Source of the DNA: Candidatus Nomurabacteria bacterium
GTDB taxonomy: Bacteria; Patescibacteriota; Minisyncoccia; Phycocordibacterales; UBA9973
Length of the DNA stretch: 50,482 nucleotides
Assembly: GCA_026395965.1 (NCBI GenBank)
Contig: JAPLXS010000006.1
Location: 182,683-233,164, forward strand
Direction: 5' to 3'
In this document: positions 1 to 50,482 of the stretch, piece by piece
Layout of the letters: each line of letters opens with the position of its first letter
How positions within the stretch are numbered: the stretch's first letter is position 1
The notes under the pieces: model-generated
Seen by the model: the letters and a program-made list of their open reading frames with translations, nothing else
Told to the model about the DNA's origin: nothing
Database searches by the model: none
Program-made: the position numbers and the translations under genes

Positions 1-1990
1 TTATAGAAAAAAATGTGTTTGGGTCTTGAGTTGAACCATCTGCACTTGCAGAAAGTAAATTATTATTTGAATTAGTAATTTTTATTATTTTTTTATCTAC
101 TATTTTTTTGGGTATTTTTGCCTTTTTTATTTCTGTTATTTTTATAGTTGAAACTTTTTCTTCTTTAATATCAAAAGATTTATTATTTTTATCTGATTCT
201 GATTTAAGTGCATCTTTATCTAGATATACATCGGTTGCAATTTTATCTTGTTGTTCTGTTCCTGTTGTTTTAATATCTTCTTCTTTTGAAAAAGATTGTA
301 AAATATTGTTCCAAGACAACTTAAGTACAGCTGGTACTGCATATGATGTAGACCAAATACGATTGATTATTGTATCACTAGAATTTACTCCCCCATCTAT
401 ATGCTGATCATTTGCTAAATACTTTATAGACTTTTCTATTTGTGTATTGTAAGTAGTATTTAAAGATAATGCTTGAATAGCCCAACTAGTCGAAGACTGA
501 TTTCCAAAACTACCATCATTTTTTTGCTCAGAGATTAAATATAACTCTCCTTTTGAGATAGCTTCACTCACTCCACTTATACTTTTAAAATTATTCAGAG
601 ACTCTATGGCTGCTGATGTCATATCTACGCTACCCCATGAACCATTTGAGAATTGATTTTTAATTATAAAAGAAATAGTCTTGTTTATTATTTCATCATT
701 TTGAGTATATCCAGCATTTTGTAAAACAATAAGACCAAAAACATCATCGTTAAAAAGAGAAGAATCACCTATTTGCGTTTTATCGAAAGATGAGATTATT
801 TTATTTATATAATTTACAGAAGTACCATTGTATGGATTTACACCAAGTGCCATGAGCGACATAGCCCGACGCTCGTAGTCTGTAATACTAGATGAAACAA
901 TAGGGTTTGATTTTAAATAGTTGGATATACTTGATTTCAATGTTGGACTATTCCCCGCAGAAGCTGCAATAGCTACCCAGTCTGTGTACATAGAAGAGCT
1001 AAATGAACCATCACTATTTTGATTACTGGATAAAAAATTTAGAGCATTCAAAACTGAAAAAACTTTATCTACTGGCACATAACCAGAACCTCCTCCATTT
1101 CCACCACTTTCTGGCGCAACAACTTCTGTTTGTGGATCAATAAATTCTAATAAAATTACATCATTTTCTTTTGGTATATATTCATTTAAACCTGTCATGC
1201 CTACGTTTCCATTTGATGACCAACTCCAATAGTGATAAACATCATTGTTGGAGCTATCTTTGTTTGTATAACCTGCTATATCACCGATTGAGTCCACAAA
1301 AGCACCGGGTGCCCAAGCCCAATTCCAATTACTTTTAAGTCCTGATTGCAATACTGAACAGTATGCAGTTATAGTATCTGGTGTAGATTTGTCATTGTCG
1401 GAATCACAAGCAGTTACAGACATATCTTTGTCCAACAAAGAATTTGTTCCTGATATTATTTTTAAATGAACAGATACCGAAGGAACAACATCTAAAACAC
1501 TAGATTCTAAGGCACTAATGTTTAATAGAATTTTAGTACTTTCAGTTCCTGCACTCCAATCGCTAAGAATAAAAGACAATTTATCGTTGGCAACAACAGG
1601 TAGACATCCAATACCACAATTAGCATAACCACCATTTACCCAAAGAGCCCAATATTCAGTGGCACTAGGAACAATATTGTTTATACTCTTAACATAAAGA
1701 CCCATACTTGGATCATTTATCAATTCAAAACTATCAATATATTTAGCTTCTTGTGCCGCAACAAGAGCACAAATACCTAAAAATTTACTAGGAGAACTTT
1801 CGTCAGGAAAAATATGATTTATGCCGTTTGTATCTATTGCAGTACAATTATCTTTAATTATTATATTAAATGATGTATCTGGTACTGCTGTGTCTGTAGC
1901 TGGATCATTATCAGCAAATGTAAAATTGTAAACAAAAAATACAAAAACTAAACTGGTTAAAACTATAGATTTTTTTAAAATATTTTTCAT
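1..1990 (-). CDS. Secreted transcobalamin-like protein (DUF4430 plus alpha/alpha-barrel repeats), partial
   Basis: The reading frame opens at the ATG at 1990 and stays open to base 2, so the C-terminus lies outside the window; the ORF track misses it because no stop is reached. The first 27 residues are a signal peptide (MKNILKKSIVLTSLVFVFF). Residues about 30-120 and about 125-260 look like two DUF4430 (transcobalamin C-terminal-like) domains, seen in EYWALWVNGGYA and LNEYIPKENDVILLEF. Residues about 285-560 carry prenyltransferase/terpene-cyclase type repeats (SDGSFSSSMYTDW, NGSWGSVDMTSAAI, DGSFGNQSSTSWAI), the alpha6/alpha6 fold used by transcobalamin and intrinsic factor. A Gly-rich linker and a Lys-rich tail follow. 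A good Shine-Dalgarno (GGAGGG) lies in the end of the upstream gene. It is second in the operon behind the cobalamin riboswitch, so I infer extracytoplasmic B12 capture. Other ligands for the barrel cannot be excluded. Confidence 0.75.
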   Translation of the reverse strand, partial: MKNILKKSIVLTSLVFVFFVYNFTFADNDPATDTAVPDTSFNIIIKDNCTAIDTNGINHIFPDESSPSKFLGICALVAAQEAKYIDSFELINDPSMGLYVKSINNIVPSATEYWALWVNGGYANCGIGCLPVVANDKLSFILSDWSAGTESTKILLNISALESSVLDVVPSVSVHLKIISGTNSLLDKDMSVTACDSDNDKSTPDTITAYCSVLQSGLKSNWNWAWAPGAFVDSIGDIAGYTNKDSSNNDVYHYWSWSSNGNVGMTGLNEYIPKENDVILLEFIDPQTEVVAPESGGNGGGSGYVPVDKVFSVLNALNFLSSNQNSDGSFSSSMYTDWVAIAASAGNSPTLKSSISNYLKSNPIVSSSITDYERRAMSLMALGVNPYNGTSVNYINKIISSFDKTQIGDSSLFNDDVFGLIVLQNAGYTQNDEIINKTISFIIKNQFSNGSWGSVDMTSAAIESLNNFKSISGVSEAISKGELYLISEQKNDGSFGNQSSTSWAIQALSLNTTYNTQIEKSIKYLANDQHIDGGVNSSDTIINRIWSTSYAVPAVLKLSWNNILQSFSKEEDIKTTGTEQQDKIATDVYLDKDALKSESDKNNKSFDIKEEKVSTIKITEIKKAKIPKKIVDKKIIKITNSNNNLLSASADGSTQDPNTFFSI

Positions 1991-1994
1991 AATG

Positions 1995-2507
1995 TTATAT
2001 TCCCTCCTGATTCCAATTAATAATATCTCCTTCTTTTAACACCTGATTTGATACGCCGACTGAAGCCAATTTTCCATTTATATAGTAAATCCAATATTTC
2101 CCTGGTATCCCCTTTATCCCATTTATCTCTGTTATAAAACTTCCCAAACTCGCATTGTCTATATATTTAAAACTGAATGAATTATTAATTCCACTTTCAT
2201 TTTCTATCTGTTTCATTGCTTCAAAAACAGAAGTATTTTCTTTTATTTCAGTATTATATTTATTGTCTGAAACTATTAGTGAAACTTTTATAGTTTTAGT
2301 CTCTAGGGTATAACTTTTACTTTTTTTAATTGATTCATTATTTATTAATACTTCTTTTTCTGTTTCTATTTTTACTTCATTATGATTTTGCTGGTTTGTA
2401 ACAAAAATAGGTAATTCTTTTTGTCGATAAAATACAAATAATATATATATTATTGTAAATAATATTAATCCAATTAATAAATATTGTTTTTTTGTTTTTT
2501 TGTTCAT
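1995..2507 (-). CDS. Membrane-anchored DUF4430 (transcobalamin C-terminal-like) protein
   Basis: 170 residues: a basic N-terminus, one membrane anchor (about residues 8-26, YLLIGLILFTIIYILFVFY), a short linker and a single DUF4430 domain (about 70-170) ending in the family pattern GKYWIYYINGKLASVGVSNQVLKEGDIINW. In transcobalamins this small beta domain closes over the corrin ring; here it stands alone on the outer face of the membrane and may act with the larger barrel protein encoded 4 bases downstream. It is the first gene behind the B12 riboswitch. No ordinary Shine-Dalgarno is visible; the ATG overlaps one arm of a 13-bp inverted repeat. Confidence 0.8.
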   Translation of the reverse strand: MNKKTKKQYLLIGLILFTIIYILFVFYRQKELPIFVTNQQNHNEVKIETEKEVLINNESIKKSKSYTLETKTIKVSLIVSDNKYNTEIKENTSVFEAMKQIENESGINNSFSFKYIDNASLGSFITEINGIKGIPGKYWIYYINGKLASVGVSNQVLKEGDIINWNQEGI

Positions 2508-2627
2508 CCCGTTAGAGATAGTCCCTCTATTGTCGGGACGTATCTTATTAATTATAATTTATTCATATTTACTTTATTTAAAGTTTTTATTTTTACCTTA
2601 AAATTGCGTACACGTCTCTAACGGGAT
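2506..2627 (-). promoter_or_regulatory. Long-range inverted repeat covering the start codon of the DUF4430 gene
   Basis: On the minus strand ATCCCGTTAGAGA (2627-2615) is exactly complementary to TCTCTAACGGGAT (2518-2506), and the second arm includes the first two bases of the ATG at 2507. About 96 bases lie between the arms, including a small GTCCC/GGGAC hairpin. In the mRNA this would hide the translation start, giving a second layer of control below the riboswitch terminator. Confidence 0.55.
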
Positions 2628-2654
2628 TCATCTTTTTTTTATTAAAACCATAAT

Positions 2655-2684
2655 AAAAAGCCCATGCGTGAGCAAGGGCTTTTT
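2655..2684 (-). terminator. Intrinsic terminator of the cobalamin riboswitch
   Basis: Minus strand AAAAAGCCC-(12 nt)-GGGCTTTTT followed by ATT. It sits 15-20 bases after the riboswitch and before the DUF4430 gene. The loop contains TGCTC, complementary to GAGCA at the 3' end of the aptamer region (CCCGAGCAGG), which offers an antiterminator pairing. Confidence 0.75.
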
Positions 2685-2699
2685 ATCTAAAAATATTGA

Positions 2700-2812
2700 A
2701 AGATATTAATCTCCTGCTCGGGAACACCATTATATTAAGACCGGACTTGTCTCCCTTGGGAGCATCACCGTTGCGGCACAGTAGAGGAATCTAACCTCAT
2801 TTCCAAATATAT
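2700..2812 (-). ncRNA. Cobalamin (B12) riboswitch
   Basis: The minus strand shows the ordered conserved blocks of the cobalamin aptamer: GGAAATGAGGTTAGATTCC, then TGTGCCGCAACGGTGATG (the B12-box core, consensus CCGCAACTGTRA), then GGGAGACAAGTCCGGTC (consensus AGTC-GG-ACC). A terminator follows, so B12 binding probably causes premature termination and switches off the two DUF4430 proteins downstream. The core is somewhat divergent from the consensus, but the order and spacing of the blocks fit. Confidence 0.8.
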
Positions 2813-2835
2813 TGGGTAAAATTTTAAAAATACAA

Positions 2836-3357
2836 CTAACCTACGAGCACAACTTTTTCTACAACAACAACTTTCTTTTCTGCTTTGACTGCCCATCTCT
2901 CTATAGCTGGTGAGAGCACTATAGCAAAAGAAACATTTCCTAGCAAATGAAGAACTGTAAATGGAATCTGCCCAACCAACGAGACTATAAATGACTGATG
3001 AAAAAATAATGGTCCAATAGTAAGCCCTGTCATTGCATCGTAGAGTATTGTGGCCACTACTGCATAACTAGCATAACTCTTCCAACCAGAGTGGTTTTTA
3101 AAATAATAATTAGCACCTAATCCCATTATTCCGTATGACAAAGCTGTAATGAGTGTCCAGATACCTATTCCTGATGTTACAGAATCATATAGTATGATAC
3201 TAAAGAAACCAAAGACAAATGACATCAATCCCCCATATACCTTACCAAAAGGCATTACAACGCTCATAATAGGCTCTATATTGGGAGCACGAAAAGGTAT
3301 GAGCCTAAAGGCAAAGACAGTAAAAAAAGCTATTGTATATTTAGACCAGTTTTTCAT
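2836..3357 (-). CDS. ECF-type transporter S component (probably cobalamin)
   Basis: 173 residues with about five or six membrane segments and short loops, the size and profile of the substrate-binding S subunit of energy-coupling factor transporters (motif region RLIPFRAPNIEPIMSVVMPFGKVYG). The shared EcfT and EcfA subunits are not in the window. The riboswitch lies directly downstream and the B12-dependent reductase directly upstream, so cobalamin is the likely substrate; this is inferred from context, not from specificity residues. The ATG follows immediately on a heptamer tract, whose AAGAA units are the only sequence that could serve as ribosome-binding site. The last 15 residues (EKKVVVVEKVVLVG) are an unusual Val-rich tail. 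Confidence 0.7.
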   Translation of the reverse strand: MKNWSKYTIAFFTVFAFRLIPFRAPNIEPIMSVVMPFGKVYGGLMSFVFGFFSIILYDSVTSGIGIWTLITALSYGIMGLGANYYFKNHSGWKSYASYAVVATILYDAMTGLTIGPLFFHQSFIVSLVGQIPFTVLHLLGNVSFAIVLSPAIERWAVKAEKKVVVVEKVVLVG

Positions 3358-3510
3358 TCTTAATTCTTAATTCTTAATTCTTAATTCTTAATTCTTAATT
3401 CTTAATTCTTAATTCTTAATTCTTAATTCTTAATTCTTAATTCTTAATTCTTCTTAATTCTTAATTCTTAATTCTTAATTCTTAATTCTTAATTCTTAAT
3501 TCTTAATTCT
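3358..3510. repeat. Tandem heptamer repeat (TTAATTC)n, about 22 units
   Basis: The whole gap between the reductase stop codon and the S-component start is an almost pure run of the heptamer, read AATTAAG on the minus strand. One unit near 3450 is short (TTCTTCTTAATTC). The period of seven makes it prone to slipped-strand length change, which would alter spacing between the two genes. It has no unique spacers, so it is not a CRISPR array. Confidence 0.95.
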
Positions 3511-3511
3511 T

Positions 3512-5851
3512 TTAGACTATATCACAAACTCCAGAAACGCAAGCGAGTTCTCTTTTTACTTCAGTTTCATCTTTTATTTCATAAGTAACAATTTTAGAAA
3601 AATCAAAGTCTGGCATCTTGCTAACTAGTTCGTTGTATGTTTTTTCATCTATTGCCTCATAAGGAGCAAGTTGGTAAACATGGTTTGTACGTGGTAGGAA
3701 TGAAAGTCCTCCAACAATATCCCAGTTTTGATACAACCAGTGCGCTACTTGAATCCATTCATTTTCTCCAACTGAAATAGTTACAGATGGATTGTGTTCA
3801 GTATAATTTACTTTTACTACTTTCCAGTGTTCAAGTTGATCAAGAGCAGATATGTCATCTTTACATATGGCATCTGCTGGTGCTTTCATTGGAAATTCTA
3901 AAACAAAAGTATTTGCATCATCATGAGTCTGACCAACTTCAGGATTATAAGGTACTCCTTGGTCTTTCATCATTTTAAAAAGTGAATCAGTTGCTGAAAT
4001 ACGAACACGGCGAATATAGTAAGGTGCATGTCGTGGATGCATACCAGATGAACAGTCTACTGTTTGAGAAACCGTTCCAGAAGGTTTAACAGCTGTAATA
4101 CAAGTAGATTCATTTACACCAAAACGCTTAGCATATATTTTATTTACACGAATAGATTCAAGTCGAAGTTTGGTTAGCATTTGTGGATCACGTGAAAGTT
4201 TTGAATCCCATTGTCCGGTAACAGAAACACCAAGCAATCTTTCGTCCTCACAGTTATTGCGCCACTCTTTAGACAAATAACCAAACTTTGTAAGAGTAGA
4301 TTGGTATGTTCCAAGAATTGTAGCAACACGAATCTTTCTCATTAGATCTTCTTCTGTATCCTCAGCACGAGCTACTACTTCAGATAAGTTACAAAACTGT
4401 CTTGAACGAAGAATAATTTCTCCACAAGGATTTGTTCCCATTTCTCCAATATAATCTTTCGAAACTTCAACACGGCGTTTAGGAAGTGAAGTATATAGAG
4501 AACCACGATTGAATATTCCTCTTTCTCCTGAACCTGATTCCATAAGAGAAATCCATTCTTTTAGAAATTCTGTTTCTGTTGGTTTTGTATTGTACACAGC
4601 TGAGTTATTTGCAAGCATACGTTGCCCTTCATTAACCCAAAATTGTCCATTTTTGGAATCACGCATATCTTGATCGTCTAAATCAGATAGTGAGATAAGA
4701 GCACTTCGACGTACTCCGCCAGAAACTACACATTCGCCAATCTTACATATGATATCGTGGGCGTCTATATTACGAAGATGTCTTCCTTGTCTGCGTAAAA
4801 TGCGATCACGTGTAAAACCAAGAAGATTTATAAGTGGTTGTGGACCTGAACTTTTGCCTCCCATTATTTTAAGACGTGCTCCAGCTGGACGAAGCAAAGA
4901 AAAATCAAAATCTACATCATTTCCATCAAACCAAGTCTTCATACCAAAAACAAAAGCATCTGCCCAACCCTCTTTATTGTCGGGAACTACGTATGTAGAT
5001 ATTTTTTTACTTGATTGAATTTTAATCTGAGGCAATGATTGTATGTTTTTACTTTCAACAGAAAACCCTACTCCTGTACCACACATTGAAATATAAATAA
5101 TATCTCCAAAATCTTGAAATGTAGATGGTGCTACGAACGAACAGTTGTATGCGCATACATTTGTCTTCTCAGCTGCTGCTCCAGCAAACTGTAGTAATCT
5201 CATTGATGGCATTGCTTCTTGGTTTAGAATTGCTTCTCTGACTTCTGTATATTCAGACTCTTTGAGGGCGTTACCAATATTACCTCTCATAAAGTTTATA
5301 TATCTGTCTACTGTTTCAATCCATGTCTCACGTCTTCCCTCTTCTTCTATCCACTTTGCATAGGTACGATAATACACGAATTCAGAAAGAGGATTTCTAA
5401 AATATTTTTTACTCTCGTCTGTTAACTTTTTTACTCTCTCTGGAACTGAAACTCCGTGAGCACGAAGACGAGCTCTTTCTTGTCTGTAAAGAATGTAGTT
5501 TTTAGATGTTTGAATATAATCACAAAGCATCAGTTGTTTTTCTACCGTATCCTGAAGGATCTCAACTGTTGGTGTAAAATCCTTGTTATCCTTGGATATT
5601 TTAGAAATTTCAGACTCCACCTTTTTAGTAACTTCTACTGCTTCATCTTGTGAGCCTTCACCTCCTGCAAGCATAGCTTTATTAATAGCATTAGTAATTT
5701 TTCCAGCATCAAAAGGAACAATTGTTCCATCTCTTTTCTGAACGCCCTTAATAAAATTATTCTTAATAACTTTTAGTATGTTTTTTTTCACTGATTTTTT
5801 TTCTTTATCTACTATTATCTTTTTACTTGGCACTTTCTTTTTTGAAGACAT
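3512..5851 (-). CDS. nrdJ: Adenosylcobalamin-dependent ribonucleoside-triphosphate reductase (class II)
   Basis: 779 residues, the length of monomeric class II reductases. An ATP-cone-like N-terminal region (about 35-125, KRDGTIVPFDAGKI) precedes the catalytic barrel. Visible are NVCAYNCSF (first redox Cys), TNPCGEI (thiyl-radical Cys region), RQFCNLSEVV (second redox Cys) and ERLLGVSVTGQWDS, typical of the Lactobacillus-type enzyme; the C-terminal CVSGVC would be the shuttle Cys pair. It makes dNTPs from NTPs using coenzyme B12, without oxygen or a small subunit. A sigma70-like promoter lies at 5902-5931. No other reductase is seen in the window, so the cell may depend on scavenged B12 for DNA precursors, which would explain the linked uptake genes. 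Confidence 0.92.
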   Translation of the reverse strand: MSSKKKVPSKKIIVDKEKKSVKKNILKVIKNNFIKGVQKRDGTIVPFDAGKITNAINKAMLAGGEGSQDEAVEVTKKVESEISKISKDNKDFTPTVEILQDTVEKQLMLCDYIQTSKNYILYRQERARLRAHGVSVPERVKKLTDESKKYFRNPLSEFVYYRTYAKWIEEEGRRETWIETVDRYINFMRGNIGNALKESEYTEVREAILNQEAMPSMRLLQFAGAAAEKTNVCAYNCSFVAPSTFQDFGDIIYISMCGTGVGFSVESKNIQSLPQIKIQSSKKISTYVVPDNKEGWADAFVFGMKTWFDGNDVDFDFSLLRPAGARLKIMGGKSSGPQPLINLLGFTRDRILRRQGRHLRNIDAHDIICKIGECVVSGGVRRSALISLSDLDDQDMRDSKNGQFWVNEGQRMLANNSAVYNTKPTETEFLKEWISLMESGSGERGIFNRGSLYTSLPKRRVEVSKDYIGEMGTNPCGEIILRSRQFCNLSEVVARAEDTEEDLMRKIRVATILGTYQSTLTKFGYLSKEWRNNCEDERLLGVSVTGQWDSKLSRDPQMLTKLRLESIRVNKIYAKRFGVNESTCITAVKPSGTVSQTVDCSSGMHPRHAPYYIRRVRISATDSLFKMMKDQGVPYNPEVGQTHDDANTFVLEFPMKAPADAICKDDISALDQLEHWKVVKVNYTEHNPSVTISVGENEWIQVAHWLYQNWDIVGGLSFLPRTNHVYQLAPYEAIDEKTYNELVSKMPDFDFSKIVTYEIKDETEVKRELACVSGVCDIV

Positions 5852-5901
5852 ATTTTTTTAATTTAATTAATAATGTTGCCTAGTTCTATACTTGGACGCT
5901 T

Positions 5902-5931
5902 ATTATACCCTTGCTTGAAGTTCAACCGCAA
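5902..5931 (-). promoter_or_regulatory. Promoter of the reductase gene
   Basis: Minus strand TTGCGG - 18 bases - TATAAT (5907-5902), about 45 bases upstream of the ATG at 5851. The rest of the gap (5932-6125) holds no gene that I can see. Confidence 0.6.
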
Positions 5932-6139
5932 GCAAATTTATAACAAAATTAACACTATGTAAAAATATAAGAAATCCGTCAACCCTTACACACAAAATCC
6001 TCAAAAAGTGCCCTTAGAGTACTACCAATTAAGGATATTTTTTATTCTAAAAAAGAACAGTTACTTTATATTTAAAAAACTTAAAAAATAATATTTTTAT
6101 GGCTTTTTTTTGTACTAAAAAAATGTATAATACTCACAT

Positions 6140-7066
6140 ATGCAAATAGGAACAATAATAATCACAGTTTTAGGTCTTTGTCTTTTTGAAATTATCTCAA
6201 GTATAGACAATGCAGTTATAAATGCTGAGGTTTTAAGCACAATGAGCAAGCGTGCTCAAAAATGGTTTATGCTTTGGGGTTTCTTTTTTGCCGTTTTTAT
6301 CATTAGAGGACTTTTACCATGGGTTATAATTTGGGCTACAATGCCAGAACTTGGACCGATTGGTTCTTTTACGGCTGCATTTTCAAATGATCCAAGCGTA
6401 CATACTGCCATCGAAAAATCTGCTCCTATTTTACTTCTAGGTGGTGGTGTATTTTTAATGTTTTTATTCTTTCATTGGTTATTTCTTGAAACAAAGAATT
6501 TCGGATTACGCCATGAAAAATTCTTCTATAAAAATGGTGTTTGGTTTTTTGCAGTTGTGTCTATATTACTAGCAACTATTGTTTGGTATTCACTAAAAAT
6601 AAACCCAATGCTTGCATTCTCTGCTGTTATTGGTTCAACTGCATTTTTTATAACTCATGGATTCAAAGAAAATGCTGAAAAAGGTGAACAGAAGCTACTA
6701 AACAAAGAAAATAAAATGAGTGATATTAGTAAAATTCTTTATCTTGAAATAATAGATGCTACTTTCTCTATAGACGGAGTTCTTGGTGCTTTTGCTTTTA
6801 CACTTTCTGTTCCTCTTATTATATTAGGAAATGGACTTGGTGCATTTATTTTACGTAAACTTACCATAGGAAATATTGATAGGATTAAAAAATATTCATA
6901 TTTAAAAAATGGAGCTATGTATTCTATCTTTATCCTAGGAGTAGTAATGCTTGTAGATGCTTTTGGAATGAAGATCCCTTCTTATGTATCTCCTCTTCTT
7001 ACCTTTATTATAATTGGTTATTTTGTTATAAAATCATTAAATAAAAACAAAGAGGTTGTAATTTAA
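6140..7066 (+). CDS. DUF475 family (TerC-like) integral membrane protein
   Basis: 308 residues with about eight membrane helices. The paired acidic motifs EIISSIDNAVINAEVL (near residue 18) and EIIDATFSIDGVLGAFAF (near 203) are those of DUF475, related to the TerC family implicated in metal-ion (Mn2+) export or tellurite resistance. Its transport function is inferred from the family only. A TATAAT box at 6126-6131 is 8 bases before the ATG, so the mRNA is probably nearly leaderless. It stands alone between the divergent reductase gene and the convergent ABC exporter. Confidence 0.85.
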   Translation: MQIGTIIITVLGLCLFEIISSIDNAVINAEVLSTMSKRAQKWFMLWGFFFAVFIIRGLLPWVIIWATMPELGPIGSFTAAFSNDPSVHTAIEKSAPILLLGGGVFLMFLFFHWLFLETKNFGLRHEKFFYKNGVWFFAVVSILLATIVWYSLKINPMLAFSAVIGSTAFFITHGFKENAEKGEQKLLNKENKMSDISKILYLEIIDATFSIDGVLGAFAFTLSVPLIILGNGLGAFILRKLTIGNIDRIKKYSYLKNGAMYSIFILGVVMLVDAFGMKIPSYVSPLLTFIIIGYFVIKSLNKNKEVVI

Positions 7067-7104
7067 ACAACTAATTTCATAACCCCAAAATATCAATAGA
7101 TATT

Positions 7105-8889
7105 CTATATTACCTCTTCATCTTTATTAAATCCTCCTGCTTGTAAGTTCCAAAGTTTTTTATAAACACCAGAATCTATGTTTATGAGTTCTTCGTGGGT
7201 ATCATCTTCTATTATTTTTCCATCCTCAATAACAATTATTCTATCCATTTCTTTGATAGTTGAAAGACGATGAGCAATAACTATTGTTGTTTTATTTTTT
7301 ATTAGATTATGAAGTGCGTCCTGAATAAGAACCTCTGATTCTGAATCAAGGGCTGATGTTGCCTCATCTAGAACCAATATTGGTGCATTTCTTAGTATGG
7401 CACGAGCTATTGCTACACGTTGACGCTCTCCACCGGAAAGCTTGGTTCCCCGTTCTCCAACATAAGTATTATAACCGTTTGGTAACTTATCTATAAATTT
7501 ATCACAGTGAGCCAAATGAGCTGCATTTTTGACCTCATCATCAGTAGCATCTCTTCTACCATAACGTATGTTTTCCATCAATGAACGATGAAACAAAACT
7601 GGATCTTGTGGAACAAAGGCAATTTGCTCACGTAGGTTTTTCTGAGAGATAGAACTAATATCTATTCCATCTATTAATATTTTTCCTGATGTCGTGTTAA
7701 ACAACCTCATAAGAAGATTCACAAATGTTGATTTACCTGCACCAGACGAACCTACTATAGCTATTTTTTGACCAGCTGTAATTTTAATAGAAAAATTATC
7801 AAATATTTTTGTTTTATTTTTGTCATAAACATAAACAACATTGTCGAACACCACTTCTCCTTTTACATTCATTAGAGTGTTTATTGTGTTGTCTTCTACC
7901 CCATATGGCATATCTAAAACTAGTGCCATTTCTTGAGCATCAGCAAAACCATCATAGAAAGTTCTAACTATACTAGCAAAACTCCAAAGATTTTCTGTTA
8001 AGCGACCTAAATAATTTTGAATAAGGACCAAAAGCGGTAATGTAACCATTCCCAATTTCCAGTCCCCTATTGCCATCCAAAAAACAATAAATTCCATAAT
8101 TATAAAATAAAAACTTTGAATAGATCCTAGTCCTTCCCATAAATACCAATTAAAAACTGTTGCTACTTTTTGCTTTTCAATCACACTACCCACACGCTTC
8201 ACCTCGTAATCATGCCCGGCAAAAAGTTGAATAGAGGAATGATTACTTATAGAATCAGCCAATGCTCCGGTTGTTTTTGTATCAGCAGAAGCAGCAATAA
8301 TATCGTATTTAAGTTTAAATCTTGTATAAACTAATGCTGTTACCATAAACACCAAACAAAAAGCGGTTAAAACATATGAGTATTTAGGGACCAATGTATA
8401 AATTGCAATGATTGTTCCTATTGATCTTACTAAAAGTGGAAGTCCATCATTTACTAACCTGTCCATCAATCTTTCAAAAGACTTGGCGTATTTATTTATT
8501 TTCTGGGTAAGTGAACCTCCAAAATTATTTGCAAAGAAGGCATTTGAATGTCCGATCATTTTAGTAAATGCCTGCTCTCGTAGTTTTGCCATGACGCTAG
8601 ATTGAAAATACGAATTTGTAAAACCTACAGTTCTCCTAAGAATCCAACGAATAAACCCAAGTATAAATATCATTATAATAATATTTTGGGCATTCGAGAC
8701 TAAGTTAAAATTGTTTGTATTTAAAATATTCCAAAGTTTTAAAAATTGAAGTGGTATATAGATATCCAAACCCGCAGAAAATATAGAACCAAATATAATA
8801 ACAAAAAACGCAATTTTAAAATTACGCATAACTTGCCAAAAATATTTGATAACAAGTGCTTTATGCAGATTTGAATAATCTTTTTCCAT
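7105..8889 (-). CDS. ABC exporter, fused membrane and ATPase domains
   Basis: 594 residues. The N-terminal half (about 20-310) is a six-helix ABC transmembrane domain. The C-terminal half has Walker A GSSGAGKST, the signature LSGGERQRVAIARA, Walker B ILVLDEATSALD and the switch His in IVIAHRLST. This is the MsbA/MdlB-type half-transporter that works as a dimer and exports lipids, peptides or drugs; the substrate cannot be read from sequence. It is a single gene, convergent with the DUF475 gene. The 170-bp AT-rich gap upstream (8890-9060) holds no other feature. Confidence 0.9.
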   Translation of the reverse strand: MEKDYSNLHKALVIKYFWQVMRNFKIAFFVIIFGSIFSAGLDIYIPLQFLKLWNILNTNNFNLVSNAQNIIIMIFILGFIRWILRRTVGFTNSYFQSSVMAKLREQAFTKMIGHSNAFFANNFGGSLTQKINKYAKSFERLMDRLVNDGLPLLVRSIGTIIAIYTLVPKYSYVLTAFCLVFMVTALVYTRFKLKYDIIAASADTKTTGALADSISNHSSIQLFAGHDYEVKRVGSVIEKQKVATVFNWYLWEGLGSIQSFYFIIMEFIVFWMAIGDWKLGMVTLPLLVLIQNYLGRLTENLWSFASIVRTFYDGFADAQEMALVLDMPYGVEDNTINTLMNVKGEVVFDNVVYVYDKNKTKIFDNFSIKITAGQKIAIVGSSGAGKSTFVNLLMRLFNTTSGKILIDGIDISSISQKNLREQIAFVPQDPVLFHRSLMENIRYGRRDATDDEVKNAAHLAHCDKFIDKLPNGYNTYVGERGTKLSGGERQRVAIARAILRNAPILVLDEATSALDSESEVLIQDALHNLIKNKTTIVIAHRLSTIKEMDRIIVIEDGKIIEDDTHEELINIDSGVYKKLWNLQAGGFNKDEEVI

Positions 8890-9060
8890 GACGTTAAAAA
8901 TAAGAAATATTTAAATTTCTTTATATAAACTTATAATTATCTCAATACTACTTTTCTAAATTTACACATTAAAGACAAAGAATATTTTGAAACACTAAAA
9001 ATAAACAAAGGGTTTTAAACTTTTTTTATTATAACATATAAGTGAATAATTTCAAATATA

Positions 9061-11001
9061 TTATTTTTTGTTGAGTTTTACTCCACGAACCAAAGCTCCC
9101 AATAAAATACTGAGTTTCATTGTAGCTACACCTACAACCTTGTCTGCTCCCCCGTAATAGATATGCAACAATTTACCTTTAACTGCCATTCCACAAGGAA
9201 AAACTACATTGTTTACAATTCCAATTTTTTCATATTCTTCTACTGGTTCAAAAATAGAATCAGAAGAACGAGCTATTACAATAGCTGGATCTTTCAAATC
9301 AAGCAATACAACTCCCATTCTGTAAGTATTATTACTCTTTGAAACTCCATGATAAAGCAACAACCATCCATATTTTGTTTTTATTGGTGGGGCAGAAATT
9401 CCAACTTTCAAACTATCCCATGTATTCATGCGTGGTCCCATAATACGAACACATTTTTTAACTGTCTCCTTTTCAAAATCAAGTGATTTTAAATAGTCTC
9501 CACATATTTCATTCCCTACTCTATGAATAACAAAATAGCCATCTTTTAATTTTTCAGGAAAAATACAAGTATCTTTATCATCTAGTCCTGGAGGCGTGAT
9601 AAGAATAGGTTTGCTCCAGTTCCATTTATGAGCAATAAAATCTGAAACGGAAATAGAGGAAGCTGCAACCCTTGGTGGTCCGATACTATCATAAGCTGTA
9701 TAACACATATAAATTTTTTGCTCTATTTGAACAATACGAGGGTCTTCACATCCAGAATTTCCATTAGGTATCTTTTTAATCTCAAAATCTTCTCTTGGTA
9801 CATATATAGGGTCTGGAAATCTCTCGTCTATTATAAAACCATCAAGGCTCGAAGCATATCCTATATATGAAGTATTATCATTAGAAAGAGTTCTATATAA
9901 AATATGAACTTTGTTGTCTAAGTATATAGCTGCTGGGTTAAAAGTTGCAGTTGATTCCCATCCGTTTTCACCTTTCGGGCTTATTATTGGATTTGATAGT
10001 CCCCTTTTAAAACTATAGTCAACAGCAGTTTCTATATACATACTTGATATCAAATCACTCAAGGAAACATGTGCTAGACATGTAGTAGTATCGGCTGCTC
10101 CATAATAAATACTGAGCTTGTCTTTTTCAACTAGAGCACCGGTAGGAAAAACAACATTTGAAATATAACCTGATAATTCATATGATTCCTCTGGTGCCAA
10201 TATAGGCTCTTTTGTTCTACCTATTATTTTTGATGGATCACTAGAATCAAGCAATAATGCTTCTATGCCAAAAACACGGTCTGCTCCGTCAGGTGATGGG
10301 AAATAATTTTGAATATGAGAATATATAAGCAACCAACCATATTTAGTTTTAATAGGAGGACAACCTATCTCTAAATGGTCGTATTCATTGCGACGAAAAT
10401 CTACAGTATGTTGATCTATATTATTTTCCCATTCTTCCCAAAAAGATTTATCCCACAATTGTTCTATTTTATCAAATTGAGCAATAGATACTTTTGCTGG
10501 TGGTTTGTCTGTATAAGCAGAAAAAATAACTGTTATCTTTCCATTTATTCTTTCAGGAAAAAGTGTCATAGCTTTTGCATTAAAAGGAGTTACAAGATGG
10601 CGCTCATCAACCTTTTTTAAATCTTTGGAAACAGCAACCGCTACTTTTATATTATCAGATGAAAAAGGAAAACCTGAAAGTGCTGTATAAAATATATAAT
10701 ATTTTCCTTCAAAATGAGTTACTCTTGGGTCTTCACATCCATGCATATCAAATAATTCTTCTGGTTCAAGAAAAGGTGCTCGGTCTGTAAAATGAACACC
10801 ATCTTTACTCTTACCAAAACCAATAATTGAAGTTTGTTTCTGTGTTACTATTTTATCTACAGCAGAAATAGCTCGATAAAAACCATATATTGTTTTACCT
10901 TTTTTAACAGGACACATATTGAATGCTGCAAACCCTTCCCAGTAATGATCTTTATTGGGAGTAAGTATAGGGTTATCTTCAAATCTTTTTACTACATACA
11001 T
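9061..11001 (-). CDS. Tandem double-domain GH130 mannoside phosphorylase-like protein
   Basis: 646 residues made of two complete copies of the GH130 five-bladed propeller (about 1-325 and 326-646). Each copy has the GCEDPR motif containing the proposed general-acid Asp (MHGCEDPRV near residue 87, NSGCEDPRI near 417), a FNP/FNM start block and a late VVFPxG block (VVFPTGALV, VVFPCGMAV). GH130 enzymes phosphorolyse beta-mannosides to mannose-1-phosphate or, in some subgroups, hydrolyse them. No signal peptide, so cytoplasmic. It is last in the minus-strand cluster, 4 bases after the single-domain GH130 gene. A two-domain fusion is unusual for this family; subgroup and substrate are not assignable by eye. 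Confidence 0.82.
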   Translation of the reverse strand: MYVVKRFEDNPILTPNKDHYWEGFAAFNMCPVKKGKTIYGFYRAISAVDKIVTQKQTSIIGFGKSKDGVHFTDRAPFLEPEELFDMHGCEDPRVTHFEGKYYIFYTALSGFPFSSDNIKVAVAVSKDLKKVDERHLVTPFNAKAMTLFPERINGKITVIFSAYTDKPPAKVSIAQFDKIEQLWDKSFWEEWENNIDQHTVDFRRNEYDHLEIGCPPIKTKYGWLLIYSHIQNYFPSPDGADRVFGIEALLLDSSDPSKIIGRTKEPILAPEESYELSGYISNVVFPTGALVEKDKLSIYYGAADTTTCLAHVSLSDLISSMYIETAVDYSFKRGLSNPIISPKGENGWESTATFNPAAIYLDNKVHILYRTLSNDNTSYIGYASSLDGFIIDERFPDPIYVPREDFEIKKIPNGNSGCEDPRIVQIEQKIYMCYTAYDSIGPPRVAASSISVSDFIAHKWNWSKPILITPPGLDDKDTCIFPEKLKDGYFVIHRVGNEICGDYLKSLDFEKETVKKCVRIMGPRMNTWDSLKVGISAPPIKTKYGWLLLYHGVSKSNNTYRMGVVLLDLKDPAIVIARSSDSIFEPVEEYEKIGIVNNVVFPCGMAVKGKLLHIYYGGADKVVGVATMKLSILLGALVRGVKLNKK

Positions 11002-11005
11002 ATTT

Positions 11006-12214
11006 TTATTTTTTCTTACTTTTTACTAATTTTATATCTACATCTTTCTTAAGGTCATCAATCAATTCTTTCAGGTTTATAGAGGCAACACAGACAAATT
11101 TATCTGCTCCTCCATAGTATACAAATAATTCTCCGTTTTTAACAACTGCTCCGCAAGAATAAATAACCCCCCATTTATGTCCATTGTTTTCATAATCTTC
11201 TTCTGGTTCAAGGATAGGATTTTTTGATCTATATATAACTTTTGTTGGGTCATTTAAATCAAGTAATAGTGCACCTAGCCTGTATCTATCTGGGTTTTTA
11301 TGATCCATAGCATGATACAAAATAAGCCAACCATCTTTTGTTTTTATTGGTGATGGTCCGATTCCACGGAACCAACTATCCCAACCACGACTGTGGTCAA
11401 TAGGCCTGGTATTGTTACTCTTTATAAATGTCTTTCCATCAAGCTCATCTAAGCTATCAAAACAACTAATTAAAATATTTGGATAAACACTATGGATTAT
11501 TGCAAATTTACCATTTATACGTTCTGGAAAAAGAACCCAGTTTTTATTTATCTCTCCAACAGGAGAAATCATAACTGCTTTTTTCCAATTCCATTTTTTC
11601 TTTTTAAAATTAGAAAGTGAAATAGATGTTAATGCTAAACGAACTGAACCCCATCCGTCAAAAGCTGTAAATATCATATAGATGGTATCTTCAATAAGTA
11701 CCACTCTTGGGTCCTCACAACCTCCACTCCACCCACCACCAGATAGGTAGTCTATTTTGGGACCAGATTCAGTATAATTAAAAAATCTTTTATAGATATG
11801 ATATGTTGGTCTACCTTCAATATTTAACCCATCATTTGAAAAAGCATATCCCAATACAGATGAGTCATCCTCCCCTACTGCTCTATATATAATATGAACT
11901 TTTCCATCATATTCAAAAGCTGTTGGATTAAATGTGGCTTTTGATTCCCATGAATACAAACTAGGTTCTATTATTGGATTATGTTGAACTTTTTTTAATT
12001 TAATATTTTTTTCTTTTAAAACTTTATTTGCTTTAGGGATAATTTTAATTTTGAGAATTTTTTTTGTACTTTTTATTTTTTTAAAAGTTAAAACTTTTTT
12101 TATCTTTTCTACAATTCCTTTTGATTTTTTTATTTTTACAGGAATAATATCAACAATTTTAGATTTATTTTTTAAACTAGGTTCTTTTATTATTTTATTT
12201 TTTGATATTTTCAT
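11006..12214 (-). CDS. GH130 beta-mannoside phosphorylase-like protein with Lys-rich N-terminal extension
   Basis: 402 residues. Residues 1 to about 76 are a very basic, low-complexity extension (runs such as KIKKSKGIVEKIKKVLTFKK). The GH130 domain follows, starting at HNPIIEPSLYSWESKATFNPTAF, with GGCEDPRVV near residue 168 and the terminal block YSCGAVVKNGELFVYYGGADKFVCVA. The extension is absent from ordinary GH130 proteins and could bind nucleic acid, acidic polymer or the membrane. It lies 5 bases after the cupin gene and 4 bases before the double GH130 gene, so they are probably co-transcribed. Confidence 0.82.
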   Translation of the reverse strand: MKISKNKIIKEPSLKNKSKIVDIIPVKIKKSKGIVEKIKKVLTFKKIKSTKKILKIKIIPKANKVLKEKNIKLKKVQHNPIIEPSLYSWESKATFNPTAFEYDGKVHIIYRAVGEDDSSVLGYAFSNDGLNIEGRPTYHIYKRFFNYTESGPKIDYLSGGGWSGGCEDPRVVLIEDTIYMIFTAFDGWGSVRLALTSISLSNFKKKKWNWKKAVMISPVGEINKNWVLFPERINGKFAIIHSVYPNILISCFDSLDELDGKTFIKSNNTRPIDHSRGWDSWFRGIGPSPIKTKDGWLILYHAMDHKNPDRYRLGALLLDLNDPTKVIYRSKNPILEPEEDYENNGHKWGVIYSCGAVVKNGELFVYYGGADKFVCVASINLKELIDDLKKDVDIKLVKSKKK

Positions 12215-12219
12215 AAAAA

Positions 12220-12573
12220 CTAGACTCTACCGTATTTATCTTCATATCTAGTTATATCTTCTTCATCAAATTCTCCTAGTGCTATCTCGAGTATTTCCAT
12301 ACCATTATCTCCGGCTTTCATTGTGTGTTTTGTTTCAACAGGGACAAATTGCTCGCTTCCTATTTCAACATCATATCTTTCATTTCCTATTTGAAACATA
12401 CCACTCCCACCAACAACACGCCAAAACTCTTCTCTTTTCTTGTGGCTTTGCAAACTAAGTTGTTCATTTGGTTTTACTGAAATTATTTTTACAGTAGAGA
12501 GAGTATTGTGTGTAAATCTACGAAAAAAACCCCATGGTCTTTCTTCTTGGTAAATTTTAAGATTATCATTCAT
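12220..12573 (-). CDS. Cupin-type mannose-6-phosphate isomerase
   Basis: 117 residues from the internal ATG (MNDNLKIYQEERPWG); the ORF-track start at 12594 is less likely because a TATACT box at 12581-12586 lies 7 bases before the chosen ATG (leaderless). It is a single cupin with the type II phosphomannose isomerase pattern: PWG, LSLQSHKKREEFWRVVGGSG with metal-binding His and Glu, and VPVETKHTMKAG. It would interconvert Man-6-P and Fru-6-P. It heads the GH130 genes, which suggests they serve mannose metabolism. Confidence 0.8.
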   Translation of the reverse strand: MNDNLKIYQEERPWGFFRRFTHNTLSTVKIISVKPNEQLSLQSHKKREEFWRVVGGSGMFQIGNERYDVEIGSEQFVPVETKHTMKAGDNGMEILEIALGEFDEEDITRYEDKYGRV

Positions 12574-12669
12574 TATTTTGAGTATAACACACATTTATAA
12601 TTTTATATGTCAACAATTAATTTATAAGCCCCATAATTTATTATGCGGGTCATTAATTTTAATTAAAAA

Positions 12670-13449
12670 CTATAAACCTATCCAGTTTTTAATTATTTCT
12701 TTTGATTCTATTGGTCCAGAAACTTTTATACTTTCTATCCCAGCTTCATATACTGAATAATCATTTCCTCCTGGAAAGATAGCATCGCCCATAAAAATCA
12801 TATCCTCTTTGGTCATTTCAAGTTTATTAAGCAATCTAATGAGACCCTTTGCTTTATCAAAACCCTTTGGAAGTATATCTAGGGATGTTGTACCACCTAT
12901 TATAATACTTACATCTGGTAGTTCTGACTCTAATAATCTTTTGATCTCTTGTCGTTTTACTTGCTCTGGGTCCCATAGTTTTTTTAATTCTATTGGAGCA
13001 TGTTGCCCAAGGGCCGACATTGTAATCTGAGTGAGACGATCTTCTATAACCATATCTCCTTCTACCACACTACCTATATCATAATTGCTTGAGGATATTA
13101 TATTATTTAGTGACTTTATAACATCGTTTTTTACCCCTTCAGGAAATTCTTTAATATCTGTCATTATCCAATCCTTGGATTTTTCATCATATTGGTATCG
13201 CTGACTTCCACTAGTGGAAAGTAATATTAGGTTTTTATATACAATAAATTCATCATTATCAGATATTTTTAAAAAAGGTAGGAATTGTTTTTTAAATTGT
13301 TCAAATGAACCACCAGTAATAATAACAACTATTTTTTCTTTAGCCAAAAGACATATCAATTCTGACATATCACCCTCTAAATGCTGTTTGCTCTCAGCTA
13401 AAGTTCCGTCGAGGTCAAAAGCTATAATTTTTTTATTTATTTTAATCAT
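12670..13449 (-). CDS. Phosphomannomutase-like HAD (type IIB) enzyme
   Basis: 259 residues with HAD motif I FDLDGTLAES, motif II IITGG, and motif III region GDAIFPGGNDYSVYEAG, which resembles the GDxTxPGGND signature of eukaryotic-type phosphomannomutases. The cap region contains MSALGQHAP and DILPKGFDK, also PMM-like. It would interconvert Man-1-P and Man-6-P; a plain phosphatase remains possible. It overlaps the DUF1361 gene by 8 bases. With the GH130 genes and the cupin isomerase it would complete a path from beta-mannoside to Fru-6-P. Confidence 0.75.
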   Translation of the reverse strand: MIKINKKIIAFDLDGTLAESKQHLEGDMSELICLLAKEKIVVIITGGSFEQFKKQFLPFLKISDNDEFIVYKNLILLSTSGSQRYQYDEKSKDWIMTDIKEFPEGVKNDVIKSLNNIISSSNYDIGSVVEGDMVIEDRLTQITMSALGQHAPIELKKLWDPEQVKRQEIKRLLESELPDVSIIIGGTTSLDILPKGFDKAKGLIRLLNKLEMTKEDMIFMGDAIFPGGNDYSVYEAGIESIKVSGPIESKEIIKNWIGL

Positions 13450-14086
13450 TTTTTATTTGAATTTTAAAAGTCCAATAAAATATCAATAAAAAAGAAAAAA
13501 TAAGACCTGTGTAAAAATAAAATCCGTTGTAAGCAGATGAGTCAGTCAAAATTTTCCATATACTTATAACCAGTGATTTATTATTTACAAATACATCCCA
13601 ACTATTAAAGCGCAAGAATCTACCTAGGTAAACACCAAAACTAACAAGCATTATAACAAAACCTATTATAATAGATGTAACTTTATTTGAATATTTATTT
13701 TTTATAATTTGCTCAATTTGAAACAAAGAATAAAAAAAGAATATCAACCCAATAAGCGCTGAACTAAAAATAAGCAATATATCAAATATGAGAGGAATAG
13801 ACCGAGTAGAACCAAGATGAATAAAATCAGTAATTATATATGGTGCATTAGGAATAAATAAAAGCCATAGAAATAAGCCGAAAAAGAGTATTATTTTATT
13901 AAATTTTTCCTTTTTTGAATACAACAACAAAAGAGAACTTATAACAAAAGGTATAAATGCAAGAAATATATTCCACAAAATAAAAATTAAGGATACTTTA
14001 CCCCAAAAAATAACTCTTAAAATGTTGAGAATAATTACAAATAAAACAATGGGAATAATTGATTTTGGAATTTTAATATTAAACAT
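13442..14086 (-). CDS. DUF1361 membrane protein
   Basis: 214 residues with about six or seven membrane helices and the DUF1361 signature LWLLFIPNAPYIITDFIHL followed by FGVYLGRFLRFNSWDVF. The function of this family is unknown. It overlaps the downstream PMM-like gene by 8 bases and begins 5 bases after the nucleotidyltransferase gene, so it belongs to the same transcription unit and may work at the membrane with the sugar enzymes. Confidence 0.75.
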   Translation of the reverse strand: MFNIKIPKSIIPIVLFVIILNILRVIFWGKVSLIFILWNIFLAFIPFVISSLLLLYSKKEKFNKIILFFGLFLWLLFIPNAPYIITDFIHLGSTRSIPLIFDILLIFSSALIGLIFFFYSLFQIEQIIKNKYSNKVTSIIIGFVIMLVSFGVYLGRFLRFNSWDVFVNNKSLVISIWKILTDSSAYNGFYFYTGLIFSFLLIFYWTFKIQIKND

Positions 14087-14090
14087 AAGT

Positions 14091-14573
14091 CTACTTTTTT
14101 GTTTTTATTTTTTGGGAATAATTTTTTATTAATTCAGAAGAACTTCTAACTTTGCCACCCTTACCTACATTAAATACCATTTCTATCCCCAATTTATTAC
14201 AAAGCTGGAATTCTGGTATATTGTCTGCAAACCTATCTCCTCCATTTGCAAAAATATTGGGTTTAATTTTTTTGATTTCTTCACATACACTCATGTCTTT
14301 GGTGTTTTTACTGTGACCAGATATAACTACTTTATCTACGCAACTAAGTGCTTCTATTATTTCGCGTCTTTCTTTTTCTGGCATAAATTCTGAGCCTTTT
14401 TTAAGATGAATCCAGTTATCATTGTTTATAACAACAACTAAAATATCACCGAGTTTTTTTGATTCTTGCATATAGCGAACATGGCCTATATGAATTGGGT
14501 CAAATCCCCCGCTGATCATAACTATCTTTTTATTTTTCTTAATAGTTTTTGTATTTTTTATAACTTTTTTCAT
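14091..14573 (-). CDS. Cytidylyltransferase-like (HIGH-motif) nucleotidyltransferase
   Basis: 160 residues from MKKVIKN; the track start 14 residues earlier adds an odd hydrophobic stretch (MYLFDLRSIIYIYN). The nucleotide-binding motif GGFDPIHIGHVRYMQ and the later block ERREIIEALSCVDKVV mark the TagD/RfaE C-terminal/Tag-type family, which transfers CMP or AMP to a phosphorylated alcohol or sugar. The RfaE2-like (heptose-1-phosphate adenylyltransferase) branch is the closest by motif, but the substrate is uncertain. It lies 5 bases upstream of the DUF1361 gene. Confidence 0.75.
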   Translation of the reverse strand: MKKVIKNTKTIKKNKKIVMISGGFDPIHIGHVRYMQESKKLGDILVVVINNDNWIHLKKGSEFMPEKERREIIEALSCVDKVVISGHSKNTKDMSVCEEIKKIKPNIFANGGDRFADNIPEFQLCNKLGIEMVFNVGKGGKVRSSSELIKNYSQKIKTKK

Positions 14574-14649
14574 ATTATATATGTATATGATACTTCTTAA
14601 ATCAAATAAGTACAATAAGAAAAAATGAGGTATAAAATATCAAAATATT

Positions 14650-15777
14650 CTATTTCTTTTTCAAATTTATTAAAACAATCTCACTTTGTGTTCCGATTCT
14701 TTGTGGTGGACCCCAAGTTCCCACTCCACTTGAAGTAATCACAGACATTTGGTTTAAGTAATTTAATCCATAGGAAAATTCTTTAAATATCTTTCGGGCA
14801 AGCAACGGACCTGGCCATACTTGACCATTATGAACGTGACCTGACAAAACAAGATCAAAACCTGAATTTTCAACAACAGGAAGATTATTTGGAGCATGTT
14901 TAATTAAAATTTTTGGTATATCTTTTACTATATTTAAACTTTTTAAAGTACTAGCAAGCAGTGTGTTGTTTGATCCTGTTGTATAATCAACTCCCACGAT
15001 TTGTAGACCGTCTACGTCAACAATCTTATTTGAGAGAATAACAACTCCTGCCGAAGAAAGAGACGAATTAAATTCTGAAATATTACCATAGTCCTCGTGA
15101 TTTCCTGGAGCGAAATATATCCCCTTTTCTGTGTGAATATCTTTCAAAGACATTGCTATCTCTTTACTGTTAGTTTTGGGTCCATCAAAATAATCTCCTG
15201 CTATAACAACAAGCTCTGGGTTTTGTTCATTTATTTTTTTAACAAGTTTTTTGGCAAAATTAAGGTTGCGTATATTTCCAAAATGAGAGTCTGAAAACAT
15301 TAAAATATTTTTATTATTCCAACTTTCTGGTAAATTATTTATAAATACAGTGTATTTAGTAGTTCTAATTTGATATGAATTAATTAAACCATATACACTA
15401 AAACCAATAGCAATAATATATAAAAATATACCAATTATACGAAAGACCATAGGTGACCAGCCAAAAAATGAATTAATTCCAAAAATTATTAAAATAATCA
15501 CGCTAGCCAAAAATAGAAAATACAAAGTTCCTAACCAGATTGCACTTCCTTCGTAAAAAATTAACCCTATTTTTGTATAATTTAATTGAGTAAAGAGAGT
15601 CGCGGTGATAAAACTAACCGCTCCAATTGATAACAAAATTCTTAGGGTATTGATAAAACGAATATTTGTAATATTAAAAACAATTAAAATACTTTTATAA
15701 ACAACAAAATGCCCCAAGCCAATAAGAGTAAATACAGTTAGTGCAAAAAAAATAAAAGGAAATAAAATAATTTTCAT
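14650..15777 (-). CDS. Membrane-bound calcineurin-like metallophosphoesterase (YkuE-type)
   Basis: 375 residues. About 4-5 membrane helices fill residues 1-150. The catalytic domain has the metal-ligand motifs FSDSHFGN, AGDYFDG, GNHEDYG and SGHVHNGQVWPGP and ends GTWGPPQRIGTQSEIVLINL. The YkuE-like branch acts at the membrane surface, with UDP-sugar or lipid-linked substrates suggested for relatives. A TATAAT box 7 bases before the ATG suggests a leaderless message. It heads the minus-strand cluster. Confidence 0.85.
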   Translation of the reverse strand: MKIILFPFIFFALTVFTLIGLGHFVVYKSILIVFNITNIRFINTLRILLSIGAVSFITATLFTQLNYTKIGLIFYEGSAIWLGTLYFLFLASVIILIIFGINSFFGWSPMVFRIIGIFLYIIAIGFSVYGLINSYQIRTTKYTVFINNLPESWNNKNILMFSDSHFGNIRNLNFAKKLVKKINEQNPELVVIAGDYFDGPKTNSKEIAMSLKDIHTEKGIYFAPGNHEDYGNISEFNSSLSSAGVVILSNKIVDVDGLQIVGVDYTTGSNNTLLASTLKSLNIVKDIPKILIKHAPNNLPVVENSGFDLVLSGHVHNGQVWPGPLLARKIFKEFSYGLNYLNQMSVITSSGVGTWGPPQRIGTQSEIVLINLKKK

Positions 15778-15814
15778 AATTTATATTATAACAGCTAAAA
15801 CCATGTTAGGATAT

Positions 15815-15866
15815 CAAAAAATAACCTTTTGTTTATAAGATTAAAATGCTGGATGCCTATACTCTT
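15815..15866. repeat. Decayed tRNA-His 3'-end direct repeat, copy A
   Basis: AAAATGCTGGATGCCTATACTC here matches AAAATGCTGGGTGCCTACACTC at 18030; upstream similarity extends to AAAAAATAACC. Read on the minus strand the core (GAGTATAGGCATCC) resembles the 3' end of tRNA-His (TGTAGGCACCCC) at 21006-21016. A short CTCTT/AAGAG hairpin follows. No gene is seen in 15778-15996. Confidence 0.5.
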
Positions 15867-15996
15867 ATGTTTAAAAGAGATACCCAAAGATTCTTGTAAC
15901 ACTGTTGATTATTGATAAAATATTTTAAAATAAATCTCAGTCAATTTTTTTATACATTAAATTAAAAAATTAACTACTACTACTACTTAAAAATAC

Positions 15997-16680
15997 TCAT
16001 GTCTCAATATTTTTCTTGCACCTTGTTAGAACATTAGAAATGTTATCAAATAAATTAAAACAGTCATCTAAATTATTTAAATGACTAGAATCAATTAAGA
16101 AATCTAATACTCCCGAAGTAAATAATTTTTGATTGACTTCTTCCTGGGTCAAATTTTTTAGAGAATCATTATTTTCTTTATTTTCCAATATCAATATACT
16201 TTTTGATATCCTTAAAAAATATTTTTTTAAATATTTTAATTTTTCATCTTGACCAACTGATGATATAAAATATTTTTTTCTAACCATCTGAATTCTTTCT
16301 ATGGATCGTATTAACATACTTTGCTTATATTGATATGCATTAATATTTAAAAATTCATTTTTAAATATATTATTTCCAAAAATACACATCCCTTCATTCG
16401 CGAGATACTCTAATATAAACTCTCTACTATAGAATGATAGACCTTGAGATATTTCTTCTTGCGAATATGTATGAATATCAAGTTTGTTAAAGACATTTGA
16501 AAATAATTTAAAAATTTCATTCAACGTTGAATCTACTTTTTTTACAACTATTATCACATCGAGATCATCTGCTTTGTAATCATCTTTTAAGATTGAACCA
16601 TAAATCAAAACACAAACTAAATTATTTTTACACGAGATTAAAGATATATCTTTTTTCAGCGATAATAATTCTTTTCTCAT
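15997..16680 (-). CDS. MNT-type nucleotidyltransferase-domain protein
   Basis: 227 residues. The N-terminal domain has VCVLIYGSILKDDYKADDLDVIIVV, the GS-x-DxD pattern of polymerase-beta-like minimal nucleotidyltransferases. The alpha-helical rest (residues about 100-227) resembles the helper half of such two-part proteins. Targets range from antibiotics to toxin partners and tRNA, so no substrate is assigned. It follows the phosphatase gene by one base and is last of a three-gene accessory cassette lying between two similar repeats. Confidence 0.6.
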   Translation of the reverse strand: MRKELLSLKKDISLISCKNNLVCVLIYGSILKDDYKADDLDVIIVVKKVDSTLNEIFKLFSNVFNKLDIHTYSQEEISQGLSFYSREFILEYLANEGMCIFGNNIFKNEFLNINAYQYKQSMLIRSIERIQMVRKKYFISSVGQDEKLKYLKKYFLRISKSILILENKENNDSLKNLTQEEVNQKLFTSGVLDFLIDSSHLNNLDDCFNLFDNISNVLTRCKKNIET

Positions 16681-16681
16681 T

Positions 16682-17533
16682 TTAATTATTTTTTTTAAAA
16701 AAACTAATTTCTCTTTCTAGTACTGTCATTAAATCTTTATCTCCTAAATTTGTAATATCTATAGGAGCATAAGCTGTGTCTTTTAAAATACTGGTCCTAC
16801 TCTCAAATATTTCAGATAGTCTATTTGGTATTTCTCCTTCTTTTATAATTACTCCTTCATCTTTAATTTTTTTAGCCAAAATACTCAATCCTCTAAATAT
16901 CTCATAAACAAAACTGTGCGAGATTATAACAACTTCCGTAGATAAATTTATCTTTTCTATTTTTTTACTTGTTTTAGTTACTGAAGTCAATAATCTAATC
17001 ATTGATTCAGCATATGATTCACCATATTTATTAAAATATGCTACAAGTTCTGGATGTTTATAATTTCCATTATCTTGTAACACTGGGTCACCATATTTAT
17101 AATGTACATTTTTGTCTTCTTTTTTTAATGATTCATTATAAAAAATATCAGATGCAATTTTTAACCCCTCGAAATAAGAACCCGCCTTGTAATCTTCTGG
17201 TAAAATAAATTCACCTTGCTCTGGTGCTTTTAAATTATCTTCTATATCAAATCTAATTTTTATATCCTCACATTCTAATCTTTTTTTAATTTCAATAGCT
17301 ACTAAATCTGCAGTTTCTTTTGCTCTTATTCTTGAAGAAGTAACAAGCAAAACTGCTTTTTTATTTGATTTATGCACTTTATCTACAATAGCATTCACAA
17401 CTATTTCTAAATCTTTTTTGTTTCTTTCAGAATTTTCTAGCGGGGCATCTCTCCCATACTTTTCTAAATCATCTATATCATCAAGATGACTAGCAAACAA
17501 TATTTCTTGTTTTTTTGATGGAAATTTTTCCAT
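16682..17533 (-). CDS. Histidine-phosphatase-fold protein with altered N-terminal motif
   Basis: 283 residues. The body fits the phosphoglycerate mutase-like/histidine phosphatase fold: LLVTSSRIRAKETADLV (the SxxxRAxxTA block), APEQGEF, and EVVIISHSFVYEIF with the second catalytic His. The usual RHGE/RHG start is replaced by FASHLDDIDD, which keeps a His but loses the Arg and Gly. It may therefore be a divergent phosphatase or a non-catalytic relative. It is one base upstream of the NTase gene and directly after the Nudix gene. Confidence 0.6.
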   Translation of the reverse strand: MEKFPSKKQEILFASHLDDIDDLEKYGRDAPLENSERNKKDLEIVVNAIVDKVHKSNKKAVLLVTSSRIRAKETADLVAIEIKKRLECEDIKIRFDIEDNLKAPEQGEFILPEDYKAGSYFEGLKIASDIFYNESLKKEDKNVHYKYGDPVLQDNGNYKHPELVAYFNKYGESYAESMIRLLTSVTKTSKKIEKINLSTEVVIISHSFVYEIFRGLSILAKKIKDEGVIIKEGEIPNRLSEIFESRTSILKDTAYAPIDITNLGDKDLMTVLEREISFFKKNN

Positions 17534-17962
17534 TTAATTTTGAATTATATGTTTAAATAAAGTATCTTTATCATTTAAAATTTTAACCATCGAGCTTGGC
17601 CTTACATCAAAATTGTTAATGTCATCTAATTTAACTTCAATAAAACCCTTTGGGATATCACCTTCGAAGATATTATTTACAATATAAACAAAACAAATCT
17701 CATGTGTTTTTTTATTTGATTTACTGTATAAATTTTCCATAATAGAACATAATTTAATATCATCAACTTTTAACCCTATTTCTTCCATAACTTCTCTTTT
17801 AATTGCTTCTTCTGAATTTTCGTTTAATTTTATCTTTCCACCTATAGTAAAAATATACCCTCCGTCTTTACTTTGTTCAAACAAAAGTCCATTTTTAGTT
17901 TTTATAAAACCAGCAACTCTAATATAAAGAGTTGTATCTTGAATTGGTATTGATAGGTCCAT
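17534..17962 (-). CDS. Nudix hydrolase
   Basis: 142 residues with a full Nudix box, GKIKLNENSEEAIKREVMEEIGL, matching Gx5Ex7REUxEExGU. Family members cleave nucleoside diphosphates linked to another moiety. Together with the adjacent phosphatase-like and nucleotidyltransferase genes, spaced by 0-1 bases, it forms a compact nucleotide-handling cassette that looks acquired. Confidence 0.82.
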   Translation of the reverse strand: MDLSIPIQDTTLYIRVAGFIKTKNGLLFEQSKDGGYIFTIGGKIKLNENSEEAIKREVMEEIGLKVDDIKLCSIMENLYSKSNKKTHEICFVYIVNNIFEGDIPKGFIEVKLDDINNFDVRPSSMVKILNDKDTLFKHIIQN

Positions 17963-17998
17963 TTTTTTATTGTATCATGATGCTAATCTTAATGGAAA

Positions 17999-18056
17999 TG
18001 TAAAAAATAACCATTAATTTATATGGGTGAAAATGCTGGGTGCCTACACTCGTAGA
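17999..18056. repeat. Decayed tRNA-His 3'-end direct repeat, copy B
   Basis: On the minus strand GTGTAGGCACCCAGC equals the 3' end of tRNA-His (TGTAGGCACCCC) apart from its edge, and it is preceded by a T-arm-like stretch with an internal insertion. Copy A at 15815 is similar over about 50 bases and in the same orientation. The two copies bracket the Nudix/phosphatase/NTase cassette. No gene is seen in 17963-18116. Confidence 0.55.
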
Positions 18057-18116
18057 ACTTCGACTCTCATTTTTAAAGGATGTAGATTATCTTAACCTAA
18101 TTGATTCATAATCTAT

Positions 18117-18389
18117 TTATTTACCATGACATTTCTTATATTTTAAAATACTTCCACACGAACATTTCTCATTTCTACCAACTTTTTTGGTTTTATTTTC
18201 TTCTTCACTATATAAAACAGATATACCCATCCCCCCAATGGTTATTCCATTATTTCCTATAACCATTTTCTTTGTATAATTAGGAATAAGTGTTTTTAAT
18301 ATTTCATGAGAAATTTGTCTAACAGTAGCTAATTCAATTCCATTTAAATCTTCTATTTTTGAATCGTTTTTACTTACTTTCCAGCCCAT
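18117..18389 (-). CDS. Small SEC-C zinc-motif protein
   Basis: 90 residues ending in VGRNEKCSCGSILKYKKCHGK, the SEC-C (CxCx8CH) zinc-binding motif found at the end of SecA and in many accessory proteins. The first 65 residues match no family that I recognise. It lies 14 bases after the 123-aa gene in the Doc-containing unit. Confidence 0.7.
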   Translation of the reverse strand: MGWKVSKNDSKIEDLNGIELATVRQISHEILKTLIPNYTKKMVIGNNGITIGGMGISVLYSEEENKTKKVGRNEKCSCGSILKYKKCHGK

Positions 18390-18403
18390 AGTATTTTCTC
18401 TTA

Positions 18404-18775
18404 TTAAAGAAGCGTATTTTTTATCAATAGATGGACCGATGTGAGCTCCCCATCTTGATTTGTTATCTTTAGAATTAAATATTCTCTAGTAAAACATTCT
18501 TTTTTAGAATCTTTAATAATTATTCTTTGCCAATAATCATTAAATGGAACCAATCCAAAAAAACTTGCTGGTATTTCATCTAAATATGGAGTATAACTTG
18601 AATTATCTCCTAAGGAAATACCTACAATTCCAACAAAACTTCCAATATACCCCTTACTAAAAAAATCATCATTAGTACATGAATCAAAAAACATAATCTT
18701 TTTCATGTTTAATTGAGACAATAATGAGTGTGAATTTTCTGTATCATGCAACAAAACTCTAATAACTGTAGCCAT
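18404..18775 (-). CDS. Hypothetical protein, 123 aa
   Basis: A soluble-looking protein with no recognised motif and no membrane segment. Its ATG follows directly on the stop codon of the 38-aa ORF (TAAATG), so the two are probably translationally coupled. It belongs to the Doc-containing cassette. Confidence 0.55.
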   Translation of the reverse strand: MATVIRVLLHDTENSHSLLSQLNMKKIMFFDSCTNDDFFSKGYIGSFVGIVGISLGDNSSYTPYLDEIPASFFGLVPFNDYWQRIIIKDSKKECFTREYLILKITNQDGELTSVHLLIKNTLL

Positions 18776-18892
18776 TTACTTAGCTACAAAAGTTTTACCA
18801 TCATCATATGAATCACATAAAAATTGAAGTGATTCAAGTTCTTCATATAAGTATTTCTTTAAGTTTTCTTCTGTTTGTTTTGTTTTAATCAT
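18776..18892 (-). CDS. Small ORF, 38 aa, in the Doc cassette
   Basis: ATG at 18892, stop TAA at 18778-18776: MIKTKQTEENLKKYLYEELE, then a short acidic stretch ending GKTFVAK. It is too short for the ORF track. It lies 29 bases after the Doc/Fic gene and abuts the next start codon. The helical, charged sequence is compatible with a small antitoxin or adaptor, but no family is recognised. Confidence 0.5.
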   Translation of the reverse strand: MIKTKQTEENLKKYLYEELESLQFLCDSYDDGKTFVAK

Positions 18893-18921
18893 TTAGAATA
18901 TGTATTCCTAAACAAACACGG

Positions 18922-20037
18922 CTATGTTTTTGAAAGTCTTCTAAGTAATCCTTTGTATTTATGTATGAATTCACTACTCGTAAATTCGGCATCTTCATAA
19001 AAAACATTACTGTCAATTCCATGTTCTGAGGTCAAGAGTAAATCTTCTCTTATTGATTTAATAAGTTTTTTGCTTACTTCGTTTCCATCAGAAATTGTTG
19101 AACCTATAGATTCTTTAGACATATAAGACTTTTCTCTTTGAATACCCAAAAATTTAACTTTTTCTATTCTCTGTATCCTACCATTATCTAAAATAATACA
19201 ATTAAATTTAACAAGAATTCTTTTGAATTTTCTTAATGTTATTTGTCTTTCACCTTTTGAAATCTTTTTGCTAAATCTTTTAACCCAAGAAGATAATTCA
19301 AATATTTCAGCATCAGCATAACGATGATATTCATCAACTAAATTATGGCTTGCTAAATCAATTGATATTCTAAATAACTCTGGTTCATCACAAGTTAGAT
19401 TGTAATGATGCTTATCTAAAAATACCAACATTGAAACTATTGATGTTCTCTTGTTCCCATTATGGAAAGCATGATTATTGGAAATTGCATACATTAATGC
19501 AGCCGAAGAGGTTTGAACTGTTGGGTATTTCAATTTTCCCTCAAATGACGTTTGAGGGTGAAATAATGCACTATCTAATAAATCGTGGTCTCTAATACCC
19601 ACTGGATAAATCGGGTCATCCTGTGTTGTTAAATCTGCTGTTAATTCTTCGTATATTGTCATAATTTCAGGTTTAGTAATATAATTCTCAATATTTACTG
19701 GTTCGCCAACAGATGAAAATTTATAATCTTTGTATATTATCTTTACCTGTTCTACTTCTTTTTGATTATTTTTAACTTGAACCTTATCTTTCTTAATGGA
19801 AGGAACAACTATGTCTTTAATAAACTTGAGGTCTTCATTTTTTACAACACTATGTTCATTTTTTAGATAATTAAATTTATGTTTTTTATCATAATAAATC
19901 CAAAGAAAAAGGAGAATCTCATCTGGGTCCACCTTGTAATTTTTAGCTATAATTTTTACTGACCTCTTGTATGCTTTCATATTATATTCGACAGTATACA
20001 ATTGTAATGTGATTACAGCAAATAAAAAAAGTTTCAT
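18922..20037 (-). CDS. Doc/Fic family protein
   Basis: 371 residues (351 if translation starts at the second Met, MKAYKRSV at 19980, which I favour slightly because the first 19 residues look unlike a cytoplasmic start). The Fic core HAFHNGNKRTS lies near residue 190, with the Doc-type upstream block ALFHPQTSFEGKLKYPTVQ. Fic/Doc enzymes transfer AMP or phosphate to proteins such as EF-Tu, often as toxins. A helical N-terminal region and a 120-residue C-terminal region are extra to the Doc core. Small genes follow on the same strand. The 219-bp gap beyond (20038-20256) holds only a short CTTTTATGCCTAAAAG hairpin resembling repeat A. Confidence 0.78.
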   Translation of the reverse strand: MKLFLFAVITLQLYTVEYNMKAYKRSVKIIAKNYKVDPDEILLFLWIYYDKKHKFNYLKNEHSVVKNEDLKFIKDIVVPSIKKDKVQVKNNQKEVEQVKIIYKDYKFSSVGEPVNIENYITKPEIMTIYEELTADLTTQDDPIYPVGIRDHDLLDSALFHPQTSFEGKLKYPTVQTSSAALMYAISNNHAFHNGNKRTSIVSMLVFLDKHHYNLTCDEPELFRISIDLASHNLVDEYHRYADAEIFELSSWVKRFSKKISKGERQITLRKFKRILVKFNCIILDNGRIQRIEKVKFLGIQREKSYMSKESIGSTISDGNEVSKKLIKSIREDLLLTSEHGIDSNVFYEDAEFTSSEFIHKYKGLLRRLSKT

Positions 20038-20256
20038 TTACTATCTTTAGACTTTTATGCCTAAAAGAGATAAATTACCCTATCCTTATTAACACTAATG
20101 TTTAGTATAGTATCTATATATAATACGAAGCTACTTAGCCCGATAATTAATAGTGCAAATGTGACAAAAAAATATGCAGGATTTTTTTCACATTAAGTGC
20201 AATTTATTCCATTACTAATAATGGATATTTTTTATGAAATATAATTGACAGTACAA

Positions 20257-20679
20257 TTAATTAATTGGTTGTTCGGGTTGTGGTGTAGTCGAAGCAGGTG
20301 ATAATGGTTGAAGTGGTTGTGTATTTGGGTTAGGTCCATATTTATTTTCCCCAGGATTACTATCTGAAACAGTAAGTATAAAAATCCAAATAGCACCTAC
20401 AAGAGGAATTAATGATAAAAATAGCATCCATCCACTTTTACCAACATCATGAAGTCTTCTAACTGCAACAGCAATACTTGGTAAAAGTATTGCTAAATAA
20501 TAAATTGTAAACAATAAACCATAACTGTTAAATATTTTGGGTGTTCCAATCATTGAATCGAGGGTAGATACCGCAATTGAAAAAAGAAAAGTAAATAAAA
20601 CAAAATACCAGTATTCTGACCTTGTTGCTCTGCCACTAAAAATAGTATATTTCTTTAAAGCACTTATAAAATAATCCAT
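20257..20679 (-). CDS. DUF805 membrane protein
   Basis: 140 residues, about four membrane helices. It shows the DUF805 pattern: FSGRATRSEYWYF at the start, AVRRLHDVGKSGWM in the middle, and LTVSDSNPGENKYGPNP near the end. The tail is Pro/Gln-rich. Function unknown. It stands alone between the accessory cassettes and tRNA-His. Confidence 0.88.
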   Translation of the reverse strand: MDYFISALKKYTIFSGRATRSEYWYFVLFTFLFSIAVSTLDSMIGTPKIFNSYGLLFTIYYLAILLPSIAVAVRRLHDVGKSGWMLFLSLIPLVGAIWIFILTVSDSNPGENKYGPNPNTQPLQPLSPASTTPQPEQPIN

Positions 20680-20813
20680 ATATTAAAATAAAATTAAGAC
20701 TTTATTAATAATTTATATTATACCACGTATAATTTTTATAAATTATACAAACATGTTCATTAACCAAAATTATTTAAAATGTAAGTATGTCGGTATATAA
20801 ACAAACCCTTGAT

Positions 20814-21005
20814 TCGGGGGGGGGTTGCCTACAGGGACCGCGAGTACACTTTTTGAATCTTACAGATTCTGTACACCTTTCGCGTATTTTGAAATTAACA
20901 TTTCAAAATCCAGGCTCAAGGTTTTCAAATCTCTGACGCGACTAAAGCAGTTTAGTCGCTTAGGACCCCATATTAAAAAAGACCGCTAATGCGGCTTTTT
21001 TAATA
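20814..21005 (-). repeat. tRNA-His tail element (mirrored and direct copies of the tRNA 3' end with hairpin inserts)
   Basis: Reading away from the tRNA: a terminator (CCCCATATTAAAAAAG stem, 20966-21010), whose 3' arm runs into a mirrored copy of the tRNA end; a 9-bp stem with CTGC loop (GCGACTAAA/TTTAGTCGC, 20938-20959); the mirrored T-arm (GATTTGAAAACC); a hairpin with loop TTAACA (20886-20909); and finally a direct copy, GATTCAAA-(insert)-TCCCTGTAGGCA (ending near 20818). The insert GTG-TACT-CGC can form a mini-hairpin. The same layout follows the other tRNAs here. Confidence 0.8.
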
Positions 21006-21081
21006 TGGGGTGCCTACAGGGATTTGAACCCTGACTGAGAGTTCCACAAACTCTAGTGCTAACCGTTACACTATAGGCACC
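21006..21081 (-). tRNA. tRNA-His (GTG)
   Basis: Cloverleaf with loop TTGTGGA (anticodon GTG), G-1 paired with C73, D-arm TAACGGTTAGC and T-arm GGTTCAAATCCCTG. CCA appears encoded (21008-21006), unlike the other tRNAs here. Its terminator stem contains the 3' acceptor strand. Confidence 0.93.
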
Positions 21082-21178
21082 ATAATTTACTCTATTTATA
21101 TATTAGAGTTATTACACATTTATACCAGAAAACTGACTATAAATCTAGGGCTAGTCTTAAGTATGATTTTATAAATAA

Positions 21179-23824
21179 TTATTCACAAGTAACCCCTTTA
21201 GGAGGAGCTATAATATTTTTTGTAGAACCAGTATTATCAATACAGAAGAATGACTGATACCCACCAACTGGAATACTTGCAGAATCATAATTATCAGAAA
21301 TTGGAATTGTAAATGACCATGCACTTGGGGTAGAGTAACAGAAACCATAATTATTTGTTATTTTTAAAACTTTATTTAACAGCTCAGAAATAGAACTAAC
21401 TGCTGTAGATGAACCTTTTGTATGACCTATTGGTGAAAATAGTGATCCAGAAACTGGGCTCATACAACTACCAATCATATTTGGTTTTTTACCGTAAACT
21501 CCTTCTGCATTATGCAAACTTGTAGCCAATTGTTTCATAGTAGATACATCATTTTTTATTTTAGTTTCATTTATTGATTTAACAAAGTCAGCAAATGGAG
21601 TTGATATTTCTGGAGTAGAAATATCATTAATTTTATTAAAATCATAATATGTTGTTTTCCATGCAAACTTTACTTGATTATCACCAATACTTTTATCTTC
21701 GAAAGATAAAATTTTTGATAGAGGAATATTTAAAACTACACTTGTTTGATAAATATTATTGTCCCCTTTCCCTACCCATACATCAAAAGACTCCACTGTG
21801 GTTGATCCAAGTATTTGATTTAATTTATCTTTATCTTCTACAGAAAGATTTAAAGTAAAATCATCGGCAATCTTATTTAGAAGCTTTTTTATCAATGGTC
21901 TTTCTGTGTTTATAGTATAGTGATATGTATCAACTCCCTTTATAACCTCTTGCCCCTTTTCTGTTATTTTTACATTGTTTATAAATTCGTCATACACGCT
22001 CATTGTTTTAGTGTCTATATATGAAGACATTCCATTTGATAAAATCTTATAAAGATTTATCTTTTTTAGTGATGCTTCCACGTCAGCTGAAAACAAAGAC
22101 GGTACCGAACTAAAATCTTTTTCATTTATTTTAATAGTTTGAGGTTCTCCGTCACTTTCTTTTATTATTTGACCTAAATCAGAAATAGTAATAAATAAAT
22201 CGGAGTTGTTATTGTTTACACCCGTAGTGATTTCTTTGCTCAATAAAGAACTTTTTACAGTTATATAATTACTAGAAAATACGCCTTTATTGTTTTGATT
22301 GATTGAGCCAAGTGTCTTTATTGAAAATGAATCTTTATCGGTTGAAGGAATAGCTTCTCCACTTATCAGGCCTGAGGAAATATTTGCAAACGACGGAGAT
22401 GATATCTCAATATTTGTTTCTGTTTTATATGATTTTAAAGATGCTAAAACTTTAGAATTATTTAATAATAAAACCTTTGGGTCTTTTTTAATAAAAGGAA
22501 TATTATTTATATTTATAAAACCACCAATGAAAGCCCATGCAATACCAGATAATATCAAAATGGACAATAACAACCATAAAATTGTTTTAAAATTTTTCTT
22601 TTTTACAACTCCATTTAATTCTTTATTTGCAGATGAAAAATCACTCTCATAAGAAGATAGCATAGCGGTCTTTGGAAGGTTATCAAATAAAAAGTTTTTT
22701 GAAGTTTCGCTAGGTACAGTAGGTGTTTCAGATTTGGGTAAATCAACACTATTTGTGGAATAAAATGGGTTTGTTGGAATTCTTGGTGCTTGATTTAAAA
22801 TAATATCGTCCCCTTCTGGTATATTCTTGGGTACATCTTGTTCTATATTTTCTTTTGGAATTTCAGTAGCTGGGTTTTGAATAATAGTATTTTCTTTTTC
22901 TCCTATAGATAATTCAGGATTTTGAACTATTACTTGGTTTAATGTTTTTTCTTCTTTAGGAGCAGTATCTTCGGATTGCATTTTTTCGATCACAGGAACT
23001 CTTCTAGGTGTCCATATTTTATTGATCTCTTTAATTGGAGACTCTATTTTAGATATCTCTGGTGCAGCAATTTCTTGTTTATATGTATCTACGGGAAATT
23101 CTTCTGGTGAAGTCTCTGGTATTATCTTAGAATTATCTGTAAGAGTATTTACAGCTTTCGCAATTTCACTCTCAGGTAATTTTGCAACAGATGGATCTGT
23201 TGCTGGTATTTCAAAATCGTAAGTTTCTACAACTTTTGGTATTTCAGCCTTAGAGTCTTCTGTTTTAGGGATATCAGCAATAGGAGTTTTAATATCTGGT
23301 ATTTCAATATCAAAAATTTCTTCTTTTGGTTTTTCAATTTTAGGAAGTTCAATATTCGTAATTTCTATTTTAGAAACATCAGCACTTGGAGTTATTGTTT
23401 TAAATGATTCAACCAATGGGGTCTCTATCTTAACAGCTTCTTCTATGGGTGTTTCCAATTTAGGGATTTCAAAAACAGCAGAATCTACTTTTGGTATTTC
23501 TACTAAAGGATTTACTATATTGTGTTTTTCAACAGTATTTTCTTCTTTTTTTACATCAAAATCAATAATATCTCCATCCATTACTGGTTCACGATATTGA
23601 TCAAGAGTTTTGTTTGTATTTTTAATATCACTATTATTGGTGATATATTTTTTAGAATCAAATATGTAAAATTCTGGTTTTAATTCAAGGTGAACACTTG
23701 AAATACCTTCATCTATATCTTCTTTGTGCCATCCTGCTTTAGTAAGTTTAGATATAATTATATCATCTGATATATTATTTTTGATTTGTTTTCTTATGTA
23801 AGAAATTAATTCAGTAGTTATCAT
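21179..23824 (-). CDS. Large single-pass membrane protein with Pro/Glu repeat region
   Basis: 881 residues. Residues 1-45 form a small helical domain (IRKQIKNNISDDIIISKLTKAGWHKEDID), a type common at the start of CPR membrane proteins. Residues about 95-300 are an irregular run of about 10-residue units of the form IPKxExP/IETPxxE. One membrane helix (about 415-437) leads to an extracytoplasmic domain of about 440 residues. The C-terminus (GYQSFFCIDNTGSTKNI) resembles the end of CPR pilin-like proteins. A cytoplasmic disordered arm plus an outer domain suggests a scaffold or sensor at the cell surface. No enzymatic motif is seen. Confidence 0.6.
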   Translation of the reverse strand: MITTELISYIRKQIKNNISDDIIISKLTKAGWHKEDIDEGISSVHLELKPEFYIFDSKKYITNNSDIKNTNKTLDQYREPVMDGDIIDFDVKKEENTVEKHNIVNPLVEIPKVDSAVFEIPKLETPIEEAVKIETPLVESFKTITPSADVSKIEITNIELPKIEKPKEEIFDIEIPDIKTPIADIPKTEDSKAEIPKVVETYDFEIPATDPSVAKLPESEIAKAVNTLTDNSKIIPETSPEEFPVDTYKQEIAAPEISKIESPIKEINKIWTPRRVPVIEKMQSEDTAPKEEKTLNQVIVQNPELSIGEKENTIIQNPATEIPKENIEQDVPKNIPEGDDIILNQAPRIPTNPFYSTNSVDLPKSETPTVPSETSKNFLFDNLPKTAMLSSYESDFSSANKELNGVVKKKNFKTILWLLLSILILSGIAWAFIGGFININNIPFIKKDPKVLLLNNSKVLASLKSYKTETNIEISSPSFANISSGLISGEAIPSTDKDSFSIKTLGSINQNNKGVFSSNYITVKSSLLSKEITTGVNNNNSDLFITISDLGQIIKESDGEPQTIKINEKDFSSVPSLFSADVEASLKKINLYKILSNGMSSYIDTKTMSVYDEFINNVKITEKGQEVIKGVDTYHYTINTERPLIKKLLNKIADDFTLNLSVEDKDKLNQILGSTTVESFDVWVGKGDNNIYQTSVVLNIPLSKILSFEDKSIGDNQVKFAWKTTYYDFNKINDISTPEISTPFADFVKSINETKIKNDVSTMKQLATSLHNAEGVYGKKPNMIGSCMSPVSGSLFSPIGHTKGSSTAVSSISELLNKVLKITNNYGFCYSTPSAWSFTIPISDNYDSASIPVGGYQSFFCIDNTGSTKNIIAPPKGVTCE

Positions 23825-23929
23825 ACTTTTTTATTATATCATTTTGATACATAAGCTCAAGGTATAAAAGTTGAAAATAGAAATATTATTGTGATTACGT
23901 TTCTTGAACCCGATTAAAACTTTTTAAAA

Positions 23930-24196
23930 AAGAGGACCGCGAGCACATTTCTTGGTTCTTACAGAACCTTTATAGGCTTCATATATTTTATAATTATTAA
24001 AAATAAATTATAAGAGGACCACGAGTACATATCTTGACCCCTACTGGGTCTGTACACCTTTCGTATCGTGCTTTCTTCATTACGTGCGATACACTCAAGG
24101 TTTTCAAGTCCTCTCTCGCAAAGCGCACATATGCTTTGCCCGCGCGCACAAATATATAAAATCCCAAAGTTTTAACTTCGGGATTTTATATATTTG
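23930..24196 (-). repeat. tRNA-Leu tail element with a second, shorter unit
   Basis: After the tRNA comes a terminator (stem GCGCACAAATATATAAAATCCC, 24144-24201) whose far arm continues into the mirrored tRNA end. A hairpin GCAAAGC/GCTTTGC (24118-24139) sits between acceptor and T-stem parts, then the mirrored T-arm AGAGGACTTGAAAACC. A large hairpin (GTATCGTGC/GTGCGATAC, 24063-24092) follows. A direct copy GGTCAAGAT-(insert ATG-TACT-CGT)-GGTCCTCT closes the unit, and a second copy of that end lies at 23930-23980. No gene is seen in 23825-24196. Confidence 0.75.
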
Positions 24197-24279
24197 TGCG
24201 CAGGAGAGGATTTGAACCTCCACGCCCTTGCGAGCACTGCCACCTCAAGGCAGCTTGGCTACCGTTACAACACCTGCGC
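24197..24279 (-). tRNA. tRNA-Leu (GAG)
   Basis: Class II tRNA with acceptor GCGCAGG/CCTGCGC, anticodon loop TTGAGGT (GAG), a variable arm (TGCTCGCAAGGGCGT region) and T-arm GGTTCAAATCC. CCA is not encoded. It lies between the bL19 terminator and its own tail element. Confidence 0.9.
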
Positions 24280-24332
24280 TTTTTTAAAATACTGCTTGAG
24301 TATAATTTATTTTTTATATTTTTTCAATAATC

Positions 24333-24378
24333 AAATAAAATACCCCTATGAGTATAACTCATAGGGGTATTTTATTTT
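24333..24378. terminator. Intrinsic terminator after bL19
   Basis: Long perfect stem AAATAAAATACCCCTATGAG with loop TATAA, directly at the end of the bL19 gene. The flanking A and T runs make it bidirectional in form. Confidence 0.85.
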
Positions 24379-24827
24379 TATTCTTCTGATTTAGTTTCTT
24401 CTACTACAACTTCTTTAGGTGCTTTTTTGGCAGATAGAGTTATACTCTTTAGTCTCTTCTTAACTTCCTTAACTGCTTTTGTTCTTATGAAATATAATTT
24501 ACTTCTGCGTGTCTTTGCTTTTCTTATAACTTCTATTTTATCAATATTGGGAGAATATAATGGGAAAACACGCTCTACTCCAACACTTGATGCAACTTTT
24601 CTAACTGTAAATGTTGCTCCAGATTCTGCTCCATGCTTTCGACAAAGAACTAAACCTTCAAATGCCTGTAAACGAGTTTTTCCTTTTTCTAAAATTTTAC
24701 TCCAGACACGAACAGTATCACCAGCTTTAAAATCAAGCTTTTTACGGTCTTCCTGTGAAACTGGGGTAAATTGTTTTTTCGTTATTTCCATGGGGTTTAC
24801 TTTATCATAAATAGTCATTTTAAGCAA
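24378..24827 (-). CDS. rplS: 50S ribosomal protein bL19
   Basis: The core [34 protein letters not shown]...[45 protein letters not shown] is bL19, at the 30S-50S interface. The start is probably an internal Met (MTIYDKVNP or MEITKKQ), since bL19 has no longer N-terminus; 149 residues is otherwise long because of an acidic/Lys tail (about 25 residues). It begins 5 bases after the RluD-type gene and was probably co-transcribed with it. Confidence 0.93.
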
Positions 24828-24832
24828 GAATC

Positions 24833-25636
24833 CTATTTATTATCTATATATGTCTTTATAACCTTTTTAAAATCAGCTGGTAATGGGGATTCTATTGTTT
24901 TTAACTCTCCACTTGGTAAATGGAAAGTTACTGAGTGTGCATGTAGTGCCAACCTCTTCATTCCTAGAGATAAATCCTTGGCTCCACGATATATAGGGTC
25001 GGAAACTACTGGGTGGTTTATATATCTCATATGTACTCGTATCTGATGAGTGCGACCTGTCTTAGGGTAAGCCTCTACATAAGAAAACTGGTGTTCTACA
25101 TTTTTCTTTTCTTCGGTATTTTTTGTATCTGTAAATTTATTTAAAATAATATATTCAGTAACTGCATCTCTGAGTGGTTCACGAGCACCACGACCAGCAG
25201 TAAAAGCGCGAATATCTTTTTGAGAACGACCAATCGCGACATTTATAACTCCTCTTTTACCAGTAGCAAGAGAAGCTTTAGGGTCTGAAACAAAGCCATA
25301 AACAAAGGCTCTGTAAATCTTTTTAATTTTATGACTCTGGAATTGTTCTTTCAAGAATAAAAATGTTTTTTGATTTTTAGCTATAATTAAAACTCCAGAT
25401 GTTTCTTTGTCTAAACGATGAACTATACCTGGTCTTAATATTTTTTCCTTTTTACCACCTTCCCTTTCTATCAAAAAAGGTTCTCCTACGTTTTTAAGAG
25501 TTGGGTAATTTAAAAGAATCCAGTCAGAAACTGTTTTGGTTTTTACTTTTCCGTCTGAGTGAACCATAACCCCTGCTGGCTTGTCTATGACTAAAAGATT
25601 TTTGTCTTCAAATAGAATTTTTATACTCATAAACAT
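24833..25636 (-). CDS. RluD-family 23S rRNA pseudouridine synthase
   Basis: 267 residues with the catalytic block [16 protein letters not shown] and the RluD/RluC end [25 protein letters not shown]. It isomerises uridines in rRNA. No S4 domain is visible at the N-terminus, as in short RluC-like members. A short insertion rich in charged residues ([18 protein letters not shown] region) precedes the GRTHQIR motif. It is followed by rplS after 5 bases. Confidence 0.9.
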
Positions 25637-25697
25637 ATCTTAGCATATAGTTGAAATATTATATATATATGCTATTATTCAATTATCCAAAAGATTT

Positions 25698-25770
25698 GCG
25701 CGATTAGCTCAGTTGGTAGAGCAACTCATTTACACTGAGAAGGTCGGGGGTTCAAGTCCCTCATCGCGCA
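25698..25770 (+). tRNA. tRNA-Val (TAC)
   Basis: Acceptor GCGCGAT/ATCGCGC, D-arm GCTCAGTTGGTAGAGC, anticodon loop TTTACAC (TAC), T-arm GGTTCAAGTCC. The first anticodon-stem pair is A-A. CCA is not encoded. Confidence 0.93.
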
Positions 25771-25945
25771 CAAATGAAAACAACATGCCTCGGTATGTTG
25801 TTTTCATTTGTGCGCGATGATAAAGCATAATATGCTTTATGTGAGGGACTTGAAAAACCTTGAGTATATCGCACGGAGCGAAGCGAGTACGATACGAAAG
25901 GTGTACAGAACCTGTAAGGTTCAAGTTTCTCATTTTTCACTAGAA
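25766..25945 (+). repeat. tRNA-Val tail element
   Basis: The terminator stem GCGCACAAATGAAAACAACAT (25766-25815) includes the last five bases of the tRNA. The far arm continues as the mirrored tRNA end GTGCGCGATG, then hairpin ATAAAGCAT/ATGCTTTAT (25820-25840), then the mirrored T-arm TGAGGGACTTGAA. A hairpin around 25862-25893 and a degenerate direct copy (AAGGTTCAAGTTTCTCAT, 25916-25933) follow. This copy lacks the TACT mini-hairpin seen after other tRNAs. Confidence 0.75.
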
Positions 25946-25982
25946 AATTATCCGTGACCAAGTCTCTTTAAATCGTATAACC

Positions 25983-26012
25983 TTTGAAAAAAAATACTAT
26001 TTTGCTATACTC
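25983..26012 (+). promoter_or_regulatory. Promoter upstream of the tRNA-Arg leader array
   Basis: TTGAAA at 25984 and TATACT at about 26006 with 16 bases between them, just before the first truncated tRNA-Arg 5' copy at 26024. Confidence 0.5.
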
Positions 26013-26022
26013 TCAAAAGCAT

Positions 26023-26190
26023 CTTGCCCTTGTATTGCGAGATATAAAAAACCGAACATACTGTATTTGAAAATAAAATATTTGCCCTTGTAGGGTAAGA
26101 TATAAACCGAACATACCGTATTTGAAAATGAAATATTTGCCCTTGTAGGGTAAGATATAAACCGAACATACCGTATTTGAAAATGAAATA
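26023..26190 (+). repeat. Tandem array of truncated tRNA-Arg 5' ends
   Basis: Three units (58, 55 and 55 bp) stand head to tail before the real gene. Each begins TTGCCCTTGTA, the first nine bases of tRNA-Arg plus two leader bases, and continues with GGGTAAGATATAAACCGAACATAC and the AT-rich leader. The last two units are nearly identical. TTGCCCT-TGT-AGGGTAA can fold on itself, so each unit looks like a 5' tRNA stub ended by a hairpin. Confidence 0.85.
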
Positions 26191-26193
26191 TTT

Positions 26194-26265
26194 GCCCTTG
26201 TAGTTAAATGGATATAACTGCGGACTTCTAAGCCGTTATTGCAGGTTCGATTCCTGCCGAGGGCA
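26194..26265 (+). tRNA. tRNA-Arg (TCT)
   Basis: Acceptor GCCCTTG/CGAGGGC, anticodon loop CTTCTAA (TCT), T-arm GGTTCGATTCC. One anticodon-stem pair is mismatched (A-G next to the loop). CCA is not encoded. It is preceded by three partial copies of its own 5' end. Confidence 0.92.
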
Positions 26266-26525
26266 CAAACAACAAAAAACCATTATTGAAATAATGGTTT
26301 TTTGTTGTTTGTGCCCTCGAGCAAGCCAACTGCTTGGCTTGCGTGCAGGCGATTAGTAAATCGAACCGGGAGGAAATCTAAAACCTTTTCCTTGTGAGTG
26401 TACTCATGAACGAAAAAGGTGTAATGAACCTGCGAATGAGTACATTCGCCTACTGGGTAAGGTTCGATAAGCGTACTCGCGTTCCTGCCGAAACCTCTAA
26501 GTGTCTTGCGTCCAGGCGGTTATAA
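26258..26525 (+). repeat. tRNA-Arg tail element
   Basis: Terminator stem beginning in the tRNA (GAGGGCACAAACAACAAAAAACC, 26259-26318). The mirrored end GTGCCCTCG is followed by GCAAGCCAA-CTGC-TTGGCTTGC (26321-26342), then mirrored GCAGG and a CGATT/AATCG hairpin before AACC. A long hairpin (ACCTTTT.../...AAAAAGGT, 26381-26420) follows. The direct copy reads GGTTCGAT-(insert GCG-TACT-CGC)-GTTCCTGCCG (26470-26500). A last fragment, GCGTCCAGGCGG, borders the DedA gene. No protein gene is seen. Confidence 0.8.
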
Positions 26526-26552
26526 AATCAAAAAAAACACTTCCTTAAAGCC

Positions 26553-27149
26553 TTACTTTTTAAACTTCATAACAATCATCTTAATAAAAATTGGAATAAA
26601 AGATAAAATAATTATTGAAACAGCAATTGGGATAATGTAAATTTCTGGATCATGTATTATCCCACCTAGAAAGTAACCCAATAGCAATAACCCAGATACC
26701 CAAATAATACCCCCAAATATATTGTAAGATACAAATGAACGGTATTTCATATTTCCAATACCAGCAACAATAGGAGCAAAAGTTCTTATCATTGGAACAA
26801 AACGTGCAATTATTATGGTTGATTTGCCATATTTTTCATAAAAAAGTTCAGCATCGTATAACCTTTTTTTCTTAAAAAAGAAACCAGCATCGCGGTCAAA
26901 CAACTGTCGTCCATACTTTTTACCAGACCAATAACCAACACTGTCTCCTATAATAGCTGCAAGAATACAACCAACCAAAAGTATTTGTATATTAAAAAAA
27001 CCTTGAGAGGCAAAAATTCCTGCAGTAAAAAGAAGAGAATCACCTGGAAGAAAAAATCCAAAAAATAATCCTGTTTCAGCAAAAACAATGAGCACAATCC
27101 CTATGATTCCTACTGCTTTGATAATTAAAATTGGATCAAATATTCCCAT
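26553..27149 (-). CDS. DedA family membrane protein
   Basis: 198 residues, about five membrane helices, with the DedA/SNARE-associated (VTT) pattern: ETGLFFGFFLPGDSLLF near residue 25, AAIIGDSVGYWSGKKYG, and RFVPMIRTFAPIVAGIGNMKYRSF. Bacterial DedA proteins include undecaprenyl-phosphate and phospholipid flippases; Arg and acidic residues of the core are present. It lies 21 bases after the tRNA-binding-protein gene. Confidence 0.9.
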   Translation of the reverse strand: MGIFDPILIIKAVGIIGIVLIVFAETGLFFGFFLPGDSLLFTAGIFASQGFFNIQILLVGCILAAIIGDSVGYWSGKKYGRQLFDRDAGFFFKKKRLYDAELFYEKYGKSTIIIARFVPMIRTFAPIVAGIGNMKYRSFVSYNIFGGIIWVSGLLLLGYFLGGIIHDPEIYIIPIAVSIIILSFIPIFIKMIVMKFKK

Positions 27150-27170
27150 TATTTTTATATAAATAATAAT

Positions 27171-27524
27171 CTACCTAACTTTACTTCCTGTATTTACATC
27201 TACTTCTGGAACAAGAAAAACCGGGCTTCCATCCATTCCATCAATAGCCATAAGCATGCCATTACTTTCATATCCTTTTATTTTTCTTGGTTCTAAGTTT
27301 ATTATATATAAAACTTTTTTATTTATTAAAACACTTACATCTGGATAATATAAATGAATTCCTGAAATAATTTGTCTTAGTTTTTTATCTCCATTTTCAT
27401 CTACTTCTCCAAAATCCACTTGGCAACACAAAAGCTTTTCAGTATCTGCAATAGGTTCAACCTCTCTTATAGTTCCAACTCTTATATCCATTTTATTAAA
27501 TTCTTCGTAAGTTACATATTCCAT
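27171..27524 (-). CDS. tRNA-binding OB-fold protein (MetRS C-terminal/CsaA-like)
   Basis: 117 residues: the EMAP/Trbp111-type OB fold, with FNKMDIRVGTIREVEPIADTEKLLCCQVDFG and LRQIISGIHLYY, then the KIKGYESNGMLMAI block. As a free protein it could act as a dimeric tRNA-binding helper or as the split C-terminal domain of methionyl-tRNA synthetase. It lies 13 bases after ruvX. Confidence 0.85.
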   Translation of the reverse strand: MEYVTYEEFNKMDIRVGTIREVEPIADTEKLLCCQVDFGEVDENGDKKLRQIISGIHLYYPDVSVLINKKVLYIINLEPRKIKGYESNGMLMAIDGMDGSPVFLVPEVDVNTGSKVR

Positions 27525-27537
27525 ATTTTTATTTTAT

Positions 27538-27957
27538 CTAATTATTAATTTTATCTAAATACCTTTGAAGAATGAGAGCGGCAGCAGAATCATCTATTTT
27601 CTCTTCTTTCTCTTTTTTATTTTTACGGGCATTATTTTCTTTTTTTCCTTCATTACCTCTTGCAAAAATAGATGTCATGAATTCTTTTTGAAAATAAATA
27701 GGTAAATCTAGCTCTCCTTCTAGATTTCTTTTAAATTCTTCAATGCTACCCATTATTTTATTTGGCTTTCCAGACACATCAGTAGATTCACCCAAAACAA
27801 TAGCAGAAACTTCTTCTTCTCCACAAATACTATGAACAGTATCTACAAGTTCAAGATTATTGGGGATTATTTTAAAAGGAAAAGCAATTTTCCCTTCTTC
27901 ATCAGAAAGTGATAATCCTACTTTTTTTGAACCGTAATCAATTCCTAAATAACGCAT
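27538..27957 (-). CDS. ruvX: Holliday junction resolvase-like RuvX/YqgF
   Basis: 139 residues with the RNase H-like start MRYLGIDYGSKKVGLSLSD, the middle LGEST, and the end DDSAAALILQRYLD, which supplies the late catalytic Asp. YqgF is linked to rRNA 3' processing and Holliday junctions. A TAATAT box 6 bases before the ATG suggests a leaderless message. A Lys/Glu-rich insertion (GKKENNARKNKKEKEE) precedes the last helix. Confidence 0.9.
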   Translation of the reverse strand: MRYLGIDYGSKKVGLSLSDEEGKIAFPFKIIPNNLELVDTVHSICGEEEVSAIVLGESTDVSGKPNKIMGSIEEFKRNLEGELDLPIYFQKEFMTSIFARGNEGKKENNARKNKKEKEEKIDDSAAALILQRYLDKINN

Positions 27958-28011
27958 AATTCAATATTATCATAATTGTAAGAAAAACATATTTCTGTTA
28001 TTATTTTAATT

Positions 28012-28239
28012 ATGAAAACATTATTTAGCAACAATGTATTGGTCATTATTTTTTCTTTACTTTGGGTACTTCCTTGGAAGGGTTATGCTCTTTGGACAGC
28101 TGCTAGAACAAGAAACAAGCCATGGTTTATAGCTCTTTTATTATTAAACACTTTTGCAATTCTAGATATATTTTATATATTTTATATTGCAAAGAAAACC
28201 AAAAAGGATATAAAAAAGATTATCGGTTCTATAATTTAA
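28012..28239 (+). CDS. DUF5652-like small membrane protein
   Basis: 75 residues with two helices and the typical sequence LPWKGYALWTAARTRNKPWFIALLLLNTFAILDIFYIFY, a family found mainly in CPR bacteria. The function is unknown. A terminator follows at 28250-28275. Confidence 0.75.
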   Translation: MKTLFSNNVLVIIFSLLWVLPWKGYALWTAARTRNKPWFIALLLLNTFAILDIFYIFYIAKKTKKDIKKIIGSII

Positions 28240-28249
28240 ATTAGTAAAC

Positions 28250-28275
28250 AAAAATAGGCCATATGGCCTATTTTT
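28250..28275 (+). terminator. Terminator after the DUF5652-like gene
   Basis: AAAAATAGGCC-ATAT-GGCCTATTTTT followed by GTTTT. Confidence 0.85.
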
Positions 28276-28344
28276 GTTTTTGGCCAAAGACTTGAAAAAA
28301 AGGTTAAAATGAAGTAGTGTATATAGCGTAAGTAAAAAGAGAAA

Positions 28345-28500
28345 ATACGGAGGTGTGGCTATGATATATGAACTGCTTCATATATCATCTGATTCTGATT
28401 AATGTCAGAAATAGCTATTGTGAGTGAAAGCGAACAAGCTATAAGGAAGAGCCTGGGAAGGCTCGAAGACACATACGTAGTAATCGAAGGTTTAATAATA
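28345..28500 (+). repeat. Truncated tRNA-Ser 5' copy with CTGC hairpin, upstream of tRNA-Ser
   Basis: TACGGAGGTGTGGCT at 28346-28360 repeats 28501-28515 exactly (leader plus tRNA-Ser 5' end). In place of the D-loop comes a 12-bp perfect stem ATGATATATGAA/TTCATATATCAT with loop CTGC (28361-28388). Further hairpins follow (ATAGCT/AGCTAT and GAGCC/GGCTC). Nothing else is seen before the real tRNA. Confidence 0.85.
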
Positions 28501-28503
28501 TAC

Positions 28504-28590
28504 GGAGGTGTGGCTGAGAGGTTGAAGGCACCTGTCTTGAAAACAGGAGACCGTTTACGCGGTCCGTGAGTTCGAATCTCACCGCCTCCG
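28504..28590 (+). tRNA. tRNA-Ser (TGA)
   Basis: Class II tRNA, 87 bases: acceptor GGAGGTG/CGCCTCC, anticodon stem-loop CCTGT-CTTGAAA-ACAGG (TGA), variable arm ACCGTTTACGCGGT, T-arm GAGTTCGAATCTC. CCA is not encoded. Confidence 0.95.
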
Positions 28591-28800
28591 CAAATAAGAA
28601 AAATCCCCAATTTTGATTGGGGATTTTTCTTATTTGCGGAGGCGAAGACGTAAACTGCTTCACGTCTGAGTGAGATTCTAACAGCGGAATCATATTTTTC
28701 TAGCAAGAAAAATAGATGAGCTGGTGCCCAGACAAAACTTTTTGGCGAAAAAGTTTTAGTCGTGGGCGAAAAGTGTACTCACGGTCTCACCATGCAAAAA
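28583..28800 (+). repeat. tRNA-Ser tail element
   Basis: The terminator stem CGCCTCCGCAAATAAGAAAAATCCCC (28583-28644) starts within the tRNA. Inserted between the mirrored acceptor and T-stem is AGACGTAAA-CTGC-TTCACGTCT (28646-28667, one mismatch), then mirrored GTGAGATTC. A long hairpin GCCCAGACAAAAC/AGTTTTAGTCGTGGGC (28717-28757) follows, and a direct end AAAAGTG-TACT-CACGG-TCTCACC (28763-28785) closes the unit. Confidence 0.78.
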
Positions 28801-28806
28801 GCTGTA

Positions 28807-29412
28807 TCAGCTTTTGAAAAATTCATGATTTGAAACACTTGCTGGTGTTTCAAGAATAACTTCTGGGATCATATCTGATAAATATTTAAGTAACTCTTTT
28901 ATAGAAAAAATATTTTCTTCACATCTTTTAGATAACATTTCTATTAAACTAAATCTTACTTTTTCATCTGTATCTATATAAGGTGATGACGTTGAGGCTA
29001 TTGCATCATAATAATATTGTGCACCAGAAAGCCAAATTTCAGAAAGCCAAACTGGCATTTTATCGTATTGGAATTTAGATAATCTTAAATCACCAGGCTT
29101 ATTTATTGTTGTACTAGATAATTCTTTTAGAATGTTTATGTCTTTTTTTAATAAATATTCCTTTAATTTTAAATTTTTATCCTCCAATTCTTTTTGCCAT
29201 TGCTCTAATTCAACTCTGACTTGTATAACCCATCCAACTTCAGGAAGTAGCGAAAGTTGGCGATTTATTTTATCTTGTTCAATACTCTTTTTAGTCTCAA
29301 GAAGAGCTCTTTTTGTTAAATTAGATTGATGTATAGTAAAACCTAGGGCAATTAGAGTTGCGACTGAAGTTATAATTGTAATTAAATCTAATATATTTAT
29401 AAATCTTTCCAT
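28807..29412 (-). CDS. Hypothetical membrane-anchored protein, 201 aa
   Basis: One N-terminal membrane helix (about residues 9-28, LITIITSVATLIALGFTIH) followed by a helical, partly coiled cytoplasmic region (residues 35-95, TKRALLETKKSIEQDKINRQ and a later Glu/Lys-rich stretch). This layout is common in accessory proteins of unknown role. No catalytic motif was recognised. It abuts the tRNA-Ser tail element, so it may be an insertion passenger. Confidence 0.6.
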   Translation of the reverse strand: MERFINILDLITIITSVATLIALGFTIHQSNLTKRALLETKKSIEQDKINRQLSLLPEVGWVIQVRVELEQWQKELEDKNLKLKEYLLKKDINILKELSSTTINKPGDLRLSKFQYDKMPVWLSEIWLSGAQYYYDAIASTSSPYIDTDEKVRFSLIEMLSKRCEENIFSIKELLKYLSDMIPEVILETPASVSNHEFFKS

Positions 29413-29531
29413 AATAGTTTTATTATATGTTTATTTTAATAATTTAAAAATAAGTTTATTTATTTTTTGTACTTTTATTAAAATCAAAGTATAATAATAT
29501 ATATAACATAGTTAAAGGTCAGCTTATAACA

Positions 29532-29708
29532 ATGTGGTTTTTTGGTCTCATAGCTACTTTTATTTGTTTCGTTTTCCTTATGAATTCAGATGATTTATCT
29601 GGATGGGCTATTATTTTTATTCTAATACCCTGTTTACTTATTTTTTACACAATTGGATGGAAAGCGAACAGAAAGCAATCTGTAAATAATAAAAAAGAGA
29701 TTAATTAG
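29532..29708 (+). CDS. Small membrane protein, 58 aa
   Basis: MWFFGLIATFICFVFLMNSD, then a second helix and a basic tail ending NNKKEIN; two membrane helices. Too short for the ORF track. A TATAAT-type box lies about 40 bases upstream (near 29490) with AAAGG before the ATG, and a strong terminator follows directly. No family recognised. Confidence 0.6.
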   Translation: MWFFGLIATFICFVFLMNSDDLSGWAIIFILIPCLLIFYTIGWKANRKQSVNNKKEIN

Positions 29709-29710
29709 TA

Positions 29711-29748
29711 TTATAAAAAAAAGACCCCTTTGGGTCTTTTTTTTATAA
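29711..29748 (+). terminator. Terminator after the 58-aa gene
   Basis: AAAAAAAAGACCC-CTT-TGGGTCTTTTTTTT, flanked by TTATA/TATAA, so it can serve both strands. Confidence 0.9.
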
Positions 29749-29798
29749 TACTAATAAGTAAACAAACTGCGGTGCTTTCTTGTAAGATCCGAATTCCC

Positions 29799-30212
29799 CT
29801 ACTCTACATTAACCACAAAACTATACATACCCATTCCACATACTCCCCTTATTGGAACACCTGTCTTGGAAATACCTAAATCGATGATTTCTTCTCCTGT
29901 TTTTTGTAGAATTTTTTGATAACCAATCGAACTTATTCTAAGAGATGAAGAACAATCATATGTTCCGTTGGTTTTTACAACAAGCTTTGTTGGAATACCT
30001 GCCTTAGCAACTGATATTCTCGGTGAATAACCACCACCTGCTTTAATTGTAATATATTGTATTCCATCTTTTATCTCTGTGTTTTGAACTTGCTCTACTA
30101 TAGTATTTGAGTTGTTTGTATTATCGCCTTCATTTCTACCACCTAGGAAAATAATTCCTATCCCAACAATAAGTCCTAACGTAATAATAATTAAAGCTGT
30201 TTTATTTTTCAT
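29799..30212 (-). CDS. Membrane-anchored cupredoxin-like protein (copper operon)
   Basis: 137 residues: membrane anchor at residues 5-24, then a cupredoxin-like beta domain (IQYITIKAGGGYSPRISVAKAGIPTKLVVKTNGTYDCSSSLRI) with Cys in TYDCS and the C-terminal CGMGMYSFVVNV, Cys and Met being candidate copper ligands. Such proteins accompany CopA-type ATPases as outer-surface copper carriers. It is the last gene of the csoR-copA series, separated from the HMA protein by a strongly structured 146-base element. Confidence 0.75.
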   Translation of the reverse strand: MKNKTALIIITLGLIVGIGIIFLGGRNEGDNTNNSNTIVEQVQNTEIKDGIQYITIKAGGGYSPRISVAKAGIPTKLVVKTNGTYDCSSSLRISSIGYQKILQKTGEEIIDLGISKTGVPIRGVCGMGMYSFVVNVE

Positions 30213-30228
30213 ATTTTTTTATGCAAAA

Positions 30229-30374
30229 CAAATTATTTTAAATTAAGCACAAAATAGTCTTTGAGAAATACATTGCGGAGGCTGTCGAGCCGAGCATAAC
30301 AAAAATTCAGTAGAATTTTATGTGCGTATTTCGAGAAGAGCTATTTTGTGCTTAATTGATTAATAAATAATTTG
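30229..30374. repeat. Long nested inverted-repeat element inside the copper operon
   Basis: AATTAAGCACAAAATAG (30241-30257) is a perfect complement of 30341-30357, extended outward by CAAATTATTT/AAATAATTTG (30229-30238 and 30365-30374) and inward by the nearly complementary GAGAAATAC/GTATTTC. Two inner hairpins (GGCT-GTCG-AGCC; AAAATTC-AGTA-GAATTTT) sit in the middle. The whole would form a three-way junction as RNA or a cruciform as DNA. It could be a MITE-like insertion or an mRNA-processing/attenuation site between the HMA and cupredoxin genes. Confidence 0.8.
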
Positions 30375-30387
30375 TGAGACATTTTAA

Positions 30388-31398
30388 TTATAGATTAAAC
30401 AATGGATTAATAATACCTACTCCAGCCAAACCTGCCAGAAGTGCAAACACTCCCAGCCCAACAACAACAACTCCTGCTACTTTAAAGAAAAGTGGAGCAT
30501 GTTTTGAATTAGCAAAAGATACTGAACCAAAAGAAAGAAGTGCGAGTACAGGTAGAGTTCCAAGTGCAAATGAAAACATTATCATAAATCCTGATATAAA
30601 TGAATCGCTAGATAGTGCTGCTATTTGCATTGATTGAGTAAAACCGCAAGGTAAAAAGAAAGTACCAATACCAATCAATATTGGTGCAAACATTGTATGC
30701 TCTACTTTTCTAAAAAATTTAAAAATACTACTTGGCAAAGTTATTTTATTTTTCTTAAAAATTCCCAAAAGATTTAACCCAAGTATAATCATAACAAGAG
30801 ATGCAATAAGTCCTAAAATAGCAGATAGTACAAAGTTTATCCCAATAGCTTCACCTATTAGACCCAAGACTCCTCCTAGTACCGCAAACCCAACCAATCT
30901 TCCTGCATGGAAAAGTATAAATGGTTTTTTTGCTGACTTTCCATCTTCTTGTGATATTTTTGCAGAAAGAGAAAGCACTAGTCCTCCTACGATAGCAAGA
31001 CAACTAGATAGTGATGCAATAATCCCGATAATAAAACTAGTTGTAGGCGTGGTACTACCTCCCATACCAAGATTTAAAATTCCTGATTTTTGCAAAAGGA
31101 AAAACAGTATAAGAAAAACAAGTCCAAGTAGTATAGCAATCCAAATAGTATCGTCAGGTTTTTTATCAATAATTATTTTCTCTACTGAAATAGTATAACC
31201 ATTGGTTTTTATTTTATCTGATAATATTTCTGCGATTTCAAATTTGTTTTTATCACTTTCAGTTTCTATCTCAATAGTTTCCTTTTTTAAATCAACGACA
31301 GCTTTATCTATAAGATCTTGCTCGTTTAAAACATCTTCAATAAGAATTTTACATGATGCGCAGTGTGTACCTGACACATGGTATATATATTTTTTCAT
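30388..31398 (-). CDS. HMA domain fused to TauE/DsbD_2-like six-helix membrane protein
   Basis: 336 residues. Residues 1-70 are a heavy-metal-associated domain with GTHCASC. One helix (about 90-107) and six further helices form the sulfite-exporter/UreH/DsbD_2-like core, with SLSSCLAIVGG, HAGRLVGFAVLGG and FFLPCGFTQSMQ; the paired Cys of SSC and LPC are placed as in CcdA-like electron or metal carriers. A copper-handling role follows from the HMA domain and its place one base after copA. Confidence 0.82.
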   Translation of the reverse strand: MKKYIYHVSGTHCASCKILIEDVLNEQDLIDKAVVDLKKETIEIETESDKNKFEIAEILSDKIKTNGYTISVEKIIIDKKPDDTIWIAILLGLVFLILFFLLQKSGILNLGMGGSTTPTTSFIIGIIASLSSCLAIVGGLVLSLSAKISQEDGKSAKKPFILFHAGRLVGFAVLGGVLGLIGEAIGINFVLSAILGLIASLVMIILGLNLLGIFKKNKITLPSSIFKFFRKVEHTMFAPILIGIGTFFLPCGFTQSMQIAALSSDSFISGFMIMFSFALGTLPVLALLSFGSVSFANSKHAPLFFKVAGVVVVGLGVFALLAGLAGVGIINPLFNL

Positions 31399-31399
31399 A

Positions 31400-33673
31400 T
31401 TATAATTTTTTTGTTTTTAATCGTAATGAATTTCCGACAACAGAAACACTCGAGAAAGCCATAGCTAGTCCAGCAAATATCGGGTTAAGCACTATCCCCC
31501 ATATAGGGAATAGAAGTCCTGCAGCTACTGGAATACCTATTATATTGTATATGAAAGCCCAGAAAAGGTTTTGTTTGATTCCATGCATTGTCATTTTTGA
31601 AAGTTTAATAGCTTTGACTAGTTTTGATATATCTCCGTTTAGTAGTGTTATCCCCGCTGATTCTATCGCGACATCAGTACCGGTGCCCATAGCAATACCT
31701 ACATCAGCCTGAGCGAGCGCAGGAGCGTCATTGACCCCATCTCCCGCCATAGCGACTATTCTCCCTTGTTGTTGTAATTCCTTTACCTTTTCTAATTTGT
31801 CTTTTGGTAATACATGAGCAATTACACTATCTATACCCACCAATGAGGCTATATAATCTGCCGTCTTTTTATCATCCCCTGTTACCATCACAACTTTAAT
31901 TCCAAGATTATGAAGATCTTCTACGGCTTGTTTTGATTCTTTTTTTATTTCGTCAGCCACCATCACAAAACCCATAACTTCTTTTCTTGTAGCGAGAATA
32001 ACAGGAGTTTTACCTTGTAATGTATATTTTTCTATTAGCGAGTAATTGAAATCAATATTTAAATCTTGTATAAGTTTTATATTTCCAACAAAATATTCAA
32101 TATTGTTTACTAATCCTTTTAATCCTTTTCCCTCGATGTTATAAAAGTCTGAAACATTTAAAATTTCAATTTTATTTTCTTTTGAATAATCTATTATCGC
32201 GCGAGAAATAGGATGTTCTGATTTATTTTCTAATGCTGCAATAATAGAAATAATTTTATCTTCTGTATTTTTAGAAAGATTAACAATATCCACCAACTTT
32301 GGTTTACCGACTGTTATAGTTCCCGTTTTATCAACAATCACAGTATCGACTTTATATAATTTCTCAAGTGTTGCAGCATCCTTAATAAGAATTCCTTCTT
32401 TGGCTCCTTTTCCAACTCCAACTATTATGGCAGTTGGAGTTGCTAGCCCAAGAGCACAAGGACAAGCAATAACAAGAACTCCCACAAAAGACATCAACCC
32501 ATAAGAAAGTGCTTGTGAAAACCCAAGAGAGCTAGAACCAATTACAAGCCATGACCCAAGTGATATAAATGATATAACTAAAACAATAGGTACAAATATT
32601 GCTGATATTTTATCTGCTAGGGCCTGAATAGGAGCTTTACTTCCTTGTGCTTCTTCAACCATTTTAATAATTTGAGCTAGAAGTGTTTCTGACCCAACTT
32701 TTGTTGCACTAAAAATAAAAGACCCGTTTGTATTTAGTGTTCCAGCTATAACCAAATCTCCAATTTTCTTTTCGGTTGGTACTGGCTCTCCTGTTATCAT
32801 AGATTCATCAACATAGGAATATCCTTCTGTGACAATGCCGTCAACAGGTATTTTTGTTCCTGGTTTAACAATAATTAAATCTCCATGATTTACTTCATTT
32901 ACAGATACTTCAATTTCTTTCCCATCACATATTATAAATGCTGTCTTGGCTCCCAAATTTAAAAGTTTTTCTATTGCATCTCCTGTTTTTATTTTAGAGC
33001 GAAATTCTAAATATTTACCTAATGTAATAAATGCAATCACTACAATAGTTACATCAAAATATGTACTTTCTACATTTAAAAATGGTTTTAATAGATCTTC
33101 AAAAGAAGAAACAATAAAACTATAGATAAAAGCTGCTATGGTTCCCATACCTATGAGTGTGTCCATGTTGGCCTTGCCATAACGTACAAAACGATAAAAT
33201 CCAAGTAGATAAGGTTTACCAACAACAAATAAAGTATAAGTAGCCATGACAGGAAGAAGATGGTGAAAGAATTCTTTTACTGTGTAACTCATTTCTGGGA
33301 TTTTATTATATGAAGCAAGGATATCCCATGACATAATAAAAACACTAATAAGTGCCAATGGAATAACTGATATTAATTTATTTTTCATATCTTTTAGCTC
33401 GAGTATCTTTTCTTTTTTTGATTGGTCCATATCTACAACAGACGAGCTATTCTCATCTGAGCCTGAAAAGACAAGAGAATACCCTAGCGGTTCTATTTTT
33501 TCTGAAAGTTCATTTATTTTTATTTTTGTTTCATCAAATAAAATTTTGACTCCTTCTGTTGTATAGTTTACTTCTACAAAAGAAACGCCATCAATTTTTT
33601 TGAAGGTTCTCTCTATGACTCCTGCACACGAAGCACAGTGCATTCCTTTTATTTTATATTTTTTATTTATCAT
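31400..33673 (-). CDS. copA: Copper-translocating P1B-type ATPase
   Basis: 757 residues. One HMA domain at the N-terminus (GMHCASC), eight membrane helices, the ion-site motif [11 protein letters not shown], phosphorylation motif [18 protein letters not shown] of the nucleotide-binding domain, and the hinge [20 protein letters not shown]. It exports Cu(I). It lies 24 bases after csoR and probably shares its operator-controlled promoter. The N-terminus and the following HMA protein share the same Cys-based relay design. Confidence 0.95.
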
Positions 33674-33697
33674 AAATTTTAAAATATAATTAACAAA

Positions 33698-33958
33698 TTA
33701 CTTTCTCTTAAGTCCATAAACTTTTAATATCTCTTTGGTTGCTTTATCGGTTTGACCTTTTTTTATTTGATTTATAAGACAAGTCCCAATATGACTCTGC
33801 ATGAGAGCATCTTCAACAGAAGAAAGAGCTTGTTTTACCGCAGATGTCTGAGTGATAATATCTATACAATATTTATTGTCTTCAACCATAGTTTGAAGAC
33901 CACGAACTTGACCCTCTATTATCTTTAACCTACGCATTAGTTTTTGTTTTTCATTCAT
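33698..33958 (-). CDS. csoR: CsoR-family copper-sensing repressor
   Basis: 86 residues, all-helical CsoR/RcnR fold starting QKLMRRLKIIEGQVRGLQTMVEDNKYCIDIITQ. The Cu(I) ligands Cys (YCIDI), His and Cys (SHIGTC) are all present, favouring copper over nickel or formaldehyde. Two ATGs stand in tandem (33961, 33958); the second coincides with the expected transcription start, 7 bases after the TATCAT box, so the message is likely leaderless. Copper binding should release the operator and induce copA and the following genes. Confidence 0.9.
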   Translation of the reverse strand: MNEKQKLMRRLKIIEGQVRGLQTMVEDNKYCIDIITQTSAVKQALSSVEDALMQSHIGTCLINQIKKGQTDKATKEILKVYGLKRK

Positions 33959-33964
33959 CATTTT

Positions 33965-33993
33965 ATGATATACCCCTAGGGGGTATATGTCAA
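33965..33993 (-). promoter_or_regulatory. csoR-copA promoter with CsoR operator
   Basis: Minus strand TTGACA (33993-33988), 17 bases, TATCAT (33970-33965). The whole spacer is a perfect palindrome ATATACCCC-TAG-GGGGTATAT (33968-33988), the G/C-tract dyad typical of CsoR sites. Confidence 0.88.
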
Positions 33994-34005
33994 TATTAAG
34001 TTAAA

Positions 34006-34053
34006 TTAGGGGTCCAACCCCTAACAGACCCTCTTTAGGGGTTGGACCCCTAA
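34006..34053. repeat. 19-bp nested palindrome in the divergent promoter region
   Basis: TTAGGGGTCCAACCCCTAA (34006-34024) and its exact inverted copy (34035-34053), loop CAGACCCTCT. Each arm is itself a 7-bp hairpin (TTAGGGG/CCCCTAA). The second arm covers the -35 box (TTGGAC) of the rightward gene at 34077. A terminator is unlikely because genes diverge here; a regulator site or a cruciform is more plausible. Confidence 0.85.
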
Positions 34054-34076
34054 CACATTGTGGTATAATAAATAAC

Positions 34077-34352
34077 ATGGAATCAATTTTAAGGTCGGAT
34101 ATATTTTTCTTTATTACTTCTATTTCTGTAATTATTATTACGATATTTCTTCTTGTTGCACTATTTTATTTTATAAAAATGTTAATAAATTTTTATAAAA
34201 TATCAGTAATACTTAGAAAATATACAGAGGCTACAGATAATGGACTTAGAGATATAGGAAGCCATATAAGACAGAGCCCTTTATTCACTTTTATTTTTGG
34301 TAAAGAAAAAATAAAAAAGGAGCCTGAAAGGCATTCTAAAAAATCAATTTAG
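34077..34352 (+). CDS. Small membrane protein, 91 aa
   Basis: One N-terminal membrane helix (FITSISVIIITIFLLVALFYFI), then a basic cytoplasmic tail. No family recognised; similar one-helix proteins precede YtxH-like genes in CPR genomes. TATAAT at 34064-34069 is 7 bases before the ATG, with TTGGAC 16 bases further upstream, so it is probably leaderless. It faces csoR across a shared 115-bp control region. Confidence 0.65.
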   Translation: MESILRSDIFFFITSISVIIITIFLLVALFYFIKMLINFYKISVILRKYTEATDNGLRDIGSHIRQSPLFTFIFGKEKIKKEPERHSKKSI

Positions 34353-34411
34353 TGAATTGTTTTAAATTATTAACTTGCCCAGCTATATGCGAGGGTTAAA
34401 CATGAAAAATT

Positions 34412-34774
34412 ATGGCAAAGAAAAAAGAAAGCGGATTGGGTATAAAACAAGCATTGGGAATAGGAGCAGGAGTTGCTGCTCTTAGTGCTGCAGCTTATGT
34501 ACTATTTGGACCAGAAGGAAAAAAGAATCGTAAAATAATACGTGGTTGGTCAGTAAAAATGAAGGGTGAAATAATAGAAAAGTTTGAAAATGCAAAAGAA
34601 CTTACAGAACCAGTGTATCATCAAATAATAGATGCAGCTGAAGCCAAATATGCAAAACTTAAAAACGTAGACCAAGATGAATTGGTTAAAGTAGTATCAG
34701 AAATAAAGAAACACTGGAAATCTCTTAAAAAAGAGGCTCTTGGTAAAAAAACAAAAACTATAAAAAAGAAGTAA
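34412..34774 (+). CDS. YtxH-like gas-vesicle/stress-type protein
   Basis: 120 residues: short membrane-like segment (residues 11-28, ALGIGAGVAALSAAAYVLFG) followed by GPEGKKNRKIIRGWSVKMKGEIIEK and a basic coiled helix, the YtxH/general-stress layout common in CPR. Function unknown. The tail is Lys-rich. A terminator follows. Confidence 0.65.
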   Translation: MAKKKESGLGIKQALGIGAGVAALSAAAYVLFGPEGKKNRKIIRGWSVKMKGEIIEKFENAKELTEPVYHQIIDAAEAKYAKLKNVDQDELVKVVSEIKKHWKSLKKEALGKKTKTIKKK

Positions 34775-34785
34775 TATATACATTT

Positions 34786-34816
34786 AAAAATCCCTCCTAC
34801 ATGGAGGGATTTTTTG
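34786..34816 (+). terminator. Terminator after the YtxH-like gene
   Basis: AAAAATCCCTCC-TACAT-GGAGGGATTTTTT. Confidence 0.9.
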
Positions 34817-34833
34817 TGTTATTATAATAATAT

Positions 34834-35979
34834 ATGAATAATCTTTACGAAAAATCAATTGAATTACACAAACAAAATGGCGGTAAATTAGAACTAAAAA
34901 GTAAGGTTCCTTTGTTAAACAAAGACGACCTGTCTTTAGCATATACTCCTGGAGTAGCTGGTGTTTGTCTTGCAATATCAGACAATAAAGACCTAGCTAG
35001 CGTTTATACGCTCAAGAAAAATACTGTTGCTATAATATCTGACGGTACCGCAATACTAGGTCTTGGCGACTTGGGTCCACTTGCTGCAATCCCTGTCATG
35101 GAGGGAAAGGCTGCAATTTTTAAAGAGTTTGGTGGAGTAGATGCATTCCCTATTTGTCTAGATACAAAAGATACTGAAGAAATTATAAAAACTATTAAAT
35201 TAATTGCTCCAGTTTTTGGAGGAATAAATCTTGAAGATATTTCTGCTCCAAGATGTTTTGAAATAGAAGAACGTTTAAGAAAAGAGTTGGACATACCTGT
35301 GATGCATGATGATCAATGGGGAGCTGCGACAGTTACTCTTGCTGCACTTATCAATTCTTTAAAAATAGTAGACGTAGATAAAAGCGAGGCTATCGTTGTC
35401 ATATCAGGAGTTGGTGCTGCTGGGGTTGCCACAGGACGCTTGCTCCACAGCTACGGAATAACTAAAACTATATTCTGTGATAGTAAGGGAATTATAACTT
35501 CAAAAAGAGAAAATCTAACCAAGGAAAAAATTGAATTACTTAATGGAAGTACAATAGAAGAAAAAGAAGGCGGATTAGAAACTGCTATTAAAAATGCAAA
35601 TGTCTTTATTGGATTATCAAAACCAAATGTTTTAAGTGTAGATATGGTAAAAAGTATGGCTCCAAAACCAATCATTTTTGCACTCGCAAACCCAAACCCA
35701 GAAATAACCCCAGAAAAAGCTTTAGAGGGTGGTGCATACGTAATAGCAACCGGACGTTCTGATTATCCAAATCAAATAAATAATTCTCTTGTATTTCCAG
35801 GAGCATTTAAGGCTATGCTAGATAATAAAATACCCCAATTTGAAAATAAAATTTTTATAACAGTAGCAGAAGCCCTCGCTCTTGTTGTAGAAAACCCTAC
35901 TCCACAAAGAGTGATTCCAAGTATGTTTGATGCTGGTGTAAAAGATGCGGTTTACAATGCAGTCTCTTCTCTTAAATAA
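34834..35979 (+). CDS. NAD(P)-dependent malic enzyme (short bacterial type)
   Basis: 381 residues. Visible: AYTPGVAGVCLAI, GDGTAILGLGDLGPLAAIPVMEGKAAIFKEFGGVDAFPI region, EDISAPRCFEIEERLR (metal and malate site), HDDQWGAATVTLAALINSL, VISGVGAAGVATGRLL (Rossmann fold), and ALANPNPEITP. It converts malate to pyruvate, CO2 and NAD(P)H. TATAAT at 34823-34828 ends 5 bases before the ATG, so it is likely leaderless. It is one of few central-carbon enzymes in the window and could feed pyruvate and reducing power to a fermentative cell. Confidence 0.93.
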   Translation: MNNLYEKSIELHKQNGGKLELKSKVPLLNKDDLSLAYTPGVAGVCLAISDNKDLASVYTLKKNTVAIISDGTAILGLGDLGPLAAIPVMEGKAAIFKEFGGVDAFPICLDTKDTEEIIKTIKLIAPVFGGINLEDISAPRCFEIEERLRKELDIPVMHDDQWGAATVTLAALINSLKIVDVDKSEAIVVISGVGAAGVATGRLLHSYGITKTIFCDSKGIITSKRENLTKEKIELLNGSTIEEKEGGLETAIKNANVFIGLSKPNVLSVDMVKSMAPKPIIFALANPNPEITPEKALEGGAYVIATGRSDYPNQINNSLVFPGAFKAMLDNKIPQFENKIFITVAEALALVVENPTPQRVIPSMFDAGVKDAVYNAVSSLK

Positions 35980-36061
35980 TCTCTTGGGTTAATGGTTCAA
36001 TATTAATCAAAATAAATGTTTTAGTCTTTCTTTATAAACAGAGTGTTGATATAATAAAAAT

Positions 36062-36538
36062 ATGGATGAAATAAAAATAGACACAATAGAATGGTCCGCT
36101 CCTGAATACTCACACAAAGAACGTAGTAACGATTGGTTTTGGTCTCTTGGACTTATCACGATTATTGCAGCTGGAATTGCTTTCTGGTTCAATAGCAATA
36201 TATTTGCAATTTTTATTTTAATATCTGGTGGTACTTTAATTATGTTTACTTTTAGGCACCCCAATGATGTAACTTACATCATTGAAACAAAAGGGCTCAC
36301 TATGGGAAAAGATCTTCATATTTGGAAAAGTATAAAAAGTTTCAATATCAAAAATATAGATACTGAACCTTATGCAAAAATACTAATAGAAACAAGTAAT
36401 TACATTTTACCAATATACACTATTCCCTTCCCAAAAGAATTGGAATCTCAAATAAAAGAAAATCTACTTAAAATAACACCTCGTTCAGAAATAGATGAAT
36501 CAAAATCAATGGTATTTATGGAAAAGTTGGGGTTCTAA
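36062..36538 (+). CDS. Two-helix membrane protein of CPR type, 158 aa
   Basis: N-terminal EWSAPEYSHKERSNDWFWSLGLITIIAAG, a motif typical of CPR membrane proteins, then two helices (about residues 27-65) and a small beta-rich cytoplasmic domain (VTYIIETKGLTMGKDLHIWKSIKSFNI) that resembles a PH-like fold. The function is unknown. TATAAT at 36050-36055 lies 6 bases before the ATG (leaderless). Confidence 0.7.
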   Translation: MDEIKIDTIEWSAPEYSHKERSNDWFWSLGLITIIAAGIAFWFNSNIFAIFILISGGTLIMFTFRHPNDVTYIIETKGLTMGKDLHIWKSIKSFNIKNIDTEPYAKILIETSNYILPIYTIPFPKELESQIKENLLKITPRSEIDESKSMVFMEKLGF

Positions 36539-36547
36539 TAGAAATAT

Positions 36548-36577
36548 AAAAAGCCTAGGTAAACCTAAGCTTTTTAT
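36548..36577. terminator. Bidirectional terminator between convergent genes
   Basis: AAAAAGCCTAGG-TAAA-CCTAAGCTTTTTA with one mismatch, lying between the genes ending at 36538 (plus) and 36586 (minus). Confidence 0.8.
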
Positions 36578-36585
36578 TATATTTA

Positions 36586-37743
36586 TTAGAACTGACTAAT
36601 TATTTTTTCTAGAACTTTAATTCTAAATTTAATTATATTTTTAGAATTAATTGATAGATAATTATCAGTTTCTTTAAAAACTTCCCTTAGGAATGAGAGT
36701 TCTGAATATTTTTTTAAATATATTTTATACTTTTCATCTCCTTCCATATTTGATATGTTTTGATTTAATTCATTAATAGACTCTTCTATCTTTAAAAGAT
36801 GCCCATCCTCAGTTTCTTTATGGGTTGAATGAGACATATCTTCAAATTCTTTCTCAAGTTTATTAATTTTATTTTCATATTCTTTGCTAATTTTAACTTT
36901 ATAATTCTTATAGAGACTTTCATATAATTGTTCTTTATTTAGAGTTTGGTTTATTGTTTGATTTTCCAAATAAAAAGCCTGAGAAAGAGAACTCATGGTA
37001 GAGTAAAAACACTGGTCTAGATAAGCATTATATTTATCTTTACCAACCTTTAGTATAGTTTGTATTTTATTACCTAGACTAGCCTTATATTTTCCCCCAG
37101 AAAATACTGGGGATTCTTGTAATATTTTTCTTTTTTCATCAATACTTTTATTGTACCATTCGGATAGATTTTTAATTCCATTATTTTTCAAAGCATCTAA
37201 GGGAGATAATATCTCTATCAATTTATTGTTATTTTCAGATTCTTTTTTTAGGCATTCTATAACTTCTGGTTTAAGATTCAATAATTCTTCTGGGTATTTA
37301 TGTTCAGAATATTCATAAAATTTTTTAAAATCTGAATTTTCCATACCCTCTGCTAAACTCTTTGATTCCCCAGGGTAAAGTATTTTTGATTTTTCTATAT
37401 AGTTAGGATACTGTATTAATCTCATAAAAAAATCATAATTTCTATCTAATTCTAGAGATGCGTTGTCATTATCTTTATTAAAATCTTCTGTTATTTTATT
37501 TTTTAAATTTTCAACATAATTATTGTCGAAATGGTCAAAATTATATGGTATAGCATCTAAGTTAACCAAAATAGACATTTTTTCTTCAAATGTTTTCTGA
37601 GACCAATCTTCAAAAGTTTCAACATTGTTTTCTTTTACAAAAGATATTTTGTCTTCTAGTTTTACAGATAGATTATTTTCAGTTTCTTTTTTGCTAGCAG
37701 AATTATCTACTTCAGTTTTATTAAAAATGTTAAATTTTTCCAT
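36586..37743 (-). CDS. Hypothetical soluble helical protein, 385 aa
   Basis: A charged, Asn/Lys/Glu-rich, mostly helical protein with coiled-coil-like stretches (ENKINKLEKEFEDMSHSTHKE and EESINELNQNISNMEGDE). No signal peptide, no membrane helix and no motif recognised. Repeated xxWxxKSxxEKxxIL-type phrases at residues 47-60 and 195-210 (EDWSQKTFEEKMSIL, SEWYNKSIDEKRKIL) suggest two related domains. It lies next to the tRNA-fossil element. Confidence 0.6.
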   Translation of the reverse strand: MEKFNIFNKTEVDNSASKKETENNLSVKLEDKISFVKENNVETFEDWSQKTFEEKMSILVNLDAIPYNFDHFDNNYVENLKNKITEDFNKDNDNASLELDRNYDFFMRLIQYPNYIEKSKILYPGESKSLAEGMENSDFKKFYEYSEHKYPEELLNLKPEVIECLKKESENNNKLIEILSPLDALKNNGIKNLSEWYNKSIDEKRKILQESPVFSGGKYKASLGNKIQTILKVGKDKYNAYLDQCFYSTMSSLSQAFYLENQTINQTLNKEQLYESLYKNYKVKISKEYENKINKLEKEFEDMSHSTHKETEDGHLLKIEESINELNQNISNMEGDEKYKIYLKKYSELSFLREVFKETDNYLSINSKNIIKFRIKVLEKIISQF

Positions 37744-37759
37744 ATGTTTATTATACCAT

Positions 37760-38055
37760 AGATACAGGGCCGCGAGTACATATATCGCCTATTACATAGG
37801 CAGGTACTTTTCGCTCTGGTTAACACCAGAGAACGAAAAGTCTTTCGATTTCCTCCCGGTTCGATTTACTAATCGCCTGCACGCAAGACATATAGAGGTC
37901 TCGGTAGGGTAATCTTCCTCTACGAGGACAGTATGCCTTTTCGTTCCGATTAACATCGGAAAACGAAAAGCCCTTCGATTCCTGCACGCAAGCCAAGCAA
38001 TTGGCTTGCTCGGGATCACAATATAAAAAAGCTTAGGTTTACCTAAGCTTTTTTA
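37760..38055 (-). repeat. Double tRNA-tail element attached to a tRNA fossil
   Basis: After the fossil (38056-38082) come a terminator (ATAAAAAAGCTTAGGT/ACCTAAGCTTTTTTAT, 38023-38056), mirrored GATCCCG, GCAAGCCAA-TTGC-TTGGCTTGC (37988-38009), mirrored T-arm GCAGGAATCGAA, hairpin with loop TTAACA (37937-37970), a CCTACCGAGACC fragment, then a second round with GCAGG, AATCGAACC, a TTAACA hairpin (ACTTTTCG.../...CGAAAAGT, 37806-37841) and an ATG-TACT-CGCGG end (37765-37780). Two stacked units are therefore present. Confidence 0.75.
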
Positions 38056-38082
38056 TCGTCCTATCCATTGAACGACGGGACC
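38056..38082 (-). pseudogene. tRNA-Arg fossil (5' acceptor and D-arm only)
   Basis: Minus strand GGTCCCGTCGTTCAATGGATAGGACGA is the start of an Arg-type tRNA; the anticodon and T-arm are missing and a terminator follows at once. The mirrored copy downstream still holds a T-arm sequence (TTCGATTCCTGC on the plus strand) that the lost half would have had. Confidence 0.7.
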
Positions 38083-38204
38083 ATATTATCACGTTATAAA
38101 TCTACACCAAATAGACCATAATCGCAAGCTCATTGTGTTTTTGTATTTGTGATACACTATAAACATGTCGAAGTTTATAAACTTTAATTAAGTAATTTAT
38201 TAAA

Positions 38205-38498
38205 ATGGAAAATAATTGTTGTGAGAATAAAGAAAAAATGAATTGTGGTCATGGGGTAAATAGTTGTTGTATGAAAAAATGCCATATGATGAAAAAATTA
38301 TTGATTCTTGTTTTTATTATTATCGCTTTCTGTATGGGAACACAGTGGGGAGAAATGAGATCTTACTCTCGTGGTTCTAACTATGGAAGAGGAATGATGT
38401 GGGGTAATGGTTTTGAAGCAAGATTTGATAAAACAATAGCTCCGATAGATGAAGCAAAAGTAGAATCAAATAAAGAAGTGGTAGCACCAAAACAATAA
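38205..38498 (+). CDS. Cys/Met/His-rich small membrane protein
   Basis: 97 residues. The first 30 hold seven Cys plus His and Met (NNCCENKEKMNCGHG, CCMKKCHMMKK), then one membrane helix (LLILVFIIIAFCMGTQWG) and an Arg/Gly/Met-rich outer stretch (RGSNYGRGMMWGNG). This is a likely soft-metal-binding protein, perhaps copper, given the copper operon nearby; no family is recognised. A strong terminator follows, shared with the convergent CPHC gene. Confidence 0.65.
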   Translation: MENNCCENKEKMNCGHGVNSCCMKKCHMMKKLLILVFIIIAFCMGTQWGEMRSYSRGSNYGRGMMWGNGFEARFDKTIAPIDEAKVESNKEVVAPKQ

Positions 38499-38500
38499 AT

Positions 38501-38540
38501 AGATAAAAATAAAACCCCGTTTGGGGTTTTATTTTTATCT
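38501..38540. terminator. Bidirectional terminator
   Basis: AGATAAAAATAAAACCCC-GTTT-GGGGTTTTATTTTTATCT, a perfect 18-bp stem between two convergent genes. Confidence 0.93.
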
Positions 38541-38817
38541 ATTTAACTTCTGACCAATCTTTTACCTCTTTGTATGTAGCTTCTCCACAAATAGTTTTAC
38601 CAGTAAACTGGTTTAATAGGAATGGAACGCCTCCACACATGTTTTCCCCTATGTCTAATTCTTCCATCATCTTATCGTTTTCTTTATTGTGCCAAATTTC
38701 TATTTTTTTAATATTAATACCCTCTTCGATGAGTTTGTCTACACTTTTTTCTGTGACCATACAATGTGGGCATTCTAAACCATAGAAAAACAATAAATCT
38801 TTTGTTTCTTTAGTCAT
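38539..38817 (-). CDS. Thioredoxin/glutaredoxin-like protein (CPHC)
   Basis: 92 residues with the active-site sequence FYGLECPHCMVTEKSVDKL, and a cis-Pro region GVPFLLNQFTGKTICGEATY; a third and fourth Cys (ENMCGG, TICGE) are also present. A small redox or metal-transfer protein in the cytoplasm. It is convergent with the Cys-rich membrane protein. Confidence 0.8.
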   Translation of the reverse strand: MTKETKDLLFFYGLECPHCMVTEKSVDKLIEEGINIKKIEIWHNKENDKMMEELDIGENMCGGVPFLLNQFTGKTICGEATYKEVKDWSEVK

Positions 38818-38832
38818 AGATTAATTATACTA

Positions 38833-38889
38833 AAAATAAAAAGGCGTACAACCTCTGGGCTCTCTTGAGGTTGGACGTCTTTTTATTTT
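38833..38889 (-). terminator. Terminator after bS20
   Basis: Stem AAATAAAAAGGCGTACAACCTC with its complement GAGGTTGGACGTCTTTTTATTT; mismatches near the middle. It sits just past the bS20 stop on the minus strand. Confidence 0.75.
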
Positions 38890-38894
38890 GGTTT

Positions 38895-39149
38895 TTATTT
38901 TGTTATCTTTGAAAGTCTAGCCTTTTTACGGGAAGCAGTATTCTTTTTTATTACTCCTCTCTTTGCAGCTTTGTCTATAACACTGTAAGCAGATGGTAAT
39001 AATTTCTTTGCTTCAACTTTGTTCTTTTCTTTAAGAAACTTTTCAATTTTCTTAACAGTTTCTTTTATGTTTTTCTTATTACGGTCATTTGTTGCTTTTT
39101 TAACAAGTGATCCCTTTAGGGCTTTCTTTGCTGATTTTGTAATTGGCAT
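38895..39149 (-). CDS. rpsT: 30S ribosomal protein bS20
   Basis: 84 residues: MPITKSAKKALKGSLVKKATNDRNK at the start and RGVIKKNTASRKKARLSKITK at the end, characteristic of bS20, which binds the 5' domain of 16S rRNA. The upstream 180 bases to ruvA hold only AT-rich sequence and a TTAATT-rich tract, and share the divergent control region. Confidence 0.95.
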   Translation of the reverse strand: MPITKSAKKALKGSLVKKATNDRNKKNIKETVKKIEKFLKEKNKVEAKKLLPSAYSVIDKAAKRGVIKKNTASRKKARLSKITK

Positions 39150-39332
39150 ATTATATTTAATTATGAATTAATAATTACTAATTAAGAATTTATTTTTCAA
39201 TTTTAGCCGAGACACCAGCCCCTCAATGAGGAATCCCCAACCGGGAGATAATGTTGAATACAAGTATATTAACAGAAAATCTATATTATGTAAATGGGTG
39301 TAAATTTTAAATAAAAAAAGTATAATATATTT

Positions 39333-39911
39333 ATGATTGCAAGAATAGAAGGCATTATCGTCCATATGGACACAAAATTTATAGTTGTAGATGTTTCTGG
39401 TGTTGGATATAAATTATCTGTAACAGCGGACACTCTTTTATCTTCAGGTTTAGGAGACCATGCTTCATTTTGGGTACATACAGCTGTACGAGAAAACTCC
39501 ATAGATTTATATGGGTTTAAAACTATAAATGAAATGTCTTTTTTTGAATTACTCCTTGATGTTTCTGGTATTGGTCCAAGATCAGCATTATCTATACTAG
39601 CAATCGCCCCTATTGATACACTCAAGAGAGCTATAGCTATGGGAGATATGGGATATTTAAATAAAGTTTCTGGTATTGGCAAAAAAACTGCTGAAAAAAT
39701 AATTATTGAACTACGAGACAAATTGAAAGATTATAAAAACGACAACGACACCCCAGGACTACTTCGAGATGAAAGTGATATTATCGAAGCTCTAAAATCT
39801 CTAGGTTACTCTCAAAATGAGGCTCGCGAAGCAATGAAACAAGTCCCCTCTACAATAGAAGGTACAAATGCTCGCATAAAAGAAGCTCTTCGTGTTCTTA
39901 GTAGTCGTTAA
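39333..39911 (+). CDS. ruvA: Holliday junction DNA helicase subunit RuvA
   Basis: 192 residues. OB-fold start MIARIEGIIVHMDTKFIVVDVSGVGYKL, the two helix-hairpin-helix motifs (VSGIGPRSALSIL and VSGIGKKTAEKIIIEL), and the C-terminal domain III (EALKSLGYSQNEAREAM). RuvA binds four-way junctions and recruits RuvB. TATAAT at 39321-39326 ends 6 bases before the ATG, so the message is likely leaderless. Confidence 0.95.
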   Translation: MIARIEGIIVHMDTKFIVVDVSGVGYKLSVTADTLLSSGLGDHASFWVHTAVRENSIDLYGFKTINEMSFFELLLDVSGIGPRSALSILAIAPIDTLKRAIAMGDMGYLNKVSGIGKKTAEKIIIELRDKLKDYKNDNDTPGLLRDESDIIEALKSLGYSQNEAREAMKQVPSTIEGTNARIKEALRVLSSR

Positions 39912-39934
39912 TTTTAATTCTTAATTATTTTATT

Positions 39935-40867
39935 ATGCCTGAGCTTCCAGAGGTCACAACAACAGTAAATGGACTACAAAAAGTTTTACCAGGATTTAAA
40001 ATTATTTCTGTTTGGACAGACCTTGCTAAAAAGAATCAAACAATAAAACAATTCAAAGATACTATTAAAAATGATATTTTTTTTAATAATTTTAAAAAGA
40101 AAATAATTGGAGAGGAGGTATTAAATGCAAAAAGAAGTGCAAAAAATATCCTTATAAATACTACTTCTGGTCATACCATACTTATACACTTAAAGATGAC
40201 TGGCCATTTATTGTACGGTGAATATGTTTTTGATAAAAAAGAAAATAAATGGTATCCAGATAAAAATGAGCGGGCTGCTCTATTTGATCCGTACAATAGA
40301 TTTATACATGTTGTTTTTGCCTTTTCAAATGGTAAACATCTAGTTTTTTGTGATTCACGTAAGTTTGGAAAAGTAACACTAATACCAACATCTGATTTAA
40401 ACAACACTGTTCACTTAAAAAATATTGGACCTGAACCTCTTGAAAAATCTTTTAGTTTTTTAAGATTTAAAGATAGATTACTTTTGAAACCTGATTGGAA
40501 AATAAAAACTGCACTAATGGATCAATCTGTAATTGCTGGTATTGGAAATATCTATTCAGATGAGATGCTTTGGCTTTCTAGTATCCACCCAGAATCTAAA
40601 CCAAAAAGTATCCCCAATGCATCATTATTAAAACTATATGATGGAATGAAAGAAGTATTAACAAAAGGAATCGATTTTGGTGGTGACTCAATGTCTGATT
40701 ATAGAAACATACATGGTCTTCGGGGTGATTTTCAAAATCATCATAATGTATACCAAAAGAAAAATACAAAATGTGTGAAAAGGGGTTGTAAAGGTGTTAT
40801 ACTAAGAAAAGTTGTAAATGGTCGCAGTGCTCATTATTGTGATACACATCAAAAATTATTTAATTAA
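39935..40867 (+). CDS. mutM: Formamidopyrimidine-DNA glycosylase (Fpg/MutM)
   Basis: 310 residues, somewhat long. It starts MPELPEVTTTVNGL (N-terminal Pro nucleophile and catalytic Glu), has the Lys near LIHLKMTGHLLYG, the H2TH block DQSVIAGIGNIYSDEMLW, and a C-terminal zinc finger with CVKRGCKG and HYCDTHQKLF. It removes 8-oxoguanine. An internal insertion (about 75-105, NEYVFDKKENKWYPDKNE) lengthens it. It begins 24 bases after ruvA. Confidence 0.93.
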   Translation: MPELPEVTTTVNGLQKVLPGFKIISVWTDLAKKNQTIKQFKDTIKNDIFFNNFKKKIIGEEVLNAKRSAKNILINTTSGHTILIHLKMTGHLLYGEYVFDKKENKWYPDKNERAALFDPYNRFIHVVFAFSNGKHLVFCDSRKFGKVTLIPTSDLNNTVHLKNIGPEPLEKSFSFLRFKDRLLLKPDWKIKTALMDQSVIAGIGNIYSDEMLWLSSIHPESKPKSIPNASLLKLYDGMKEVLTKGIDFGGDSMSDYRNIHGLRGDFQNHHNVYQKKNTKCVKRGCKGVILRKVVNGRSAHYCDTHQKLFN

Positions 40868-40879
40868 AATTAAAAAATT

Positions 40880-41092
40880 ATGACTGAAAAAAAACTTAAA
40901 GCAAAAAATAATATATATACTCGTGGTGAAATAAACTTTGGGATTGAAATTCTTATATTTGTAGTTATTATTTTTATACTTTGGATTCTAGCTGGTGGTG
41001 CAAAAAAAGAAGCTCCATCAAGCCCTATTTTAGTACCTGAAACTGTTCATATTTTACCAAAAACTAATAGTGGCTATGGTCCAAACAATTAA
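40880..41092 (+). CDS. Hypothetical one-helix protein, 70 aa
   Basis: Basic N-terminus, one membrane helix (FGIEILIFVVIIFILWILAGG) and a Pro-rich outer tail. Found 13 bases after mutM; its last 4 bases overlap the end of the convergent methylase gene. No family recognised. Confidence 0.6.
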   Translation: MTEKKLKAKNNIYTRGEINFGIEILIFVVIIFILWILAGGAKKEAPSSPILVPETVHILPKTNSGYGPNN

Positions 41093-41568
41093 TGTTTTAA
41101 AATACCGAACAAAGCTATTCCGCAAGCTACAGAAACATTTAAAGACTCTTTTTTCCCATACATTGGTATTTGAGCGATAATATCGCATTTGTCTAATATT
41201 TTTTTATCTAAACCAAGAACTTCTGGCCCCATGACAATGGCAACTTTTTCTAGTTTTTTTACCTTTCTATAATCAATAGATCTTTTGTCTTGTTCGATAG
41301 CAACAATAGTATAACCATCTTTTTTAAGATTGTTTAGTAAAGTAATTAGGCTTTTTTTATATTCCCAAGGAATCCATGTTTCTGCACCAAGGGCGCTTTT
41401 TGCTATGTCTTTTTGTATTCTACCAAAGTTATCTGTGGGTCTTGGAGTATAACCTGTTAAATATATTTTTGATATTCCTACAGCATCAGCTGTTCTAAAC
41501 ATAGCTCCAATGTTTAGTGCTGATCTTATATCTGGAAGTATTAAAATAGAATTTGTTTGTTTTTTCAT
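41089..41568 (-). CDS. SpoU/TrmH-family RNA 2'-O-methyltransferase
   Basis: 159 residues with the SPOUT knot motifs: LPDIRSALNIGAMFRTADAVGISKIYLTGYTPRP at the start, AIVMGPEVLGLDKKILDKCDIIAQIPMYGKKESLNVSVACGIALF at the end. It methylates tRNA or rRNA riboses; the target is unclear. No extra RNA-binding domain is seen. It is the last gene before the tRNA-Lys region. Confidence 0.9.
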   Translation of the reverse strand: MKKQTNSILILPDIRSALNIGAMFRTADAVGISKIYLTGYTPRPTDNFGRIQKDIAKSALGAETWIPWEYKKSLITLLNNLKKDGYTIVAIEQDKRSIDYRKVKKLEKVAIVMGPEVLGLDKKILDKCDIIAQIPMYGKKESLNVSVACGIALFGILKH

Positions 41569-41624
41569 AATAGTTATTAAGGAAGTTTATATGATGATGG
41601 TTTTTTTATCAAGGAAGAATACGG

Positions 41625-41899
41625 GCACGACAGGCTCGGTAGGACAGGCAGTAGCCTTATTGACTACTATTAAATAAGTAGGAAACGTGAGTACACTTTT
41701 GGTCACTCTCGTGTATTAAGAAGATCTCTCGGTAGGACCGGCAGTAGCCTTATTGAATCTTACTGATTCTGTACACCCATTCGTTTCGGTTAGCACCGAA
41801 AAACGAATGGGTCTTCAATTCCTACACGTGAATGAAGCAGTTCATTCACTCAAGAGGACAATTATAAAAACCCTCAGTAAACTGGGGTTTTTATAATTG
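41625..41899 (-). repeat. tRNA-Lys tail element, at least two stacked direct copies
   Basis: Terminator AGAGGACAATTATAAAAACCC (41853-41905). Mirrored CCTCT is followed by GTGAATGAA-CTGC-TTCATTCAC (41828-41849), mirrored T-arm GTAGGAATTGAA, and hairpin ACCCATTCGTTT/AAACGAATGGGT (41775-41812, inner loop TTAGCA). Then a direct copy GATTCAAT-(AAGGC-TACT-GCCGG)-TCCTACCGAGAG at about 41728-41765 and a second with the same insert at about 41640-41670. A GTG-TACT-CACG/TTTCCTAC copy lies between them. Confidence 0.85.
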
Positions 41900-41972
41900 T
41901 CCTCTCGGTAGGAATTGAACCTACGACCATCTCCTTAAAAGGGAGCTGCTCTACCAACTGAGCTACGAGAGG
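41900..41972 (-). tRNA. tRNA-Lys (TTT)
   Basis: Acceptor CCTCTCG/CGAGAGG, D-arm GCTCAGTTGGTAGAGC, anticodon loop CTTTTAA (TTT), T-arm GGTTCAATTCC. CCA is not encoded. A 20-bp copy of its 5' end lies upstream at 42101. Confidence 0.94.
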
Positions 41973-42125
41973 ATGTTTGGTTTTAAACTATATTATATAT
42001 TATTCACATAGCCAGTTGGAAACGCTACAACTAGCCAACAAAAATATATTTGATTTTAAACGATAATATACCTTATCTTAGTATTCAGTTGAAAACACTA
42101 CAACTGAGCTACGAGAGGATATTAA
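41973..42125 (-). repeat. Truncated tRNA-Lys 5' copies upstream of tRNA-Lys
   Basis: ATCCTCTCGTAGCTCAGTTG at 42120-42101 (minus) is identical to the start of tRNA-Lys and then ends in CAGTTG-TAGTGTTTT-CAACTG, a hairpin in place of the D-loop. A weaker copy of that hairpin (CTAGTTGTAGCGTTTCCAACTGG) lies near 42010-42035. This parallels the 5' stubs of Arg and Ser. The remaining part of the gap (42126-42344) holds nothing else clear. Confidence 0.7.
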
Positions 42126-42344
42126 AAACTTGAACGATTTATAAAAAATACCACATTTGAGCTTTAAAATCAATATCTATCAAAAAGTTAAATAGTTATC
42201 CCCTTTTTGCCTTGCCTAATTTATGTTTTATTTATATAATAACAACAAGACACCTTTGAAGTAATCTTTTCTACGTTCACCCTACGAACAGGGTTTCAAA
42301 ATACGAAAAGATTTATAAATCATTTTTTAGTACATTATACTCAC

Positions 42345-42445
42345 ATCATTAAAGTGAGAAAGTTCTTTGTTTTTAAAAAGCACAAAGGCTTAGGAGCCAA
42401 CCCTTGAAATTTCGAGAGCTGACTCCTAGGCCTTTTCTTTTTGTA
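42345..42445 (+). ncRNA. Candidate small RNA ending in a stem
   Basis: TATACT near 42337 could start a transcript of about 100 bases ending in AAAGGCTTAGGAG.../...CTCCTAGGCCTTT (42384-42436, one bulged base) followed by TCTTTTT. Alternatively the stem is only the terminator of holA on the opposite strand. It matches no RNA family that I recognise. Confidence 0.3.
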
Positions 42446-42462
42446 TTTTTTTAAAAAATAAA

Positions 42463-43104
42463 TTAGATCCCTTTACTAAGAGAAGAAAGAATAAATTGTT
42501 CAATCCCTACTACAAAATCACACTCCCCTCTATGTGCCTTATGATAGATAGAAAGAAGCTCTGATGATTGTCTCTTTAATTCATTTGATGAAAAAAATTT
42601 AGTACCGTTTAGTAACATGGTTTTTATTTTCCAAAAAATTATTCCAGATATTTCTTCAGAAGATACACCCAACAATACAGCATCTCTGTATAAAACCCAG
42701 GCACCTATTTTATCTCTTCGTGCATAAGCATCTGCGATACCAAAAATATTTATTTTTGGTATTTGTTTTATTTCTTTTTTACTAAAGTCTTCTATTGTAG
42801 CAGTTTTATTGTATTTTTTTGAATCAGCAGCTAGCAGCTTTTCTTCCAAAAAGACAAAGGTAGTTGAGGATTCACATAGTATTGATATATCTTTTGTATT
42901 TAGTTTTATCTCTTCATCTCTTATTATATTCTCGATTACAACTATTGGTGATCCTCCAAAAAGACTCACACTATGAGCATAATCGAAAAGTTCTTCTTTG
43001 GTTGTATTTGCATCAGATATAAAAAATGGCTGGTCATTTTTATACAGCTTTTTTAAATATATATTTTTATTTTTATAATCGTTACCAGTTAGAATATAAA
43101 TCAT
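42463..43104 (-). CDS. holA: DNA polymerase III delta subunit-like (HolA)
   Basis: 213 residues, shorter than the usual 300-340. MIYILTGNDYKNKNIYLKKL and the segments SLFGGSPIVVIENI and IFGIADAYARRDKIGAWVLYRDAVLLGVSSEEISGIIFWKIKTML match the delta clamp-loader pattern; AAA+ motifs are degenerate as usual for delta. It would load the sliding clamp. It overlaps the upstream methyltransferase gene by 4 bases. Confidence 0.75.
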   Translation of the reverse strand: MIYILTGNDYKNKNIYLKKLYKNDQPFFISDANTTKEELFDYAHSVSLFGGSPIVVIENIIRDEEIKLNTKDISILCESSTTFVFLEEKLLAADSKKYNKTATIEDFSKKEIKQIPKINIFGIADAYARRDKIGAWVLYRDAVLLGVSSEEISGIIFWKIKTMLLNGTKFFSSNELKRQSSELLSIYHKAHRGECDFVVGIEQFILSSLSKGI

Positions 43105-43592
43105 ATCCAGTTTTTAACTTTCTTTTTATACTCGCGATAAATTTCTCCGTATTTTTTTTCTAGTAGTAATTCTTCTTTTTTAAGAAAAAAGAATTTACTT
43201 ATTGTATAAGCTATTATCGTAAAAATAACACTAAATAGTGAATTTATTATAAAACTAAAACCCAATATCATTATACCGATTCCAAAATGCGTTGGACTAC
43301 GTAAGTATTTATATGGACCAAACTCAAAATCAGAACTTCCTTCTTTTTTATGAATTCTTGTTTTGTAATTAGATGAAACAGATTGTGCCCAGTATATAAT
43401 AACTGAACCAACCATCAATAAAATAAATCCAAAACTTTGGTGAAAACCCTCAGCGAATATTTTTTTATTTAAAAATGTATCAAAGTATACACCCAAAATA
43501 ATAGCTGGTAAAAACATAAAATATGAATTAGCCAAAATATAGTGGGTTGTATTCTTGTATATATTTTTTATTTTCTTTTCTTTTTGTTTCAT
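43101..43592 (-). CDS. Membrane methyltransferase, PEMT/ICMT family
   Basis: 163 residues, about four helices, with the family block GPYKYLRSPTHFGIGIMILGFSF and the C-terminal EELLLEKKYGEIYREYKKKVKNWI. Such enzymes methylate phospholipids or isoprenylated substrates using SAM; others are of unknown role. It overlaps holA by 4 bases, so they are co-translated. Confidence 0.8.
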   Translation of the reverse strand: MKQKEKKIKNIYKNTTHYILANSYFMFLPAIILGVYFDTFLNKKIFAEGFHQSFGFILLMVGSVIIYWAQSVSSNYKTRIHKKEGSSDFEFGPYKYLRSPTHFGIGIMILGFSFIINSLFSVIFTIIAYTISKFFFLKKEELLLEKKYGEIYREYKKKVKNWI

Positions 43593-43666
43593 TTTATTTT
43601 TCAGCTTTTAACTTCATAAATAAAGGTTATATCTTATATCCTATCATTAGAAATAAGTTTATGCCA

Positions 43667-46093
43667 CTATTTTAAATCTCCCCATGTTTTACCATAAACC
43701 ACTGAAACTAAGAGAGGAACCGTATTTATACCACTACAAAACTCTTCAGGTATAGCGTCTTTCATTGCATTTTCTATTATCTTAAGAGCTTTTTCTATCT
43801 TATCTTCTTTTATTTCATAGACTAATTCATCATGGACTTGTAGAACAAGTCTGACTTCATCTGTAAAACCACAAGCCCTCAATTGTTCGTCAGCATTTTT
43901 CATTCCTATCTTTATTATATCAGCAGTAGCGGTACCCTGAATAGGAGCATTTGTTGCCATCCTTTCTGCCATTGCTCTAATAAAAGGTAGTGGGGACTTT
44001 ATTCCTGGAAAGTATCTCTTACGTCCAAATAATGTTTCGGTATATCCATTTTTCTTTGCAAATTCTTTTATACTTTCAAGGTATGCTGCAATAGTTGGAA
44101 ACTGTGCAAAATAATTATCGTAAAACACCTGCGCTTCTTTTCTGTCAGTCCCAAGATTATCTTTTAGTGCATTGACTCCCATCCCATACAAAATACCAAA
44201 ATTAATCACTTTGGCTCGACGTCTCATGTCGGCAGTAACATCTTTTTCTACAACACCAAAAACCTTCATAGCAACAGCCAAGTGAATATCGTGTCCTTCA
44301 TTGAAAGCTTTAATAAAATATGGGTCTTGTGACATTAGTGCAGCTACACGAAGCTCTATTTGAGAATAATCAAATGAAGCAAGTACATATCCTTTTGGTG
44401 CAACAAAAGCATTTCTTATATTTTTACCTCTCTCTGTTTTAATAGGAATATTTTGTAAGTTTGGATTGTTTGAAGCAAATCTACCAGTGGTTGTACCTGT
44501 CTGTATGAAATGTGCATGCAAGCGTCCGTCCTCTCCTACTTGTGCTGGTATAGTGTCTATATAAGTTGAGAGTAATTTTTGAATCTCGCGGTATTTCAAA
44601 ATTTCTCCAATGATTGGGTGTAGTTCTCTTAATTTTTCTAGCTCACTTTCACGAGTAGAGATAGCTCCTCCTGCACTTTTCTTTATTCCTTTTGTAGAAA
44701 GACCAAGTGTTGTAAAAAGGATTTCACTTATTTGTTTTGGAGAATTTATATTGAATTCAACTCCTGCCTCCTTCCAAATATTTTTTTCTAATATATCTAA
44801 ATCACTATGGTATTCTGATGATATTTTATTTAAATAAGGGACATCGACTAAAATACCTTGTTTTTCCATATTGTCGATTATAGATATAATTGGGATTTCT
44901 ATATTTTCATAAACATATGTCAATTTTTCTTTTTTTATATCATTTTCAAGGAGATTAATAGCACCTTCTAAATTGGAGCTTCCTTTATAATGAACAACCT
45001 CATCTAAATCTGGATTGGACCGTTCTGAGTTAAGCAACCAGTATGCTATTTTTGCGCAATTTATTTTGTAATTATCTTCTTCTGAAAGAGGTTTAGAAGC
45101 AACTTTTTCTGTTTTAGTTGATGAGTCTTCTTTACCATCTTCTGTATTTTTTTCAATACTATTATTTCCATCCAAAACATTTAGAAACCTATTTTGTAGA
45201 CTTTTAAATTCAAGATCTCTAAAAAATTCAGCGACATTGTTTTTATCGACTGCTTCTTTCCAATTTTTTTCTGGTAATTCAAATTTTATAGGAGCGTCTG
45301 GTCTTATAGTTGCAAGCGTTTTAGAAAAAAGTGCTTCTTCTTCTCCTTCTTTCAAAAGAGTGAGAACGCGTTCGGTTACACCACTTTCTTTTACTTCATT
45401 ACTATCTTTAGATATTGCTTTATATATATTTTCGACAGTCCCGTATTTAGAAATAAGAATAGTGGCGGTTTTTTCACCAATGCCTTTTATACCAATAATA
45501 TTATCTGACGGATCGCCACGCAATCCCTTGTAGTCTGGTAACTTGTTTGGACTAAAACCAAAACGTTCAAAAACTTTTTTCTCATTGTACAAAATAGTGT
45601 CATTGATTCCCTTTTTGAGAGTGTAAACTTGAACATGATTGTCATCTACAAGCTGAAGAGTATCCATATCTCCAGAAGCAATAATTATATCTATTTCTTT
45701 CTTTTTATCTTTTAATTGTTCTACAATAGTACCCAGCAAATCATCTGCTTCAAAACCTTCACATTCATAAAATGGAATAGAACAGGCATTAAAAAATTCA
45801 CGGGAGCGTATGAGTTGTGCTACTAGTGCATCATCGGTCTTTGCACGACCAGCTTTATAGTCTGCATATGCCTCATGTCTAAATGTCTTTTTGGGTAAAT
45901 CAAAACAAGCTATTATATAGTCTGGTTTCAAATCAGTAATAATCTTAAATAGCATAGTAGCTAGACCATATATGGCCCCTGTAGGCTCACCACGAGAGTT
46001 CATAAATTCTGGTAGAGCATGATACGCTCTGTGTATAATGGCATGAGAATCAAGCAATATTAGTCTTTTTTTGTTTATTTTTTTGCTAGCCAT
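43667..46093 (-). CDS. polA: DNA polymerase I
   Basis: 808 residues. Residues about 1-290 are the 5' nuclease (LLDSHAIIHRAYHALPEF, ECEGFEADDLLGTIVEQ, GDPSDNIIGIKGIGEKTA). The middle (about 325-450) is short and lacks a visible proofreading active site. The polymerase domain has motif A DYSQIELRVAALMS, motif B RRRAKVINFGILYGMG and motif C VLQVHDELVYE. TATAAT (46100-46105) ends 6 bases before the ATG, so it is likely leaderless. A terminator for tsaE lies just upstream. Confidence 0.96.
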   Translation of the reverse strand: MASKKINKKRLILLDSHAIIHRAYHALPEFMNSRGEPTGAIYGLATMLFKIITDLKPDYIIACFDLPKKTFRHEAYADYKAGRAKTDDALVAQLIRSREFFNACSIPFYECEGFEADDLLGTIVEQLKDKKKEIDIIIASGDMDTLQLVDDNHVQVYTLKKGINDTILYNEKKVFERFGFSPNKLPDYKGLRGDPSDNIIGIKGIGEKTATILISKYGTVENIYKAISKDSNEVKESGVTERVLTLLKEGEEEALFSKTLATIRPDAPIKFELPEKNWKEAVDKNNVAEFFRDLEFKSLQNRFLNVLDGNNSIEKNTEDGKEDSSTKTEKVASKPLSEEDNYKINCAKIAYWLLNSERSNPDLDEVVHYKGSSNLEGAINLLENDIKKEKLTYVYENIEIPIISIIDNMEKQGILVDVPYLNKISSEYHSDLDILEKNIWKEAGVEFNINSPKQISEILFTTLGLSTKGIKKSAGGAISTRESELEKLRELHPIIGEILKYREIQKLLSTYIDTIPAQVGEDGRLHAHFIQTGTTTGRFASNNPNLQNIPIKTERGKNIRNAFVAPKGYVLASFDYSQIELRVAALMSQDPYFIKAFNEGHDIHLAVAMKVFGVVEKDVTADMRRRAKVINFGILYGMGVNALKDNLGTDRKEAQVFYDNYFAQFPTIAAYLESIKEFAKKNGYTETLFGRKRYFPGIKSPLPFIRAMAERMATNAPIQGTATADIIKIGMKNADEQLRACGFTDEVRLVLQVHDELVYEIKEDKIEKALKIIENAMKDAIPEEFCSGINTVPLLVSVVYGKTWGDLK

Positions 46094-46120
46094 ATTTTGA
46101 TTATAGCACTTTCAGAAACA

Positions 46121-46151
46121 AAAAAATGCTGCAAAATTTGCAGCATTTTTT
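46121..46151 (-). terminator. Terminator between tsaE and polA
   Basis: AAAAAATGCTGC-AAAATTT-GCAGCATTTTTT. Confidence 0.9.
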
Positions 46152-46167
46152 CGGAAATATCTAAATA

Positions 46168-46596
46168 CTAAAAACTGATTCCCCTGGTATATTCATTTAT
46201 ATGAGTTAGGTTTATTTTGATAGCATCGGTTGGTATTATTTCTTTTGTTTTTTCTGGCCATTCAATAATAATTAGATTTTCTTTTTCTGAAATTATTTCT
46301 TCCCAGCCTAAACTCAGTAACTCTTTTGATTCTTCTAATCTATAAGCATCTATATGTATTAGGTTTTTAAATTTACCATTATCAATAATATATTTTTTCA
46401 TTATTACAAAAGTTGGAGAAATTATTTTTTCCTTAACACCTAAAATCTTGCAAATAGTCTGGGTTATTGTTGTTTTACCTGTACCTAAGTCGCCTTCAAA
46501 AGCGAGAACTGTCGCCTTTTTTATTTTTGCTTTTTGAGCTTTCTTTAGTATACCGGAGGCTACGGTATCTAAATCTTTTATAGTTATCTCTTTCAT
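46168..46596 (-). CDS. tsaE: tRNA threonylcarbamoyladenosine biosynthesis ATPase TsaE
   Basis: 142 residues. Walker A EGDLGTGKTTITQTI, followed by KIISPTFVIMKKY and the DAYRLEESKELLSLGWEEI block, the TsaE pattern. It is the ATPase of the t6A37-forming complex with TsaB and TsaD, which are not in the window. A TACCCCAGC hairpin (46611-46635) lies upstream. Confidence 0.93.
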   Translation of the reverse strand: MKEITIKDLDTVASGILKKAQKAKIKKATVLAFEGDLGTGKTTITQTICKILGVKEKIISPTFVIMKKYIIDNGKFKNLIHIDAYRLEESKELLSLGWEEIISEKENLIIIEWPEKTKEIIPTDAIKINLTHINEYTRGISF

Positions 46597-46659
46597 AAAT
46601 ATATACTAACATACCCCAGCCTAAGCTGGGGTATGTGTATAAATAATGTTTTAATATTA

Positions 46660-48609
46660 TTAGTGATTTATAGGAGCGGTTGCAACATTGCGACGTCCAA
46701 ACAATGAACGAGCTAAAAGTGCTAATAGCATTATAAATATAATTAATAGCAATAAACCAACAAGACTAATTCCAGACATATTTCCGAAGAGAGCGGCAGC
46801 TCCTAGAACATTTCCATCAGTCTTTGGATTGTTTAAAACATAGGCCATAGCATTTTCTTGTGCTTGATTTGGGTTTGTGTAAACAAGAACAGCTGTTGTA
46901 ACAACCTGAGCTAAGTTTGACTCCATTGAGTTTACTTTTGCTTGTATGTAGATAACACCTTCTGCTCCAGGAACAAGATCTTCAATAGGCGTAGATAATG
47001 TATTACTATCAGCTGAATAAGTTCCACGTGATGCATTTGTAACAGTTATTCCTTTTGGAAAAAATACTTGAACCATTGGGTTTACCAATTTTGATTTACC
47101 AATATTTTTGTAATACACTACGTAATCAACAACATCTCCTGTTCCAACTGCTTGGTAACGATTTTCAATCTTAAGCATGATTGGAGATGCACTACCAACT
47201 ACTGTTGTACCTTGAACTATTATTGGTCTTACTGGTTGAGCGTTTCCAAGTGTTTCAAATATTTCAATAGCTCCGCGTGATACTCCATTTGAACCTTCAG
47301 AAACTGCTCTAAAGAAATAAATTGTTTTAGGACTTAGGTTTGTTAGGTATTCACTAAAAGAAGTATTACTACCTGTTGTGTGTGACGATGATTTCAGACC
47401 AAGATAAACATCTGTTCCATATTCAAAATATGTATTTGCATTAGCATAGTTTGAATTTGTTATAAGACCATTTACTTGTGCTCCTGTTTGAGAAATATTT
47501 GTAGCAACTGTTGTAACAACACCTGCATTGTATACTGGAACAGGTACAACAACATTGTTTACATACACAGTTACAGAACGTGTCTGTGTACCTCCATTTG
47601 TACCATATGCATTTAATGTATATGTAGTTGTGTATGTAGGCCAAACTGTTTGTGATCCTGATACAGGAACACTGTAATTAAGATTTGAAATGTTTACACT
47701 TGTACAGTTGTTTGTACTCCAGTTAAGAACTGCTGAGTTTCCGTTTGTTATTGAACTTTGGTTTGTTGAGAAGTTGTTGATTGAACAGTTTGAAACTGCG
47801 TTATCAACATACACAGTTACAGAACGTGTCTGTGTACCTCCATTTGTACCATATGCATTTAATGTATATGTAGTTGTGTATGTAGGCCAAACTGTTTGTG
47901 ATCCTGATACAGGAACACTGTAATTAAGATTTGAAATATTTACGTTTGTACAATTACTTGTACTCCAGTAAAGAGTTACTGGATTTCCGTTTGTTATTGA
48001 AGGTTGGTTTGATGAGAAATTACTGATTGAACAGTTTGAAACTGGTGTTGTATTATTTCCAACAACAAAACTAACAACTGCTGAACCTTGTGATGACCAA
48101 CCTGGTGTTATGTCGCCAATGTATAAACCTTGTGTACTTAGAATTTCAGAACCATCTTGTCCGTTTAGCAGTGGAGTTACAGTCGGATGAGTATTTCCTG
48201 TATACCAAATAACAGAACCAAATGTAAGTGTTTGGGAAGTTGGTATATTTACTGATACTGAATTTGAAGTCATACCACCTTGTGAAGAAGTAATATCTGT
48301 TGTAAATGAGTGACTAGTAGAAGAACCAGTCTGCGCATTTAATACCAAACGAGTATTGTTTGCTGTAGTAGTTCCAGTATTGTGATAATAAACACGTACA
48401 TTTATAATATCTCCTGGGTTAGCACTTATGTTTGTGCCATTCCAACATGGGTCGCCCCATCCTGCTGAAGTATTTGTATTTGCTACGTTTATAGTAGGAC
48501 AGTCATTTGATGCTGTATTCCAAATACCAGTTGCAAAAGCATTTTGTCCAACAAAAAGAAGGGCAAAACTGAATATTCCGACTATTATTTTTTTCATGTA
48601 ATTTTTCAT
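46660..48609 (-). CDS. Surface protein with duplicated Ig-like domains, FN3-like and DUF11-like domains
   Basis: 649 residues. Signal peptide (residues 1-26; MKKIIVGIFSFALLFVG, with a possible alternative start at residue 5). A beta-rich N-domain (about 27-190) is followed by two near-identical 82-residue Ig-like repeats (CSISNFSSNQPSITNGNPVTLYW; YTTTYTLNAYGTNGGTQTRSV), a fibronectin III-like segment (TNISQTGAQVNGLI, IYFFRAVSEGSNG) and a DUF11-like domain (VVDYVVYYKNIGKSKL). A C-terminal helix and RSLFGRRN anchor it in the membrane. A role in the cell envelope or adhesion is inferred. Its own promoter lies at 48684-48711. Confidence 0.8.
   Translation of the reverse strand: MKNYMKKIIVGIFSFALLFVGQNAFATGIWNTASNDCPTINVANTNTSAGWGDPCWNGTNISANPGDIINVRVYYHNTGTTTANNTRLVLNAQTGSSTSHSFTTDITSSQGGMTSNSVSVNIPTSQTLTFGSVIWYTGNTHPTVTPLLNGQDGSEILSTQGLYIGDITPGWSSQGSAVVSFVVGNNTTPVSNCSISNFSSNQPSITNGNPVTLYWSTSNCTNVNISNLNYSVPVSGSQTVWPTYTTTYTLNAYGTNGGTQTRSVTVYVDNAVSNCSINNFSTNQSSITNGNSAVLNWSTNNCTSVNISNLNYSVPVSGSQTVWPTYTTTYTLNAYGTNGGTQTRSVTVYVNNVVVPVPVYNAGVVTTVATNISQTGAQVNGLITNSNYANANTYFEYGTDVYLGLKSSSHTTGSNTSFSEYLTNLSPKTIYFFRAVSEGSNGVSRGAIEIFETLGNAQPVRPIIVQGTTVVGSASPIMLKIENRYQAVGTGDVVDYVVYYKNIGKSKLVNPMVQVFFPKGITVTNASRGTYSADSNTLSTPIEDLVPGAEGVIYIQAKVNSMESNLAQVVTTAVLVYTNPNQAQENAMAYVLNNPKTDGNVLGAAALFGNMSGISLVGLLLLIIFIMLLALLARSLFGRRNVATAPINH
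47561..47936. repeat. 246-bp tandem repeat unit within the surface gene
   Basis: About 125 bases at 47561-47690 recur without obvious change at 47807-47936, offset 246 (82 codons). The flanks are similar but diverged. This points to recent duplication or gene conversion in the Ig-like region. Confidence 0.85.
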
Positions 48610-48683
48610 ATTATTTTATTCGGTAAATGATTTTATATGTTGCCATACAGACCATAGACCAACTTAATTTAAGTAATAGTATT

Positions 48684-48711
48684 ATTATATCATAACGACA
48701 ACAAATGTCAA
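48684..48711 (-). promoter_or_regulatory. Strong promoter of the surface-protein gene
   Basis: Minus strand TTGACA (48711-48706), 16 bases, TATAAT (48689-48684). It gives a leader of about 70 bases, longer than most in the window. Confidence 0.8.
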
Positions 48712-48799
48712 GTAAAATATCTACCCTTTTGGATAAATAAAACCTTCATTACATGTCTTACAATTTTAAACCTTCAACAATTTAGAAGTGTTAAAGACT

Positions 48800-48835
48800 T
48801 AAAAAAGTAAGGGAAAGAATATTCTTTCCCTACTT
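48800..48835 (-). terminator. Terminator after the glycine-rich gene
   Basis: Minus strand AAGTAGGGAAAGAATATTCTTTCCCTTACTT then TTTTT. Between here and the surface-gene promoter (48712-48799) nothing else is seen. Confidence 0.85.
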
Positions 48836-48909
48836 ATCTTGCTTTTGAAATACATTAATTGTTATTGCAAGAAACACAACAATCAGATTTAAAGAACTAA
48901 TGATTAATT

Positions 48910-49740
48910 TTAACGACGAGGTCCGTAGCCATTGTTGCTTCTACCAGAACCACCAGAACTGGTATTCATTCCAGCACCGCCGGAATTACCACCATAGCCA
49001 TTGTTACCATAATTCATACCAGCACCACCAGGTCCACCACCTGTATGAGTTGGAGCACCACCAGGTCCACCATAATTACGAGGTGGGGTGTAACTAGATC
49101 CGCTATAATATCCACCATTATAATTACGGGGTGGGTTATATGAACCCTGATTGTAATTAACATTGGTATTGTTATAAGTGTTTCCACCATAACAAGGTTT
49201 TGGAGTATTCCAGCTTATTCCCCATGAGACATTTACTCTTGGTCTAGGGTTTTGGTAAGTATTACCAACAACTCTATCAACATAAACAATTTGGATTTCC
49301 TTTTTTGGTGCTTCATAAGGAAGATCTGCATTGTTTAAAGTAAAATACTCAGTTTTACAGTTAAGTAAGTTGGCACAATCGTTTTTGTATAAAATGATTT
49401 TTCTAGAACCATCTTCATAAACAGTTACATCGCCAGCATACTCTCGGCCTTCATAGAATTTAATTAACCCTTTTTGAACATTCCAACATGAGTTTTGATA
49501 ACTCCCTGCTTGAAGCAATGTGTCTTTTACAACACGAACTTTTTGAAACAAAATTCTTATACCGCTTTCTCCTGTTTTTAACAAAAGATAATTTTTGTAT
49601 TGAATTTGTTTTGATGTTCCGCCCAAAGCGAAACTTTTGACTTCGCTTGGATTGTGATTACCGTAAGGCATCAAGGGTTGATCCTGAGCTGCGCATAGTC
49701 CAAACATTAGGACTGATACTAAAATTAATACATTTTTCAT
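48910..49740 (-). CDS. Secreted protein with glycine/asparagine/tyrosine-rich C-terminus
   Basis: 276 residues. A short signal peptide ends at CAAQ (MKNVLILVSVLMFGLCAAQ), a type common in Bacteroidota. A compact beta-rich region (about 25-165, KNYLLLKTGESGIRILFQ) has two or three Cys. Residues about 180-276 are low complexity: NYNQGSYNPPRNYNGGYYSG, then GGPGGAGMNYGNNGYGG. It resembles nothing else in the window and may have been acquired. The mRNA begins with a 20-bp hairpin. No family recognised. Confidence 0.65.
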   Translation of the reverse strand: MKNVLILVSVLMFGLCAAQDQPLMPYGNHNPSEVKSFALGGTSKQIQYKNYLLLKTGESGIRILFQKVRVVKDTLLQAGSYQNSCWNVQKGLIKFYEGREYAGDVTVYEDGSRKIILYKNDCANLLNCKTEYFTLNNADLPYEAPKKEIQIVYVDRVVGNTYQNPRPRVNVSWGISWNTPKPCYGGNTYNNTNVNYNQGSYNPPRNYNGGYYSGSSYTPPRNYGGPGGAPTHTGGGPGGAGMNYGNNGYGGNSGGAGMNTSSGGSGRSNNGYGPRR

Positions 49741-49748
49741 TTTTTAAA

Positions 49749-49816
49749 GTTTTAAGTTTGTTATATTTTATTCCCAAGAATGGGATTTTGAGAAACAAAT
49801 ATAACAAACTTAAAAC
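49749..49816 (-). promoter_or_regulatory. 20-bp inverted repeat in the 5' leader of the glycine-rich gene
   Basis: GTTTTAAGTTTGTTATATTT (49749-49768) and its exact complement (49797-49816) enclose 28 bases with an inner CCCA/TGGG hairpin. A promoter lies just upstream (minus TTGACA 49860-49855, 17 bases, TACTAT 49837-49832), so the stem would form at the very 5' end of the message, 8 bases before the ATG. Confidence 0.75.
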
Positions 49817-49899
49817 CTAACATTTGTATAAATAGTATCATATTTAAACATTCTTGTCAAGTATCTACATTACCCCATTATACGATATAATAACGGCAT

Positions 49900-50482
49900 A
49901 TGAGCATTCAATTTGATGACGATAAACAAAAAAAGGGTCTTGTAGACCTTAGAAAACAAGAAGAGGAAGACTTGATACAAGTTTTAGCTGAAGCAAAATA
50001 TGGAGTACCACCCATAAATCTATCTGGAGTAATAATAGACAACAATGCACTACGTTCTGTGCCAGAAAAAGATGCTGCTTCTTTGGAGATTGCTCCTTTT
50101 AAATTGGTGGGTAAAAATATTCACGTGGCAGTTAGATCTCCACAACCAGACAAGTTGGAAAACCTGACTACTTATTTTAAAGACCATGGGTATATTCCCC
50201 ATTTTTATATGGCATCTATTGCTAGTCTAGAAAAAGCATGGGAAAGATACAAAGAAATATCTTATGCTTCAGAATCTGGTAGAGGTACTGTTACTATTTC
50301 TGGTGATGTACTCAAGACACTCATGGCTGGAATAAAAAACATGGATGATATAAAAAAGGCTATCACTGAAGCTGAAGCAGGTAAAACACATACAACTTCT
50401 CATATCCTTGAAATTGTTTTGGCTGGAGCGATTGCGATAAATGCTTCTGATGTACACTTTGAACCAGAAGAAAAAACAGTAA
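49900..50482 (+). CDS. pilB: Type IV pilus/type II secretion ATPase PilB/GspE, N-terminal part
   Basis: The ATG at 49900 opens a frame that runs off the right edge (194 codons visible). The start is MSIQFDDDKQKKGLVDLRKQ; the middle is the MshEN-type domain (FKLVGKNIHVAVRSPQPDKL), and TSHILEIVLAGAIAINASDVHFEPEEKTV is the conserved block before the ATPase core, as in PilB. It drives pilus extension; CPR cells commonly have type IV pili for DNA uptake and host contact. TATAAT at 49886-49891 lies 8 bases before the ATG. The first start and the frame are clear, so only the C-terminal ATPase remains outside. Confidence 0.88.
   Translation, partial: MSIQFDDDKQKKGLVDLRKQEEEDLIQVLAEAKYGVPPINLSGVIIDNNALRSVPEKDAASLEIAPFKLVGKNIHVAVRSPQPDKLENLTTYFKDHGYIPHFYMASIASLEKAWERYKEISYASESGRGTVTISGDVLKTLMAGIKNMDDIKKAITEAEAGKTHTTSHILEIVLAGAIAINASDVHFEPEEKTV

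Follow-up and report, generated by a model that had tools for sequence, protein, structure and literature searches.

In the genome of a Candidatus Nomurabacteria bacterium (Patescibacteria; 698,616 bases, 37 tRNA genes), several tRNA genes are followed by partial copies of their own T-arm, and most of these copies are interrupted by a small hairpin of the form NNN-TACT-NNN. A sequence-only reading of one stretch of this genome (50,482 nucleotides of contig JAPLXS010000006.1, hereafter the window) had listed six such inserts, whose flanking triplets differ from one tRNA to the next but stay pairable, and had proposed that the hairpin reflects selection for secondary structure in the T-loop. What, then, is this hairpin part of, and is it maintained as RNA?

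A TACT hairpin at the end of an element behind tRNA genes

All six inserts were located and share the orientation of their tRNA: behind tRNA-His (20840-20849, minus strand, GTG-TACT-CGC), in the first module behind tRNA-Leu (24021-24030, minus, ATG-TACT-CGT), behind tRNA-Arg (26471-26480, plus, GCG-TACT-CGC) and tRNA-Ser (28773-28782, plus, GTG-TACT-CAC), and in both modules behind tRNA-Lys (41740-41749 and 41647-41656, minus, each GGC-TACT-GCC), where our R1 model matches at 41733-41782 (64.9 bits) and 41640-41702, respectively. Two further copies had been missed, one in a second Leu module (23939-23948, minus, ATG-TGCT-CGC) and one behind a broken tRNA (37772-37781, minus, ATG-TACT-CGC). The loop reads TACT in 79 of 93 hairpins, and TAAT, TATT or TACC in the rest. 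As to position, the insert had been described as always falling between TTCRA and the 3’ strand of the T-stem. Its 3’ flank is indeed constant, consisting of GG plus the T-stem 3’ strand, but the 5’ side departs from the rule in the Leu (GTCAAGAT), Ser (GGCGAAAA) and second Lys (GTCAATAA) copies. Nor is the hairpin a feature of T-loop copies as such. It is instead a single module within a larger element that looks mobile and that lacks the hairpin in several lineages (L222, L214, L221, L230) and, within the window, behind tRNA-Val.

This element measures ~100-200 nt, lies 3’ of tRNA genes and has the TACT hairpin, here called hairpin D, as its last piece. We denote as X the sequence TTCRA plus two bases plus the T-stem 3’ strand, as Y the acceptor 3’ strand, and mark reverse complements by primes. 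Read away from the tRNA, h0 comes first; Y’, hairpin A and X’ follow in this order, then module M with its hairpins B and C, and finally a direct copy of X, which contains D and ends with or without Y. The hairpin h0 is flush with the tRNA end and often terminator-like in the focal genome. Hairpin A comprises ~9 bp and a short loop, and X’ usually begins 32 nt after Y’ does. Module M consists of hairpin B, a GTAC-containing link and hairpin C (for example GAACC-TGTAA-GGTTC), and is followed by hairpin D, GG and the direct copy, in which the T-stem strand may or may not be joined by the acceptor strand. Fresh copies of the element retain Y in the direct copy; in old copies its acceptor part has decayed while the stems have stayed near-perfect, and this retention of stems could point to a host function. 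Since Y’ is identical to the acceptor 5’ strand and X’ includes the T-stem 5’ strand, the series Y’-A-X’-M-X-Y reads as a tRNA-like fold. The loops of hairpins C (TGTAA) and D (TACT) hold complementary GTA/TAC and might pair, but we saw no covariation between the two.

The Lys element (41635-41898, minus) illustrates this layout. Behind tRNA-Lys(ttt) (41899-41972, minus) follow a terminator-like h0, Y’, hairpin A (41827-41850; AGTGAATGAACTGCTTCATTCACG), X’ (41814-41825; the reverse complement of TTCAA plus the T-stem 3’ strand, matching its own tRNA at 12/12 positions), hairpin B, hairpin C (41755-41769; GAATC-AGTAA-GATTC), hairpin D, the direct copy of the tRNA 3’ end (41726-41737; TCCTACCGAGAG) and a second, partial module with a D of its own, all on the minus strand. 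The His element, behind tRNA-His(gtg) (20826-21005, minus; 71.8 bits), comprises Y’ (20961-20969), hairpin A (20937-20960), X’ (20924-20935), hairpin B (20876-20923), hairpin C (20855-20869), the D given above and a direct copy (20826-20837). Behind tRNA-Leu(gag), two modules occupy 23926-24195 (minus). On the plus strand lie the Val element (tRNA-Val(tac), 25772-25930; Y’ 25810-25820, hairpin A 25821-25839, X’ 25843-25854, hairpin C 25908-25922), the Arg element (tRNA-Arg(tct), 26267-26491; 42.5 bits; Y’ 26311-26319, hairpin A 26320-26343, direct copy 26482-26491) and the Ser element (tRNA-Ser(tga), 28592-28791). A last copy (37765-38082, minus; Y’ 38009-38019, X’ 37974-37985) sits behind a tRNA of which only a 5’ half remains (38057-38082; GGTCCCGTCGTTCAATGGATAGGACG), the lost 3’ half surviving as a reverse complement within the element.

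By inspection, about 24 of the 37 tRNA genes of the focal genome have the element behind them; the core model returned 30 matches. In this genome, nearly two of every three tRNA genes thus carry a lineage-specific element which, because the tRNA itself stays intact, is invisible to annotation tools.

Sequences related to tRNA 5’ ends also occur in the window. Upstream of tRNA-Ser, a copy of that gene’s 5’ end (GGAGGTGTGGCT) is followed by a hairpin resembling hairpin A (ATGATATATGAACTGCTTCATATATCAT; both within 28349-28390), which may be an equivalent of the element on the 5’ side. Before tRNA-Arg, 55-nt tandem repeats (26049-26213) each contain the tRNA 5’ end GCCCTTGTAG, and a 23-nt copy of the 5’ end of tRNA-Lys lies upstream of that gene (42101-42123).

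Host-matched arms and shared cassettes

The two inverted arms follow the tRNA next to which they lie: X’ matches its own tRNA at 12/12 positions in 45 of 86 cases, and Y’ at 7/7 in 45 of 86. When X’ was extracted without use of the own tRNA, the own match was 9.66/12 for X’ and 5.81/7 for Y’—values lowered by the misplacement of some X’ positions—while other tRNAs under the same extraction reached at most 7.97 and 4.63 in 1000 draws. Because the arms match each host’s tRNA, they vary among hosts; the outer arms differ in every one of them, and fixed terminal inverted repeats were not seen. We also considered that arm matching might improve with insertion age, a prediction that failed for Y’ (p = 0.34).

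Module M behaves differently from the arms. It is identical over 43 nt between Lys-ttt of G006 and Tyr of G000, scores 0.96 over 53 nt between Leu-gag of G004 and Gln of G002, and 0.95 between Ser of G023 and Trp of G000. Of 60 modules, only 3 had their nearest neighbor at a tRNA for the same amino acid (permutation mean, 4.6). Cassettes common to different tRNA kinds rule out homing from one tRNA to another of the same kind only. As module M is common to different tRNAs and genomes and yet X’ and Y’ match their own tRNA, the cassette appears to move and the arms to become those of the new host.

The same sharing bears on a purely local origin, in which template switching at terminator hairpins would build forward-inverted-forward copies at each tRNA independently, with no mobile element involved. 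Two template switches do yield such a layout, and template switching has been documented both to form hairpins and to make them perfect (PMC8794818; PMC7202029). However, hairpin A and module M recur, sometimes identically, at different tRNAs and in different genomes, and the core is conserved across families of one order and was not found outside it, so that we regard a local origin as very improbable.

Comparison among genomes—most of which are metagenome assemblies—revealed further traces of insertion. At tRNA-Lys, congeners have or lack the element at the same locus: in G010, G002 and G016, trmH starts 3-4 nt after the tRNA, against about 330 nt between the two in the focal genome. Of 107 distinct cores, 82 have a tRNA or tmRNA gene on the same strand no more than 400 nt to their 5’ side; about 20 tRNA kinds and five tmRNA cases are covered. 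The tRNA 3’ end is duplicated directly, with 22/22 matching positions in L222, 21/22 and 20/22 in L214, 21/22 in L221 and L230, and a complete copy in L132; the simplest form of the element, with a complete direct copy and no D, occurs in more distant families. Tandem insertions were seen at one tRNA-Ser of L227, with two distinct subtypes, in L230, with identical repeats, and in G002, with three copies. Overall, the element is short, mostly non-coding, multi-copy and palindromic, and it shows target-site duplication as well as direct duplication of tRNA 3’ ends.

Core matches were present in all 24 genomes of the genus, in some other genera of the family and in several of the order’s families; among 380 genomes sampled from the phylum, only members of this order matched. 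A pattern scan of 85,462 species, with one genome each, returned 37 stretches, and all those with a named group fell within Patescibacteria. Named carriers of the core are Candidatus Nomurabacteria, Taylorbacteria and other Paceibacterota/Parcubacteria. The element had no match among IMG/VR patterns, phages or plasmids, and a phage or plasmid origin was rejected on this ground.

We therefore favor, at odds of roughly two to one, a tRNA- and tmRNA-targeting, palindromic, MITE-like mobile DNA element, so far confined to one order of Patescibacteria, whose arms would be copied from the target by way of a hairpin template.

Covariation without a G-U excess

The covariation claimed for the six inserts holds in a large set of related genomes, where it is significant. 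Across 105 distinct cores, 97.8% of the cells of the core structure pair (71.3% after shuffling), and the covariation score of 0.649 compares with 0.170 for shuffled data, with none of 500 shuffles reaching it; sliding the partner by 1-3 columns brought the score to at most 0.101. Hairpin D is fully paired in 86 of 93 copies, against a shuffled mean of 51.9 and a maximum of 62 in 5000 shuffles. Pairing and covariation are thus borne out. The proposed selection for an RNA structure did not find the same support, since G-U mismatches are not in excess over A-C.

In hairpins C and D, X’ and Y’ taken together, the GU:AC ratio is 36:37, whereas the control, in which acceptor and T stems were scored in 123 genuine tRNAs of these genomes, gave 80:12 (Fisher p = 1.6e-7). 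By part, the counts are 17:12 for C plus D, 15:16 for X’ and 4:9 for Y’. As mismatches in X’ and Y’ measure divergence from the tRNA and not necessarily constrained helices, C plus D is the stricter comparison, and its contrast to the tRNA stems is weaker (p = 0.0023). In the cleanest gapless set, C had 6 GU to 3 AC and D 7:7. Hairpin A, though its sequence varies by host, has 557 Watson-Crick pairs, 5 GU and 2 AC. The lack of a G-U excess, unlike in tRNA stems, speaks against a helix formed in RNA from either strand; an antisense RNA was rejected as well, because A-C mismatches, equivalent to G-U on the opposite strand, show no enrichment either. The mismatch pattern is compatible with DNA hairpins, or with arms held identical by template switching. 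Single template-switch events during replication can yield paired changes and are reported to generate and preserve perfect stems (PMC8794818), for which reason covariation alone is no proof of selection. With extreme covariation and no G-U signature, the element offers a natural test set for telling selection on RNA structure from template-switch mutation.

These data also bear on a cis-acting structured RNA, in which, in a readthrough transcript, Y’ and X’ would compete for the 3’ half of the tRNA, and the direct copy together with hairpins C and D would release it, thereby controlling tRNA folding, 3’ maturation or termination. Strong pairing and covariation speak for such a device, as do the folding of the element (z about -4.5 on either strand), the terminator-like h0 that directly abuts the tRNA 3’ end and the lasting complementarity of Y’ and X’ to their own tRNA. 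Yet GU:AC is near 1:1 on both strands, congeners have or lack the element at the same tRNA, cassettes are exchanged between unrelated tRNAs and the element persists behind a dead tRNA; moreover, an h0 resembling a terminator would end the transcript before the element. Rfam covariance models returned no match to the element, and a T-box, a group I intron, a tRNA-derived riboswitch or another known RNA was rejected on this ground. On balance, we consider a structured RNA improbable.

Proposed movement, candidate enzymes and related systems

For the mobile DNA element favored here, we envisage insertion at the stretch from the T-loop to the 3’ end of a tRNA gene, whereby X and Y would be duplicated, one copy staying in the tRNA and the other ending the element. 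The fixed parts that travel would be hairpin A and module M. X’ and Y’ would be rewritten to the new host tRNA at or after insertion, the likeliest routes being template switching and fold-back DNA synthesis across the palindrome XY-h0-Y’-A-X’. In some lineages, hairpin D would later have been inserted into the direct copy of X, perhaps a change that stops the duplicate T-arm from serving as a target or competitor. To our knowledge, fixed parts interleaved with target-derived parts fit no known transposition mechanism.

Which enzyme could mobilize the element? GIY-YIG nucleases are the leading candidates because three larger copies (L115, L168, L193) carry an open reading frame of this type (Pfam GIY-YIG, E = 1e-15 to 1e-18) where hairpin B would otherwise be, and the core lies at its stop codon; in L115, the core encodes the GIY-YIG C-terminus KKGVLNL*. 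Besides, among 26 small GIY-YIG genes, 6 have a tRNA-Gln gene no farther than 120 nt away, in several orientations (L164, L167, L168, L176, L179, L189). These observations are suggestive, and they would suit a more specific form of the mobile-element reading, namely homing, in which the nuclease would cut the conserved T-loop and repair would copy the element in, short copies having lost the gene and kept hairpin B in its place. Against this stand the small number of linked cases, three in all and of more than one GIY-YIG type, as well as the presence of GIY-YIG genes in genomes without core matches (G038, G041). Homing also depends on homologous flanks, and on its own it leaves the inverted arms unexplained. 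We rate this route as rather unlikely.

A RAYT/REP-like process, with a single-copy Y1 transposase moving hairpin DNA as single strands, would fit the perfect, DNA-like hairpins and their constant geometry, and a Y1_Tnp gene exists in the focal genome and in 37 of 61 relatives. Its presence does not track the element, however: near-complete genomes G008, G022, G033 and G046 have elements and no Y1_Tnp match, and G028, G029 and G059 have Y1_Tnp and no elements. Target duplication is not expected for this family. We give such a process little credence. A retroelement or group II intron would call for a reverse transcriptase in the carrier genomes, but RVT_1 was absent from the focal genome and from G017, G033, G046, G050 and G058, so that neither a reverse transcriptase nor a Y1 transposase qualifies as a required driver. 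Searches for a transposase-coding partner element found none, and no integrase was seen inside the element, typical copies reading as too short for such a gene.

Among known systems, small palindromic elements—MITE-like elements, Rickettsia palindromic elements, YPAL/RU-2 and REP—share a length under about 200 bp, a mostly non-coding and palindromic sequence, many copies and a mobile appearance. Rickettsia palindromic elements are known inside tmRNA and M1 RNA genes, and YPAL has target duplications of 3-26 bp beside its dyad symmetry (PMC2229807). The present element differs in targeting the 3’ part of ~20 tRNA kinds and in arms that match the host gene in both inverted and direct orientation, with no fixed terminal inverted repeats. 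Islands inserted by tyrosine recombinases into tRNA genes likewise duplicate the tRNA 3’ end and leave the tRNA intact; here, in contrast, the element is only ~100-200 nt long, contains no integrase, has an extra inverted copy and occupies many tRNAs per cassette family. Homing-endonuclease insertions in rRNA genes of CPR bacteria (PMC11270868) also target conserved CPR RNA genes and involve small homing nucleases, including GIY-YIG, but they are introns or insertion sequences within rRNA, and tRNA is not mentioned in the main text of that paper. Template-switch (quasipalindrome) correction accounts for perfect Watson-Crick stems, paired changes and homogenized arms; it is a mutation process, not an element, and spreads no shared cassette. 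The literature we searched, which covered few subscription journals or preprints, contained no description of the element.

If it moves as outlined, the element has interchangeable, target-copied arms. It might then represent a new class of mobile element without fixed arms, in which a travelling hairpin A and module M acquire inverted and direct copies of each host’s T-arm and acceptor strand, such that the element re-targets by copying its victim; we advance this tentatively and at less than even odds. Arm copying of this kind would place a tRNA-like fold—an acceptor, one arm and a T-arm with a large loop—right behind the tRNA. We know of no described transposon that re-targets through target-copied arms.

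Three minor observations concern arrays and the remainder of the window. At L047 (C8 of the focal genome, about 154.0-154.2 kb), an array of modules includes a third module class (TCGGGGTCGCACAAATTTTCAGCAGAAAATTATGAGCGACC), and its direct copy matches tRNA-Glu(ttc), a gene 12 kb away that has no element. Behind tRNA-Phe (L007), the entire unit of trailer, terminator and element appears to be tandemly duplicated. Elsewhere in the window, at 2695-2830 on the minus strand, lies a cobalamin riboswitch (Rfam RF01482; 50.4 bits, barely above the cut-off).
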